Shown here: one piece after another, positions 1 to 64,000 of the stretch
Layout: every line of letters begins with the position of its first letter
Numbering within the stretch: the stretch's first letter is position 1
Assembly: GCF_047511655.1 (NCBI RefSeq)
Contig: NC_133390.1
Coordinates: 126,223,583 to 126,287,582 of the forward strand
Reading direction: 5' to 3'
DNA length: 64,000 nt
DNA from: Castor canadensis
Lineage: Eukaryota > Chordata > Mammalia > Rodentia > Castoridae
The notes under the pieces: model-generated
The model's input: only the letters and a program-made list of their open reading frames with translations
What the model was told of the DNA's origin: nothing
Database searches by the model: none
Program-made: the position numbers and the translations under genes

Positions 1-1540
1 ATGCAATAAACTTTTATTGGCTAATTGATAGGCTTTTTTCCAATTACAGTAGAGTCTGAAATGGAGTTGTCTGACATATTTCTGGTCTTAGACCATTTCC
101 CCTACTAAATATATGATCTTATAATAGCAAGGAGATATTGATTCTTTTTCAAAGAAGATATAAAACCACCCTTGAGCAACGCTATGTGAGGTGAGTTACC
201 TGAAGTTTCATTATTCCATGCATTGACATGCAGGACTTCTTGTAAACCACTGATTTGTGGATCAGATTATCCTTGCTGCTGTTTCCTAGTTGTCAACTCC
301 TTCAATGTAGACAGATTAATCAGATTTGGTCCGATGATTTCCTTGAGCTGGGCAAGCTCTTTCTAGTGACAGCTGCTGTTCTATATCTTGCCCCACAGCA
401 TTTCAGAGTAAACCTGTCATCAAGAAGTCTGTGTGGGACGTTCAACTGGTTTGCCTGACTTTCTTTGTTTCTTGTTAAGTATCCTCAGAAGGGGAACATA
501 CACTGGAAGCCTGCTGTGTGTAATTAAGAGATAATTGTAGTTGTCTCTGCATTTCAGGCTGCTATACCATTAGCTTATTTGCAAGCAATACCGAAATGTA
601 GTTAGGATGACAATTTCAAAAATGAATAAAGAGTACGTTTTGAAGGATGAAATGTCTGATAATTTGAAAGAGCACTTTACCTTGTTTTGCTAAGATATGC
701 TACATTTTAGCTTCATGTTTTAAAATTAAGCATGATGTTTTAAAATTAAGCCAACTTGCTTTGCTTTCTGACAGTAATCATCCTGTATTTTGTCCTACTG
801 TGTATAGCCTTGAAGAGTCTAACTTTTTATTCCATAACTAGGAGATGTGTAATGCAATCTTTGGACAATTGAATATGATTAAATGAATTGTAAGACAGTG
901 AATAATGATTCTCAGTGAATTTTGGAGCAAGTCTATTCAATTTCATTAACATTAGCTAGATGAAGAAATTGGTATTATTCTGGGTGTGACTTTTGTGAGA
1001 AGTGTGTTAGATTTGGGGAAAAAATTCTAAAACAATATATATTAAAAACATTCATCTTACTGAATAGTGGATGGATGATAAGTCAAAGAATAAAGGCCAA
1101 ATTTTTCAAATAAAATAATGCAAATTATTATTTTCTCCATTGGACTCTTCTGACATCTATGTATGGGTTGGGCTCTTTCCGATAGCGTTTACAGTCTCTA
1201 CCATTGTAAACAGTAAGACTGAGTCACACACGCATCTGGCCAAACTGTGTCATTATCTAATAAATACATGCAGCTGTGCTGTGATCACTTCACAGATGCT
1301 CTTGACTGAAGTAGAAGAACATGGGAAATTCACAAGATACCTGAGCAGAAATTCAGTTTGCACTTGACATAACTCTTATCACCTGAGTAAGACATACTAT
1401 TCTTTTAGCTTTTAGAGAAGATTAAAAGGGGTCTCATATCGTTTACCTATGAAACACAAAAAGGCAGAAGCTTATATGTTCTTTGACAATAATTATATCT
1501 CTTTACTAAGGTAGGGCTACCATAAATAGCATAATCTTAG
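1..1540. other. Unique AT-rich flank, no gene seen
   Basis: No recognisable gene or repeat family apart from a small tandem duplication near 714-750. The short open frames at 255-458 and 1140-1367 have no family motif and are of the length expected by chance in AT-rich DNA. Confidence 0.6.
714..750. repeat. Short tandem duplication
   Basis: A unit reading ATGTTTTAAAATTAAG occurs at 715-730 and again at 735-750, separated by CATG. It is a simple local duplication with no evident function. Confidence 0.8.
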
Positions 1541-1544
1541 AATT

Positions 1545-1675
1545 GTCATTATCAGCAAATATTTATTGACTCTTTCATGGCATGCTTAGATTGTTGGGAT
1601 TTATACAGTTGATTAGAAGCAGCCAGTGTCTTCAATAGTTTATAATCTAAAGACACAGATGATTCAGAACAGTAT
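1545..1675 (+). repeat. L2-like LINE 3' fragment
   Basis: The text 'CAAATATTTATTGACTC' followed by a weakly conserved 'ttgggatttatacag...' block resembles the 3' end of L2. It is diverged and short, so the family call is tentative. Confidence 0.4.
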
Positions 1676-1774
1676 CTTTAGACTATTCTCTAGAAGCTTA
1701 ATATGGCATGATTTACTCATTCTGCATTTCTTAGCTCTCATTGTCCTAGAGTCTCCTATCCTAAACGGGTTCTC

Positions 1775-2225
1775 TCAAAAGCAGGTCCTGGATACTAGAA
1801 CTTGAGTGCAAGTAGCTTCTTTGGGGAGCCACCCAGTAATCAAGTGGAAGAGTAAAGGCAGTGAGGCAGGAAAGGAAGGAAAAAGAATGAAAAGTGTTAC
1901 CAGCAGGTTCCTGCTGGAGCATCAGGGATTTAGTCATGCTGGGGACCTGCTGAGCAATTGTGAATAACTCATCTCAGAAGCATCAGGAAATGTGGCCATT
2001 TATCCTCCACTTCCTGTCCCTACATCATTGGAGGTTGCTCCTGGGGTGTTAAAATTAAATCCGAGGCACTGCTGGATGCCCTCCTCACACAGGCTAGGCA
2101 CAATCCCTCTGCCTTCTGGCAGAGGTAGAAGGAAGGGACTCCATGCTGAACCTGCAGGCCACCTGAAGATGGTGAAGGCCAGGGCAAGGAGAGATGAGTG
2201 GGGCATTCATAACACCTGATACTCT
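1775..2225. repeat. Probable ancient interspersed repeat, unassigned
   Basis: A more GC-rich block with the look of an old medium-reiteration repeat. I sense similarity to a mammalian-wide repeat but cannot name the family. Two open frames on opposite strands (1992-2219 and 2000-2206) overlap here and are not credible genes. Confidence 0.3.
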
Positions 2226-2410
2226 CCTTATCTGGGTAAAAGTGAGTCCTGGCCTGAAGCCATCATCAAAATACCATTTTTTGCCACTATTTTAACATGC
2301 CATATCCTTTACTTGTATTAAAAAGTCTATAGTGTCTAGTCTCAAATAACCCATTCTGATTTTTAAATAGCCCAGAAATTATCACCCTAGGTATCACAAG
2401 TGTGATACAC

Positions 2411-2515
2411 TCTTTGTTTTGTTTTTTATTTGGTTTTGGTGGACGAGGAGTTGAACTCAGGACTTCATGCTTGCAAAGTAGGCCCTCTACCACTTGAGCC
2501 ACAACTCCAGCCTGT
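2411..2515 (-). repeat. ID-type SINE
   Basis: Reads in reverse as an ID-like tRNA-derived unit. On the + strand it shows a T-rich tail, then 'ggaGTTGAACTCAGGACTTC', 'CTCTACCACTTGAGCCAC' and 'ctccagcc', which is the reverse complement of the common ID-like head in this window. Confidence 0.85.
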
Positions 2516-2679
2516 GGTTTGGTTCTTCATTCACTCTGAGCGCTGAGGACATTAGATGCACACGTGTCTCTCTAAGACCACTGATGGCTAAAGGATACAT
2601 CCAGTACCCTGTCCTATGAGAGGAACTTGCTTAATTGCTCTGGAAATTGGATGCACAAGGATTCCCCACCAACACCCCC

Positions 2680-2681
<2 letters not shown>

Positions 2682-2733
<52 letters not shown>
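2682..2733. repeat. (CA)n microsatellite
   Basis: About 26 uninterrupted CA units. An open frame runs through it as poly-His/Thr (2627-2905) and is an artefact. Confidence 0.97.
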
Positions 2734-2735
<2 letters not shown>

Positions 2736-2739
2736 CTTT

Positions 2740-5730
2740 CCTGCTGTTTCTCAGCTATCCTGATGGCAATGTGAGTGAAGGCAAGAAGTCACCACCAGGC
2801 ATTAAGGTGTCCCCAGTGTTGATTGTGAGACACAGGATGCTCAGTCACCACAATGAGAGTCAGAAATGTCAGTACCTCATTTATGATCCTAAAGAGGATG
2901 TGTAGCTCCCTGAGTTCCATTAATTTGTGACAGACGTGGAGAGAAGAGTCACCAAATCATAAGTTACTAGCTTCCCTGCTACATACTTGGACATGTGTAG
3001 AATTTGACCTTGTGTTTTAGGAGTTTAGGAGTCTCTGTGGTGCCCTCAAGAATAAATGCATTGGACTGGTACCAACTGCTTACAATACCCTGGAAGAGGG
3101 TGGGGGAAGGTGTCTCTAAAGAGGCTCTGCCTCAGATTTCAGATTTAACCAAAAACCATGTAAGTGACAGCTATCCAGAGTTCTCCCATTCCTGGAACTT
3201 GGTCCTCACATCTACCTAAGGTCCAGTCATGAGAAGATGGGTTCTGCTCTGCTGTGGCTGTGGAACAGGAACTTGCCTGCAGTGGCTTAAAATCCTGGCC
3301 ACAGATGAGGCTAAGCCTCAGAAGGCCAAGGAAACTCGGACTGTGACAGCAATTCCCCCATTGGAGAGGAGCTCCCTTAATGATAAGAAACTGAGCTCTC
3401 TTTTTTCCTCTGCCATATCATTGAAATTCAAAAAGCCAACTCTTCTAGCCTGGGAGCTGCAGTTAGTAGACACTCCCAATCACTTTATTAATATAAGTAG
3501 ATACAGAGACACATGTAATTTAAGTGAAAACCATGCTGTATCTTCTGCTTCAAAAGAAAGTCCCAGAAAAAAGATGCCAGCAAATGAAACCTATTATAGC
3601 AGGATTCTCAGATCAACAGAAAGAACTCTATTAGGCTCTAATTCCCACAAAACTGTTAATAACGGTCATAATTGAGAAAGAGGAAGAGGGTATGAAGACA
3701 GGCCATTGTGACAGGAACTTGTTACTGAATAGCACAAAAATTCCAAGAAGCATTTACTAAAGATCAATTTAAAAAAACATAGAAGAGATAGGACTAAGGA
3801 TTCCTGCTCTGGGTTTTAGTGGAGATTTCCAAAACATTCTTTTAAATTTTTCATCAAATCCAAGAAGGCAAGTTTTAAGAAACACAAGCAGTTCCCTTTC
3901 TTCTAGGCTGAAAGAAAATGGAGCGTGAAGATGCATAATTTGACCCTAAGGAGATCTAAGGGAAGACTCAGTTGCCATTCTGAGCAACTGTGAGGGAAAG
4001 AGAGATTGAGAGGACAAAGAAGCAAAGGTGATCATATATTGTCTGTTGGAAGAAACTTCCTTTCTCTACCAGTTAGGATTTTTTTCATTGGAAAAGACAG
4101 AGGTGGGGAAAGAGAGGGAGGAAGGAAAAAAAAAAAGAAACTAGCTTATATAGCAGAGATAATTTGCCTTCAGATACTGCTTGATCCAGAGACTCAAAGA
4201 TACAATTACAGAAAGATTCAGTTCTTGTCGCCTTTCAACTCTGCTCATTTAGGATGGGCTCTCTTCTCATTTAGGCTCTCATTTTCTGGAGGCACAGCAC
4301 AGACAGCTCATTGTCCTCCAATAGATGCTTCCCTCCTATTGTTTTGTAATAAAACCTCTAAAAAAAAAAAAACAGTAGAATTGTCATGAGCAATGTCCAG
4401 AAAGTATCCTTGAAGGCCCTTTTCATTCCTTCCTCCTTCTTGTTGCCTGGAAGCCCAAGAGGCCACCTTAGAACACCAGGTGGAGCAAGATACCTCAGAT
4501 ACCAGAGGAAGAAAGAAGGAAACTCCCTGGTGACCAGGAAGTCCCATGCAGCCTTTAATTGCTTACCATCAGACTTTATGTGACAGAAAAACCATTTCTA
4601 TCCTATTTACATATTTGTAATTTGAGGTTTTCTATCTCATAGGAAAATTTAATTTAATTAATACACATAAATACTTACCCCAGCCCCAAGCTTCTGTCCT
4701 GTGAGGTTAAAGTCCCTTAGTGAAATCTGCATGACTCTTTCTAGGAGCCCTAGAAGTTCTATTTGAGCCTGTCATTCACTTTGACTGGGTCATGGGTCAC
4801 CTCTGAGCCACTCACCACAGCCTAAGGTTCTGACAGGTCTGAGATTTGCCCACTCCAATCTAGGGTAACCACCTGAACTGCACAGACTGAGTCTGGAAGG
4901 TTTCACGTGAGGGTAAAGGATATGTACAGGTCCACAATTTTCTCAGAAAAGTATTTCAATAACTGTTATGAACAAAGTGGTTAGAAGTATACAAGTCAAC
5001 AAAATAACCGATCAGGACTATTCAAAGGGTCAAAGTCATGAAAGTCAAGAGAGACTGAGGAATTATCAGAGATTAGAGGAAATGAAGGAAGCATGAGAAA
5101 GTAGAGGACAGAATCTAAGGTGGTCAGCTATGGTCCCCAACTCCTGGTGTCCATGCTCCTGTGTAGTCCCTTCCCTTCACTGTTTCTAACCAATACACTA
5201 TGACAAAGATGGTGGGTGGCCTCTCTATCCAGAATTAATCACTTCCTTCTACTCCAATCTCCCCAAGATAGCCCAGGGCAAGATGTGCCCAACAAGTACC
5301 TTTTTGACTTCAAGAGCATTTTATAACTTCAAAGGAAGTTTTGTAACTCCTTTTTAAAATATAAATCAGGTGGACAATTTAGCAAAGGAAATGAAAGCAG
5401 TGATCCAGAAAGTTAAAGAACAGAGTTCATTTTATAGACTTTTTTTTCTTTTGGGTAAATAAATAGATCAAATAAAACCTGGACCCCAAACAAAACAAGA
5501 ACAATAATGATGCTATTGACTTGGTGAAAATATACTAACTAAATCTGGCAGAGAAGGACATAAATATTAATTAAGTACCTTACTTAAATCCTGCTTGTAG
5601 AGTTAAAAACTTCTTAAACTTCCCAAGAACTCTCAAGACTATTTTTTGCTACTTATCCTGGATATTATGAATTCCTGTGAAGAGCTTCACAGGTGGCTTG
5701 TCAAATGCCTTGCTGACTTCACATTTTGTA
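2740..5730. other. Unique sequence, no supported gene
   Basis: I see no recognised repeat or gene. A 148-codon open frame at 3229-3675 (+) is basic and Ser-rich, with no signal peptide, domain or motif I know. It sits in ordinary AT-rich intergenic DNA without promoter features, so I treat it as chance. A-runs at 4127-4140 and 4359-4372 are simple sequence. Confidence 0.55.
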
Positions 5731-5733
5731 ACT

Positions 5734-5756
5734 CACACACACACACACACACACAC
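5734..5756. repeat. (CA)n microsatellite
   Basis: About 11 CA units. Confidence 0.9.
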
Positions 5757-5955
5757 TTACTTTTCACCAATAAAAACCCCACTGCTAAAGTACCTTCAAC
5801 GGAACATGTTGTTTCTCCAGCAGTGACTGAGGGTTGTATTGCCATTGCATCTCATGTGGTTGCCTTTGTGACCTAGTGCCACTGTTTCCAAATTTTCTCA
5901 CTGAAATTACATTTTGCAGCTGGAAAAAAAATTTTTTTCAGTGAAAATCTAAGTG

Positions 5956-6153
5956 GTGCCAGGTGCTGGAGGCTCATACTTATAATCCTAGCTACTCAGG
6001 AGGCAGAGATCAGGAGGATCAAGGTTTGAAGCCAGCCCAGGCAAATAGCTCTCGAGACCCAATGTTGAAAAACCCTTCACAAAAAAGGGCTGGTGGAGTG
6101 GCTCAAGGTGAAGGCCCTGAGTTCAAGCCCCAGTACTGCCAAAAAAAAAAAAA
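5956..6153 (+). repeat. Composite B1-ID SINE
   Basis: Left half is 7SL/B1-like ('ggctcatacttataatccta...ggaggcagagatcaggagg'). Right half is ID-like ('ggctggtggagtggctcaaggt...ccctgagttcaagcccc'), ending in an A-tail. The order is B1-like then tRNA-like, as in the dimeric B1-dID SINEs known from several non-murid rodents. Confidence 0.9.
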
Positions 6154-6187
6154 GGAAAAGAAAAGTTAAGTAGTTCTATAACAATCA

Positions 6188-6371
6188 TTACAAGGTTTAT
6201 TGAGCATTCACTCTCATTTAATCCTGATAACACTATGATATAGACACTATTATTAACATCACTATTATTCTGTGAAAAAGAGGCATAGAGATATTAAGTA
6301 ACTCATCCAAGGGCATGCAGCAAGTCAAAGAGTGAGGACACAAACTCTGGGAGTCAGGTTCTAAGCCCCAC
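6188..6371 (+). repeat. MIR SINE
   Basis: Contains the MIR core and 3' block: '...gaggcatagagatattaagtaactcatccaagggcatgcagc' followed by a diverged 'gtcaggttctaagcccc'. Length and order fit MIR. Confidence 0.85.
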
Positions 6372-6504
6372 TGCTGGCCTCCTTCTGTTCTACTCTTTTC
6401 TACAGATAATGGAAATCTTTAACAACTGGTACTTTAACACAATGAAATAAAGGGTAGCTGGATTGACAAAGTAGACATTTGGGTCTAATGGACAGAATAC
6501 CTAT

Positions 6505-6965
6505 TTTATAGTCAGAATGCTCTGGGAATGCCTTTGTAGTAGTGATTTGGCTGCTCGTTGATGTCCAAGTGCACCTATGTCTTCTATACCCCAAGAATTA
6601 GTTAGCTGAGGCCTTATGACTAGTGTGGCCAATGGGCTATAGGCAAAGGAAAGCTGGCTGCTTCTAGATTAAAGAATTTAGAAGCCATGTGGGCACCTTC
6701 ACTTAGTTGGTTAAACCACCTGGCCAGTAAAAGCTAAAATGACTCTCCAGTTCTACTAGAAGGATTGAGAAAGCCACTCAGTCCAGACAGAATAGCTGTA
6801 GGATGGCAAAGCCTCAGTGAATTCCTATGGGACAGAGTCCCTCAAAAACCCACTTAGATATGAACCAGAAGTGAAAAATAAACCTTCATTGTGTTAAGAC
6901 ACTTGAAAATAAGGCTAATTTGTTTCTGATACTATCTGATTGATTCAGACTACACATTTCACCAG
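6505..6965 (+). repeat. MLT1-like MaLR LTR
   Basis: The 3' part reads like an MLT1 end: 'aaataaaccttcattgtgttaagacac' then a T-rich stretch and 'attgattcagact'. It is strongly diverged, so the exact subfamily is unknown. Confidence 0.5.
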
Positions 6966-6984
6966 GTTTTCTGTGTGTTTATGG

Positions 6985-7135
6985 AAAAGTTATTTGACCT
7001 CCCATTGTTATTTTCTCATTTTTTAAGGCATGGACACTAATTCTTTCCTGCTAGAGCTGACATAAGTATCAAGTGAAAGATTTTGGTATGGCCTGAAAAA
7101 AGAAAATGCTCAATAAATAGTAGCTCTTACAATTA
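6985..7135 (+). repeat. MIR SINE fragment
   Basis: The sequence 'aaaagttatttgacctccca...ttttctcatttttt' and the terminal 'aaaatgctcaataaatagtagctctta' match the 3' half of MIR. Confidence 0.75.
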
Positions 7136-7208
7136 TTCAAAATTACACTGGAGATTAGAAAGAGTAGATTAGCTGAAGTGTCATAGTATATAAAGAAGGT
7201 GAGGAGGG

Positions 7209-7277
7209 CTAGGAGTGTGGCTCAAGTGGTATAGTGCTTGAGTTCAAACCCAAGTATAGCTAAGAAAAAATAAAAAG
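7209..7277 (+). repeat. ID-type SINE
   Basis: 'ggctaggagtgtggctcaag' with a partly deleted anticodon-arm equivalent, then 'gagttcaaacccaagta' and an A-rich tail. Confidence 0.8.
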
Positions 7278-7279
7278 GA

Positions 7280-8465
7280 CATTTTCTTAGAGCAATTTAT
7301 TATTAGATTTCTATAAATTACTTATAACCACAAAACAACTAAAGAATGACTCCACTCAACACACAAACAAGGTTATAATACTCAATCATTTTGTAAATAT
7401 CTTTTGTTTTGGCATCCAGCATTCATACCTCTATCTGTTCTTAACTATAACTCAAATTCTCTTGGGAAACTTCCTTTCTCCTCTTTCGCCACACGTGCTC
7501 CAGGTAGCACTCCATTCAAATTCTAGGACAGAGCATATGACTTAAGACTAAGTCTCATTTATCTGGATAGCGATTGGTTTAAGCATGGACACGTTCTTTT
7601 CTCAGAGCCAATATAATGCAATGAGAATGATGAGAATGGGGGTGGGGTGGGGAAGAGCTTGTCATTCTTTCCTCATTTGAAGATGAGATGTTGAAACAGT
7701 TGCAGATGTGGTCGCCACTGGGAACCGCCTTTCTGGGAATGAAGCCAGCATGGAGGTGGATATCACCAAGTAGATGGCTGTGATGGAGAAACAGGGTTTG
7801 GTGACTGTTTTGAGCATCTTATCAAGCTGCCCCTAAAACTAAATCAAACATTGAGATTTTCATTTTAGTGAACTAATAAATTTTCTTTTTGCTTAATTCA
7901 GTGTTTTGGTTAGGCATGAAGTTTGATCAAAATCAAAGTGACTGGATGGGGTAAAATTTGTATCACTTGAATTTATATGGATTCCTTCCTATACATAGTG
8001 CTCTACAAAGCTTTTTTCCCATCATTCTTTCTGGAATCTGCCTCTTTATTTTATTACAGATAATTTCCACATTCTTGTAGTCAGAACTCTCCTTTATCTA
8101 ACAGTTGAATCCATGATCAGGTAAATGAAGTTAGGCTTACATGCCTAAACATTGAAACTCCCCCTATAATTAACATTTTTTCAAAATGACTAGTTTACTA
8201 CCAGAAGATATTTCTTCTCTCATTTAAGCAAAGTCTTGCATATAAGTAAAGCAGACATTCTTCAGAGAAGACATATGCTTTGCTCAATAAATATATAACT
8301 TTTAATTAATACTATGTTTCTTCATGTTAATGAAGAGAATGTCTAAAACATATTGAATTTTATTCTCACTTTGGTTCATAAATTTGTCACATGGAATTTT
8401 GCAAACTACATTTTATAAACTGTACTGTAATAACCAGGAACCACAATGATAGTTCTCAAAGTTTG
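7280..8465. other. Intergenic, no gene seen
   Basis: No gene. The block 7500-7925, with 'aataaattttctttttgctt', may be an old LTR but I cannot assign it. Confidence 0.5.
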
Positions 8466-8469
8466 GGTT

Positions 8470-8862
8470 ATTTTGGGTTTATCATTCTACTGGGTAGGAG
8501 TCATGCTCCACCTTAGTGCTGGACTTAGCCATAGACTTGTTTAAGTTAATGAAATATCAGTAGACACTGAACAAACAATAGATTTAGATGTGTTTGAATG
8601 ATTTGGTTTGGATCTTGAGCTTCTGCCACTTATCCTGAGAAAAGCAGGAACTGAGTAGCAAATGGGTACAAGAAAATGGAGAAATATGGAGAAATCCTCA
8701 GCTTTCTCCACACCTGAAGCTAGTCCAGCTGCTATCAACTGAGCCCACAGAACCACAAACTACTTGCCTAACCCTTCCCTGAAAAGAAATGCTTATTGTG
8801 GTAAGTCACAGAGTTTTGAACTTGTTTCTTGTGCAAAATTATTGTATAAGTAACTGACTAAC
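8470..8862 (+). repeat. MLT1-like MaLR LTR
   Basis: Ends with 'atgcttattgtggtaagtcacagagtttt...ttattgtataagtaactgactaacaca', which matches the polyadenylation and 3' terminal region of MLT1-class LTRs. The 5' half is diverged. Confidence 0.6.
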
Positions 8863-8864
8863 AC

Positions 8865-10880
8865 ATCTAGATAGAAACGTTAAAAGTAATATTTTCTCTT
8901 TCAAGTGTGTTAATATGTCAAGTATTCTGTCTCTGATTATCTGAATTATCTTGGGAATCTAAAACATGTTATAATCATAATTTGATACCATACATTACCT
9001 AGCATAGTGGATTGTATACTAAGCATCTCTACCTGAACCTGAGAGGAATGCTGACGCAATATACCACCCATATCTAAGATCCTTGTGTCCTTCTCTGCTG
9101 TTTGTTTGTGCCCTTCCCTGAGGCTTTTCCTTCCAGTATCCAGAGAGCTGGAAAGACCTATCATCTGATGCATCTGATTTTTTCTGAGATTACTTCCTTT
9201 AAAAAATCACATTAATAATCTCCCCTGTCCTAATCTCAAGTCAGTCTATTTCTGAGGCAACTTATCTAAGACAAAGATTTCATGAGAAGCAGACCAAAAT
9301 TCAAGAAAGGGCAATCAGTAAGCAGAAGCCACAAAGCAGTAGGAGCCTTGAGGAAGCAAGAGTAAGGAGCCTAGGAGACAGAGGGGAGAGAGAAGGAGAA
9401 GACAGGAACAGTACCACAGCAGATACTGAAACAGACTAGGGAGTCAGCTTCTGGTTGCTATTGTAGGGAGCTGCCACACAGGGAAGAAGACAGGTCATTT
9501 GGGGCCTAGCAGAGTTCTGTTGAGACCCCAAAACTCCTGTATCCTGGGATAACTTCCCATCTTCTACAGATCTGCCTGTGCAGCTGCAGAGATATCTTTC
9601 TGTCTCTCTTGCTCCTTCACATGCATCCTTTTAGTAAAACCCATTACCCAGCAACCCAGATAAAACTTTCACTTTCTTTGTGAGCATTAAAATCTGGCAC
9701 TACCAGAATTAAGACCCTAGTCATAAGTGCATTTACAATGTCTTACATGTTTTGAATTTTTTGTAATTAATAAGTCTTCAGCTCCTTTTAATTTTGTTTT
9801 TATTATCAAAATTATAATGTGGTTTCCTATTTTATAACTTCTAGTTAATGTGGCCTCCATTCTTCATTGTGTCACTAATTTAATAACCAACAAAATCCCT
9901 TCTAATTCCTTAGTAAATTAATTTGTTCTGTGTAATTATTAAGTGGAATACATTTCTTCATTATATTTTTTGTACCTAAATTTAAAATTAAACATGAGAT
10001 TTCAACAGCTTATAAAAAGAAGTAGGGAGTTTTTTTTTTTTAATGTAGAATTCTGGAGCTCAGTATCTATTAAATTTTCTTCTTAAGCCAGAGAGTCCTT
10101 ATTTCAACTTTCTTATTGTCTTGACACCTGTAGAGTAAAATCTTTATACTCTATAAATTTCATATTTATAGAGTTCAGAACTTCTGTTCTGAACTTCACT
10201 CTGACTTATTTCATGGTCTACCGCAGAAGAACATAATTTAATCAGTTTTCTCACAAATATAACACAATTACTGATTCTAAGACAGCCTGGATTAATATGA
10301 AAAGCAAACACAAATATGTAAGGATAGGTGATAGTATTGCATCTGGAGCATTATAATTATAGTTGAAATGCATGGCAAGAAATGTTATTTGCTAAAGTAA
10401 CATATTTGTTCATCTTTTCCTACAAAACTCACAGAAAAAGGAAGACAGTTTAGTCTACACTTCAGGAGGCACAAAACTTCATAACATTAAAACAAAATGA
10501 AACAATCGTGTTTGCATCCAGGGAGGTGTCTGCTAACAGTTACTTTATCTTCAGAAAGTATCTATCCGAATTTCTTAATACACCATAAAAATCCCTTCCT
10601 TACTTCAAAGGCACTTTCATGAAGTACATGATCTAGAATAGATAATCTAGGGGATATGCTAAATTTTACAGTAGAAGAGTTTGTTTTTTTAAAGAACATA
10701 TTTGCATGAATTTAATATAGATGACCTCATTTTCTGAGCAAATAGTAAATAAAACTACACATGTTAACGGTTTCCATAAATTGGAGCATACTATTCCATA
10801 ATGATGTTTAAGAATATACAATCAGTGGTGGTAATTCTGCCTTATTGAGGATGCAAAAAGGCTGCCTTAAATGTTAAAAT
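8865..10880. other. Intergenic, no gene seen
   Basis: No supported gene. 9290-9720 has an LTR-like appearance ('cagataaaactttcactttc') but I cannot place it. A perfect 10-bp inverted repeat lies at 10172-10195. Confidence 0.5.
10172..10195. other. Perfect 10-bp inverted repeat with 4-nt loop
   Basis: AGTTCAGAAC at 10172-10181, loop TTCT, then GTTCTGAACT at 10186-10195. It would form a small hairpin in single-stranded form. It resembles a steroid-receptor palindrome, but the spacing is one base short of the canonical element. Confidence 0.8.
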
Positions 10881-10884
10881 ACCC

Positions 10885-11490
10885 TGAGCTACACTCAGAA
10901 AGGAAATGCAAATTAAAGCTACCAGTTTGCACCTCACTTGTTGACAACAGTTTGCTAACATACTCTGTTGGTGAAAGCTGGGAAATGGGGTTCCCACACA
11001 TTATGGAAATGCAATTCCGTCAACTTCATAAGGAGGAGAGTTTATCTGTGGAAATTACAAATGGACATCCATATACCAAATTTTCCCTTATGATAATTTC
11101 TCCAACCAACATGTATGCCCTTAAGAAAATTTACTTCCATTGAAGTTTATTCATTCTATTCCTGCTTGTAATAGCACAAGACTGGGAACAGCCAAATATG
11201 CACCAAGGATTGACTGAATCCTCTGGAACCCTATGAAACCATAAAAAGTAATGAAGTTCTCTACGAGTTGGTGTGAAAGATACTGAGGACAGATGTTTGG
11301 GGGGGGGGGGATCAAGATGTAAAGAAGTGTACAGAACTTGGAAAAACTGAAAAATAATAGCTTTATACGTGCTTATGGAAAATACAAAAAGAAATACTGA
11401 AAATGATTTCCTGTGGAATGAAGAGGGGTAAGGATTTGGCATTGTGAATGTATTGGCTCTGCACAGAGTTAAGTAAAAGAGTAACAAAAG
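10885..11490 (+). mobile_element. Old L1 3'-end fragment
   Basis: Decayed ORF2 C-terminus and 3'UTR. Recognisable pieces are 'caagactgggaacagccaaatatgcacc', 'accctatgaaaccataaaaagtaatgaa' and the upstream 'gaaaggaaatgcaaatta'. Many indels. A run of G at about 11299-11310 is inside it. Confidence 0.65.
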
Positions 11491-11544
11491 CAATTAAGCA
11501 TAGGCCGAAAAGGCTTAGCTCCCAAATTACGCTTCTAATTCAGG

Positions 11545-11921
11545 GTAAGAAACGCTCTAGCTCAGAGGTTGCAGAACAGACTTCAGAGCAAAATGCCTGC
11601 GAGAACAACTTGTAGGGACGGAGGAACTTTCTCCCGACTCATAGTTTTAGTAGATGGTCAGTTGGCCCCATGGCTGGGACAGAGGCAAGGCAGAACATCA
11701 CAGCAGCTGAAGCAACGAAGTAGAGCAGCTCACGTCATCGCAGACAAGAAAGACGGCAGGGTCAAGGGGCAGCCACCAAGGACCCGCCCCCAGTGACGTA
11801 CTTCCTCCAGTTAGGCCCCACCCCCGGAAGCGCCTAGCATCTCCTCAAATAGCGCCACCAGCTGGTGGCTGAGCTAACCCAAGGGCTTTTTCCCGGCACT
11901 TGCTATCCAAACCCTAACAGT
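11545..11921 (-). mobile_element. ERVL-MaLR LTR
   Basis: Ancient non-autonomous endogenous-retrovirus LTR, read on the minus strand. The start TGTTAGGGTTTGG lies at 11921 and is followed by the 'ctggtggcgctat', 'ggtggggcctaactggagg' and 'aagtacgtcac' blocks. It is the same LTR type as the + strand LTR at 45336-45722. Its GC-richness and a TGACGTA-type site make it look promoter-like, but the LTR assignment explains this. Confidence 0.7.
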
Positions 11922-11934
11922 AAGTAGGCTTTTT

Positions 11935-12600
11935 GTTTTCTTCTTCAAAGCACAAACTTTGTGGATCCCCTCAGCCTTAGTTTTTCGCCCTCCTCCTCCC
12001 CAAGTCTTGTTCCTATACTCCACCAGCCCGGCAGGCAGCAGCGGGACCCACTTTGCGTCCAGCAGGGCGTTTCTGCAGATGGTGGCGGGTTGCGGAAGTG
12101 CTTCCAACCACCACCTCGGAAGGGACTCTGTGGCGAACTGATGGCCACCCTAGAACACATGGCCAGCAGTTCCTCTTTGCCTTACACATGCGGCAGGCTC
12201 GGTGGGCCTTCACGATGGCATGTGAATTCGGCCACTCGGGCCACCATGCCACCAGCAGCTCCGCTGACCAAGAAGAGGACCTTCTTGGAGCCCGAAGGCA
12301 GCTACACCAGGTCTTCTTGGTCCGGGGTTGTGCGAGTGGACCATAGCGAGGTTCTCAGAGGCCAGGCCATGCCCACGGGCTTGGTGCCCACTGGTAGGAC
12401 ATTGCCTGTGTTGGCCACCGTCCAGGGACTAGTCGGTGTGGACGCCCTTGGCCATGATGACCAGTTGTAGCATCTTGGAAGGCCTCCTAGAGACCACCGC
12501 GGCCAGGTCTGGATGACATCCTTCACGATGCCTTGATGCAGTCAAGCAGCTCAGCGAAGTCCACAGCGCTGCCTCTATCTACGGATCGCACTGCCCATGG
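11935..12600 (-). pseudogene. RPL8: RPL8 (uL2) processed pseudogene
   Basis: An intronless, decayed copy of the cytosolic large-subunit ribosomal protein L8 mRNA. Recognisable peptide islands in order on the minus strand are AVDFAE at about 12565, GIVKDVI at about 12530, GNVLPVGT at about 12395, a SHNP island at about 12340, KAKRNCWP at about 12165 and AGRKVG at about 12045. The equivalent of the start codon is at 12598-12596. The stop-codon region lies near 11978, followed by a short 3'UTR with a decayed AATAAA equivalent and an A-rich tail at about 11925-11945. The span of about 620 bases against 774 for the functional coding region implies internal deletions. The islands fall in different frames, so it cannot encode L8. 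GC-rich open frames on the + strand (12141-12470) are shadows of it. Confidence 0.9.
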
Positions 12601-12602
12601 CA

Positions 12603-12700
12603 CAGCCAACCGTACCTTTACGTGTTGTCTACCACTGCTTTCTACTGCAGTGGCAATATAGCTGACAAAGCCTTTATAGAAACACTGCCAACCTGTGCTT
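12603..12700 (-). repeat. hAT-type DNA transposon fragment (MER5/Charlie-like)
   Basis: The + strand reads 'ctttacgtgttgtctaccactgctttctactgcagtggca...', close to the common hAT non-autonomous block. A second piece of what looks like the same family is at 15120-15205. Confidence 0.45.
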
Positions 12701-13120
12701 TAAGTAGCCTTCATGTCTGAATAAAGTCCTAAGTCAATTTACACATTGTTTAAATTTGAAATTCTTGGTGCTAATTCTGTTCACTATGCACTCTGTAGTG
12801 TAAATAAATACATTCATTTTGTTTCCCTCTTGATCAAAATTGTCCATCCTAAATATAGTGCAGAATTATCTTTTCCTCCCTAACATTGCCCCTGCTTCTT
12901 TTCTGTACAGTGCTTCAGTTTTCCTACAAGTAAGGTTTGACCCAACTTATGCTTCAAGGTGGCTTAAGCCAATGAGTTTTTCTCATCTTGCTGGTAAAGA
13001 CACTTGGTAAGAAACCAGCACAAGATCTAAGTCAGGCGAGTCAGAGACACTGAAACCCAATTTCAGTATATTTTTGTTTAAGCCTCCCAAAATGCCAGGC
13101 ATGCCTGAAGAAATAAAGCT
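12701..13120. other. No gene seen
   Basis: AT-rich unique sequence between the hAT fragment and the next SINE. Nothing recognised. Confidence 0.5.
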
Positions 13121-13123
13121 ATA

Positions 13124-13343
13124 AGCTGGTGCTGGTGGCTCATGTCTATAATCCTAGCTATGCAGGAGGCAGAGATCAAAAGGATTGTGGTTGAAGCCAG
13201 CCAGGCAAATAGTTCTTGAGATCCTATCTGGAAAATATCCAACACAAAAAAAGGGCTGGTGGAGTGGCTCAAGTAGTAAGAGTGTCTGCCTAGCAAGCAT
13301 AAGGCCCTGAATTCAAACCCTAGTATCACCAAAATAAACAAAG
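13124..13343 (+). repeat. Composite B1-ID SINE
   Basis: B1-like left half 'ggtggctcatgtctataatcctagct' followed by 'aagggctggtggagtggctcaag...gcctagcaagcataaggccctg' and a weak A-rich tail. Confidence 0.9.
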
Positions 13344-13470
13344 ATATGAAACTATAACCCTGGAGCAATATAAAGTGAATATAATTATAGGAGATGGTGG
13401 CACTAATGAGTCCTAACAGAAAAGTCTGCTAAAATAATTTTTGGAAGGCATTTGTTTTCCTTAAAAAAAA

Positions 13471-13795
13471 GGTGGGGCTCAGTGGCACTCACACCTATTA
13501 TCCCAACTACTCAAGAGACAGAGATCAGGAGGATCACAGTTCAAGATCAGCCTGAGCAGAAAGTTATTGAGTCCCTCATCTGAACCAATGAGCTTGGTGT
13601 GGTGGCTTATGCCTATAATTCCAGCCATAGGTCAAAGACTTTCCAACCAAGGCCAGTCCAGGCAAAAACCCCAGACCTTATCAAATAATAATAATAATAA
13701 TAATGTAAAAAGTCTGGAGGCGTGACTCAAGTGGTAGAGTGCCTGACCACCAAGCAAAAACCCGAGTTTAAGCCCCAGTGCCACCAAAAAATGTA
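13471..13795 (+). repeat. SINE cluster: B1-like unit, second B1-like unit, ID head
   Basis: Two B1-like units in tandem (13476-13580 and 13590-13685). An (ATA)n run (about 13686-13704) then precedes an ID-like unit (13715-13790). It is best read as one composite SINE into which another inserted. Confidence 0.75.
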
Positions 13796-14160
13796 TGTGA
13801 TGATTGGCACTTCCTCTCCTGTTTATCTTTTGCCTTGAATGCTGATATGATGTCTGGAGCTGCAGCAGCTATCAAAATAAGAGATTGGAAATCAATATAC
13901 TAGTGAATTGAGTGTGTTAATGGACTTGGGAGAACAGTTACTATAGTAACTTAAGCAGTAAAGGATTTAGTATAGGAATGATTACTTACATGAGTATTGG
14001 AAGACCATAGGGAGCAGATCAAGAGAACTGTTGCCTCCGAAGTTCAGGGGTAAAGAGGAAAATTTCAAACCCGCTGCGCCTACCACTCAAATCTCTCCAG
14101 CACTCAATCTCATCCTCAGTAGTCTCCCACAGCTCCCAAACCTGTCTTAGTCCACAGCCA
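13796..14160. other. No gene seen
   Basis: Unique sequence. No motif or repeat recognised. Confidence 0.5.
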
Positions 14161-14388
14161 TACTGGTGGTTCATATACCAGTTAAAAAGAGCTTGTGATT
14201 CCAGCTGTGCAAGAAGTGGTAGGTAGTAGGATCATCATCCAGGATGGCCTGGACAAAGATACGAGACTCTGTCTGAAAAGTAACTAAAACAAAAAGGGCA
14301 GAGAATGTGGCTCAAGAGATAGAGTGCCTGCCTAGAAAGCACAAGGCCCTGAGTTCAAACTCCAGTACCACCAAAAAGTCAAAAAAGG
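14161..14388 (+). repeat. Composite B1-ID SINE, diverged
   Basis: Degenerate B1-like half, then a well-preserved ID half ('ggctcaagagatagagtgcctgcctag...ccctgagttcaaactccagtaccacc'). Confidence 0.8.
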
Positions 14389-14389
14389 A

Positions 14390-15115
14390 GTTACAGTGGA
14401 GGCTTCCCTCTGCCTCCCAATGTAATTCTGCCAGGTTTGAAAACAGACCTGACTTATCAGGAAGGACATAGTTAACCACAGCACATGTACTCAGGCACCA
14501 GTCCTGATAAAAATTTAGGCCATTAAATGTCCTGGACTTTTACTAATCACTTAATCACTCTTCTTGTGGAAGGTGCAAATAGGCTCATGGAATAAAAAGC
14601 TGAAGAAGCCCAAGGTGGGCAAGGGAATTAAAGTTTCTTCTTCTCTGGAAATAGGAAGAAATGCAAGAAGATATTTTAACCCCTTCCTTCCTCTTCTCTA
14701 TCACGAATGCCTCACTTCCATAGAAAAGAAAGCCTAAGAGCAAAGCAAGGTGAAGAGCATTTGGATTAGGTTGAAGGCAGACATAGTCAGCAGGAGAAAT
14801 GCTGTGGCCCAGCTTAAAAGTGGGCAAGGCTGTTGTTTTCCTAAAATGAATTATGCAGTAGGCACAAAGGTAGACAAGAAGCGATAAGGAGCAAATTCAT
14901 TTGCCTTGGCAGATGTGGGAAGTCTGGTTTGCTAAAAGTTCTTTATCTCTCAAAAAGGAATATAGGTGCGATGATAAACTTATTTTGTACTTCATTTAGA
15001 GCAACAGGGAAGAACTGGTTGATGAAGAAATGACAGGACCCTGAGGTGATTGCTCCTATAAGCACTCTAGGTGATTCTAAAGATTTCCTGGGTGGAAAAC
15101 CTTTGGCGCACTTTT
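14390..15115. other. No gene seen
   Basis: Unique intergenic sequence. The minus-strand open frames at 14585-14827 and 14943-15194 lack any recognisable feature. Confidence 0.5.
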
Positions 15116-15119
15116 TTCT

Positions 15120-15205
15120 GTAGCCAGCTGTTTCTGGTAAATTGGTAAAGGCTGGGTATTTTAGGCTTTGCAAGCCATACAGTTTGTAGTACAAATGACA
15201 TTAGC
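15120..15205 (+). repeat. hAT-type DNA transposon fragment
   Basis: 'ggctgggtattttaggctttgcaagccatacagtt' matches the ubiquitous hAT (MER5/Charlie-like) segment 'tattttaggctttg..ggccata'. It lies in the opposite orientation to the piece at 12603-12700. Confidence 0.55.
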
Positions 15206-16450
15206 AAAACAACAAATTAATTTTTCTGTGTTCTAATAAAATTTTTTTAATAAAAAAAGAGCTTGTGCATTTTACAGTCGCTCATTCTTCTTCTCTCTGA
15301 AATCACCTCTCTTGTCTTTTCTGGTTTTCAGATACCATCTGAGTTCCTCTCATTGACAAACTGCAATGTGAAACCATACAGAGAAGGGCACCTGAGAAGA
15401 GGAGGTCCCAGCTTCCTCTATGCAATGCAGAGGAGACAGGAGACAGGGCTGGAAATGAGCTGACAGCTGACAGTTCAGCACAGACTAAGGACAGCATTGT
15501 TGAATGACTGGATTAAAACCAGCAACCCATTCTCAGGGTTTTACATTATGGAAGAAAATAACTCCCTTTTTGTTTAAGCCACTATCCCTCTGGGCCTTCC
15601 TTACTTTTAGCCAAATGCCTCCCTAATTGATACATCTTCCTTCTGTGAAAGCCTTAGGATAATGAACACAGAAATGTGAACTTTTAGAAGCACAAAAATA
15701 GGAAATTGGTTTGCTTTTATGACCTGAAATCTAAAACTGGACTGTCTCATTGTTTCAATGATAGCAAGTAAAGATAAGGTGTGACTGCATTTGAACTCTC
15801 CGTTATCAGCTCATTCCCACTTATGGCTGCTGATGCACCCTTTCCACCCTGCAAACCTCACTTTCAAGATCCTCCCTACTCTAAGGCTAAGCCATCACTT
15901 CACGAAAGTCCTTGCTGAGGGCTGGGACACAGCTCGCACTCTTATCAGTGAGCAGGGCAAAGAACACCCTCTGCTTCATACTGGATTTCTCTACAACAAG
16001 ACTTGACAAAGCTGGCCTACAGGAGTGGCTGTGTTTATTGGAGGGCAATGAGGCCCATTCCCCTGCATATTGCCTGTGACTGCTTTCATTCTACAATGGC
16101 AGAGTTGATTTGTAACCCAAGACAGGATGACCCACAAAGCTGGCAATATTTATGGTGTGGTCCTCTACAGAAAAAGTTGTAAGCCCCACTCAGTTGGGGG
16201 CTTACAATTTGTACCTGTCTACATTAGACAGTATTATTCATTTTCATATTCCCTCCAGCACTTTGTTATTGCCTTCCTTTGTAATGCTATGAGTCAACAG
16301 CCTTCATCTCATTCCCAGCCGGGTTCTCCACTAAATTTTTAGAAACTTGCCCCTATGGGAACTCAGGAATACATCCATATGGGAACTTTTCCTAGACACT
16401 TTATGAACTTTGTATGTGCCAAATAAAACCAAATAGGACATCAGTGGATA
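15206..16450. other. No gene seen
   Basis: Unique sequence with several short open frames on both strands and no recognised domain. Confidence 0.5.
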
Positions 16451-16454
16451 CCAA

Positions 16455-16565
16455 CTCACTTTTTCATCCAATAATTACTTGTGGCTATGTGCCAGGCCAG
16501 GGCGGGGCTAGGACTGGAGCAGTTAGGGGAACAGACAAGGTCCCTGTGCTGAACTTTAGGCTTCT
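16455..16565 (+). repeat. L2-like LINE fragment
   Basis: 'gtggctatgtgccaggccaggg...ggaacagacaaggtccctgtgctg' corresponds to the well-known L2 3' block. Confidence 0.6.
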
Positions 16566-16969
16566 TTTCTGAAGAGGCACCGAATGACCTTATAGACTTG
16601 CAGCAGTGTGTGAAACTTAAGGTAATGTGGCTCCATTTGTTTTATATGTGCACATAGGAGGTTTTGAAGTCACTTGTCTAGAGCCATTTGACCTACTAGC
16701 AAGACCTAACCCAGAACCTATCTCTCAGCCACATGTCCTGGGACCTTACATGAGAAAGTGCTTCCAGTTCTGAGAGTTGAAGTTCAAGTGCCAACTTTAA
16801 TCCAATGCAGTGTTTTCCAAACTACGTTCTGAGGGGCAGATGTTTCATATGCTGTTTATAGGCATTAGGAGGAAAAGAGGTCCTTAGAGTCAAATGTATT
16901 TGGGCAATGTTGGGTTAAACCAGCTTACTGTAGGACTTTCTAGAGCATTTAGTAAGGCTGTCCATCATA

Positions 16970-17725
16970 AATTTCTTTTTAAAAATTTTTCTTCACTAAT
17001 ACATAAAACATAAAAATTGTGTATATTAATGGGGCACCTTGTGAAATTTCAATACATGTGTACATTGGGTAGTATCTAAATAAAGGTAAGTATATCTATC
17101 TCCTCATTTATCATTTCTTTATAATGAAAACATTTGGAATCCTTCCTTTTAGCTTTTGAAATGTATAGCACATAATTGTTACCTCGGCAGTAACACATCA
17201 GAACTTCTTACTGTCATGTGACTTACTACCTACTGATCAACTTTTCCTCATCATTCCTCCCTCCCCATCTTTCCTCAGCCTCTGGCAACTTCTGTTAGAG
17301 CAACTTTTTTATATTCCTCCTATTGTGATAATTTAGTACTTGTCTATCTGTGCCTGGTTTATCTCAATAATACAACTATCACCAGTTCTATCCATGGTTT
17401 GCAAATGATAGCATCTCATTCTTTTTATGGCTGAATAGTATTCCACGGTATATATGTGCCACATTTTCATTATCCATTTATCAGTCGATGGACACTTATG
17501 TTGTTCCCATTTAGGGCTATTGTGAACTGTGTTGGAATGAACATGGAAGTGCAGATGTCTCTTGGACATACTGATTTCATTTTATTGGTATAGCTGGATC
17601 ATGTGGAAGTTCTATTTTTAAGTTTTTGAGGAACCTCTATACTGTTTTCCATAATGGCTTCATTAATTTACATTCCAACCAACGTGTGCAAGGATTTCCT
17701 TTTCTCCTCACTAGCACTTGTTATT

Positions 17726-17761
<36 letters not shown>

Positions 17762-17985
17762 GCTCTCTCTCTTTCTCTTCTCTCCCTCTCTCTTGGCAAC
17801 CCCAGGCTGGCCTTGAATTTACAGTTACTGCAGCTGATATCTCATATGGTTTCAATTTGCGTTTCCCTGATGATCAGTGATACTGTGCATTTTTCCATAA
17901 ATCTGTTTCTTTTGAGAAATGTCTATTTAGGTCTGTTGCTAATTTTAAAAATCAGGTTATTTGATCATAATTTCTAAGAGGGAAA
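16970..17985 (-). mobile_element. Old L1 3'-end fragment
   Basis: On the minus strand it contains the ORF2 C-terminal block. The open frame at 17333-17569 preserves a WIMKMWHIYTVEYYSAIK-type segment. Upstream ORF2 and downstream 3'UTR are decayed. A (TC)n microsatellite and a short SINE-like insert interrupt it at about 17724-17815. Confidence 0.8.
17724..17795. repeat. (TC)n microsatellite
   Basis: Imperfect CT/TC run of about 70 bases inside the old L1 fragment. It generates poly-Leu/Ser open frames that are not genes. Confidence 0.9.
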
Positions 17986-18179
17986 TAAAGCATGTGGATT
18001 TAGCTGAACAATAACTCCAACCCACCTCCATGCTCACAGTGTCTTCTAGAGTGAGTGCTCCTCAGGACAGTCTTTGAGTACTGCAGTGGTGTCAGTGGGG
18101 TTGCTTTTTGTCATTCTGGCTGCTTATTTAGGTGCATTCTCAGGAGTATGATAAGAGGATTGCATGGAATCTTGTGGTT

Positions 18180-18270
18180 TGTTTGTTTTTGTTATTACCA
18201 GGGTTCGAATTCAGGGTTTTGTGTTTGCTAGGCAGGGTCTCTACCACCTGAGCCACATCCCAACCCTTTT
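18180..18270 (-). repeat. ID-type SINE
   Basis: The + strand reads 'ttattaccagggttcgaatt...gctaggcagggtctctaccacctgagccac', the reverse complement of the ID-like unit. Confidence 0.85.
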
Positions 18271-18271
18271 T

Positions 18272-19079
18272 ATTTTTTATTTTTTTAATTTTCCTAAAGA
18301 TTGAAAGCATTTGTTTAACCTACACATGGTCAATCTGGGTAATGACAAATGTGAGTGACCTCAAATGCTGCAAAATGAGCAATTAGCTGTCATGAGTTCA
18401 TTTCCCTTGGTGGAGCATGAGGAAGCCACCTGCTCTTGCTTCTGTCTCTAATGTGGTACCATAGACCTTAGGAAATGTATGTTGTGAATCCATTTCTCCT
18501 CTTGGCTTCATTTTGTCTTTCCTACTTTCTGCTAGCCAAAATATTTTACCATTTTATGTTTCATTTACTTTTATCTTTTGTATATTTGTAAAAAAAGCAA
18601 TTCTTTCTAGGCAAGCAACATATCATTAATAAAAAAAAGCTGATCAGCAGCTTAGAGGTACAAGCCTGGGTGTCTGGAGTGTCTATAGTTATCATCCATT
18701 CTCTCTGTTCCAAACAATGCAAGGGTCAGACCAATACCTAAATATGTTCCCGATTTTCTCTACATAAAAGTGAAATATGTATATGTCCTTGCACTTAGAG
18801 CCACCTGTGCTTTTAAAACTGCTTTTTTAGGTTTTTCAAAGACTAAAGAATGCAAAGAAAATCATTCCAAAATTGAAAATACGTATCCCAACTATATTCA
18901 CGCAAATATATCACACACAGTCTTGTTTTTTAAATGGCCTATAACTAACAGCTCTGATTTTAAGTACCCAATAAAGGAATGAAGACTATAAGAGTTCAGT
19001 GTCACCTCCACAACTCTATAGTCACTCTGAGTTACTCAAAAAAGGAAGATTCTGCCTCTCTAAGGATGACTATATGCTT
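18272..19079. other. No gene seen
   Basis: AT-rich unique sequence with no recognised feature. Confidence 0.5.
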
Positions 19080-19285
19080 TAGGTCTTGGGCTTATGCCTA
19101 GGTCAGCCTGGACTACAATCCTCCTATTTACACTTAACTTCTTAGCTGGAGGTGATAGTGTGTACTACCATACCCAGCTTTTTAATGCTTGAGATGGAGT
19201 CTCACTAAATATTGTTCTGGCTGGCCTTGAAACTCCAATCTCCAATTTTTGTCTCTCAAGTAGCTAGGATTCCAAGTGTGAGCTG
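19080..19285 (-). repeat. B1-like SINE(s)
   Basis: Two partial 7SL-derived units in reverse: 'ctaggtcagcctggactacaatcctcc...' and 'gagatggagtctcac...ggctggccttgaaactcc...agtagctaggattccaagtgtgagc'. Confidence 0.75.
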
Positions 19286-19399
19286 CAGAGATATCACTCT
19301 CTCTGTTGGTCCTTCTTCCTGTCTGGATGCTAAGTCTGAACAACCCCCCTTTGTCACATCTTCTAGCTTCTTAATTTGGGAATTCTTAGGACTCTGTCC

Positions 19400-20294
19400 T
19401 TAACTATTCTCTACTTTTCTCTAACTTTGACTGGAGCAAATATTTCATCCATAGCCACAGAGTCCCAAATCTTTAACCCCAGAAAAACTCTTCCTCCTAA
19501 GCATCTATTTATCTAAGTGCCTGTCATCCATCTCCTCTTGAACATCCTGTAGGAAGTTAAAACATAGGCTTTCTAAGATGATCTGATCATCTTCGTTCCG
19601 CACCTGCTCCTTGTCCTTTGTGCTCCATTTCTGAGACACCACCTTTCACCCAAATGGCCAGAAAGTCCAGTTGTTTCTAACCCCTGCTCCCTTTACCTTG
19701 TCCTACCATAGATGTTTGGACCCTAACTTCTTGGTTCCCCTCCCCTCTGGGCCCTCCATTTTCAGCTTGACAGCTAATTCTTTTGTTTAAACTTCTGTAA
19801 ATGCCTCCCTACTGGCCTCACTGCTTCTACTCTCACCCTTTCCACTATATCCTTTACACTGCTGTTAACATTTTTTATTCCATCAACCAAGTCTGATCAT
19901 GTTACTGTTATTCAAAATGTTTCAATGGCTCCCAGCTGCTTACAGATTAATATCTAAAATTCCGTAGCCAGGTAGACAAGTCCTTGATAATCTCATTCTT
20001 ATCTCACTTTCAGCCTCATTTCCTAATTCACACTCATTAATACCAGCCTTTGTGTATGAATTTGAAAAGTTCCTTGTTCTACTTGGAACCCTACCATCCT
20101 TCTTCCTCATGTGTCTGGTGAACTTCAGCTTATCACTGAAGTTCCAGTTTAAATACTGTCTTTCCTCAGAGCCTCAAAGTAGAGTTGAGCTACCTATTTC
20201 ACCCTATCCTGCTCAACATATTGCACCATTAGCATTTGACCAACTCCCCAGAGATTTGAAATTTAGCAAGGTCATTATAGGCATCCAGCAGGTT
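19400..20294 (+). mobile_element. L2 LINE 3' region
   Basis: Matches the L2 3' end in order: 'tctgatcatgttactgttattcaaaatgtttcaatggctcccagc', then the 'cagccaggtagacaagtccttgataatctc' and 'tttcctcagagcctcaaag' blocks. Diverged and non-coding. Confidence 0.7.
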
Positions 20295-20311
20295 AAGAAA
20301 TAAATATGCTG
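20295..20311 (+). repeat. Target-site duplication, left copy
   Basis: The 17-bp sequence AAGAAATAAATATGCTG occurs here and exactly again at 20993-21009, bracketing the L1 insertion. The preceding bases give TT/AAGA, a fit to the L1 endonuclease preference. Confidence 0.97.
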
Positions 20312-20992
20312 CTGACGAATGGATTAAGAAAATGTGGTATCTATACACAATGGAATTTTATGCAGCCATGAAGAAGAACGAAATGTTATCATTCGCTGGT
20401 AAATGGATGGAATTGGAGAACATCATTCTGAGTGAGGTTAGCCTGGCCCAAAAGACCAAAAATCGTATGTTCTCCCTCATATGTGGACATTAGATCAAGG
20501 GCAAACACAACAAGGGGATTGGACTATGAGCACATGATAAAAGCGAGAGCACACAAGGAAGGGGTGAGGATAGGTAAGACACCTAAAAAACTAGCTAGCA
20601 TTTGTTGCCCTTAACGCAGAGAAACTAAAGCAGATACCTTAAAGCAACTGAGGCCAATAGGAAAAGGGGAACAGGTACTAGAGAAAAGGTTAGATCAAAA
20701 AGAATTAACCTAGAAGGTAACACACATGCACAGTAAATTAATGTGAGTCAACTCCCTGTATAGCTATACTTATCTCAACCAGCAAAAACCCTTGTTCCTT
20801 CCTATTATTGCTTATACTCTCTCTACAACAAAATTAGAGAAAAGGGCAAAATAGTTTCTGCTGGGTATTGAGGGGGTGGGGGGGAGAGGGAGGGGGCGGA
20901 GTGGGTGGTAAGGGAGGGGGTGGGGGCAGGGGGGAGAAATGAACCAAGCCTTGTATGCACATATGAAAAATAAAAGAAAAATGAAAAAAAAA
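20312..20992 (+). mobile_element. Young 5'-truncated L1
   Basis: About 680 bases of L1 3' end. It holds the last part of ORF2 (EWIKKMWYLYTMEFYAAMKK-like frame up to a stop near 20492), then a 3'UTR with a G-rich polypurine tract at about 20870-20935, and an A-rich tail. The 17-bp duplications are identical, so the insertion is comparatively young. It belongs to the same subfamily as the copies at 52536 and 61354. Confidence 0.95.
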
Positions 20993-21009
20993 AAGAAATA
21001 AATATGCTG
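20993..21009 (+). repeat. Target-site duplication, right copy
   Basis: Exact 17-bp match to 20295-20311. Confidence 0.97.
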
Positions 21010-21164
21010 AAGCCTCATTCACAAACTGGAAAACATTTTTCTGTGTTGATAGGTTGGAGGTTGAGAACTCACAATGTACAATTTGTTTCTCCATGGTCAG
21101 GCAGTAATGCATTTGTCACAAGAGTAACCTGACTTCTCAGGTAGACTGTGAGATCTTACTGATC

Positions 21165-21722
21165 GCCGCTCCAAAGTTCTTTCCATACTGCAGCCTCAGT
21201 AATCTTTTTAAGACACACATCTGATCAGCTCTTACTCCATCTCAGACAGACCACATCCAGCTTAAAACTCTTTACGGCTTCCCAATACTCTCAAATTAAA
21301 ATGGAGCAAAAAACCCCTAAGATGACCTTTCCCACTTTGTCCTACTGTTTTGTGTTGCAATCAGTTGGACTGGGTTCCTACCCACTGCAAGGCCTTTGCA
21401 TGTGCTTCTGTTCAGATCTCTTTCCAATTTTCTTCTCTTGATTCATCCATCCTCACTGACCTCCACCCTCCCAGTGTTGCTTCCTTGGGAAATGTTCCCC
21501 ATCCCGGTGTCGATCAAATCTCCTATGACAAACACTCTGTTGTGGTACTTAACGCTGCAATGATTTGGTTGATGTTCACTTCCCTAGGTCTGGCTGATGA
21601 GCTCTGAGGGCAGGAACCACATCGCTCAACTTCCCTGCTGCATCCAATTGTGTCTCAGCGTTTTATAGTTGGTAGCATACAGAAGCTCAATAATCATTTG
21701 CTGAGTGAATGAGTGAAGATCA
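21165..21722 (+). mobile_element. L2 LINE 3' region, second copy
   Basis: Repeats the L2 order: 'catctgatcagctcttactcc...aaactctttacggcttccca', 'ggcctttgcatgtgcttctgttc', 'gctctgagggcaggaacc' and 'gctcaataatcatttgctgagtgaatg'. It is a separate copy from 19400-20294. Confidence 0.8.
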
Positions 21723-22914
21723 AGAAAAGGGCTTTCATTTACTTTTACCCTCAACATGACCCTGCATTTGCCTATGTTTATTAACAATTTTCTAAGCTCT
21801 TCAGATTTAAGTGTTAAGAAGGGCAACCTATGCAGGTGACTTGTCCCACAATGTTGTACATGACTAGTTAGCAATTATCTGGAATTGGAACTAAGGCCCA
21901 TCACTCTTTAGACCAGCATTAGACTGCAAAAAGGAAGCAAAAAATGATAATGCAGAACTCAACAGGGAACATCTACCAGTGTATAAAGCAGTAAGACAGA
22001 ACTATCCAAACAAGTTAGAATAAAAACACAAAATACATTTGGTATTTTACGTGAAATAAATACTGTCATTTTAGCATGTACTGTTTGGGCTCTAAGGAGG
22101 CATGTCACTTTTTTGTACAAAAAGGATTGGTTAATATTCTATCATAATTCTCATTAAAATTTAGATGTTCAATAGATGTTGGCTGTTAAATTGGTGTGAG
22201 GAAGTCTATTCCTGGAAACCTTTTCATTCTTTAATGAGACTCATTTTTGTAAGGAAACAAGAAAAGTTAATCACTTGCTGGGTTAAAAGAGTAGCTGGAT
22301 CCATCAGTTTCAAAGAGCAACCTTCAACTAGGTACACTTGTTCATTTATTCATCATTTTGAAAAGACCTATTATGTAAACACTATTTGTATTTTTAAAGC
22401 AAACTTACAAGACTAAAGAAAATACTTTTAATTTTACGCAAATACTTCCTTTTAAATTCAGATACTACATATTTAAAAAGTGGACAATTGAACTTACATG
22501 AAAAATTATTAACTATTTATTTCATCTTCCACGGGGCTCAAATATGAGCAATTTTTGCTCCCCTATCCCCCCCAACTCATTTTGCCCCGAGTTTTGTCTA
22601 CTTGGTAAAACTTTATTTGGGTGGGGGAGGGTGTACCGAAAGGCACGAAAAGCATAAAAAACTACCCAGTCGTGGAAAACTTCGTGTACAAGGGTCTTCC
22701 TTGTGCTATATTTATTTTAGGGAGAACTGGGTAACAGCTGGTAGTCCAGGAAAAGTAGTTTCACTAGTTAGATGGGATGCATACAGCCCCTTTGCAACGA
22801 ATCCTTACATTTACCCTACTTTACAGCGAACAAACATTATTCTTGCAATGAGAAAATACAGGAAAGAAAAAATGCGAGAGAAGGTCGTATTTTGTCTGCT
22901 CCGCTACATCTTTC
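21723..22914. other. STT3B upstream flank, no gene seen
   Basis: Unique sequence that shifts from AT-rich to GC-rich toward the CpG island. The open frame at 22602-22994 has no recognisable motif. Confidence 0.5.
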
Positions 22915-23108
22915 TGGAGCTAGAGCTGCGTTTGTCTTCGCTGGCATCTCGGCACTCGCCGACCGCGGTACATTGGACGCGGGGCGCCAGGTAGGCGGAG
23001 TGCCTGCGGACGGGAATCTGACCCCGGCGCGGGTGGAGGGAAGCGTAGCAGGTAGCCCAGCCGCCGGACCCACGCGTTGGGACAGTGCAGAGCGCCTGCG
23101 CGCCCAGT

Positions 23109-23114
23109 CACGTG
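23109..23114 (+). promoter_or_regulatory. E-box CACGTG in GTCACGTGGT context
   Basis: A perfect CACGTG core preceded by GT. This context is bound by USF and by MiT/TFE factors (CLEAR-type elements). It sits next to CCTGCGCGCC, an NRF1-like site at 23095-23104. Occupancy is inference. Confidence 0.45.
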
Positions 23115-23456
23115 GTGGGCGCTCCGCGCCGAGCGGGTTCAAAGTCACGACAGCGAAGAGCCAAGGGGCGTGCGGGTCGATCGGCCAACTGGCGCTGCGT
23201 TCTTCGGCCCCTCAAACAGAGTTTCACTGAGGCTGCTTTGTTGCGCTTGATCACCTCCCGATACCTCGGCCGGACTCAGCTCTGTGAAGCAAGCAGAGCC
23301 ACCTAGTGCTCTTTCTCGCAGGCAACACACGCCCGCAAAACCGCGTCTTTCAACTGACAATGAAGCCGTAGCGAACAGCTCCGCTGCTCTGGACGAATGA
23401 GCGCGAGGCCGCGAGGGAGGACCGTTGGGCCAAGCCCCGCCCAAGCTCGCGCCCCT

Positions 23457-23461
23457 ATTGG
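23457..23461 (-). promoter_or_regulatory. Inverted CCAAT box
   Basis: ATTGG flanked by GC-rich sequence, about 560 bases upstream of the STT3B start codon. A usual NF-Y site in TATA-less promoters. There is no adjacent CCACG half that would make it an ER-stress ERSE element. Confidence 0.5.
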
Positions 23462-23629
23462 TGGGCTCCGCAGCTCTAGTCCCGCCCCCTAACGGACCTG
23501 TCGCTTTGTGACAGGCGGAAGGTCCAGTTCCTGTTGGAAAGGGGGCGGAGTCAGAGGTTGCCCGAGCTCCGCCCGTACTCCAGGGGGCTCCTCCCCCTGC
23601 TCCTCTCGGCTGGGCGGGCGTGAGAGGGA

Positions 23630-23728
23630 ATGTCATTGCTTCCCCAAGCCTCAGTGCCGCGTCCGTCTGCTGCTGCTTCTCTGGCGCCCTCGTCCCGTCG
23701 GCTTTCGCCGTCGCCGCAGCTGCACTAG
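23630..23728 (+). other. Candidate upstream ORF 1
   Basis: An ATG at 23630 opens a frame that closes at a TAG at about 23726. It is relevant only if transcription starts upstream of it. Confidence 0.35.
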
Positions 23729-23736
23729 GGACACGG

Positions 23737-23853
23737 ATGGCTAGAGGGGCGCAGGGGCCATCTGGGTTGAGAGAGCGGCGGGCACGGCCGCTGCTGAGGC
23801 GGAGACTCCCCGCCGCCGCCTCCACCCCCAGTGTCCCGGCCTCGCGGCGTTGA
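23737..23853 (+). other. Candidate upstream ORF 2
   Basis: ATG at 23737, 38 codons, stop TGA at 23851-23853. It precedes the GGC repeat and does not overlap the STT3B start. Arg-rich product with no family. Confidence 0.4.
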
Positions 23854-23944
23854 GGGCGGGAGCGCGCTGAGCTCTTCCCTCCGCCTTCCTTTTCTTCCTC
23901 CTTCTCCTCCTCCTCCGGGTCCCCGCCCAGCACCCCTCGCACCA

Positions 23945-23977
<33 letters not shown>
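23945..23977 (+). repeat. (GGC)11 trinucleotide repeat in the 5' leader
   Basis: Eleven uninterrupted GGC units, 36 bases before the STT3B ATG. In the STT3B frame it reads poly-Gly. That frame is open from a TGA at 23795-23797 down to the start codon, with no ATG in between. Confidence 0.95.
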
Positions 23978-24013
23978 CGCGGAGGAGAGCAAGACCCGCC
24001 GCCGGGGCACAAC

Positions 24014-24327
24014 ATGGCGGAGCCCTCGGCCCCGGAGAGCAAGCACAAGTCGTCCCTGAACTCGTCCCCGTGGAGCGGCCTCATGGCCCTGGGGAACAGT
24101 CGGCACGGCCACCACGGGCCCGGGGCCCAGAGCGCGCCCAAGGCGGCGGGCGGCGCGGCGCCTCCGAAGCCGGCGCCCGCGGGGCTGTCCGGGGGACTGT
24201 CGCAGCCGGCCGGCTGGCAGTCGCTGCTCTCCTTCACCATCCTCTTCCTGGCCTGGCTGGCCGGCTTCAGCTCGCGCCTGTTCGCCGTCATCCGCTTCGA
24301 AAGCATCATCCACGAGTTCGACCCGTG
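24014..24327 (+). CDS. STT3B: STT3B exon 1, N-terminus of OST catalytic subunit STT3B
   Basis: STT3B is a catalytic subunit of ER oligosaccharyltransferase, which moves the lipid-linked glycan to Asn-X-Ser/Thr. The STT3B complex handles sites skipped during translation. Exon 1 gives 104 codons plus two bases of Trp105. Residues 1-68 are a Ser/Gly/Pro/Ala-rich cytosolic tail, seen in STT3B and not in the shorter STT3A. Residues 71-93 (LLSFTILFLAWLAGFSSRLF...) are the first membrane span. Residues 97-105 (SIIHEFDPW) carry the conserved EFD acidic motif of the first luminal loop, which takes part in metal and substrate binding. The start is chosen because A at -3 and G at +4 give a strong Kozak context, and an in-frame stop lies upstream at 23795 with no ATG between. 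The rest of the gene (about 720 residues) lies beyond the window. The residue match to mammalian STT3B is close throughout. Confidence 0.98.
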
Positions 24328-24333
24328 GTGAGT
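24328..24333 (+). other. STT3B: 5' splice donor of STT3B intron 1
   Basis: GTGAGT directly after TG of the Trp105 codon. It splits that codon after its second base, so exon 2 must begin with G. Confidence 0.95.
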
Positions 24334-24749
24334 GAGTGCCCGCCGCCCCTCCCCCGCCGCGGCCCGGGTCTCGGGACGGCGTCGCGGCCGCCGCGGCTGC
24401 GTGTCGCCCGCGCGTCCCGGAGCTGCGGACGCGCCCCCTGCCCGCGGGCCAAGTTTGCCCCGCGCAGCCCGAGGCGGGGCGTCACGTCGCGTCCCGGGGC
24501 GCAGCCGCGAGGCCCGGCGCGGAGGGCGGGCGGGAGGGCAGCCGTGTCGCCGAGTCCCGGGCCCCCGCGCCGCCCCGATTCCCGCCCCGGCCTGCGCGAG
24601 CCTTCATTTTGTGCGGGCGCTGCCGGGCCGGGCCGCCCCGCGCCGCCCGGGTGAGTGCCGAGGGGCCCGAGCCCCCTCTGCCCCGCCGCGCGCTGGTTCC
24701 ACGCTCCTCGCGTGTCCTTTTGGTCCCTGGGTGCAGTAGGGGAAGAAAT

Positions 24750-25540
24750 GTCACCCCGAAAGTGATCTGGGCCCTAAGTGCCCTCACTCAGCACCTCGCC
24801 GTTCGGTCCTCTGAGAGCGAGGTCGCCGTTCCTGCAGCCCGCTGTCAGCTTGTGCTCGGCGTCCGAAAGCGGAGCATTAGCTCCTGGGTTGACGCTGCCG
24901 CAGGGTGCGGGGAGAAGAAACAGCCCCCGCGGTGGGAGCCCCAGGGCTCGGCGCCCAAGTGCACCCGTCAGAGGGACTCCTGAGTGTCTGAGGGGGCTGC
25001 CGTGCTGCCCTGACTCACCACACAGGAAGGCTGCTCCAGCTCCCCCGACTTGCCCAGCCCGAGGTGTTTCCACCCGAGGGTACGCCTTTTGAACTCGTTT
25101 ATTCATCCTACCGGTCTATCAGCCTTGAGTGAACCCTACTTCGTATTACACCTAATTGAACTTCAGATTATTTGTCTTATTTGAAATGCGCAGAGAAATC
25201 CCGAGTTACTAAATATGTAGATTATAAATGTTTGGGGTGATCTACCTATATATTAAATACTGGATTTAAGTTCTAATTTATGAAGAGAAAGGTACTGGAT
25301 TATCTGTTGAATGCCAGAGAGCCTCAATTATAGAGAATTAAATTTAGATAAGCAGTTAATTACAATGACATTCTTCCCTTAGAAGTTTTAACCCCATTTT
25401 AGAGGTTTTGATTTCTAACAGGTTTTTTTAAAATAAGTTATTTGGAATCACAGAAGGAAATACATTAGTGAAGTCTTACTAACTAGACACAGTATTTTTA
25501 GACAGTCTTCGTTTTGAGACACTTAAGCAAATTAAATAAA
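24750..25540. other. Intron start, island shore, nothing further seen
   Basis: CpG density decays to background by about 25100. The overlapping open frames on both strands at 24774-25106 are GC-bias artefacts. Confidence 0.6.
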
Positions 25541-25546
25541 AATGAA

Positions 25547-25633
25547 ATTGGGAGTGGTAGAGCGTTTGCCTAGTAATTAGGAGGCCCTGAGTTCAAACTC
25601 CAGTAACGCCAAAAAAAAAAAAAAAAAAAAAAA
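25547..25633 (+). repeat. ID-like SINE with long A-tail
   Basis: Starts within the A-box region ('gggagtggtagagcgtttgcctag'), then 'gccctgagttcaaactccagta' and a 23-base A-run. Confidence 0.85.
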
Positions 25634-25714
25634 GGCTGGGGAATGTAGCGCTGTGGTAGAGCACTTGTCTAGCGCATGTGCCCTGGGTTCAGTCCCCAAA
25701 CCGGAGTAAAAAAG
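25634..25714 (+). repeat. Canonical ID element
   Basis: 'ggctggggaatgtagcgctgtggtagagcacttgtctagcgcatgtgccctgggttcagtcccc' is close to the classic rodent ID consensus, with recognisable A and B boxes of a tRNA-Ala-like pol III promoter. It lies directly on the A-tail of the preceding unit. Confidence 0.9.
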
Positions 25715-26570
25715 ACCAAAACACTGGAACTAGAAAATGAAAACTGCTAGAATTTACTGAACAATGTGAAGAAAGTTGCATCTTCTCATGCTAAAACAGC
25801 AGAAAGTATATTATTGACCAAACATTTCATATAGCAAAAATTGTGAATATTTTCAGAAAATAATTTAAAAGTATTTCCAGGGAGTAATATTTTTACAAAT
25901 GAAAGGGTAGGTATTGTTTAGGAGTAACTCTGAAGCTGAAATTAAGTATTGCAGGAAAATTCGCAACTGAATAAGATGATTTGTGTCCTTTTTTCCCCCT
26001 CTTTTCCTTATTTTCAAGGTAAATTGGAAATCTGCATCAGGTCAGCCAAAGCTCACTGCTAAAATTGAATAATGTAACCATGAGATGGTCTATTAGATTG
26101 CCTTACAGAGTGGTTAAATATTTTTTTTAGAAAGGAGTAAGAACTAAAAGTTGATTTCTGTAGTTTCAAGAATATGCTTGAACACACCCTTTTTCATTCA
26201 CATGAAGTTCTGTTTCACTTCTGTTTTTCTACGTATGGAAAAACATTTCTGATACATCCATTAGCTAAGTCTATTCCATCTGAATTATAATTATGTACAC
26301 AAATTATACATCTTTTCAGTATCGAAGACCTATTTAATTTAGGTATTCTGCTTACTAATACAATTTTAATATTTTTTATTGTATTCTCAATGACATGTTT
26401 ATGCTCCTAATGTAAAATAATTCTGATTAGTAAACATATATGTAATAAATGAATTACTCCTTATTGTGAATGGAGATTTGTCAATATGAATCTTCGCTAA
26501 CGTCTTAATTCAATTGACTTAATGAGAGAAATCAGATTCAGACGAAACAGAACACCTTGTTTGCTCACTT
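25715..26570. other. Intronic unique sequence
   Basis: AT-rich. Nothing recognised. Confidence 0.5.
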
Positions 26571-26572
26571 CT

Positions 26573-27151
26573 CTTTTTTTTTTTTTGTGGCACTGGAGTG
26601 TAAACTCAGGGTCTACACCTTGAACCACTCCAGCAGCCCTTTTTCTGTGATGGTTTTTTGGTATTTTTGTTTTGTTTTGTTGAGATAGGGTCTCCGGAAC
26701 TATTTTCCCTGGCTAGCTTCCAACTATGATGATTCTCCTGATCTTTGCCTGCTTAGTAGCTAGGCACTGGTGCCTGGCACTTTTGTATTTCTTTTCCTAG
26801 CTTTTGAAGATCTCAAGTAGTTAGGCATGTCATTCCTTGTTCCCATTTTTGTTTTTTTTTTTTTTGGCAGCACTGGGGTTTGAACTCAGCGTTATGCTAG
26901 GCAGGCACTCTTACCTTGTGAACCACTCCACCAGCCCCCATCTTACTCTTATAATTATAGGGTTTTTTTGCAGTGCTGTGGTTTGAACTCAGGGCCTACA
27001 CCTTGAGCCACTCCATCACCCTTTTTTGTGAAAGGTTTTTTTGAGATAGGGTTTCTTGAACTATTTGTCTGGGCTGGCTTTAAATCTTGATCCTCCTGAT
27101 CTCTACCTCCTGAGTAGCTAGGATTGCAGGCATGAGCCACCAACACCCAGT
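26573..27151 (-). repeat. Cluster of three reverse SINEs
   Basis: Composite ID-B1 at 26573-26780, an ID unit at 26852-26938, and a second composite at 26966-27151. Each shows T-run, 'tttgaactcagg', 'accactccacca' and, in the composites, 'gagatagggtttc...gcctcctgagtagctaggattgcaggcatgagcc'. Confidence 0.9.
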
Positions 27152-27875
27152 TCTTAATATTCATTTTTTGAAAAATTTAGAAAGAGGGTGTGTAGATGGC
27201 CTGTTATTACTTTGGACTTTTAACGCAGTGTTCCTCCAAAGCTACTAATAATATAATAGTATCAACACTGACAAGGACTTTAGTCTAAACTCTTGTCATA
27301 CACTAACTTGGAAGTTACTCAGATCACCATTTTATAATGTAGCAAAGGTATGAGCCTTTAATAATAATTAAATGTTCCTCTCAGGTTCTGTTTCTACAAA
27401 TCAGTTTATTCTGGCCTGCCCACACCTTCCGCAATCCATTTTCTCATGTCTGGTTTCACTTCTGAAGTCTTTTTGGTTACTTTTTCTGATTGTGAGTTAT
27501 TTCTATAAATTTTTCTTAAACTGTGTGAGACCAAAGTTAGCTGCCAAAAGTGACTTGTCACAAGTTATACTTGTTTTTTAAATTTTTTGCCCAAGTTATC
27601 TTATAAATGATACTAACTATTGTAAGAGGTGGTATATACTGAATTCAGGTACACTGCACTTATTTTTAGAACTTGGCAAAAGTTTTGGTTATGATCTCCT
27701 CAGCTTGTCACTTGAATAATTTCTTCCCTTCTCAGTTGATCAGAACATGAGGAAACAGTTTGAAACTGTCTTATCTATATGTGCCAGACATTTGGATTTG
27801 GTTGATCAACTCGTTTAACAACTAACTTATCTTTTTATCTGGAGCAAAATGTAGTTTCTGCATATTTTTTTCTTG
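27152..27875. other. Intronic unique sequence
   Basis: AT-rich. Nothing recognised. Confidence 0.5.
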
Positions 27876-27878
27876 TAA

Positions 27879-28083
27879 CTTTTTTTTTTTTTTTGTGGTA
27901 CTGGTGAATGAACCCAGGCCAGATCCTCTCACTTACTAGGCAAGTGCTCTACCACTGCTATTTTTATTTTTATTTTTGAAAAAGGGTCTTGCTAACTTTG
28001 CCTGGGCTGGCCTCAAACTGAGATCTTCCTGCCTCTACTTCTCTGTTAGCTGGGATTGTAAGCATGTACCACCACACCTAGCT
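27879..28083 (-). repeat. Composite B1-ID SINE
   Basis: T-run, 'gtggtactggtgaatgaaccc', 'aagtgctctaccactgc', then the reversed B1-like half ending 'gggattgtaagcatgtaccaccacaccta'. Confidence 0.9.
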
Positions 28084-29146
28084 TCTGTTGTAACTATTAG
28101 TACTTGTACCTTACATGAGGTCCTTTTCTATGACCATGATCTTGTTAAATTGTGGTAGCTTTTTCCATAGAACCAGTGTAAAAGTTCCCATGTGAGGAGA
28201 GCTGCCTTTTCTCTACCTTAACAGGTTTATGTGGGTTCTCCTAGAGAGAATTCTCTGAGCCTTATTTTTGGCTGCAGTTATCAAAAAGACAGGGCAGAAA
28301 GTTTTAAGAGTTAGAATTGAAAGTTGGAATGCGGTTTTTGTTTCCCCCAGATTGAAGCTATGGTATAAATAGGTTAATTAGTACACATGTTTTCAAAAGA
28401 GCGATAAACCTTAGAACATAGTTGTTTTTGAGATGGGGACTACTTCCTGTACTTTGAGGTCTCCATGTTTTTCTTCATTTTCTAGATGACAAAAAGAGGC
28501 TATTGACCTAATTTCTCAAGAAGACAAAATGGGCAACAAATCCAGTTTTAGAACACAACTGTCCCCAAGTTTTACACAGTCACTTTTGACTATGGTCTCG
28601 TTTAGCACCAGCAATCCAGCTGCACTTCAAAACAGGTATATTGTCATGGATTCCATTGTAATTTTAAAATTTCCTAAGTCTATAAGGTGAATATTTTATT
28701 TGGATGATGTAGAATTAAGCTATGTGCCAAGGATTATTTTAATAGTAAACATTTTATTGACTTTTCAAATCTAGAATCATCTTAGGGTTCAATGACTTTA
28801 AGTAAAATACAATAAAGAAAAATAATAAAATAAAAGTTTTCTAGCCTTGAGCTCTGAGATCGCTTTGGATTAGATGATGGGTTTTTACCTTCTCCCATTT
28901 TCAGTAAATGTTACTACCACAGGTAGTCATGGATTTCATGAGGCTTATAATAGGTGCTGGAATAGTGAGGATTTGTCATCAAAATCCTTGGACTCTTCTT
29001 CAGGGTTTTCGTATCTTAAAGACTAGCTTGCGTGTTCTGTATTGCTGTGAGTAGTTTGCATGAAGACAGCATTGGACGTAGACCAAACATTAGAAACTCA
29101 AAGTGAATATTCACGTCATTGGCTCTGACCCAGTTAAGAATATGGT
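28084..29146. other. Intronic unique sequence
   Basis: No recognised repeat. Short frames only. Confidence 0.5.
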
Positions 29147-29147
29147 G

Positions 29148-29365
29148 GTGCTGGGCACTGGTGGCTCATACTTGTCATCCTAGCTACTTGGGAGGTTAAG
29201 ATCAGCAAGATCGAGGTTTGAGGCCAGTCCAGGCAAATAGTTCGGGAGACCCCCATCTCCAGAATAACCTGAGCACAGTGGACTGGAGATATGTATGGCT
29301 CAAGTGGTAGGGCGCCTGAAGCCCTGACTTCAAACCTTAGTTGTTCTCCCCGCCTCCTCCCCGCA
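29148..29365 (+). repeat. Composite B1-ID SINE, diverged
   Basis: 'gtgctgggcactggtggctcatacttgtcatcctagct' then 'atggctcaagtggtagggcgcctg' and a C-rich degenerate tail. Confidence 0.85.
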
Positions 29366-29369
29366 AAAA

Positions 29370-31275
29370 AAATATGTAAATATGCCACCATACACACGTA
29401 TGGTGGTAACTTATCAGCTTGTCTGTATCTAATCTTCAAATTTTTGTTTTGTAAAAATGCTAAGTATATGGAAAAATGTTAAAATTTCTCTTTGTTATAA
29501 TATCTTAGTACATCAGTACAGATATGCTTTCAAAAATCAAGAATGGAAAGGTTATTCTTGAGTGACCAAATAACATTATTTCTCCAGTTTTACTTTGAAA
29601 ATTTAATAATCTTAGGGAGCTGCATACTGCAGTTAACTTAAATTATAAAGTCTCTCCAATTCAGCAGATCTATTTATTGCTAAATTGTATTTTGAAAAAT
29701 TTAAGACATGCAGGGAAGTTTAAAAAACTTTATAGTTAACACTCATACCCATTACGTAGGTTTTACAGTTACTATTTTACTTTGCTTTATCATGTCTGTC
29801 CATTGGTACTTGTAAATCTTGCTTATAGAGAGATTAGTAGTGCATTGTTTACTGTGATATGAGGAATGTTATCCTACCTCAACTCCAGAGTAAAGAAAAT
29901 CTTTATTTTTTGGATAGTATTTGCTTTCTGTAATACTTGAACACAATGTTTATAAATACTGTTTCTATATCTTCAGTTGGACTGGAGATTCCATCCATTG
30001 GTTAGTAATTTACCTGAGTATTTTGTAAGTAGATGCATTAACTGACTTCACTTGGATTTGCTGATCTTGTGTCATAGGAAATACTCTGAAGCGACTAGAA
30101 GGGTACTGATAGTAGTTTTGTTAGAGTTTAATGTATGTGGAACTCCTAAATTCTTTTGAATTATAACTTTTATTGTTCCATCCTGTTGACACTATTATGT
30201 TTGATCTAGATGTAATGACTTAGTTTTAGTATGATTTTCAAATAATACAGGACTATAGGGCTTGCAGATAACTAATTAATACTATTAAATTAATTACTGT
30301 TAAAAGAGAAAAAAATGTGACTAAGCAGCTACTTTGTTTTCACCCTTCTTATTTGCCTGATTCTTAGGATACTTATTGTTTTTTAAACCACTTTTTTCTG
30401 AGAAGACTTTTGTGCCACCTTAGCTACTTCTGACCATGAATACTTTACAGAGATTTAGAAATTGATGGAAATGGTAGTATGTAGAATTTAAAAAGAGGGA
30501 GCATTTGTTTAGTGGGGGATAAGTGTTGGAAGAGAGAAGCAGTTGCTCTAGATGTGTCCATATTTTAGGTTAACTGGCATTTGTAGGCTTGCTAGGAAAT
30601 GTTAACTACTATTTAGAATTTGAATTTGTGTCTTTGGAAAAAGACAAAAATGACATGAACATTTTGGAAAATAACTTGTAAACAAGTTGTTGAATGTCCT
30701 TATGTTCAAGTTTGTACTGCTCATAGATAGTGTATCTGTAAAAAATTGTGATTCTTGCACTAATTAAATATACCATATCATGTGTAACTCTTTTTTTTCT
30801 TTCTTTGAAACTTAGTGTTGCAGGATAACTTTAAGAGATGTTCTGAATGGTAGTAGATGCATGACTTTTTTTTTTATAGTGTCTGATGACATCTTTGAAT
30901 GGAGGAGATGAGGTGAAATCTTTTATTTCCATAGACAAAATATATTTCAGTTCAGTATTCTCCAGATCTGGCTTAAATGAAAGGCTCCATTTAGTTTATA
31001 TTTTTAAATCACTGGTTCTAATTTAAGTTTTAACAAATTGGCCTATTATAAAGTAGGGACAAGAAAAGTTGATGATAGTTATTTTGTCTGTAAAAAAGTT
31101 CATAGTAATGAGCTTGGAAGTATTAAACCATTCTAGCTAAGAGAATTATGAGGTGGACATCTCAGAGTAGACTCAATTCTGTTTTATTTTTAGAGTATAC
31201 ATTGGTCACCTGTCTTCTTGTTTTCAGGATGAAGAAGCTGAGGAACAGAGAGATAGTAAATGGTAAAAATCTAAG
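29370..31275. other. Intronic unique sequence
   Basis: A long AT-rich stretch without recognised repeats or conserved-looking frames. Confidence 0.5.
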
Positions 31276-31278
31276 TGT

Positions 31279-31378
31279 TTTTTTTTTTTTTTTTTTTTGC
31301 GAGGGAGTACTGGAGTTTGAACTCAGGCCTCACACATAGAGGCAGGTACTCTACCACTTGAGCCACTCTGCCAGCCCT
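31279..31378 (-). repeat. ID-type SINE
   Basis: 20-base T-run then 'tactggagtttgaactcagg...ggcaggtactctaccacttgagccactctgccagccct'. Confidence 0.9.
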
Positions 31379-31508
31379 AAGGTGGTAGATTCTTTTCCAT
31401 TTTCTTTCATCTGTGTTTCCATTAGAGAGAGAGTGTTTTAAGAGGTTGTTAGAAAATTGTTACTTCAGAAGGTAAGAGGAAATTATGTTATATTACCACT
31501 CACTTTGG

Positions 31509-31632
31509 GTTTTTTTGTTTTGTTTTGAGACAGGGTCTTACTATGTAGTCCCAGGCTGGCCTTAAACTCAAATTTCTTTTACCTCAGCCTCCTGAGTGCT
31601 GGGATTGTAGGCATGTACCTTAACACCCAGCA
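31509..31632 (-). repeat. B1-like SINE monomer
   Basis: 'tttgagacagggtcttactatgtagtcccaggctggccttaaactc...cctcagcctcctgagtgctgggattgtaggcatgtacc' is a near-classic reversed B1. Confidence 0.9.
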
Positions 31633-31951
31633 CCACTCACTTTGAATTGACAATATTGAAAACGTTGACAATTTAAGTTTAGCTATGGAAACAAATAAAG
31701 CTTTTGTGTGCAGTTTAATTGATTTGGAATTGGTGATATGAAAGTTGTGCACATGAATTGCCTGTAATCACTGTAAATTCAGTTTAAGTTTTAAAGCTAT
31801 ATTCGTTTTGATGTTTTGAGTTCATTCTTATAGAAGAGAAATGTTATTGCATAAAGATACAGTCAAATTTTGTTTCTACGTATTAGTTAAGTATTAAAGT
31901 ATTGATTAGTTGATAAGCAAGTTGATAAAATTTCTTTTGGGATTTCCCTTT

Positions 31952-31991
31952 AGACGAGATCAGGCGTATTCAGGGTGGTATGGCCGTAGAT
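31952..31991 (-). pseudogene. 5S rRNA 5' fragment (40 nt), tailless retrocopy 1
   Basis: The minus strand reads TCTACGGCCATACCACCCTG and continues to CTGATCTCGTCT, matching nucleotides 1-40 of vertebrate 5S rRNA with changes mostly at CpG sites. The direct repeat GGATTTCCCTTTA flanks it at 31940-31952 and 31993-32005. There is no A-tail and no further 5S sequence. In element sense the insertion point reads TTT/AAAG, which fits L1-type cleavage. Confidence 0.9.
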
Positions 31992-32005
31992 AGGATTTCC
32001 CTTTA

Positions 32006-33240
32006 AATTTTTATTATGCTTTACAGGCATACTAGCTTCAAGTAGGTGTTTTTCTCCCCAGTATGGTATTGTTTCCTTAGTGATATGTAGCGGTCTTTCC
32101 AACTTACAAAAGACTTTGAATGAATTTTTAACTTAAAATATTGGCAGATTCTCTTTTTTTCCCCATATATAGAAAAGTGTTGTAGCACATAATCATAGAT
32201 ATTCACACCTGTGTGTATACTAATATTGAAGGTAAAAGTGTATTATTGTATGTACCATTAAAGAAATTAAATTGAATATAATAATCCATAATTAATTTTT
32301 AAAGTTCCAGTAATGCATTCCTTAAATAATTGTTTGTTACTGGACAGATTTGTTTTAAGAGCATAAGGTGAACTTGACAAAGTGAAGTTGGAGAAAAGGA
32401 TCATGGCTGGAAACTCACTTATTTAAGTAAATGCATCATGTGTAATCCACAGCAAAAATAATGGAGTACAGAATTATTAGAAAACAGCACTCTTGCAATC
32501 TTTGAAATATTAAATGTCTTAAATGCTTATATAAACAAGAACAAAGATATATTCTACAAATGCTTTTTATTATAGGTGAAAAGGCATTTCAATCTTTAAA
32601 ACTTTTTAATGTGGAAATGTAATATACTGAAAAGTATAAATGTACATTAATACAGTAAAATGAAGGCCCATGGGACTGTTAGCTATATATAACAAGATCA
32701 TTGCCACCACCTCAGAGGCCCTGGTATATGCTTTTCATCTCCCAACTTTTAATAATTACATCTTTGCTTTTTCTAATAAGTGATGGAACTTTGTGTATTG
32801 CTAAATAATATAGTAATAAAATTCAGTGTGACTTTTGCTCTTTTTCTGCATTTTTCAATTTCATCAATCAGAAGGTTGTCAAGAGTATGAGGGTAATAAG
32901 GTTCAGCAGCAATTTGACTAGCTTGACTTTATCCCCCTGAGGTGATTTGCCTGCTCTTTTCTAGTAGGGAGTGCCTATAAGAAAGGAATGAGGAAGGATT
33001 TCTTTGCATGTGAGATCAGAAATTATCTCAAAGCTGAACTCTTGAAACGGAGTCAACCTTGTTTCTGCATAACCTTGAGAACTATTTTTAAGGTAGTATC
33101 TGGCCAGAGAGATTCAGTCTTTCGCTAGACACTGAGAATATAAGGGAATACAGGGTTGGGGGAGATGATCTCATATTCTTTCAAGAGGCACATGATAATC
33201 AGATGAATGCAAAATTACTGGTTTAAGAACTGGTTTTTAA
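32006..33240. other. Intronic unique sequence
   Basis: AT-rich. Weak L2-like text near 33110-33200 is too diverged to call. Confidence 0.5.
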
Positions 33241-33466
33241 ACTGGGTGCTGTGGTTCACGCCTGTAATTGTTTGTACTCAGGATGCAGAAATCAGGAGGA
33301 TTGCAGTTCAAAGCCACCCTGAGGCAAATAGATCAGAGACCCTATCTTGAAAAAAATCCCTCACAAGAGAAGGGCTGGTGGAGTGGCTTAAGCCCTAAGA
33401 GCACCTGCCTACCAAAGTATGAGGCCCCAAGTTGAAACCCCAGTGTTGTCAAAAAAAAAAAAAAAA
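33241..33466 (+). repeat. Composite B1-ID SINE
   Basis: 'actgggtgctgtggttcacgcctgtaatt...aagggctggtggagtggctta' with a 17-base A-tail. Confidence 0.9.
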
Positions 33467-33485
33467 CATGAAAAACCTGACTTTT

Positions 33486-33612
33486 AGCTGGGCATGGTAG
33501 GGCATGTCTGTGGTCTTAGCTAATTAGGAGGCTGAGGTGAGAGGATCACTTGAGCACCACAAATTATGGTGGCAGCATGGTGGCCTCCCCCAATCTCAAT
33601 AAAAAATCAAAA
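33486..33612 (+). repeat. B1-like SINE monomer
   Basis: 'agctgggcatggtagggcatgtctgtggtcttagct...ggctgaggtgagaggatcacttgagc' and an A-rich end. Confidence 0.8.
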
Positions 33613-34655
33613 CCAAAAGCTATGGCTTTTGTCAACTTTTGCTCCTTTTGGAGTATGTACATATATTAAAATTAACGTAAGGGAAGTAGTTGGTTGGTAA
33701 TTCTTAAAAGGGTACCAGAAGGGCATCTGAGCTGAAGGAGTTTAGGAAAACCTCAAGAACAGACGATCTTATGTATTGGTATTTTCATAAATAATTGTCA
33801 GTCTTAGGTTGTTTATGTGTGTATGTTTTTTTTTTTGTTTGTGTAGATACGGAATCTTGAATAGCTTCTTGCATTTTTTTCTTACTGTTTTCCATGTTGC
33901 TTGCTTCTAGTCTTTAATGGGTATTGATTTTATTTTTTGCTATTTTTAAATTTTCCTTATTGACTTATTGGTTTAATAGGAAAAGGTATGATATTAGGAA
34001 AGTTTCTTCAAAAACTGTTCTCAGAAGATAAAAAGTTTAATTCAAAGAATGGTAAAGAAGAAGTCATGGATCTTTATGTATGAACTTGAAATCTCTTGGT
34101 GTATGAGCATTTGATGTTAATTTGCTAGCATGTTTTAGGAGATTAGTCTAGCTTATAAGGTTTTCTTTTAATTAGAAGCAATTCTTTAGTGAAACATAAG
34201 AAATCTCTCATGCATTTCTACTTAATCATTAGAATGATTTTGATCATATTTGATGGTATTTTTCTGTTGTGCGTTACTACAGAACCCATTCTACTTGAGT
34301 GAATAACAGTTTGCTTTGTGAACAAATAATGGGCTATCATCATAGTTAATTCATTGTCAAAGAAAAATTTAATCTGGGACTGTCTTTCTTCAAATTCTCA
34401 ATTTAGCCGTCCAGATTTATACAGAAATCAAACTTAAAAATTTAAACCAAATATAAGAAAGACGTACTTAGACATCACCATAAAACCCCATGTAGTACAT
34501 GCCATAAAGTAATATAAATGTCTTGGCTTGGACTCTATTTGGATAATTGTCGAACTTAATGATTTAAGTTGTTTTAACACCCTTAGTGTTTCTCTAAGTG
34601 TATGCATTCTCCAAATGAAGATACTTTCCTGAACTGCATTACCTGTTAAGAAACA
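33613..34655. other. Intronic unique sequence
   Basis: AT-rich. Nothing recognised. Confidence 0.5.
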
Positions 34656-34657
34656 AA

Positions 34658-34768
34658 GCCAGGTATGCTGTATTTCTAGCCCTTTGGGAAGATGAGGCAG
34701 GAGGATCTTGAGTTCAAGGCTAGTTTGAGCTACATAGCAAGATCCCATCTCAAAAAGCAGCAAAAGAA
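34658..34768 (+). repeat. B1-like SINE monomer
   Basis: 'agccaggtatgctgtatttctagccctttgggaagatgaggcaggagg...gagctacatagcaagatcccatctcaaaaa'. Confidence 0.85.
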
Positions 34769-36480
34769 ACGTGCCAGGCATACTTCTTTTATAAACCAAT
34801 ATTAAGTTTATCTGCCTTTTTGAGAGGTTAATAGTTAAAAATTTACTAATCCCAGTGTAAAACAATCTTACTTTAGTTAAATTTGGTTAGGACTGTTCAT
34901 TTGAATAAATAGTCTAGAACTGTTTTAAAGATTTTTAACACTTGTGAAGTAAAAATACTCAAAGAGACTAAGTTATTTGTTCTTTGCTTAAATTGCTAAG
35001 ATACTGTTTAGGTTATTTGACTTTTTCATGCTCATTTTCCTCTTTAACAACAACTTACTAGTATAGTAGACAAAGAGATCCTTTAAATCAAGAACATCAT
35101 TTCTAACTCTCCTGTAATATTTTACACAGCATTAGGAACACAGTTCTCAATGAATACTAAGACAGACCTTTTGTCCTTAATAACCCATATTTTCTGTTTT
35201 GGTGATAGTAGTAATAGTAGAACAACTCAAATCTCAGATTTGACTGCAATATCAGTAGAATTGTATGTGCAGTGACCATTGTAAACCTACTTTCAAAAGA
35301 TGTTTTAATCTTACAGAGAGTCATTGAAGAAAGATAATCATGCTTATAGAAGAAATGCTTTAAAACATAGAGTCAGACAAGAAAGATTAGTTAATTTCCA
35401 AAAATAATCTGAATTATAAAAGTTCTTTTGTTAATTTTTGAGGTGATAAATGGAAAAAGATGTAAGCAATAAAAGTAGATTTTCTAAGCTACCACTTTAG
35501 GAACAGTAAGAATTGAAATTATCTTTGTGTACATTAACATTACTTAGACTGTACTAAATTCATGCAAATGATGAATTTGGGTGGGGCTGCATTAATGATC
35601 CATTTAATTTCATAGTTCTTGATTTAACTCTATAATTGTAGGTAATTAATATGCAAATGCAGTAACACTTTAGGAATCCATCATAGCTTTGACTGATCTC
35701 ATTTAAACTTTACCATAAGAGGTTAAAGGATACTAAATGAAAATGCTCATTAGGAATGAAATAAGTTGCTGCTCTCCAGTAAAGTGTCTCTGCAATGGAA
35801 ATAGCTTTGTCTGTGTCTAATTACTTGGGAGAAGGATTATTGAATATAGTAGATCTTTAGTGTTAAATAAACCAACATAGGAAGTCTTTATCCTTTACTA
35901 TTATTGAATCTTTGCAAAATGGACATTCCATGTAATAATAGAAATAATCCTTTGAGTCTTAAAACTAACATGCTGAAATGATCTCACAAGATGTTTTTAC
36001 TTAACAATAGTATCTTCCTTGAAAAATAAAAACCTAAATCTTTATCCATCAGTATTGCTTTTTAAAAAATATATTACAGTGAGCATGATTTGTTGAATAT
36101 ATTGGCACTTAGGAAATTATATTGTTAATTTTTAAAACCTAATAAACTTGCTCCAAGGAAGTTTCATTTCGATCCCCAAATTATTTTTAGTGTAGACTAT
36201 AGCTAAAGCTAAAAAAGGCTTTTTAAAAATTTTAATGTTATGCAGCTTTCTTGTATTTGAAAGAGGTACAGAACAATGAAATTATGTGAGGTACATGAAC
36301 TAATCTAAAAATAAATAAAAGTGTAAAGATCAGTGACTTTTAACATTTATACATTTGCTAGTTGATGAACATTTGGATTTCTAATTTTTTTGCTATTACA
36401 AACAATGCTGTTGGGAACATTTAAACTCTTTTCTGATGCATGTATGTTCGTGTTTGCTAGGATATTTATCTGGTGCTGAA
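34769..36480. other. Intronic unique sequence
   Basis: AT-rich. No recognised repeats. Confidence 0.5.
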
Positions 36481-36489
36481 ATTTTATTG

Positions 36490-36915
36490 GAGCATGTTTC
36501 AGTTACATGTAAAGATACATACTATCTCAAAACTTAGTGACCAAATAGCACATTATTATCTCACAGTTCTGGGGGTTAAGTGGAAAGTTATTCTACTCAT
36601 ATTCATATGTCAGCTAGACACTCAATAGGCTCTAGTCAGTTGGGACTGAGTTATCTGGAATTTTGACTGGAACTTCACACTCTTTCTTATAGTCACTTAG
36701 GCTGCCTCACAGCATGGCTGCTGGGCTCCAAGAGAGTATTTTACCAGGGGTGGAGGGGGAAGCTCCCTGGCCAACTAAGGGTTGGGCTTGGAGATGACAG
36801 CCATATTTTACTATTCAGAATAGACCCAGGCCTATCTCAGTGTCAAAAGAGGTACATATACAGGTAGGGACAGAATCGTTTAGGGCTGTCTTTGGAAATT
36901 CTACCACAATGTGTT
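36490..36915 (-). repeat. Ancient interspersed repeat, probably MLT1-like
   Basis: The + strand shows 'aaaacttagtgaccaaatagcacattattatctcacagttctgggggt', which resembles the reversed 3' end of old MaLR LTRs. The remainder is degenerate, so a DNA transposon cannot be excluded. Confidence 0.35.
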
Positions 36916-36962
36916 TATCATTTTAATCTCCTCCTGTGAGTATCTGTTCATGTCTTTGGCTA

Positions 36963-37088
36963 GTTTTTTTGTTTTTGAGATAAGGTCTTGCTAACTAATA
37001 GCTCAGACTGGCCTCAAACTCTTTAAGTCTTATTGCCTCAGCCTCTCAAGTGCTGCGGTTTCAGGCATTTGTCACCATGCCCAACTCT
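36963..37088 (-). repeat. B1-like SINE monomer
   Basis: 'tttttgagataaggtcttgctaac...cagactggcctcaaactc...gcctcagcctctcaagtgctgcggtttcaggcatttgtcacc'. Confidence 0.85.
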
Positions 37089-37194
37089 GGCTGTTTTTTA
37101 ATTGGGATGTTTTGTCTTTTTCTTAATGATACAGTAGGAGGTTTTATCTTACATTTGTAAGTATAAATGTATCATATATAAATTGTATCCATTT

Positions 37195-37645
37195 TTCTTT
37201 TTTGGTACTGGGATTTAAACTTGGCCTTGCACTTCCCAGGCAAGCACTGGGGTTAGAACTGAGGGCTGCATGCTTGCAAAGCAGGCACTTTCTTCCTTGA
37301 GCCATACCTGCAGTCCATTTTGCTCTGGTTATTTTGGAGATGAGACTGTCCCGAACTATTCTTCCAGGTTGGTCTGAACCTAGATCCTCCAGATCTCAGC
37401 CTCTCAAGTATCTAGGATTATAGGCATGAGTCACCGTCACCTGGCTTGTTTTTGTTATTTTTTGAATGGGGTCTTTTATGCCTAGGTAGGTCTGGACTCT
37501 GATCTTCTTATTTTAACTTCCTGTGTGGCTGGAATGACAGGCATGTTGAGATGGGGTCTGTCTAGGCAGACTTTTTATCTGGGCTGGCCTGGAACCACAA
37601 TCCTCATAGTCTCCAGAGTAGTTGGGATTACTGCACCTCACGAAT
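37195..37645 (-). repeat. Two or three reverse SINEs in series
   Basis: A partial ID unit, a composite ID-B1 (37248-37445) and a further B1-like unit (37446-37645), each with the reversed B1 hallmark 'ctaggattataggcatgagtcacc' or a close variant. Confidence 0.8.
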
Positions 37646-37982
37646 CTATATCTGTATCTATCTATATCTGTAAATATTTTATTTCAGTTTGTGACTTACT
37701 GATCCTTAACAGCAGTCCTATAATCCTATAATATATTTTTATTTCTTCCATTTTTAGATGGACTTCTTAGTATATTAACAGAAAACAGTCTTGAAGTCAG
37801 CCTCCAAAGGTGATATTTTGTTATATAGGATAGTATTTGCAAGGGTGTACAATTATGAATCAGCATGTTTTTCTTTCAGTCTACCTATTATATCTCTTCT
37901 CCTCCAAAAGATTGAGACCTGAAAATTTTATGAGTTATTTTTTATTTATGGTTAAAAAAGAAAAAATGACTTTTTGTTATGA

Positions 37983-38045
37983 AAGACTGAGGTTGATGAC
38001 TTGCCCAGCATAATAGAGCTACAACCAGTATGTTCAGCCCCAAGT
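37983..38045 (+). repeat. MIR fragment (tentative)
   Basis: 'ctgaggttgatgacttgcccagcataatagagctacaacc' resembles the MIR 3' core. Confidence 0.45.
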
Positions 38046-38763
38046 TTTTCCCTAGTCTTGCCTGCTTCCTCCATTGCTCATTTTTTTTCCTCTAAATTAT
38101 TCATTTGGACCAATTAGTAGCTCCTCAAACCTTTCATACTCTTTTGTTTTAGATAGATAGACTAATTGTTTTTAGTGCTCTCCATGAGGGAGTTCTCAGA
38201 AGAGAGTAGAAAAGTATTGACTGGTATTTGAGATTTTCTTTCCTACTTCCAAACTTTATCTTGGAAATGATTCTTCATTGTTGTGGCAAAAATAATTTTG
38301 CAAAATTGTATTGGAATCCAGAAATTCATAGTTAATATTCAGTGTTTGCCTTCTACACTTTAAAATGAACACTGTAGTCATGTCTCAAGTACAGCTGAGT
38401 TGCTTTAACACTGAAAATGCCACAGATCAATTCCAGATTCTAAAATGCATAACTTTGAATGAAATTAAAAAGTTTTCTCTCATGCCTGAACAAATGCAAG
38501 AAGATATAAATAAGTTTGTAGACACTTCTTCTTAACCCTCAAATTAAGATTTGTTCTGTTAATGCTTTCCAACTACTGCAATTCTATATGTTGAAGACCA
38601 CCTCAGTATAGCTCTCTAGTATAAAAGCAGTGCTTCAGGCAGCATGACTTATTTTCACATCACTTCAGATTTCTTGGATCTAAGATTCAGAGGCAGAAGT
38701 AGAAGTTGTAATAGTACTTCTCATTGGAAGGATTCTTTTGACATGGCATCTTAAGACTTAAGA

Positions 38764-38888
38764 GCCAGGTATGGTGGCACATGCACCACCCAGGACTCAG
38801 CACTCTGAAGGTAGACGCCAGATCATTGCAAGTTTCAGGCTATTCTGGTCTACCTAGTGAGAGCATGTCTCAAAAATCAAAGAAGGAA
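38764..38888 (+). repeat. B1-like SINE monomer, diverged
   Basis: 'agccaggtatggtggcacatgcacc...caagtttcaggctattctggtctacctagtgagagcatgtctcaaaaa'. Confidence 0.75.
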
Positions 38889-39185
38889 AAGACTGACCCA
38901 AGAATGTTTTCTACCAGTGATTCCAGCTATTGCATGACCAAAGCATTCATTCATTTTTGTTTCCTGCCCCAGATTCTTTAACTTACAGGGTCATAAAGAA
39001 TTAGTTAGCCTTAGTCAAGGAGTAAACTAAGTATAATGTGTTTTGCTGTCATGGACTTGACAAAGTAAGTTGTTAAGTAACTTGACAAGAAGTGTAAAGC
39101 CAGATTCTACCAGGTTAAACATACTATAGGCCATTTGTAAAACAAAGAAGGGAAAAAAATTAAGTCCCTTCAAAATTCAGTAAAT

Positions 39186-39268
39186 AGATACCAGAGGTGT
39201 AACTCACGGGTGGAGTGCTTGCTTTCAATCACTGGCACCAAAACAAACAGACAAAAGCAATAAATATA
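39186..39268 (+). repeat. ID-like SINE, decayed
   Basis: 'ccagaggtgtaactcacgggtggagtgcttgctttcaatc' then an A-rich tail. Confidence 0.6.
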
Positions 39269-39417
39269 TTTGTAATTCTCAAAATATACAGATTTTAAAA
39301 CAGAATATACCAGACATGCTGATCTCTGAAGAGTTTAATGCATTACTACTTTATGGAAATTAATAGTTACTTTAAAAATGTTAAGGATACTACAACTTTG
39401 TTATAGTTGAAATTTCC

Positions 39418-39604
39418 CTTTCTTTTTGGTGGTACTGAAGACTGAACTCAGGACCTTGTGCTTGCCTAGCAAGCCACTGGAGCCATGCTCTCAATCCTTT
39501 TGCTTTTATCAGGTTTGTCAGGTAGGATCTCATGCTTTGCCAAATCCTCTTTGATCTACTCTCAAGTAGCTAGGATTATATGCATGTACCACCATGTCTG
39601 GCTT
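39418..39604 (-). repeat. Composite B1-ID SINE
   Basis: 'ttggtggtactgaagactgaactcaggaccttgtgcttgcctagcaagc' and the B1-like half ending 'gtagctaggattatatgcatgtaccacc'. Confidence 0.85.
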
Positions 39605-40006
39605 AGTTCAGTATTTCTAGTCACCTCTCCTAGACACCTTTGAAAAGGGAGGAGAAAATTAATTTACTCCTTTTATTTCTTAATTCTAGTTTGCTGGTAT
39701 TTTCTTGTTTGAAAAAGGAGTGAAGTCTAGGGGATTTAAAGTGGGCAAGTTGGATAGCTTTAGTTTCTGTGGAATATGGGATAAACTTCATACCTGGAAG
39801 AGAACTTAGAAATTATCTGTTAGAATGCTTGTCAAAGTATACTCTGCAAACTACATATCCTAGAACTTGTAGTTCAAAATAAAGTAACTTGATAATTTAA
39901 ACACGGAAAAATCTGCTTGCCACATCCTTTCATATTGATCTATAATACACGTTAGCACGTTATAGGCTAAGTTAAATCAGTAAACTTTAATTTGCTGTAT
40001 TTAATT

Positions 40007-40383
40007 TAGGAATCACTACGTTACTTCTTTAAAAAATTGGCATTAGTGCCACTATAATAAAATATCCGAGATTGGGTGATTTATCAGAACAGATTTATTT
40101 CTTACAGTTCTAGAGACTGGGAAATCCAAGGTTGAGGGAACCATATCTGGTGAAGGTCTTCTTGCTGCATTATCCCATGGTGGAAGGTGGAAGTGCAAAA
40201 GAGCATGCATGTAGCATTAAGAATGCATTTGTGTGGGTGCTGAACTCAGTTTTGTAACTCCTGATAATGACTTTACTCCCTTCATGAGAGCAGAGCTTTG
40301 ATGACCACACACCAGTTAACACTGATGCATTGAAGATTAAATATCTAACATGAATATTGGGAGACACATTTAAACCATGACAG
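40007..40383 (-). mobile_element. MLT1/MST-type MaLR LTR
   Basis: Read in reverse it starts TGTCATGGTTTAAATGTGTC and ends in a 'taaatctgttctgataaatcacccaatctcgg' block. Both termini fit MaLR LTRs of about 375 bp. Confidence 0.75.
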
Positions 40384-40427
40384 TGTCCCATGCAATTCAG
40401 TTGAAGAACAACTGATCTAGCTACTTT

Positions 40428-40508
40428 GTATAGAGATGATCCTGAGGTTTAGTGATGCTAGGTGACTTTCTCAAATTCATAGAGCTACAAACCAGAACTT
40501 AGCTTTTC
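40428..40508 (+). repeat. MIR fragment (tentative)
   Basis: 'ctgaggtttagtgatgctaggtgactttctcaaattcatagagct' fits the MIR 3' core. Confidence 0.5.
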
Positions 40509-40590
40509 AATTTTTAAATATTTTTTATCTTTATTCTTTTGTTTGAATTACTGCGTTATGAACATAAAATATATCCATATTGTAATAAGA

Positions 40591-40815
40591 ACTTTTTTTT
40601 TTTTTTTGGCCTGGTACTGGGGTTCAAACTATGTTTCATGTTTACAAGGCAGGCATTCTGCCACTTGAGCCACTCTGCCAGTTTTTTTTTGGGTTTTTTT
40701 CAAAATAGGGTCTCGCAAACTGTTTCTCTGGGCTGGCATTGAACTGCAGTCCTCCTGATCTCTGCCTAACCAAGTAGCTAGGATTATAGGTATGAGCCAC
40801 AAGAACCTGGCAGAA
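40591..40815 (-). repeat. Composite B1-ID SINE
   Basis: T-run, 'ggtactggggttcaaac', 'gccacttgagccactctgcca', then 'aaaatagggtctcgcaaactg...gtagctaggattataggtatgagccac'. Confidence 0.92.
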
Positions 40816-40819
40816 GCAT

Positions 40820-41635
40820 AGTTCTTTTTTTCAAATGAATATCTGTTCATTTATGACGTTGCTCCTTATTTGTCTTGGTGACTGAATGTTACAACACTTC
40901 AGTATTTAGTAATTTTTCAGCTTATGAATATGCCTTTCCTTCAGTCTTAAAAACTAAAGATGCCCAGAGAAGGCCTATATACATTGCTTGATTTGAGTGA
41001 CTACTTTATTTTAGTTTATCCCTTGTGGTTGCTTTCCTCTCCTGAGAGTATTCCCTGCAGAATATTGTTCAGTTTGCTTTTGAGCTCATTAGTTGACCAA
41101 ACCACTTTGATTCTTTTATCATAGCAAATTATAAGTCATGGAATATTATCATGCTTGTTAGTTGTAAATCTTATTTCTATAGTGTATCAATATTCTTATT
41201 TATGTGTAATATATATGTACTAATATGTGTATCTAATGATTATTATTTGGAAATCCTACTTATATAGTATAATATGTAATTATGTCTAGTAAGATAAATA
41301 TCTAATAAATATAAGTACAACATATGCATATATATATTTGTTGGTGATTTTTCCCTGTAATATATGAATATGTATTATTACATATTTATAATATTAAGTA
41401 TATGATGTGTTTAATAATATATTATTTGGTGGATGTAATACAGAAAAAATACCATGTGCTTGTCCTTTTTGACTAAGCTTTTTAGGATTTAATCTACATT
41501 GAACTTAGCTGTCCAAAAAATATCTTTGGATTGTTTGATCAAATATGATAATTTAGATGTAATCTTAGTTTTTTAAAAATATTTTTGAGTGATATTAATA
41601 TAGTATATTATCCTTATATGTTTTGAACTTCTAAG
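40820..41635. other. AT-rich intronic sequence
   Basis: Very AT-rich, with ATATAT-type low-complexity stretches at about 41200-41430. No gene seen. Confidence 0.6.
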
Positions 41636-41639
41636 TTTT

Positions 41640-43115
41640 TTATTACAAAATTTTTTATTAGAATATATTCATTATACAGGGGAGATTCATAGTGAAAATT
41701 GTAATTAGGGTTATATTGTACATTGGTTAGATTGCCCCCATCATCTCTCCCCTTCATCTCCCTCCCCTCCCCACTTAAAGCAATTGCAAGAGGTTTCTTT
41801 GTTCTATTTCATATAAATATATGAAGTCCATCAACCATATACTCTTACCTTAATCTCCTTCATTCGCCCTCCCCCTTCTCACGAGTACCCTCCCTCCACA
41901 CTCACTGTATCTGTTTTACAGTCCTGTCTTTCATTGTTAATATTTAAGTTGATGTTCAAAGGGGTTTCTCAACGTATACCTGCTGTGAGTATACCTTACT
42001 TTGGTCTGTTCATCCTCATCCATTACTCTCCCTTACCCCTTTACCTCCCACACCCCATTTTTTCAAGTACATGTCCTTATATCTTCTGCCTTCACAGATG
42101 TTATGTTTTATGATATTGCTGGTGCTCTATCAGTCTTTTTTCCTTTCCCTCTCCCGAGTTCTATAAAGTTATTCCACTATTACAAACATATTCTACATAT
42201 GCATTTGTATATGTCATACTTGTTTTTGTGTATGTGTTTATCTTTTGGATCTGTCTTCCACATATGAAAGAAAACATGCGGCCTTTGTCTTTCTGAGCCG
42301 GCTTACTTCACTTAACATGATGTCCTCCATTTGCATCCATTTACTTTCAAACCACATGTCATTATTCCTGACAGCTGAGTAAAACTCCATTGTGTACATA
42401 CACCATATTTTCTTGATCCATTCATCGGTTGTAGGGCATCTGGGTTGTTTCCATAGCTTGGCTATTGTGAATAGTGCTGCGATGAACATTGGTGTATAGG
42501 TGTTTCTGTTGTATCCTGAATTTCATTCCTTTGGGTCGATGCCCAGGAGCAGTATACTAGATTATATGGCAGTTCTATCTTTAGCTTTTTGAGGAATTTC
42601 CATACCGCTTTCCATAGTGGTTATACTAGTTTGCATTCTCATCAACAGTGTATAAGGGTTCCTGTTTCGCCACATCCTCACCAGCATTTGTTGTTATTGC
42701 TCTTTAATATGGCCATTCTAACTGAGGTGAGATGAAATCTAAGTGTAGTTTCGATTTGCATCTCTTTTGTAGCCAGGGAAGTTGAACACTTCTTCATGAA
42801 TTTATTGGTCATTTGTACCTGTTCCTTTGAGAATTCCATGTTTAATTCATGTGCCCATTTCTTCATTGGGATATTGATTCTTTGGAGGGTTGAGTTTTTT
42901 GAGTTCCCTGTAGATTCTGGAAATTAGTCTCTTATTGGATGAATAGCTGATAAAGATTTTCTCCCATTGTGGGCAATCTTTTGAGTCTAGTGCCTATTTC
43001 TTTTGCTGTGCAGAAGCTCTTTAGTTTGATGCAGTCCCACTTGTTCATTCTTTTTCTTAGATGCTGAGCCTTTTGAGTTCTACCTAGGAAATTGTTTTTT
43101 TTCAGGTATCATTAG
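41640..43115 (-). mobile_element. Older L1 3' fragment
   Basis: 3'UTR lies at 41640-42235 with C-rich tracts on the + strand. The end of ORF2 lies at 42240-43115. The 42238-42489 minus frame holds the block beginning FIAALFTIAKLWKQP, and 42678-42866 holds the [26 protein letters not shown] block. The frame is broken by several indels. Its 3'UTR differs from that of the young copies, so it is an older subfamily. Confidence 0.92.
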
Positions 43116-43860
43116 TAATTCTTTGCTGTTCTCATTTAAACACCGATGTGAAATCTGTGTATTCATACTAGTTTGAACATAATCTCAAATAAATTTCATT
43201 TTTTGAGTTATAAAACTGGCTGTGAGTTTAATGTGATTACTTAGACAATGTTCATGTGTATCGCTTGGTGACAATGGATTTAGATTATTTTAGTAGTCAT
43301 AGTAATGTAGGTTTTCCCCCTTTCTGTGTACTTAATGTAGCTGATCAGTTTGGCTTGTTTTTGTTTTTGATCTGTCATTAATAAAAGGTAGAATGAAATG
43401 CCAACTTCAGCCAGTGGTGGCCTTAGCCGTGTTTTACTTTACCTTGGTTGTTCTGTAGTCCCATTAATACTGAATTTTATATATGAAGTCTCTCAACCAA
43501 TGGAACTTAGCTAGTAACAAGATAAGGAAAGGAATAGAATTCTTTAATTCTTGAGGTACTCATTAGCCTTCTAGCACTTTGTTTTTTACTCTTTCATTTT
43601 TATTTACCTTTTTGTTGAATTTACTTCTTACCTTTTATAATTTCCTTTATTTCCTGATTCATTTATGCTTGTAAGGGCATCCATAATTGGTCATTGTTAG
43701 AACTAGTTTTCTTTTTTACTATGTTGAATGCATGCTAACCTGGGCAATTTTAATAATTACATGAATAAAATCTTGAGTTACACTTCACAAATAAGTAGAG
43801 AGTTTATGTGAATTTAAAAAAAAAAAGTTTTTTTTCAAGAGAGCCTGATTGTTGATAGCC
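43116..43860. other. Intronic unique sequence
   Basis: Nothing recognised. Confidence 0.5.
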
Positions 43861-43864
43861 TTGG

Positions 43865-44262
43865 ATGAATAGAGTGAGGACAGAGGTTAGGGTAGTGATA
43901 TTATATAAATAATGACTGTCTTGCAAGAAGGTTTGCACCAGAAACTCTCCTTGCTGGTATTATAAAATAAGCAGCCATATTAGCAAGGATATACAGGCAG
44001 CTTTTCTAATGTTTCAGCTAAAAGTCAACAAGAGATTAGGACTTCCTCTTCTGTTGCCTCAAGGAAATCAGTTCTTCCTGTAACCCAAATGAGCTTGGAT
44101 TCTGAGAACTCTACCCTGGCGATACCTTGTAAGACCCTAAGCAGAGGGTCTAGCTAAACTGTGCCTAGATTTGACCCTTGAAACCATGAGATAACAAAGG
44201 AATATTGTTTTAAACCTTACGTTTGTGATAATTTGTTAGCAGCAACAGAAAACTAATGTAAA
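43865..44262 (+). mobile_element. MLT1-like MaLR LTR
   Basis: The 3' half reads 'gaccctaagcagagggtctagctaaactgtgcctag...gagataacaaaggaatattgttttaaacc...gtttgtgataatttgttagcagcaacagaaaactaatgta', a clear MLT1-class 3' end. Confidence 0.75.
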
Positions 44263-44309
44263 TATTCTTTATATAAACCTTTTTTCCATCTTTGAATATT
44301 ACTGCCAAA

Positions 44310-44385
44310 CTTCTTTTTATCCTAGGTGATCAAAAAATATTTATTGAATATCTCTATGTGGCAGGCAGATACAGGGTGTGAACTC
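44310..44385 (+). repeat. L2-like fragment
   Basis: 'caaaaaatatttattgaatatctctatgtggcaggca' resembles the L2 3' block. Confidence 0.45.
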
Positions 44386-44572
44386 AAAGAGACATGATGT
44401 TAATTGAATGGTGAAGACACTTGAAACCAGAGTGATAACGCTGTAAAGGCCTATGATATGATAAACAGATTTAATTGAATACATATCTTTTCAGGATTTA
44501 TTCAACTTTTTAAAACTAAAGCCTTTTGTGATAGTTAACTTCGGTTGTCAACTTGACTAGATTGAAGAATAC

Positions 44573-45335
44573 CTTGAAAATTGGTACTGAGAAGTGGGGT
44601 CATTGTTGTGACTGACTATATCTGATAATATGGTTCAGAAGCCTACGAAACTGGTTCATGGGAGCAGTTTGGCAAAGTTTGGAGGAGTGGGCCATAGAAA
44701 GCTTAGAAAAATTAATTACAAGCAGAAGGTTAATGAGCAATGTTGGTGGGTACTCAGAAGACCAAAGTACTGATAAAAATGTAGACCATAAAGGCCAGGC
44801 TGATAAAGTTTCATATGGAAATGAGATTGGAAATTGAACTGAAGGCTATAATTGTTACACCCAGAAAAAGAATTTGGATATACTTTGTCCCTGCCCTGAT
44901 ACTTGGTGGGAAGCTGCATTTAAACATGTTGAACTAGTTTATCTAACAGAGGAAATTTCAAGGCAGCACAGAATTCAGGCTGTGACATTGGGTATTACTG
45001 GTTGCTTTAAGCCAGATTTACAGGGAGAATCAGGAGCACAAAGGAGCAGAGTGGAAATATTTGGAAAATTTGCATTTTGGTCAGAAAAGAAGCACCAGTA
45101 AGGGTAAAGGTGCAGTTGAGGAGGGTACAGTCACTAAGGAGATTAACACTATTAAACAGAAGCCAGCTTTGCATAGGGGCAGTAGGAACATAGCCAAGCT
45201 TGCCTTAAATTTTGAAGACTTTGGACTTGGACTTTTGCATAGTTATGGAACAATAGACTTTGGGTTCTTAAGGAAGGACTTGATTGCATTTTATATTGTG
45301 AGATGGACTTCAGCCTCTGGGGGCCAGGGACAGAA
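44573..45335 (+). mobile_element. ERVL-MaLR internal sequence, 3' part
   Basis: Old non-autonomous endogenous-retrovirus internal region. It begins 'aaaattggtactgagaagtggggt', carries 'gaggaaatttcaaggcagca' and 'tttggaaaatttgcattttggtcagaaaagaa', and ends in the 'gactttgggttc...gggggccagggacagaa' block that precedes MaLR 3' LTRs. Such internal regions have no retroviral protein-coding capacity. The open frames at 44874-45354 are chance. Confidence 0.8.
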
Positions 45336-45722
45336 TGCTATAGTTGGAATCTAAAGTGTCCCTTAAAGGCCCAGTCCCTACCTTGGTGCTATTGGGAGGT
45401 AATGGAAATTTTAAGAGATGTAGTTTAGTGGGAGGTCTTCTAGTCATGGGGGCATATCCTTGAAGAGGATAGTAGGACCTTGCCCCTTTCTTTTTCTCTC
45501 CTTTGTTTCCCTGCCATAACGTGAACAGATTTGCCATGTCACGAACAGATTTGCCATGCCACATGCTCTCCCTCCATGATGTGCTGCTCTCCAACCAGTG
45601 TCGTAAAAGCAATAGATCCCACCAGCCATGGGCCAAAACCTCTGGAACTGTGAGTTCCTCGTTTTTATAAGTTGATTATCTCAGGTGTTTTGTTACAGTA
45701 AAGGAAAGCTCACTGACACACT
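45336..45722 (+). mobile_element. ERVL-MaLR 3' LTR
   Basis: It starts TGCTATAGTTGG and ends GACACA, 387 bases. Typical blocks are 'ggtgctattgggaggtaatgg', 'gtgggaggtcttctagtcatgggggcat' and 'ttgattatctcaggtgttttgttacag'. It is the same type as the reverse LTR at 11545-11921. No matching 5' LTR was found next to the internal part. Confidence 0.85.
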
Positions 45723-47428
45723 TTCTTACATTTTTAAAGCATATTCCTGCTCTCACAAAACCTGGGTTCTAGCTTTATTTTTAATTAGCATTATGAAAAT
45801 GATCTCTGTATATTTAACTCTTGTAATCCTCTTCTTTCTAGAACATTTTTACTCTTTCTTGCTCAGTTCACTCAGTTCAGGTTTAAGTTAAATGTTAATC
45901 TTACATGAGTCCCTTAGATGGTAAGCTTTATGAGGGCATACTCAGAACTCAGTGTAAACAAACAAAACCTGACATGGAGGAATCAGCATTGGAAGTCCTG
46001 TACATTGCTGACAATAGTATAAATGGTAACTATTTTGGAAAACTTAATCTTTTTTAAATACATGTCTACTGTATAACCTAGGAGTAGAATTGAAAGTTTT
46101 ACCCCCCACCCCACAAATGAAAACATATATCCTTAATTCTTGTAAATGCTCATTCATATTTTATAAGAATGTACAGTCTCTTAGTTATTGCCTCAACTAA
46201 ATACAACCCCAGACCCAATAGGAGCATAGATTATAGTAGACATGAAGGGGAATATATAACTTAAGTGAAAGAGGCCAAATTGACATATATAAAAAAGTAG
46301 AATTATCCCATTTATATGAAAAAAACCCCAAAAAACTGGGAACACACAAAATGAATATATGGGGAAAGAAGTCAAAGTCTTTGAGAAGAGAAGTGACTGG
46401 AAAGGTCTATGTTAGAGTTTTCTGAGATAATAGTTTTGGGTAATAGTTAAGGATGATGTTATGCCTATAGTTGTCAGAGATTGGTGTTTTTTACTGTGTA
46501 TAAATTATACTTTAGATTTTTTAAATGAGAAAAGAAATGTGAGTGAATTAGGTGTCCTTAGTGTCTTGTGCACTCTCTTCTTTGCTTGATTATATTTGCT
46601 GTTGTCTTTTTCTGCTGTAGGATTGTCAGTTATCTCTAGATATCTAGAGGTAGCTCTAGAGTTGGGCAGGGGCCAAGTTTTCCTTTGGTTCTCAGTTTCA
46701 ATTTTGAGTACTTACATTCAAAATGCCCAGGCTTATTTGTTCTGAGGTAAAAAAGATATCTGATAACTGTAATTCATTCATAGGTTGATAGCCATATTTT
46801 ATGATTACATTTTCAAGAGAAATATTTGAATTCTTACAGAACCTTATTTAGTGTTTTTATGTAGCTTCTTGCCTTTTCTGTCCTAGGATTCATAAAAGAC
46901 ATCTGTTTAAGTGTTGATAGAGTAATTCTGCTCCAACTATAATTTTGAGATAACATGGTGCTATATTTGTAAACCAATGTAAAAAGCAGATTAAAAAGAT
47001 AGGTTTTTAAATTTTGTTTAAGCAAATGAAAACTAAATATTAATTCTGTTCTTCTGAATCTCTTCCTTTCACCTTTCCTTCATTTTTTGCAGTAAAATAG
47101 AAACCAGATTGTTTCATCTTTTTGATACAAAAAGCCCTTTAATACCAAAGCAGTTTGAAAAAAAAATACATATATACACACACATATGTTTAACTTTTAT
47201 ATATAGCATTTTGTAGTGCTGTATCTTGTTTTGTGTACGTGTGTGTGTGTTTAATGGAAATAATACTAATTTCTAGTGGGATGGCTATGTCAGAAAATTG
47301 TGAAATAAGTATAGCTTGGAGTTCCCAAAACTGCCCCAGCAATTTTTTTTGGAGGTGGGGTGGGGGAGGCAGGTATTGTCTCTGAAACTACTCAAGAAAG
47401 CAGCTCAGGTTTTTCAGTGCTAACACAT
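45723..47428. other. Intronic unique sequence
   Basis: AT-rich with small low-complexity patches: (TA/CA)n at 47168-47190 and (GT)n at 47236-47252. Confidence 0.5.
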
Positions 47429-47442
47429 CTCATTTGTTCTTC

Positions 47443-47482
47443 AGACAAGATCAGGCGCATTCAGGGTGGTATGGCTATAGAC
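47443..47482 (-). pseudogene. 5S rRNA 5' fragment (40 nt), tailless retrocopy 2
   Basis: The minus strand reads GTCTATAGCCATACCACCCT and runs on to CTGATCTTGTCT, again nucleotides 1-40 of 5S rRNA and no more. The 15-bp direct repeat CTCATTTGTTCTTCA is present at 47429-47443 and 47482-47496, sharing one base with each end. No A-tail. Changes from 5S lie mostly at CpG sites, suggesting age. Confidence 0.92.
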
Positions 47483-47499
47483 TCATTTGTTCTTCAAGT

Positions 47500-48560
47500 A
47501 GATGCTTTCTTTTGTGATTTATGTTGGGGAGTCTTATAAAAAGCAATTTTAAAATTCTCCAACACTTTTTGTCTATACTTCTCTGGTAAAGGACATTTTA
47601 TCAGATTCTCAGAGGCCTTCATCAAGAAAGGTTAAAATTCCTGGCTTTGCCTCTATTTTTGGTGAAATTTTTATATTGCCAACTGCTGATTTTGCCAACC
47701 TTTCAGTAACATAACTAGCCCTAAGGTTGGCAAGAAATTATTCCATATTGGTGTTTGCCAGTACTGAATGCTGTCAAAAGTGTATTTGATAGCTTCTTTG
47801 TGTCTTCATTATTGTTTTTACTTTTTTTTTTTTTTTGACCTTTTTGGTTGCAGAACTATCATAATTATTTAGTTCCATTGACTGACCTCTTTGCTTCTGT
47901 GTTCCACACTTTCCAGACTCGGGTAAGAAATACTCCCTCTAGCATGCCTATTTTTGTTATCGAATCAGTGGTCAGAATATGCTTGCCTTCATTTTATATC
48001 AGTCTGTGAGAATTAGAGATTCCTTGACAAGATGTTTAGGAATGCCAAAATCTGACACTGTGTGGCTGTGTGCATATCCTGTCACTGCCTTCTGCCTTGA
48101 TTGTTTCTAATCCTGTCATTACCCCTGAGCTGTGATACTATTTATTAAAAAAACCCCAAAATTATGAAAAAAAGAAAACAGCATGGTTCCTATAAAAACA
48201 TAGTTGTGATAAACTTCATATTTTAAGAAAATTCATGCTAGAGCCAAGTATTTATCCATATACTGTTTTAGTTTAAGAACACTGAAAGATACTGGTAATA
48301 TTCAATCAAAATTAACTTGACTGAGAAGGTAATATTTCTTACTCTTTCTGTTGAACTCTATTGCTCCTGCCTCTCCTTATTGTCTCTCACAGCCAGGAAT
48401 GAAGTCAAGACTTAACTTTGAAATTTATAAGCCCTCATCATCTACATTTTTGTGTTTTATTAAGTCTTGATTTGCTTATACTTCTTTCTTTAATTTTTCT
48501 GTATTGCTTTTGTTGTATTGATTCATTCTTTTCCCTCCCTTCTTTCCTCTGTCCCTTCTT
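47500..48560. other. Intronic unique sequence
   Basis: Nothing recognised. Confidence 0.5.
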
Positions 48561-48564
48561 TTCT

Positions 48565-49045
48565 ATCTTTTTTCTTTTTTTGACTGCAGGTTTAATTCAG
48601 GGCCTCCCTGCTTGTTAGGTAGGTGCTCTACCACTTGAGCTAATTTTGCCGGCATTCAGCCAATAAGAAGACAGTAAGATATCTGGAGTTCTGAGGATTT
48701 TCTTTTGGTGGTACTGGGACTTGAACTTAGGATCCCCCTCCCCCCATTTGCTAAACAAATGCTATACATCTTATGCCCTGCCCCTGGCTCTTTTTGCTTT
48801 ATGTTTTACATTAGAGTCTCATGATTTTTCCTAGACCTTGTCATCCTATTTACGCATTTGCATAGCTGGGATGACAGGGATGTACACCATGTTCAACTTG
48901 TTTGTTGAAATGGAATCTTTTCAACAAACTTTTTGCCTAGGCAGGCCTTGAACTGCAATCCTGGTCTCAGCCACTCCAAGAGTAATCCTGAGATTATAGG
49001 AATAGCTGAGATTATAGGTATGATCCTCCTTCACTGGTCTCTTAG
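48565..49045 (-). repeat. Two reverse SINEs (ID, then composite)
   Basis: ID unit at 48570-48652 ('gactgcaggtttaattcagggcc...ctaccacttgagc'). A composite follows at 48700-49045, with its reversed B1 unit split or duplicated. Confidence 0.75.
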
Positions 49046-49344
49046 AATTTTAAGAAGTATTGTTTTTTATGGACTTTGATCAGATATATAAACAGTGGTA
49101 GATCATGTTTTTGGACTAATGATACATTTAACATTCAGTCACTTTAAATATTTGTTGTGTGGTAGTTATGTGCCAGGCACAGTTCCAAATGTTTGGAGTA
49201 TGTACAGGGTCTCTTGTAATGATAATTATTTTCCAAAAAGACAAGCCAATTGGTAGACCAAAAGATCAAGATAATTTTATGTAATGATGAAGCTTGTGGG
49301 AAAATGAGGTAATATTGAAATGCTAACTAGTATGTGGTGTGTGT

Positions 49345-49556
49345 TTATAGGGGTGTTGAGGACTGTGGTTTGCATAGTGCTTTTCACTTGCAAAACAGGT
49401 GCTCTATACCTTGAGCTGTACTCCAAGTCCATTTTGCTCTAGTGATTTTGAAGATGGGTCTTGTGAACTATTTGCTCTGATTGGCCTGGAATCAAGATTT
49501 TTCTCATCTCAGCCTCCCAAGTAGCTAGGATTACAGGTTTGAGCCACTGAACCTGG
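49345..49556 (-). repeat. Composite B1-ID SINE
   Basis: 'tgttgaggactgtggtttgc...gtgctctataccttgagc' and 'cctcccaagtagctaggattacaggtttgagccac'. Confidence 0.85.
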
Positions 49557-49837
49557 CCCTGAATATTATATTTCTATAGAAAAAAAGTTTAACTTAGTAG
49601 AATGGGAATGTTAAAACATGAACATTTTGCATAACCTGTAACCTCACACTAGTACCAAATCACATTACTCAGGGTAGAGTCATAGAAAAATGTTTTAAAA
49701 TTCGATCATATACAAAACATTTTACAGGAGCTTTAACAAGTATTATTAAACTTACCATGTACCAGGGACTGTGCTTGGTGTTGGGGATGAGAAGATTGAT
49801 TTTTTCATATTTGCCTAGGGACCATACTATGTGGGAT

Positions 49838-50012
49838 AGACTCCTGGCTTTACTCTTCATTAATTGTGTGACCTTGAACAAGTTACTTAGCGTCTGTGCT
49901 TTCATCTTCTCATCTGTAAGTTGTCATGACAATTAAATGAGATAATACAAATAAAGGTACTAAAGCAGTGCATGAAAGTACTTAATAAGCACCCATTAAA
50001 TATTAACTGTTG
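49838..50012 (+). repeat. MIR SINE
   Basis: 'ctcctggctttactcttcattaattgtgtgaccttgaacaagttacttagcgtctgtgctttcatcttctcatctgtaa' followed by 'attaaatgagataata' and 'cttaataagcacccattaaata', the complete MIR order. Confidence 0.93.
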
Positions 50013-50432
50013 TTTTTATTTTCATTCACTTAAGTTGGGGGGGGGTTCTGTTCTCAAGGACCTTTTGATACACTGGAGGAGACAAATCAAGGGGAATCAG
50101 TAAATTAACAGTATTTTGTATGTTGGTTTGGAAACAATGGGAGATCTAATTAGGGGTATAGAGGAATGGAATGCCAACTCTTATTTAAGTCAATGCTTGA
50201 AAGGTGGTGTCTTTTGAGTTAAGTACTAAAAGGTAGGTGTGGGGGGATAGATAGAAGGAGAATTTGTTTTCAGTAACAAAAACAGCTTGTGCAAAGGCAT
50301 AAAAATATGAAAGGCATTAATAGTGTGTTTTTAGGGAAGAACCGGAAGTTAAACATGTAAGATGAGAAAGAAGTAGGTAGAGTCCAGCCACTTTAGGGTA
50401 GAGATCAGAGAAGAGTCTTGAAAGTATTAAGA

Positions 50433-50746
50433 CTGAGAGGCTGGAGGCATAGCTCAAGTAAGTGGTAGAATGTCTGTCTAGCTTGTCTAGCAACTATGAA
50501 GCCCTGAGTTCAACCCTCAGTACCACCAAAAAAAAAAAAAAGGACTGAGCTAGGTGTGGTGGTACACATTTGTAATCCCAGCTGCTTGGGAGGCAGAGAT
50601 AGGAGGATCAGTGCTAGGCCAAACTTGAGCAAAAGCTTAAGACGCTATCTGAGAAACAAACCAAAAGCAAAAAGGACTGGGACATGGCTCAAGTTGTAAA
50701 GCACTTGAGGTTGAGGTCTTGAGTTCTAGTCCCAGTACAAAAAAAA
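50433..50746 (+). repeat. ID SINE followed by composite B1-ID SINE
   Basis: ID unit at 50433-50542 with a 14-base A-tail, then a composite at 50549-50746 ('tgagctaggtgtggtggtacacatttgtaatcccagct ... ggactgggacatggctcaag'). Confidence 0.9.
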
Positions 50747-50749
50747 AAA

Positions 50750-51760
50750 GTAAGGCTACAAGATTTGAAGAAACAATTAATAGAAGGATTAGTATAGCTA
50801 ATAGTTTGATTTACAGAGAATTCTGTTGTGTGGATGATGTATTGGAGGCAGGTCCAATGGAATACTGGAAGTTAGGAAACTTGTAAGGAGGCAAGTGAAA
50901 TAGTCTAGATAAAACATGAAGAGGCCTTTAATTGGAATTTCAGAGATGCATTTATGGAATTAAGGAATGTGAAGATGACTCCCAAATAATCTGTGACAGT
51001 GTTAGCATTTTTCCTAGTATAGAGAACAACTTTAATAGTGGAGGGGCAAAGTAAGTGAATTCAATTATAAGTTTATCTTGAGTGTGAGGTGCCTATGCAG
51101 CTAGAGGCTATTTAATATATGGATGTAGAATTTAGAAAAGGGTGGGTATTTTGGAATTATACATGGTAGTCAGAGTTCAGGGAATAGGCCAGGGAAAGAG
51201 AAGAGGTAGCAGTGAACACAAGGATGAAGACCAAGCTTGGACATCAGCATTTGGAGCACAGTGAAGAAGAAAATCTGTATATATGATTCTTGAAAATTAC
51301 CCATCCAGGGGATTTAGCATCATGGGAAATTTAAGAAAAATTTCAGATTCTCATTACTTTTTCTTAAAACTGAGGTCCAGTCACACTGATTCTCTTTTCC
51401 TACTGTTTATTACACAGTCATCCAAGCTTCTGCTTTATAGAAGGAAGGACACATCACTCACCTGGCCCTTTGTTGCTCTAGTCTTTAAAAACCTCTAGGG
51501 CTCCAAATAAAGGTTGGTGTAGGTAAGAGAGAGCAAGTAAGATGTGCTATTTATAAGATCCTGTGGTACATTCTGAGAATAGGAATTTATTTCCTGAACC
51601 ATAATATGTAGAGATTATAAAATGTAGCAAATTTGTCTAGAAAGTACTAATAGATATCCTGACATATCTTGAAGTATAAAAACAATTACTTTAGGATTCT
51701 TCTACTAATTCTAAAACATGAAGTAGACAAGAAAGTCAATATGAAATAAAAAGAAAAATG
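50750..51760. other. Intronic unique sequence
   Basis: Nothing recognised. Confidence 0.5.
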
Positions 51761-51762
51761 GA

Positions 51763-51836
51763 AGTTGGGGACGTGGCTCAAGTGGTAGTATACCTGCCTA
51801 GCAAGTGCAAGGCTCTGAGTTCGAACTTGAGTACAG
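51763..51836 (+). repeat. ID-type SINE
   Basis: 'gttggggacgtggctcaagtggtagtatacctgcctagcaagtgcaaggctctgagttcgaac', followed by a purine-rich tail. Confidence 0.88.
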
Positions 51837-52437
51837 AGACAGAAGTGGGAAGAAGGGAAGGAAGGTGGGGGAGAGGGGAAGAATGAAAGAGCAACAGAGG
51901 TCAATTTCAGAAGCAAATTATAGTACAAACCTTGAGGTGCTTCCTTTGGATAAGGTGTGCCTCCTTTGGAATTTTGGTATTCAGATCATCTCCCTTATAA
52001 CAGAGCCAAGCTATTATATATTTTATTAGTTACAGATTTTCAAATATATAAATGTATTATAAACATATAACATTTCTATATTGGCTTAGTCATAGATTTT
52101 CTAATAAAGCTTATGATTATCTGGTTTCTTTAGGAAGGAACATAAAATTCTGCAGATAGAAAGATAGATCTTTTCCATAAAGCCAATGTCTTTTTTTTTT
52201 TTTTTTAAGGCAGAGCTTTTTCTTGAGTTTTCACTCCACAGTTATTGCTACTATATTGGAAGAAAGTCATTTTTCTCTTATGGAACACCTAGAGTAATGC
52301 TAGAAGGGAAAGAGACTGACAGAATGGCTCGTATGTAATGGAGAAGAGTGTCTTGCTTCATTGTACAAGTTTTTTTTTTTTTTTTTCAGAGAGGGGAGAA
52401 CAACTCACAACAGATACAGTAAGTCTCACATAGACTT

Positions 52438-52525
52438 TTTTTTGGCAGTACTGGAGTTTGAACTTAGAGCTTCATGCTTGCTAGGCAGGCACCCTGTCAC
52501 TTGAGCCATGTCCCCTCCTTTTTTT
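52438..52525 (-). repeat. SINE, left part (split by the L1)
   Basis: The ID half of a reverse composite SINE: 'ttggcagtactggagtttgaacttagagcttcatgcttgctaggcaggca...cacttgagccatg'. The matching B1 half resumes at 59681 on the far side of the L1. Confidence 0.9.
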
Positions 52526-52541
52526 GCTTTAGATATTTTTT
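52526..52541. repeat. Target-site duplication of the full-length L1, left copy
   Basis: GCTTTAGATATTTTTT matches 59665-59680 (GCTTTAGTTATTTTTT) at 15 of 16 positions. Confidence 0.85.
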
Positions 52542-53029
52542 TTTTCATTTTTCTTTTATTATTCATATGTGCATACAAGGCTTGGGTCATTTCTCCCCCC
52601 TGCCCCCACCCCCTCCCTTACCACCCACTCCCCCCCCTCCTCCTCCCCTCCTCAATACCCAGCAGAAACTATTTTGCCCTTACTTCTAATTTTGTTGTAG
52701 AGAGAGTATAAGCAATAATAAGAAGGAACAAGGGTTTTTGCTGGTTGAGATAAGGATAGCTATACAGGGCATTGACTCACATTGATTTCCTGTGCGTGGG
52801 TGTTACCTTCTAGGTTCATTCTTTTTGATCTAACCTTTTCTCTAGTACCTGTTCCCCTTTTCCTATTGGCCTCTTGCTTTTAAGATATCTGCTTTAGTTT
52901 CTCTGCATTAAGGGCAACAAATGCTAGCTAGTTTTTTAGGTGTCTTACCTATCCTCACCCCTCCCTTGTGTGCTCTCACTTTTATCATGTGCTCAAAGTC
53001 CAATCCCATTGTTGTGTTTGTCAAAGGGG

Positions 53030-56000
53030 ATTCTTGAATAACGATTTTTGGTCTTTTGGGCCAGGCTAACCTCACTCAGAATGATGTTCTCCAATTCCAT
53101 TTACCAGCGAATGATAACATTTCGTTCTTCTTCATGGCTGCATAAAATTCCATTGTGTATAGATACCACATTTTCTTAATCCATTCGTCAGTGCTGGGGC
53201 ATCTTGGCTGTTTCCATAACTTGGCTATTGTGAATAGTGCCGCAATAAACATGGATGTGCAGGTGCCTCTGGAGTAACAGTCTTTTGGGTATATCCCCAA
53301 GAGTGGTATTGCTGGATCAAATGGTAGATCGATGTCCAGCTTTTTAAGTAGCCTCCAAATTTTTTTCCAGAGCGGTTGTACTAGTCTACATTCCCACCAA
53401 CAGTGTAAGAGGGTTCCTTTTTCCCCGCATTCTCGCCAAAACCTGTTGGTGGTGGTGTTGCTGATGATGGCTATTCTAACAGGGTGAGGTGGAATCTTAG
53501 CGTGGTTTTAATTTGCATTTCCTTTATTGCTAGAGATGGTGAGCATTTTTTCATGTGTTTTCTGGCCATTTGAATTTCTTCTTTTGAGAAAGTTCTGTTT
53601 AGTTCACATGCCCATTTCTTTATTGGTTCATTAGTTTTGGAAGAATTTAGTTTTTTAAGTTCCCTGTATATTCTGGTTATCAGTCCTTTGTCTGATGTAT
53701 AGTTGGCAAATATTTTCTCCCACTCTGTGGGTGTTCTTTTCAGTTTAGAGACCATTTCTTTTGATGAACAGAAGCTTTTTAGCTTTATGAGATCCCATTT
53801 ATCTATGCTATCTCTTAGTTGCTGTGCTGCTGAGGTTCCTTTGAGAAAGTTCTTACCTATACCTACTAACTCCAGAGTATTTCCTAGTCTTTCCTGTATC
53901 AACTTAGAGTTTGGGGTCTGATATTAAGATCCTTGATCCATTTTGAGTTAATCTTGGTATAGGGTGATATACATGGATCTAGTTTCAGTTTTTTGCAGAC
54001 TGCTAACCAGTTTTCCCAGCAGGTTTTGTGGAACAGGCTGCTATTTCTCCATCGTATATTTTTAGCTCCTTTGTCAAAGATAAGTTGCTCATAGTTGTGT
54101 GGCTTCATATCTGGATCCTCTATTCTGTTCCACTGGTCTTCATGTCTGTTTTTGTGCCAGTACCATGCTGTTTTTATTGTTATTGCTTTGTAATATAGTT
54201 TGAAGTCAGGTATTGTGATACCTCCTGCATTGTTCTTTTGACTGAGTATTGCCTTGGCTGTTCGTGGCCTCTTGTGTTTCCATATAAATTTAACAGTAGG
54301 TTTTTCAATCTCTTTAATGAATGTCATTGGAATTTTGATGGGAATTGCATTAAACATGTAGATTACTTTTGGGAGTATCGACATTTTTACTATGTTGATT
54401 CTACCAATCCATGAGCATGGGAGATCTCTCCACTTTCTATAGTCTTCCTCAGTCTCTTTCTTCAGAAGTGTATAGTTTTCCTTGTAGAGGTCTTTCACAT
54501 CTTTTGTTAGGTTTACACCTAGGTATTTGATTTTGTTTGAGGCTATTGTAAATGGAATTGTTTTCATACATTCTTTTTCCGTTTGCTCATTGTTAGTGTA
54601 TAGAAATGCTAATGATTTTTCTATGTTGATTTTATATCCTGCTACCTTGCTATAGCTATTGATGATGTCTAGAAGCTTCTGAGTAGAGTTTTTTGGGTCT
54701 TTAAGGTGTAGGATCATGTCGTCTGCAAATAGGGATATTTTGACAGTTTCTTTACCTATTTGTATTCCTTTTATTCCTTCTTCTTGCCTAATTGCTCTGG
54801 CTAGGAATTCCAGTACTATGTTGAATAGGAGTGGAGATAGTGGGCATCCTTGTCTGGTTCCTGATTTTAGAGGGAATGGTTTTAGTTTTTCTCCGTTAAG
54901 TATAATGCTGGCTGTAGGTTTGTCATATATAGCTTTTATAATGTTGAGGAACTTTCCTTCTATTCCTAGTTTTCTTAGAGCTTTTATCATGAAATGATGT
55001 TGGATCTTATCAAAGGCTTTTTCTGCATCTATTGAGATGATCAAGTGGTTTGTGTCTTTGCTTCTGTTAATGTGGTTTATTACATTTATTGATTTTCGTA
55101 TGTTGAACCACCCCTGCATCCCTGGAATGAAGCCTACTTGGTCGTGGTGAATAATGTTTTTGATGTTTTGCTGAATTCGGTTTGCCATTATTTTGTTGAG
55201 GATTTTTGCGTCAGTGTTCATTAAGGAGATTGGCCTATAGTTCTCCTTTTTGGAGGTGTCTTTGCCTGGTTTGGGGATAAGTGTAATACTGGCTTCATAA
55301 AATGTATTTGGCAGTTTTCCTTCCCTTTCTATTTCGTGGAACAGTTTAAGGAGGGTTGGTATCAGTTCTTCTTTAAAGGTCTGATAGAATTCAGCAGAGA
55401 ATCCATCAGGTCCTGGACTTTTCTTTTTGGGGACACTCTTGATTGCTTCTTCAATTTCATTTTGTGTTATAGGTCTATTCAGGTGATTAATTTCCTCTTG
55501 GTTCAGTTTTGGATGATCATATGTATCTAGAAATCTGCCCATTTCTTTTAGATTTTCAAATTTATTTGAATATAGGTTCTCAAAGTAGTCTCTGATGATT
55601 TCCTGGACTTCCATGGTGTTTGTTGTTATCTCCCCTTTTGCATTCCTAATTCTACTAATTTGGGTTTTTTCTCTCCTCATTTTAATCAGGTTTGCCAGGG
55701 GTCTATCGATCTTGTTTATTTTTTCAAAGAACCAACTTTTTGTTTCATTAATTCTTTGTATGGTTTTTTTGGTTTCTATTTCGTTGATTTCAGCTCTTAT
55801 TTTTATTATTTCTCTCCTTCTATTTGTTTTGGGATTTGCTTGTTCTTGTTTTTCTAGGAGTTTGAGATGTATCATTAGGTCATTGATTTGGGATCTTTCA
55901 GTCTTTTTAATATATGCACTCATGGCTATAAACTTTCCTCTCAAGACTGCCTTAGCTGTGTCCCATAGGTTCCAGTAGGTTGTGTTTTCATTTTCATTGA

Positions 56001-56826
56001 CTTCCAGGAACTTTTTAATTTCCTCTTTTATTGCATCGATGATCCATTCTTCATTAAGTAATGAGTTATTTAGTTTCCAGCTGTTTGCATGGTTTTTGTC
56101 TTTACTTTTGTTGTTGAGTTCTACTTTTACTGCATTGTGGTCAGATAGTATGCACGGTATTATTTCTATTTTCTTATATTTGCTGAGGCTTGCTTTGTGC
56201 CCTAGGATATGATCTATTTTGGAGAAGGTTCCATGAGCTGCTGAGAAGAATGTATATTGTGTAGAGGTTGGATGAAATGTTCTGTAGATATCTACTAGGT
56301 CCACTTGATCTATTGCATATTTTAGATCTTGGATTTCTTTATTGAGTTTTTGTTTGGATGACCTATCTATTGATGATAATGGGGTGTTAAAGTCTCCCAC
56401 AACCACTGTGTTGGCGTTTATATATGCTTTTAGGTCTTTCAGGGTATGTTTGATGAAATTGGGTGCGTTGACATTGGGTGCGTACAGATTGATGATTATT
56501 ATTTCCTTTTGGTCTATTTCCCCTTTTATTAGTATGGAATGTCCTTCTTTATCTCGTTTGATCAATGTAGGTTTGAAGTCTACTTTGTCAGAGATAAGTA
56601 TTGCTACTCCTGCTTGTTTTCGGGGGCCATTGGCTTGGTAAATCTTCTTCCAGCCTTTCATCCTAAGCATATGCTTATTTCTGTCGGTGAGATGAGTCTC
56701 CTGTAAGCAACAAATTGTTGGATCTTCTTTTTTAATCCATTTTGTCAAACGGTGTCTTTTGATGGGTGAATTAAGTCCATTAACATTAAGTGTTAGTACT
56801 GATAGGTATGTGGTGATTCCTGCCAT
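53030..56826 (-). pseudogene. L1 ORF2 (endonuclease-reverse transcriptase), broken
   Basis: The first 975 codons are uninterrupted (56826-53899). Residues 1 to about 235 are the APE-like endonuclease, with the metal-binding Glu in CLQETHL near residue 43, [13 protein letters not shown] near 145 and [10 protein letters not shown] near 230. The reverse transcriptase follows, with YRPISLMN near residue 530, the [11 protein letters not shown] motif near 600 and the FADD active site near 700. A frame break at about 53902-53909 ends the open frame. The same protein continues in a second frame at 53471-53902, breaks again at about 53481-53486, and resumes in a third frame that holds the C-terminal Cys/His knuckle region (CGEKGTLLHCWWEC) and the FIAALFTIAKLWKQP block. 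A further 4-base loss at about 53097-53100 and a replaced patch at 53021-53040 damage the end. Catalytic motifs are intact but the C-terminus is not. Confidence 0.95.
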
Positions 56827-56876
56827 TTAGTTATCTTAGTTGTTTGAAGGTTTGATTGTGTGTACCTAACTTGATG

Positions 56877-58079
56877 TTACTCTCTACTGTCTTGCTTTTT
56901 CTTATCCTGTGGTTTGGTGCTGCCTGCCTTTTCATGGTTAAGTTGGGTGTCACTTTCTGTGTGCAGGATCCCTTGCAGAATCTTTTGTAATGGTGGCTTT
57001 GTGGTCACATATTGTTTTAGTTTCTGCTTATCATGGAAGACTTTTATTGCTCCATCTATTTTGAATGATAGCTTTGCTGGGTAGAGTATCCTGGGGTTGA
57101 AGTTATTTTCATTCAGTGCCCGGAAGATCTCACCCCACGCTCTTCTTGCTTTTAATGTTTCTGTTGAGAAGTCTGCTGTGATTTTGGTGGGTTTAACTTT
57201 GGATGTTACTTGTTTTTTCTCTCTTACAGCCTTCAGTATTCTTTCCTTAGTTTCTGAACTTGTTGTTTTAATGATGATATGTCGTGGAGTAGTTCTATTT
57301 TGATCTGGTCTGTTTGGTGTCCTGGAGGCCTCTTGCATTTGTTTGGGAATATCTTTCTCTAGATTTGGAAAATTTTCCGTTATCATTTTGTTGAATATAT
57401 TATGCATTCCCTTCGCTTGCACCTCTTCTCCTTCTTTGATGCCCATGATTCTCAAGTTTGGTCTTTTGATGGAGTCAGTGAGTTCTTGCATTTTCTTTTC
57501 ACAGGTCTTGAGTTGTTTAATTAATAGTTCTTCGGTTTTTCCTTTAATTACCATTTCATCTTCGGGTTCTGAGATTCTGTCTTCTGTTTGTTCTATTCTG
57601 CTGGATTGGCCTTCCGTTTTGTTTTGCAGTTCTGTTTCGTTCTTTTTTCTGAGGTTTTCCATATCCTGGAAGTTTTCTTCTTTAATGTTGTCTATTTTTG
57701 TCCTGAGTTCATTTATCCGTTTATTCATTGTGTTCTCTCTTTCACTTCGGTGTTTATACAGTGCTTCTATGGTTTCCTTTATTTCTTCTTTTGCTTTTTC
57801 AAATTCTCTATTTTTATTGTCTTGGAATTTCTTGAGTGTCTCCTGTACATTTTGGTTGACCCTATCCAGTATCATCTCTATAAAATTCTCATTGAGTACT
57901 TGTAGTATGTCTTCTTTTAAATTATTTTTGTGGGCGTCATTGGGTCCTTTGGCATAGTTTATCTTCATTTTGTTGGAGTCTGGATCTGAGTTTCTGTTCT
58001 TTTCATTCCCCTCTGGTTCCTGTACTAATTTTTTGCGGTGGGGAAACTGGTTTCCCTGTTTTTTCTGTCTTCCCGTCAT
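56877..58079 (-). CDS. L1 ORF1 protein (RNA-binding chaperone), intact frame
   Basis: 400 codons with an ATG start and no interruption. L1 ORF1p forms trimers, binds L1 RNA and acts as a nucleic-acid chaperone in the retrotransposition particle. Residues 1-50 are a basic, Lys-rich tail. Residues about 60-200 are heptad-rich and predicted coiled coil. Residues about 207-310 fit the RRM-like domain, opening with LRIMGIKEGEE and including PRHIIIKTTSSETKERILKA. Residues about 310-375 fit the C-terminal domain (FSTETLKARRAWGEIFRALN ... ILYPAKLSFKIDG). A long basic tail makes it somewhat longer than most L1 ORF1 proteins. Whether it is ever translated from this intronic, antisense copy is unknown. 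Confidence 0.9.
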   Translation of the reverse strand: MTGRQKKQGNQFPHRKKLVQEPEGNEKNRNSDPDSNKMKINYAKGPNDAHKNNLKEDILQVLNENFIEMILDRVNQNVQETLKKFQDNKNREFEKAKEEIKETIEALYKHRSERENTMNKRINELRTKIDNIKEENFQDMENLRKKNETELQNKTEGQSSRIEQTEDRISEPEDEMVIKGKTEELLIKQLKTCEKKMQELTDSIKRPNLRIMGIKEGEEVQAKGMHNIFNKMITENFPNLEKDIPKQMQEASRTPNRPDQNRTTPRHIIIKTTSSETKERILKAVREKKQVTSKVKPTKITADFSTETLKARRAWGEIFRALNENNFNPRILYPAKLSFKIDGAIKVFHDKQKLKQYVTTKPPLQKILQGILHTESDTQLNHEKAGSTKPQDKKKQDSRE

Positions 58080-59664
58080 TGTCCTTGGTGTTGTTACTGT
58101 CCCTGTACTGTGTGCAATTAAGTATTCTAGCTTGTAATAATAACAATGGTAATATTTAGAATGGAAGGGTGAGCTGAGATGGAAAGCAAGAAGTTAAAGA
58201 AAAGGGGAAAACAAATATACAGACGAGGGAGAAAGCAGAACAAGGTATCAGACAAGAGAGTTTCAAAGGTATAAACAGGGAGTGTTAGTGTACTAATCGA
58301 CAGTAAGCTGAACAGACATTAGAGAGACAGAGAGAGGACTGAAAATCAAAGATAAAAAAAAATAAGTAAATGAAAGTAATATCTATATATAAAAATGAAT
58401 TAAAATAAAATGGAAAATAGAAAATTAAAAAAAAAACAAAAAAAAACCCAAAAAACTTCCAAGTTTATATGCAATGCAGTTTCAGTCTTAATAATTTGGG
58501 TGTCCATCTCAATCTCCAGTCCTGGAGTTGGTGCCTCAGATGTTGTTCTGTAGTTGTCTCATCAAAGGGGATGCATAAAGTAGAACAAAACTACACTCAC
58601 ACACACACAGAAGAAAAAAAAAAAAAGCCCCACCAAGTGTCCCCCGTTCAAATGCAATACAGTTTCAGTAAGTTTTTCGGCTTGCAGGTGTAATTCGGTT
58701 GTTCTCTCATCAAAGGTAGGGAGAAAAAGAAAAAAAAAGCGTCTGGAGGCAGTTCCGAGAGTGGTATCTGCAACTGTGGCTTGCCTGCCTGCTGCTCTCA
58801 GCCTGTAGCTGGTGGCCTTATTTGTGCAGATCTCTGGGGTGAGCTAGCACTCACCTGGTCCCACAGGCTTTGTTTGCTCAGAGTTCTCCTGTGCGGGAGC
58901 CTCTGCTACAGGCTTTCCCCTTTCCAAGCCCTGGGAAAAGTGACACTGCACCCACGTTGTCAGGCCTGGGTGTTTATTTACAGTTCATGTGGGAGGTGGG
59001 TCTTCCCCCCTCTCCTGAAGTTTTCCTCCCACTGCCACTTTCACAAGCTTTCCTGCTCCTGCCGGCCGCCATGTTTGTTTACAGTTCACATGGGAAGTGG
59101 GTCTTCCCTGCTCTCCTGTGGAGTTTTCCTCCCTCCACCACTCTCACAAGCTTCCCCACTCCTGGTTGCTGGGTGTGCGCCCCGCTCCCGCCAGAGGCTC
59201 TCCGGCCTGCCCGGCTTGTTTATTTACAGTCCCGGGAAGGATTCCCTTCCCCCAATCTTCAGCGCTCAGGGCGCCCCACCCTCTTTCCAGCGTGTCTTAA
59301 TTGTTCTTATTGCTTAGTACTCAGTTTCTCTTTTTTTCCCCGGGTGGAGGTCAGTCTGTCCAGGGGGCTATGCTGCTCTGGCCCAGGCTTGTCTGTGGGG
59401 TACCGCGGTACCACGAAGCTCACCTGGTCCGCGTCTTCCCAAGTCGTATGGGCGCCGGCCACTGGCGGCCCCGGGGGCCCTCCTCGTTTCTCCGTTTAAC
59501 GTGAAATGGAGATTCTATGCACTGGCTGGAGATGTGGAGGGGTCAAAGTTAGGCCTTTTCTCAGTGATTATGCCTGCAAAGTGTGTCTCCAGCGTCTCTC
59601 CAAGATTTCACTATAGGAGGGTCGCTTTCTGCTTCCTACCTCCAGCCGCCATCTTGCTCTCTCC
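58080..59664 (-). promoter_or_regulatory. L1 5'UTR with internal promoter region
   Basis: About 1.6 kb upstream of ORF1. The outer part (about 58740-59664) is GC-rich and contains related units marked by GTTTATTTACAG-type text at 58972, 59073 and 59218. The inner part has an approximately 180-base partial duplication (TGCAAT-CAGTTTCAGT text at 58471 and 58651). The extreme 5' end carries CAAGATGGCGG, a YY1-type core. Confidence 0.75.
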
Positions 59665-59680
59665 GCTTTAGTTATTTTTT
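59665..59680. repeat. Target-site duplication of the full-length L1, right copy
   Basis: GCTTTAGTTATTTTTT, matching 52526-52541 with one difference. Confidence 0.85.
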
Positions 59681-59902
59681 GAGTAGGGTCTCAAGATTTT
59701 GCCCTGGCTGGCCTGGACTGTGACTCTCTTACAGATGCTTCCTGCATAGCTGGGATAACAGATGTGCACCATCATATCCAGCCTATTGGTTGAGATGGGA
59801 GTCTACGTAATTTTTTGCCTGGGCTGACCTTGAACCCCAGTCCTACCGATCTCTGCCTTTTGAGTAGTTGAGATTACAGGCCTGAGCCCCATACCTGGCT
59901 TA
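59681..59902 (-). repeat. SINE, right part, followed by a second B1-like unit
   Basis: Continues the SINE interrupted at 52525: 'gagtagggtctcaagattttgccctggctggcctggactgtg...gcatagctgggataacagatgtgcacc'. A further reversed B1-like unit follows at 59790-59900. Confidence 0.88.
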
Positions 59903-60224
59903 CTGCTTTCACTTCTGAAATGTTGGGTATATGAGTAATTTTCTCACTTACAAGTAAAAAACTAAAGATTTAAGGAGAAACAGGACATAAATTAAAATGT
60001 AATTTTTAAGTTCAGTAAAGGAAAAAAAAAAGAATTTTGTATTAAAATTCCTATGAGATTGGAAAAATAATTGATTTGCAAAGAGTAGGAGATTCAGAAT
60101 GGATTGTTAAGCTTTAAATAATTTGTTCAAATCAAAATACTAGTAAGTGATTGTAGTGATAATAATGAAAGTTACATATTTCTTGGAAGATGTTGCAATA
60201 ATTGACAGGAGAAACAATAGACTT

Positions 60225-60330
60225 CTAACTTTTCCTCCCTCCCTCCCTTCCTTTTTTTTTTTCATTTTTCTTTCATTTCTCTCCCTTTCTGTCTCTCCCC
60301 TCCCCTCCTCTTCCCTCCCTTCCTCTTCTC
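60225..60330. repeat. Polypyrimidine low-complexity tract
   Basis: About 100 bases of nearly pure C/T on the + strand (ctccctccctcccttcc...). No gene. Confidence 0.85.
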
Positions 60331-60451
60331 ATATGAATTGGTACTTTGCTGTCTATCAGATAAGTCTGATCTTGTATCATGTATATATTATAAAGATAAA
60401 CTGGCTTTTTTAGATCAAATGGAAATTCCTACTTCCTGTGTTATACATTAA

Positions 60452-60608
60452 GAGTTTCTGCAGTACTGGGGATTGAACAAAGGGCCTCATGCTTGCTAGG
60501 TGAGCACTATACCACTTGAGCCATACCAGCAGTCCTTTTGTTTGTATTTTGTTTTTGAGATAGGTCTCACTAACTTTGCCTGGGGTAGCCTTGAAATCGC
60601 ACTCCTTA
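60452..60608 (-). repeat. Composite B1-ID SINE, truncated
   Basis: 'tgcagtactggggattgaacaaagggcctcatgcttgctaggtgagcactataccacttgagcc', then a partial reversed B1. Confidence 0.88.
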
Positions 60609-60609
60609 C

Positions 60610-61340
60610 AATTGAGGCAGGAAGAAGTTAAAAGAAGTTAACTGATAAAAAAGAGTCAGGTATTTAGGAATCTGTAAGGGAGTTGTGGGAGTCTTAAAAA
60701 AATGCATGCCAGAAGTGACTTGACCCTAATGATAAAATAGACTGAACATTTTTATTTAGCTTTTAGATTCTGTAGCTAAGTTTTTGTAGAATCTTGGTAG
60801 TATAGTCTGCCTTCAGACTTGGATCTTAGGAAGTAAAATTAAACTAACCTTTATCTTTGGGGAGACCATCTAACATGGCATTAGGTACCTACCTGAGAAA
60901 CTGTTTTGATTGTGTCCCATCTCCACTTAGCAACATGCATATAGAATTAGTTATTCTTTCAATATAAGGATTGAAGCAGGTTCTATGCAGATGTTGGAGA
61001 CTCAGAGGTGTCTATATGGAAGTATTAACCAAGTAAATGTTAAATTGCAGCTGTGCCAGTACTAAGAAGATAAGTACACTGAGACTTTTCTGTTCAGTAT
61101 AGCATCTCTTAGAAATTTGTTTGAAGGATGAGTTAGCCAGAGTAAATATGTAACAACAGTGATCCAGGCAGAGAGGATCAGCAGTCTACTACAAATTCTG
61201 TGGTAGGAGAGAATGAGGTAAATCTGGAGAACTGAAAGATGGGTATATGGAAATTAGGGAGGTAGTGTGATATGAGATCAGACTATGAAGTTATGTAAGA
61301 GCTAGGCCATGTGTGGTATCAACCATTATGTTAAGAAGTG
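60610..61340. other. Intronic unique sequence
   Basis: Nothing recognised. Confidence 0.5.
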
Positions 61341-61341
61341 G

Positions 61342-61354
61342 GCTTTTCATCTTT
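61342..61354. repeat. Target-site duplication, left copy
   Basis: GCTTTTCATCTTT, repeated exactly at 62129-62141. The site in L1 sense reads TT/AAAG. Confidence 0.93.
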
Positions 61355-62128
61355 TTTTTTTTTTTCCTCACATCAGTGTTCTTTTTTTTTTCCTTTATTA
61401 TATTCATATGTGCATACAATGTTTGGGTCATTTCTCCCACCTCCCCGCCCCAACCCCTCGCTACCAGGCAGAAACTAATTTGCCCTTATCTCTAGTTTTG
61501 TTGAAGAGAGAGTATAAGCAATAATAGAAAGGACCAAGGGTTTTTGCTAGTTGAGATAAGGATAGCTATACAGGGAGTTTACTCACATTGCTTTCCTATA
61601 CATGTATGTTACCTTCTAAGTTAATTCTTCTCGAACTAATCTTTTCTCTAGTTCCTGGTCCCCTTCTATTGGCCTCAGTTGGTTTAAAGTATCTGCGTTA
61701 GTTTCTCTGCATTGAGGGCAACAAATGCTATCTAGTTTTTTGGGTGTTTTACCTATCCTCATACCTTCCTTGTGTGTTCTTGCTTTATCATGTGATCAAA
61801 GTCCAGTCCCCTTATTGTGTTTGCCCTTGATCTAATGTCTGCATATAAGGGAGAACATACGACTTTTGGTCTTTTGGACCAGGCTCACCTCACTCAGAAT
61901 GATGTTCTCCAGTTCCATCCATTTACCTGCGAATGATAACATTTCATTGTTTTTCATGGCTGCATAAAATTCCACTGTGTATAAATAACACATTTTCTTA
62001 ATCCATTCGTCAGCAGTGGGGCATCTTGGCTGTTTCCATAACTTGGCTATTGTGAATAGTGCTGCAATAAACATGGGTGTGTAGGTGCCTCTGGAGTAAC
62101 CTGAGTCACATTCTTTTGGGTATATCCC
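61354..62128 (-). mobile_element. 5'-truncated L1 with two A-tracts
   Basis: On the minus strand it has the last part of ORF2 (61832-62127, with FIAALFTIAKLWKQP and a SFAGKWMELENIILSEVSL segment), the 3'UTR, a first A-tract (61382-61391), 16 extra bases (61366-61381), and a second A-tract (61352-61365). It is flanked by exact 13-bp duplications. The G-rich 3'UTR tract present in the sister copies is mostly missing here. Confidence 0.94.
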
Positions 62129-62141
62129 GCTTTTCATCTTT
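62129..62141. repeat. Target-site duplication, right copy
   Basis: Exact match to 61342-61354. Confidence 0.93.
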
Positions 62142-62459
62142 AATGTTAAGAGATGAAGCATATGAATAGTTTTGAGTAGAGACTACATTAGCATTTTGAA
62201 AGACCCCTGATGTGATACAGTTTGGGGATTAGCAGGTTGATAGAATGGATGAAAGACAAGGTAGACTGTTAGCTTGGATTGGAGTGGTAGTAGCACAGTA
62301 GAAAAATAGTGGACATATTTTAGAGATATTTTGGAATTAAAGCTATTAAGTTATGGTTTGTGTTTAGGATGTAAGAGAAAGAACTCTTAAAGATACCATC
62401 TAGATTTCTGGCTTCTTTAATTTAGGCAGTATGCTGAACACTAAAACAGAACCCTGAAA

Positions 62460-62572
62460 ACATAGGGTCTGGCACCAGCTTTGCCGAGCTAGCCTTGAGT
62501 CTCTATTCTACTGTCTTCCCTTCCCTAATAGCTGGGATTAGCCCTCATTCCCACCATATCTGGCCGTTGTTC
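62460..62572 (-). repeat. B1-like SINE fragment
   Basis: 'agctttgccgagctagccttgagtctc...cctaatagctgggattagccctcattcccaccatatctggcc' is a degenerate reversed B1. Confidence 0.6.
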
Positions 62573-63590
62573 CTGTTTTTAAAAACAAGCCATTAATCAT
62601 TTCTTGTAGTAGGTTTTTTTAAATAAAAAATTAGGTTGAAATTTTAAAACCTGGATTCTTTTTCCATTAAAATATTCCCTAAGTTTTGGGGGTATCATCC
62701 TTTTTGTGTGTAAGTACATTCCTATGGTAAAATTTCTTCCTGTGTAGTTTAATTATTGTTTGTGAGCTCATGTGGGCCTCTCCAGCACTGTTTTTGGTTT
62801 TTTATGATAATTTCATCTCATTTCATGCATGCTATAAAGGTTAGGTTAGCGCTATATATATGTATATATGTATATATGTATATATGCCTTTTTCTCTTGA
62901 GAAGACAAAGCTGTCATTTTCCTGGTGGTAGATATATTGCTTTCCATCTCTTTTGACTGTGCAGTCTTTCCATAGCCCTGACTTCATAAGTACGATAAAT
63001 ACTTTGCTTGTGGCACTTGCCTTTTTTAAGTTTAGCTCAGGTAAATTCTTCTTTGGGGGAGTAGTATTTCTAGCATTTTCTTAGTCATCCATGTTGCTGG
63101 CAAACCGAGTGATTGTTTTATATAAAAATCTGACTTTAAAATCTTTTTCGCTCAGAAATTTAAAATATATATCATCCTTTTGCTTCACAGCATCCACTGA
63201 GAAATATGGTATTAATCTGACTTTGTTATTCCTTTATAAAATATCTCTATATTTTCTCTGAGTGAACGATTTTAAGTTGTACTTTATTGTTACTATATTG
63301 GAGTTTACTGAATTGTGTCTAAGGTCTTTTCCCACCTCCAATTCTCTGTGTCTCTTAATGATTCTCTTTTAAAGATGAACATGAGAACTCCTGGTTTCTC
63401 TTTAAAAGTTTCATAATTTTTCATAATATTTCCTATTTAGCTACAATTTGCTCTTTAGTTTTGTCCTTTACAGGATTTAGCCAGTTTTTTATTTTGTTAT
63501 TCTAGACAATGATAATTTCTCCATTCAAAATTATAAGTGAATCTTTTATTATAAATCTCTTTCATTAATTATAGTAGTGGTCTCTCAAGT
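62573..63590. other. Intronic unique sequence
   Basis: AT-rich, with a TATATG-type microsatellite at 62851-62887. No STT3B exon seen. Confidence 0.5.
62851..62887. repeat. (TATATG)n microsatellite
   Basis: About five TATATGTA-type units. Confidence 0.85.
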
Positions 63591-63614
63591 TTTTTCAGAT
63601 ACCATCATATCTCA

Positions 63615-63785
63615 ACCATGTAGGTGCTGTTATTATCCCTGTTTTACAGACAAAGAAGCTAGAATACAGAGAGCATAAGTAACTTGCTCAACCAAAGTGA
63701 CATAGCTGTAAGTGTGGAACTAAGGTTCAAGCTCAGGCAGTTTGTTTCTACAACCTGTACTCTTAACCTCTCGGTTGCACTTTGT
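63615..63785 (+). repeat. MIR SINE
   Basis: 'gtgctgttattatccctgttttacagacaaagaagctagaatacagagagcataagtaacttgctcaa...gtggaactaaggttcaagctcaggcagtttg' matches the MIR 3' two-thirds in order. Confidence 0.93.
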
Positions 63786-64000
63786 TTTGGGCTACTCTGG
63801 TTTATATTGCTCTCTAAAGATATTTTTGTTTCTGTTTCCTATGATATTCTTCTGTTTTCTGGTTTTGTTGCTTAGATTTTATGGTGCTTTCTCAAATGTT
63901 TAATTTTGGGGTATGCAAAAATATTTGAAAAATTTTTTAGAAAGTGCTATAGAATTGCATTAGTGGTGGTTGGTGAGGGAGACGCATGGCTGCTGCTGGG

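Follow-up and report, generated by a model that had tools for sequence, protein, structure and literature searches.

Two 5S rRNA insertions with a common 3' end, probably tailless retropseudogenes primed within the RNA by LINE-1

Two 5S rRNA insertions within the window

The window, i.e. the whole stretch of DNA that was analysed (64,000 nt), contains two short insertions derived from 5S rRNA, each consisting of 38 nt out of the 121-nt molecule, lying antisense on the + strand and enclosed by a perfect target-site duplication (TSD). In copy 1, 5S nt 2–39 occupy positions 31953–31990, where 35 of 38 bases are those of 5S and the three mismatches fall at CpG nts 24, 25 and 30. Read on the - strand, the TSD at the 5S 5' end (31993–32005, with ATT ahead of it) is followed by two extra bases, TA, that replace G1 in the sequence (31991–31992), by the 5S piece itself and by the TSD at the 5S 3' end (31940–31952); both sides of this 13-bp repeat are identical (GGATTTCCCTTTA), and the arrangement reads …ATCC-TA-(5S 2–39)-TAAAGGGAAATCC. 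Copy 2, also on the - strand, carries the same nt 2–39 at positions 47444–47481, with 33 of 38 bases equal to 5S and five mismatches at CpG nts 6, 7, 24, 30 and 36. Its 15-bp TSDs, at 47482–47496 on the 5S 5' side and 47429–47443 on the 5S 3' side, are likewise identical (CTCATTTGTTCTTCA), and the - strand reading is …ATGAG-(5S 2–39)-TGAAGAACAAATGAG. As all eight differences from 5S, three in copy 1 and five in copy 2, lie within CpG dinucleotides, no common variant source is needed for the two copies. Neither copy has an A-tail, the 5S piece directly adjoining the TSD at its 3' end. An A-tailed processed pseudogene was considered and rejected for both copies, neither of which is full length or A-tailed.

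The two insertions are thus present where the original prediction had placed them; its claim that they share exact ends, at nt 1 and nt 40, stands for nt 2–39, but not beyond. In copy 1, the first - strand base of the TSD at the 5S 3' end is a T that also equals 5S U40, and in copy 2 the first three bases of that TSD, TGA, equal nt 40–42, an overlap of 3 nt. The last unambiguous 5S base in both copies is therefore nt 39, and because nt 40 is also the first base of the TSD and copy 2 matches through nt 42, an end at exactly nt 40 is unreadable from the sequence. At the other end, nt 1 is ambiguous with the TSD in copy 2, where position 47482 could equally be G1, and copy 1 lacks G1. Counted at the junction, copy 2 matches 5S over 3 nt; in copy 1 the strict match is 1 nt long, which acceptance of a single G·T pair would extend to 3 nt. 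Judged by their sequence, the insertion sites, TT/TAAA for copy 1 and CT/TGAA for copy 2, are consistent with target-primed reverse transcription by LINE-1 (L1). A Rfam search of the window returned no 5S family at the gathering threshold or at E values up to 10, probably because the copies are too short for the model, and 5S nt 65–86 are absent from the window at up to three mismatches.

A genome sample of 5S retrocopies

A sample of further copies was assembled from the window's own genome (2.81 Gb, 181 contigs) with two patterns. For 5S nt 2–23, the first 100 listed places (contigs C1–C9) were taken out of 3487 matches with at most two mismatches, and for 5S nt 10–35, the first 100 listed places (contigs C1–C3) out of 2419 matches. 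Being made up of the first-listed places of two patterns, the sample is non-random; the 100 places of the first pattern were all exact, and that pattern favours young copies. Once loci identical over 80 nt had been merged, 169 distinct loci remained, to which copies 1 and 2 of the window were added; both are included in all sample counts; L135, L172, L179 and L180, identical over 80 nt, were merged into L003, and L098–L102 are counted as one locus. One dispersed repeat of this genome carries a 5S copy, and 15 of its loci were removed on the basis of flank matches (leaving 156), followed by L151 of the same repeat and the flank duplicate L103 (leaving 154) and lastly by L036, a suspected member (leaving 153). 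L165, possibly another member of that repeat, was kept and is without a TSD at score 10. Raw genome-wide counts of 5S heads are misleading: approximately 2014 of the 3487 heads with at most two mismatches are full-length 5S sequence, which by subtraction would leave roughly 1,470 dispersed heads. Among the matches listed, 100 full-length 5S sequences form arrays with a period of ~2.3 kb.

Chance was assessed both in the window and in the sample. With up to two mismatches allowed, the core CATACCACCCTGAA matched the window only at copies 1 and 2, both exactly, against an expectation of 0.49, and at least two matches were obtained in 7 of 100 shuffles. TSDs with a score of at least 10 were found at 121 of 156 sampled 5S loci vs 4 of 468 controls with the left anchor shifted. 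Because such TSDs are so rare in the shifted controls, chance is no serious option for a core match combined with abutting perfect TSDs.

In the final sample, a TSD is present at 119 of 153 distinct 5S-head loci. In the gapped classification, 81 of these 119 copies end in loop C (including L141, whose TSD call rests on a low-complexity repeat), 35 end in loop D, a single copy spans the whole of 5S and two are unclear (L084 and L112, class 'other', of which L112 resembles loop C by eye). Without gaps, the TSD starts at nt 38–43 in 78 of 121 copies and at nt 85–90 in 32 of 121, or in 77 and 32, respectively, of the reduced set of 119. Identity with 5S ends abruptly at nt 42 (49/119) and nt 90 (27/119), and the 5' end lies within 2 nt of nt 1 in 102 of the 119 TSD loci. 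Three or more extra A's ahead of the TSD occur only in L024, the full-length copy, and in L141, and the full-length, A-tailed type accounts for a single locus (L024) of 154 sampled. The check put forward with the original prediction, a clustering of tailless 3' ends around nt 40, is thus positive in the genome sample. Since 81 of 119 copies end in loop C, the common end of the window copies is ordinary in this genome; any two random TSD copies would both end there with a probability of 0.68 squared, or 0.46. Some sampled copies are slipped, with CGTCT doubled (L020, L028 and L194) or 10 nt deleted between GATCTC repeats (L004, L024, L132 and L173), and these do not separate the two templates considered below, internally primed 5S and a 5S fragment.

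5S structure and target-site matching

The MFE fold of 5S has two hairpin loops, nt 37–40 and nt 87–90. The truncation point of the window copies, nt 39–40, falls inside the first of these predicted loops, in a region assigned to loop C in PMC13174262, and G41 and A42 are paired with nt 35–36 in a 2-bp stem. Loop C, which we take to be the larger, open region of nt 33–44, contains A42 as its only A; loop D (nt 87–90) has the sequence GAGA. With G41 and A42 paired in the MFE fold, a primer would either have to melt this weak 2-bp helix or pair within the more open loop C of the literature. The internal promoter of 5S is located downstream of nt 40.

Junctions were analysed in 81 loop-C and 36 loop-D copies (117). 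Target site and 5S overlap strictly by at least one base in 71 of the 81 copies ending in loop C and in 35 of the 36 ending in loop D, and those without an overlap (10 and 1) were reduced to 6 and 0 by allowing wobble; overlaps in the sampled genome are mostly 3–5 nt long. The target consensus is T-G/A-A for loop C and (G)AGA for loop D. Compared with one another, the two classes keep to their own sequence, as TGA stands at the TSD start of 38/81 loop-C vs 0/36 loop-D targets (Fisher 2e-8 for this cross-control), and AGA occurs in 29/36 loop-D targets (at nt 88) vs 6/81 loop-C targets (at the start; Fisher 3e-15). In the 81 loop-C targets, the column at G41 holds G at 0.60, A at 0.32 and C at 0.00, and the column at A42 holds A at 0.79. 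An A in column 41 is compatible with G·T pairing, as copy 1 illustrates; A is also the base preferred by the L1 site. With G·T and U·G allowed, 56 of 81 loop-C targets can pair with UGA. One base further on, the match is lost, since the 38 loop-C targets with TGA continue with the T of U43 in 5 cases and with A in 31, and the 29 loop-D targets with AGA continue with the C of C91 in one case and with A in 20. An A after A42 or A90 fits the A-rich site of the L1 endonuclease, and equally a template that ended there. Target sites of A-tailed SINEs served as a control, with n=1 in one attempt and, in a noisy one, a score of at least 10 in 11 of 20 cases (starts TGA 1, AGA 0, AAA 2), numbers too small to separate the endonuclease's own site preference in this genome from 5S matching.

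Origin of the two 3' ends

The TSDs, the nearly complete 5' ends, the absence of tails, the two peaks of 3' ends and the matching at the junction are all observed, and in their light both window copies are probably 5S-derived tailless retropseudogenes, the products of L1 target-primed reverse transcription that began inside 5S RNA. The best explanation is accordingly one of the alternatives named in the original prediction, that priming on full 5S RNA takes place at a favoured internal site. The template was presumably intact, folded 5S RNA and the enzyme presumably L1. The endonuclease of L1 would nick a TY/TRAA-like site, and the freed DNA 3' end (…TTCA or …TTTA) would pair, usually over 3–5 bases, within loop C of ordinary 5S RNA, with U40, G41 (by a Watson–Crick or G·T pair) and A42 as the paired bases. 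Reverse transcriptase would then copy from nt 39 to the RNA 5' end, and repair of a staggered second nick would yield the 13–15 bp duplication. Because A42 is the sole A of loop C, loop D is GAGA and L1 sites are A-rich, two sharp 3' ends are to be expected. A first look for L1 ORF1 (PF02994) gave 38733 candidates, of which 150 were scored, those listed all being above the cut-off and free of internal stops; L1 ORF1 is abundant in the genome. According to the accessible part of one study, L1 primes with as few as four matching 3' bases (PMC3649969). The copies show how few bases the L1 machinery seems to need for a start, usually 3–5 bp within a single loop, of which one may apparently be a wobble pair, and their two-loop pattern makes the choice between a cut fragment and internal priming testable on a small, well-folded RNA.

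It is unlikely, in comparison, that the template was a pre-cut 5' fragment of 5S, akin to a tRNA half, whose ends would have to lie at A42 and A90 rather than at nt 40. The sharp halts of 5S identity at these two nucleotides, together with the absence of target matching past them, would look alike if the template ended exactly there, and because matching ceases after A42, a fragment with that end keeps a small share of the probability. Angiogenin-dependent cutting of 5S, mostly in the beta-domain, is described for human cancer stem cells in the available part of PMC6962460, and PMC13174262, in its accessible part, suggests targeted processing for chimeras of 5S and L1 in which 5S is cut at positions 46 and 90. 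However, a fragment origin requires two independent cuts, each immediately 3' of the final A in a hairpin region, whereas the single rule of pairing at an A-containing hairpin region covers both 3' ends. A free A42 end should also permit canonical AAA sites, and only 6 of 117 TSDs start with AAA, an argument of little weight, since AAA was also scarce among the noisy A-tailed SINE cases (2 of 11). A small number of copies apparently stop sooner, their TSDs starting at nt 33–37 (5/117, four with overlap), although in two of these, L016 and L190, the 5S match reaches nt 42. Human small-RNA cDNAs have been searched for such ends with no success (PMC5322556), and the commonest 5S fragments in human lymphoblastoid cells derive from the 3' end, 103–121, in the accessible part of PMC7153239, a data set of short lengths only that may miss 42-nt RNAs. 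The fuller proposal, in which germ cells produce two discrete 5' pieces of 5S with their 3' ends at A42 and A90, and L1 copies these via end-pairing instead of priming internally, is slightly less probable still.

The idea with which the original prediction began, a discrete 5S-derived RNA whose last base is nt 40, is very improbable. In its favour, neither window copy is unambiguously 5S beyond nt 39, and both have a T at nt 40 that could belong to 5S or to the TSD; however, loop-C targets favour G or A at 41 and A at 42, no loop-D target (0/36) starts with TGA, and loop D supplies another sharp end. As the targets favour bases that match G41 and A42, the template must have carried nt 41–42, and an end at nt 40 is rejected. 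Least credible of all is that the copies are heads of a 5S-derived SINE family, a kind of element known, from the accessible literature, in other animals: the TSD adjoins the 5S piece without a tail, no common body follows it in the 81 loop-C 3' flanks, of which only seven pairs share anything and at varying offsets, the 67 CpG-site haplotypes among 97 loop-C copies speak for independent events from ordinary 5S, and nt 2–39 hold no internal promoter.

Comparison with known systems

Tailless retropseudogenes are reportedly the subject of earlier work by Schmitz et al. in 2004. In the survey of Noll et al. 2015 (PMC5322556), 5S was the source of 555 such copies in human, 414 in guinea pig and 90 in mouse. 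The class, restricted to copies with a 3' truncation of at least 10 nt and a length of at least 30 nt, is characterized by an intact 5' end, a 3' end cut off within a loop, TSDs of 8–35 nt, no A-tail and a target site that matches the RNA at the junction (2–18 nt). Truncated 5S RNA and A-tailed truncated copies were sought in human, neither was found (data not shown), and the authors concluded that priming was internal (PMC5322556). The window copies resemble this class in their 5' end (nt 2), length (38/121 nt), TSDs (13 and 15 bp) and absence of a tail, and their truncation point lies in a loop, as in the class, with G41 and A42 paired in the same MFE fold. There is no difference of kind, the present work adding a further genome, compared by text only, and the window copies belong to a published kind of element, 5S and its loop hot spots having been reported already in 2015 (PMC5322556). 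Relative to that account, the sampled genome displays a predominance of ends in loop C and loop D, overlaps of mostly 3–5 nt and apparent G·T tolerance at G41. The G41 wobble and the loop-C/loop-D cross-control were not found in the accessible text of PMC5322556 and PMC13174262, figures aside, and no novelty is claimed for them.

Two other systems invite comparison. Angiogenin-made 5S fragments, like tRNA halves, are known from PMC6962460, the accessible part of which has 5S cut mostly in the beta-domain, studies the 3' fragment and contains no link to retroposition. The 5S/LINE-1 chimeras of PMC13174262 are alike in that their 5S pieces are cut at 46 and 90, ends which the available part of that paper assigns to loops C and D; they are fused to LINE-1, whereas the window copies stand alone between TSDs. 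The two window copies are probably new examples of a known by-product of LINE-1 activity.

5S genes and the tRNA prediction

At a tolerance of up to three mismatches, the whole C. canadensis genome contains 2014 full-length 5S matches, and the 100 of these matches listed describe 5S gene arrays with a period of approximately 2.3 kb at two sites on contig C10 (85.97-86.19 Mb, and from 87.38 Mb on), the orientations of which are opposite to each other. Within the window, ARAGORN predicts a tRNA-Ala at 37239-37311, but the sequence around it resembles a tRNA-derived SINE.

Possible slippage and duplication of 5S copies

Two changes recur among the sampled 5S loci: L004, L024, L132 and L173 lack 10 nt between the two GATCTC motifs that 5S contains, and CGTCT is doubled in L020, L028 and L194. 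Both perhaps reflect slippage of the reverse transcriptase. On contig C9, one identical 5S insertion occurs five times inside 3.5 Mb (L098-L102; 58.9-62.4 Mb) and a sixth copy at 64.0 Mb (L103) has a flank in common with it, a repetition that suggests segmental duplication.

A 5S copy ending in loop D is also present inside a dispersed repeat, with similarity over approximately 800 bp at 17 sampled loci (L003, L015, L074, L109, L116, L124, L125, L128, L135, L142, L151, L152, L154-L157 and L178), although at L128 the likeness is split over two blocks. Since this 5S copy has duplication-like flanks of its own (AGAAAGATCTTCAG / AGACAGATCTTCAG), a single tailless copy was seemingly multiplied by its host repeat. 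The junction motif of the repeat-borne copy has 275 matches genome-wide (up to one mismatch). Shortly downstream lies a purine run that may correspond to a feature of LTR elements.
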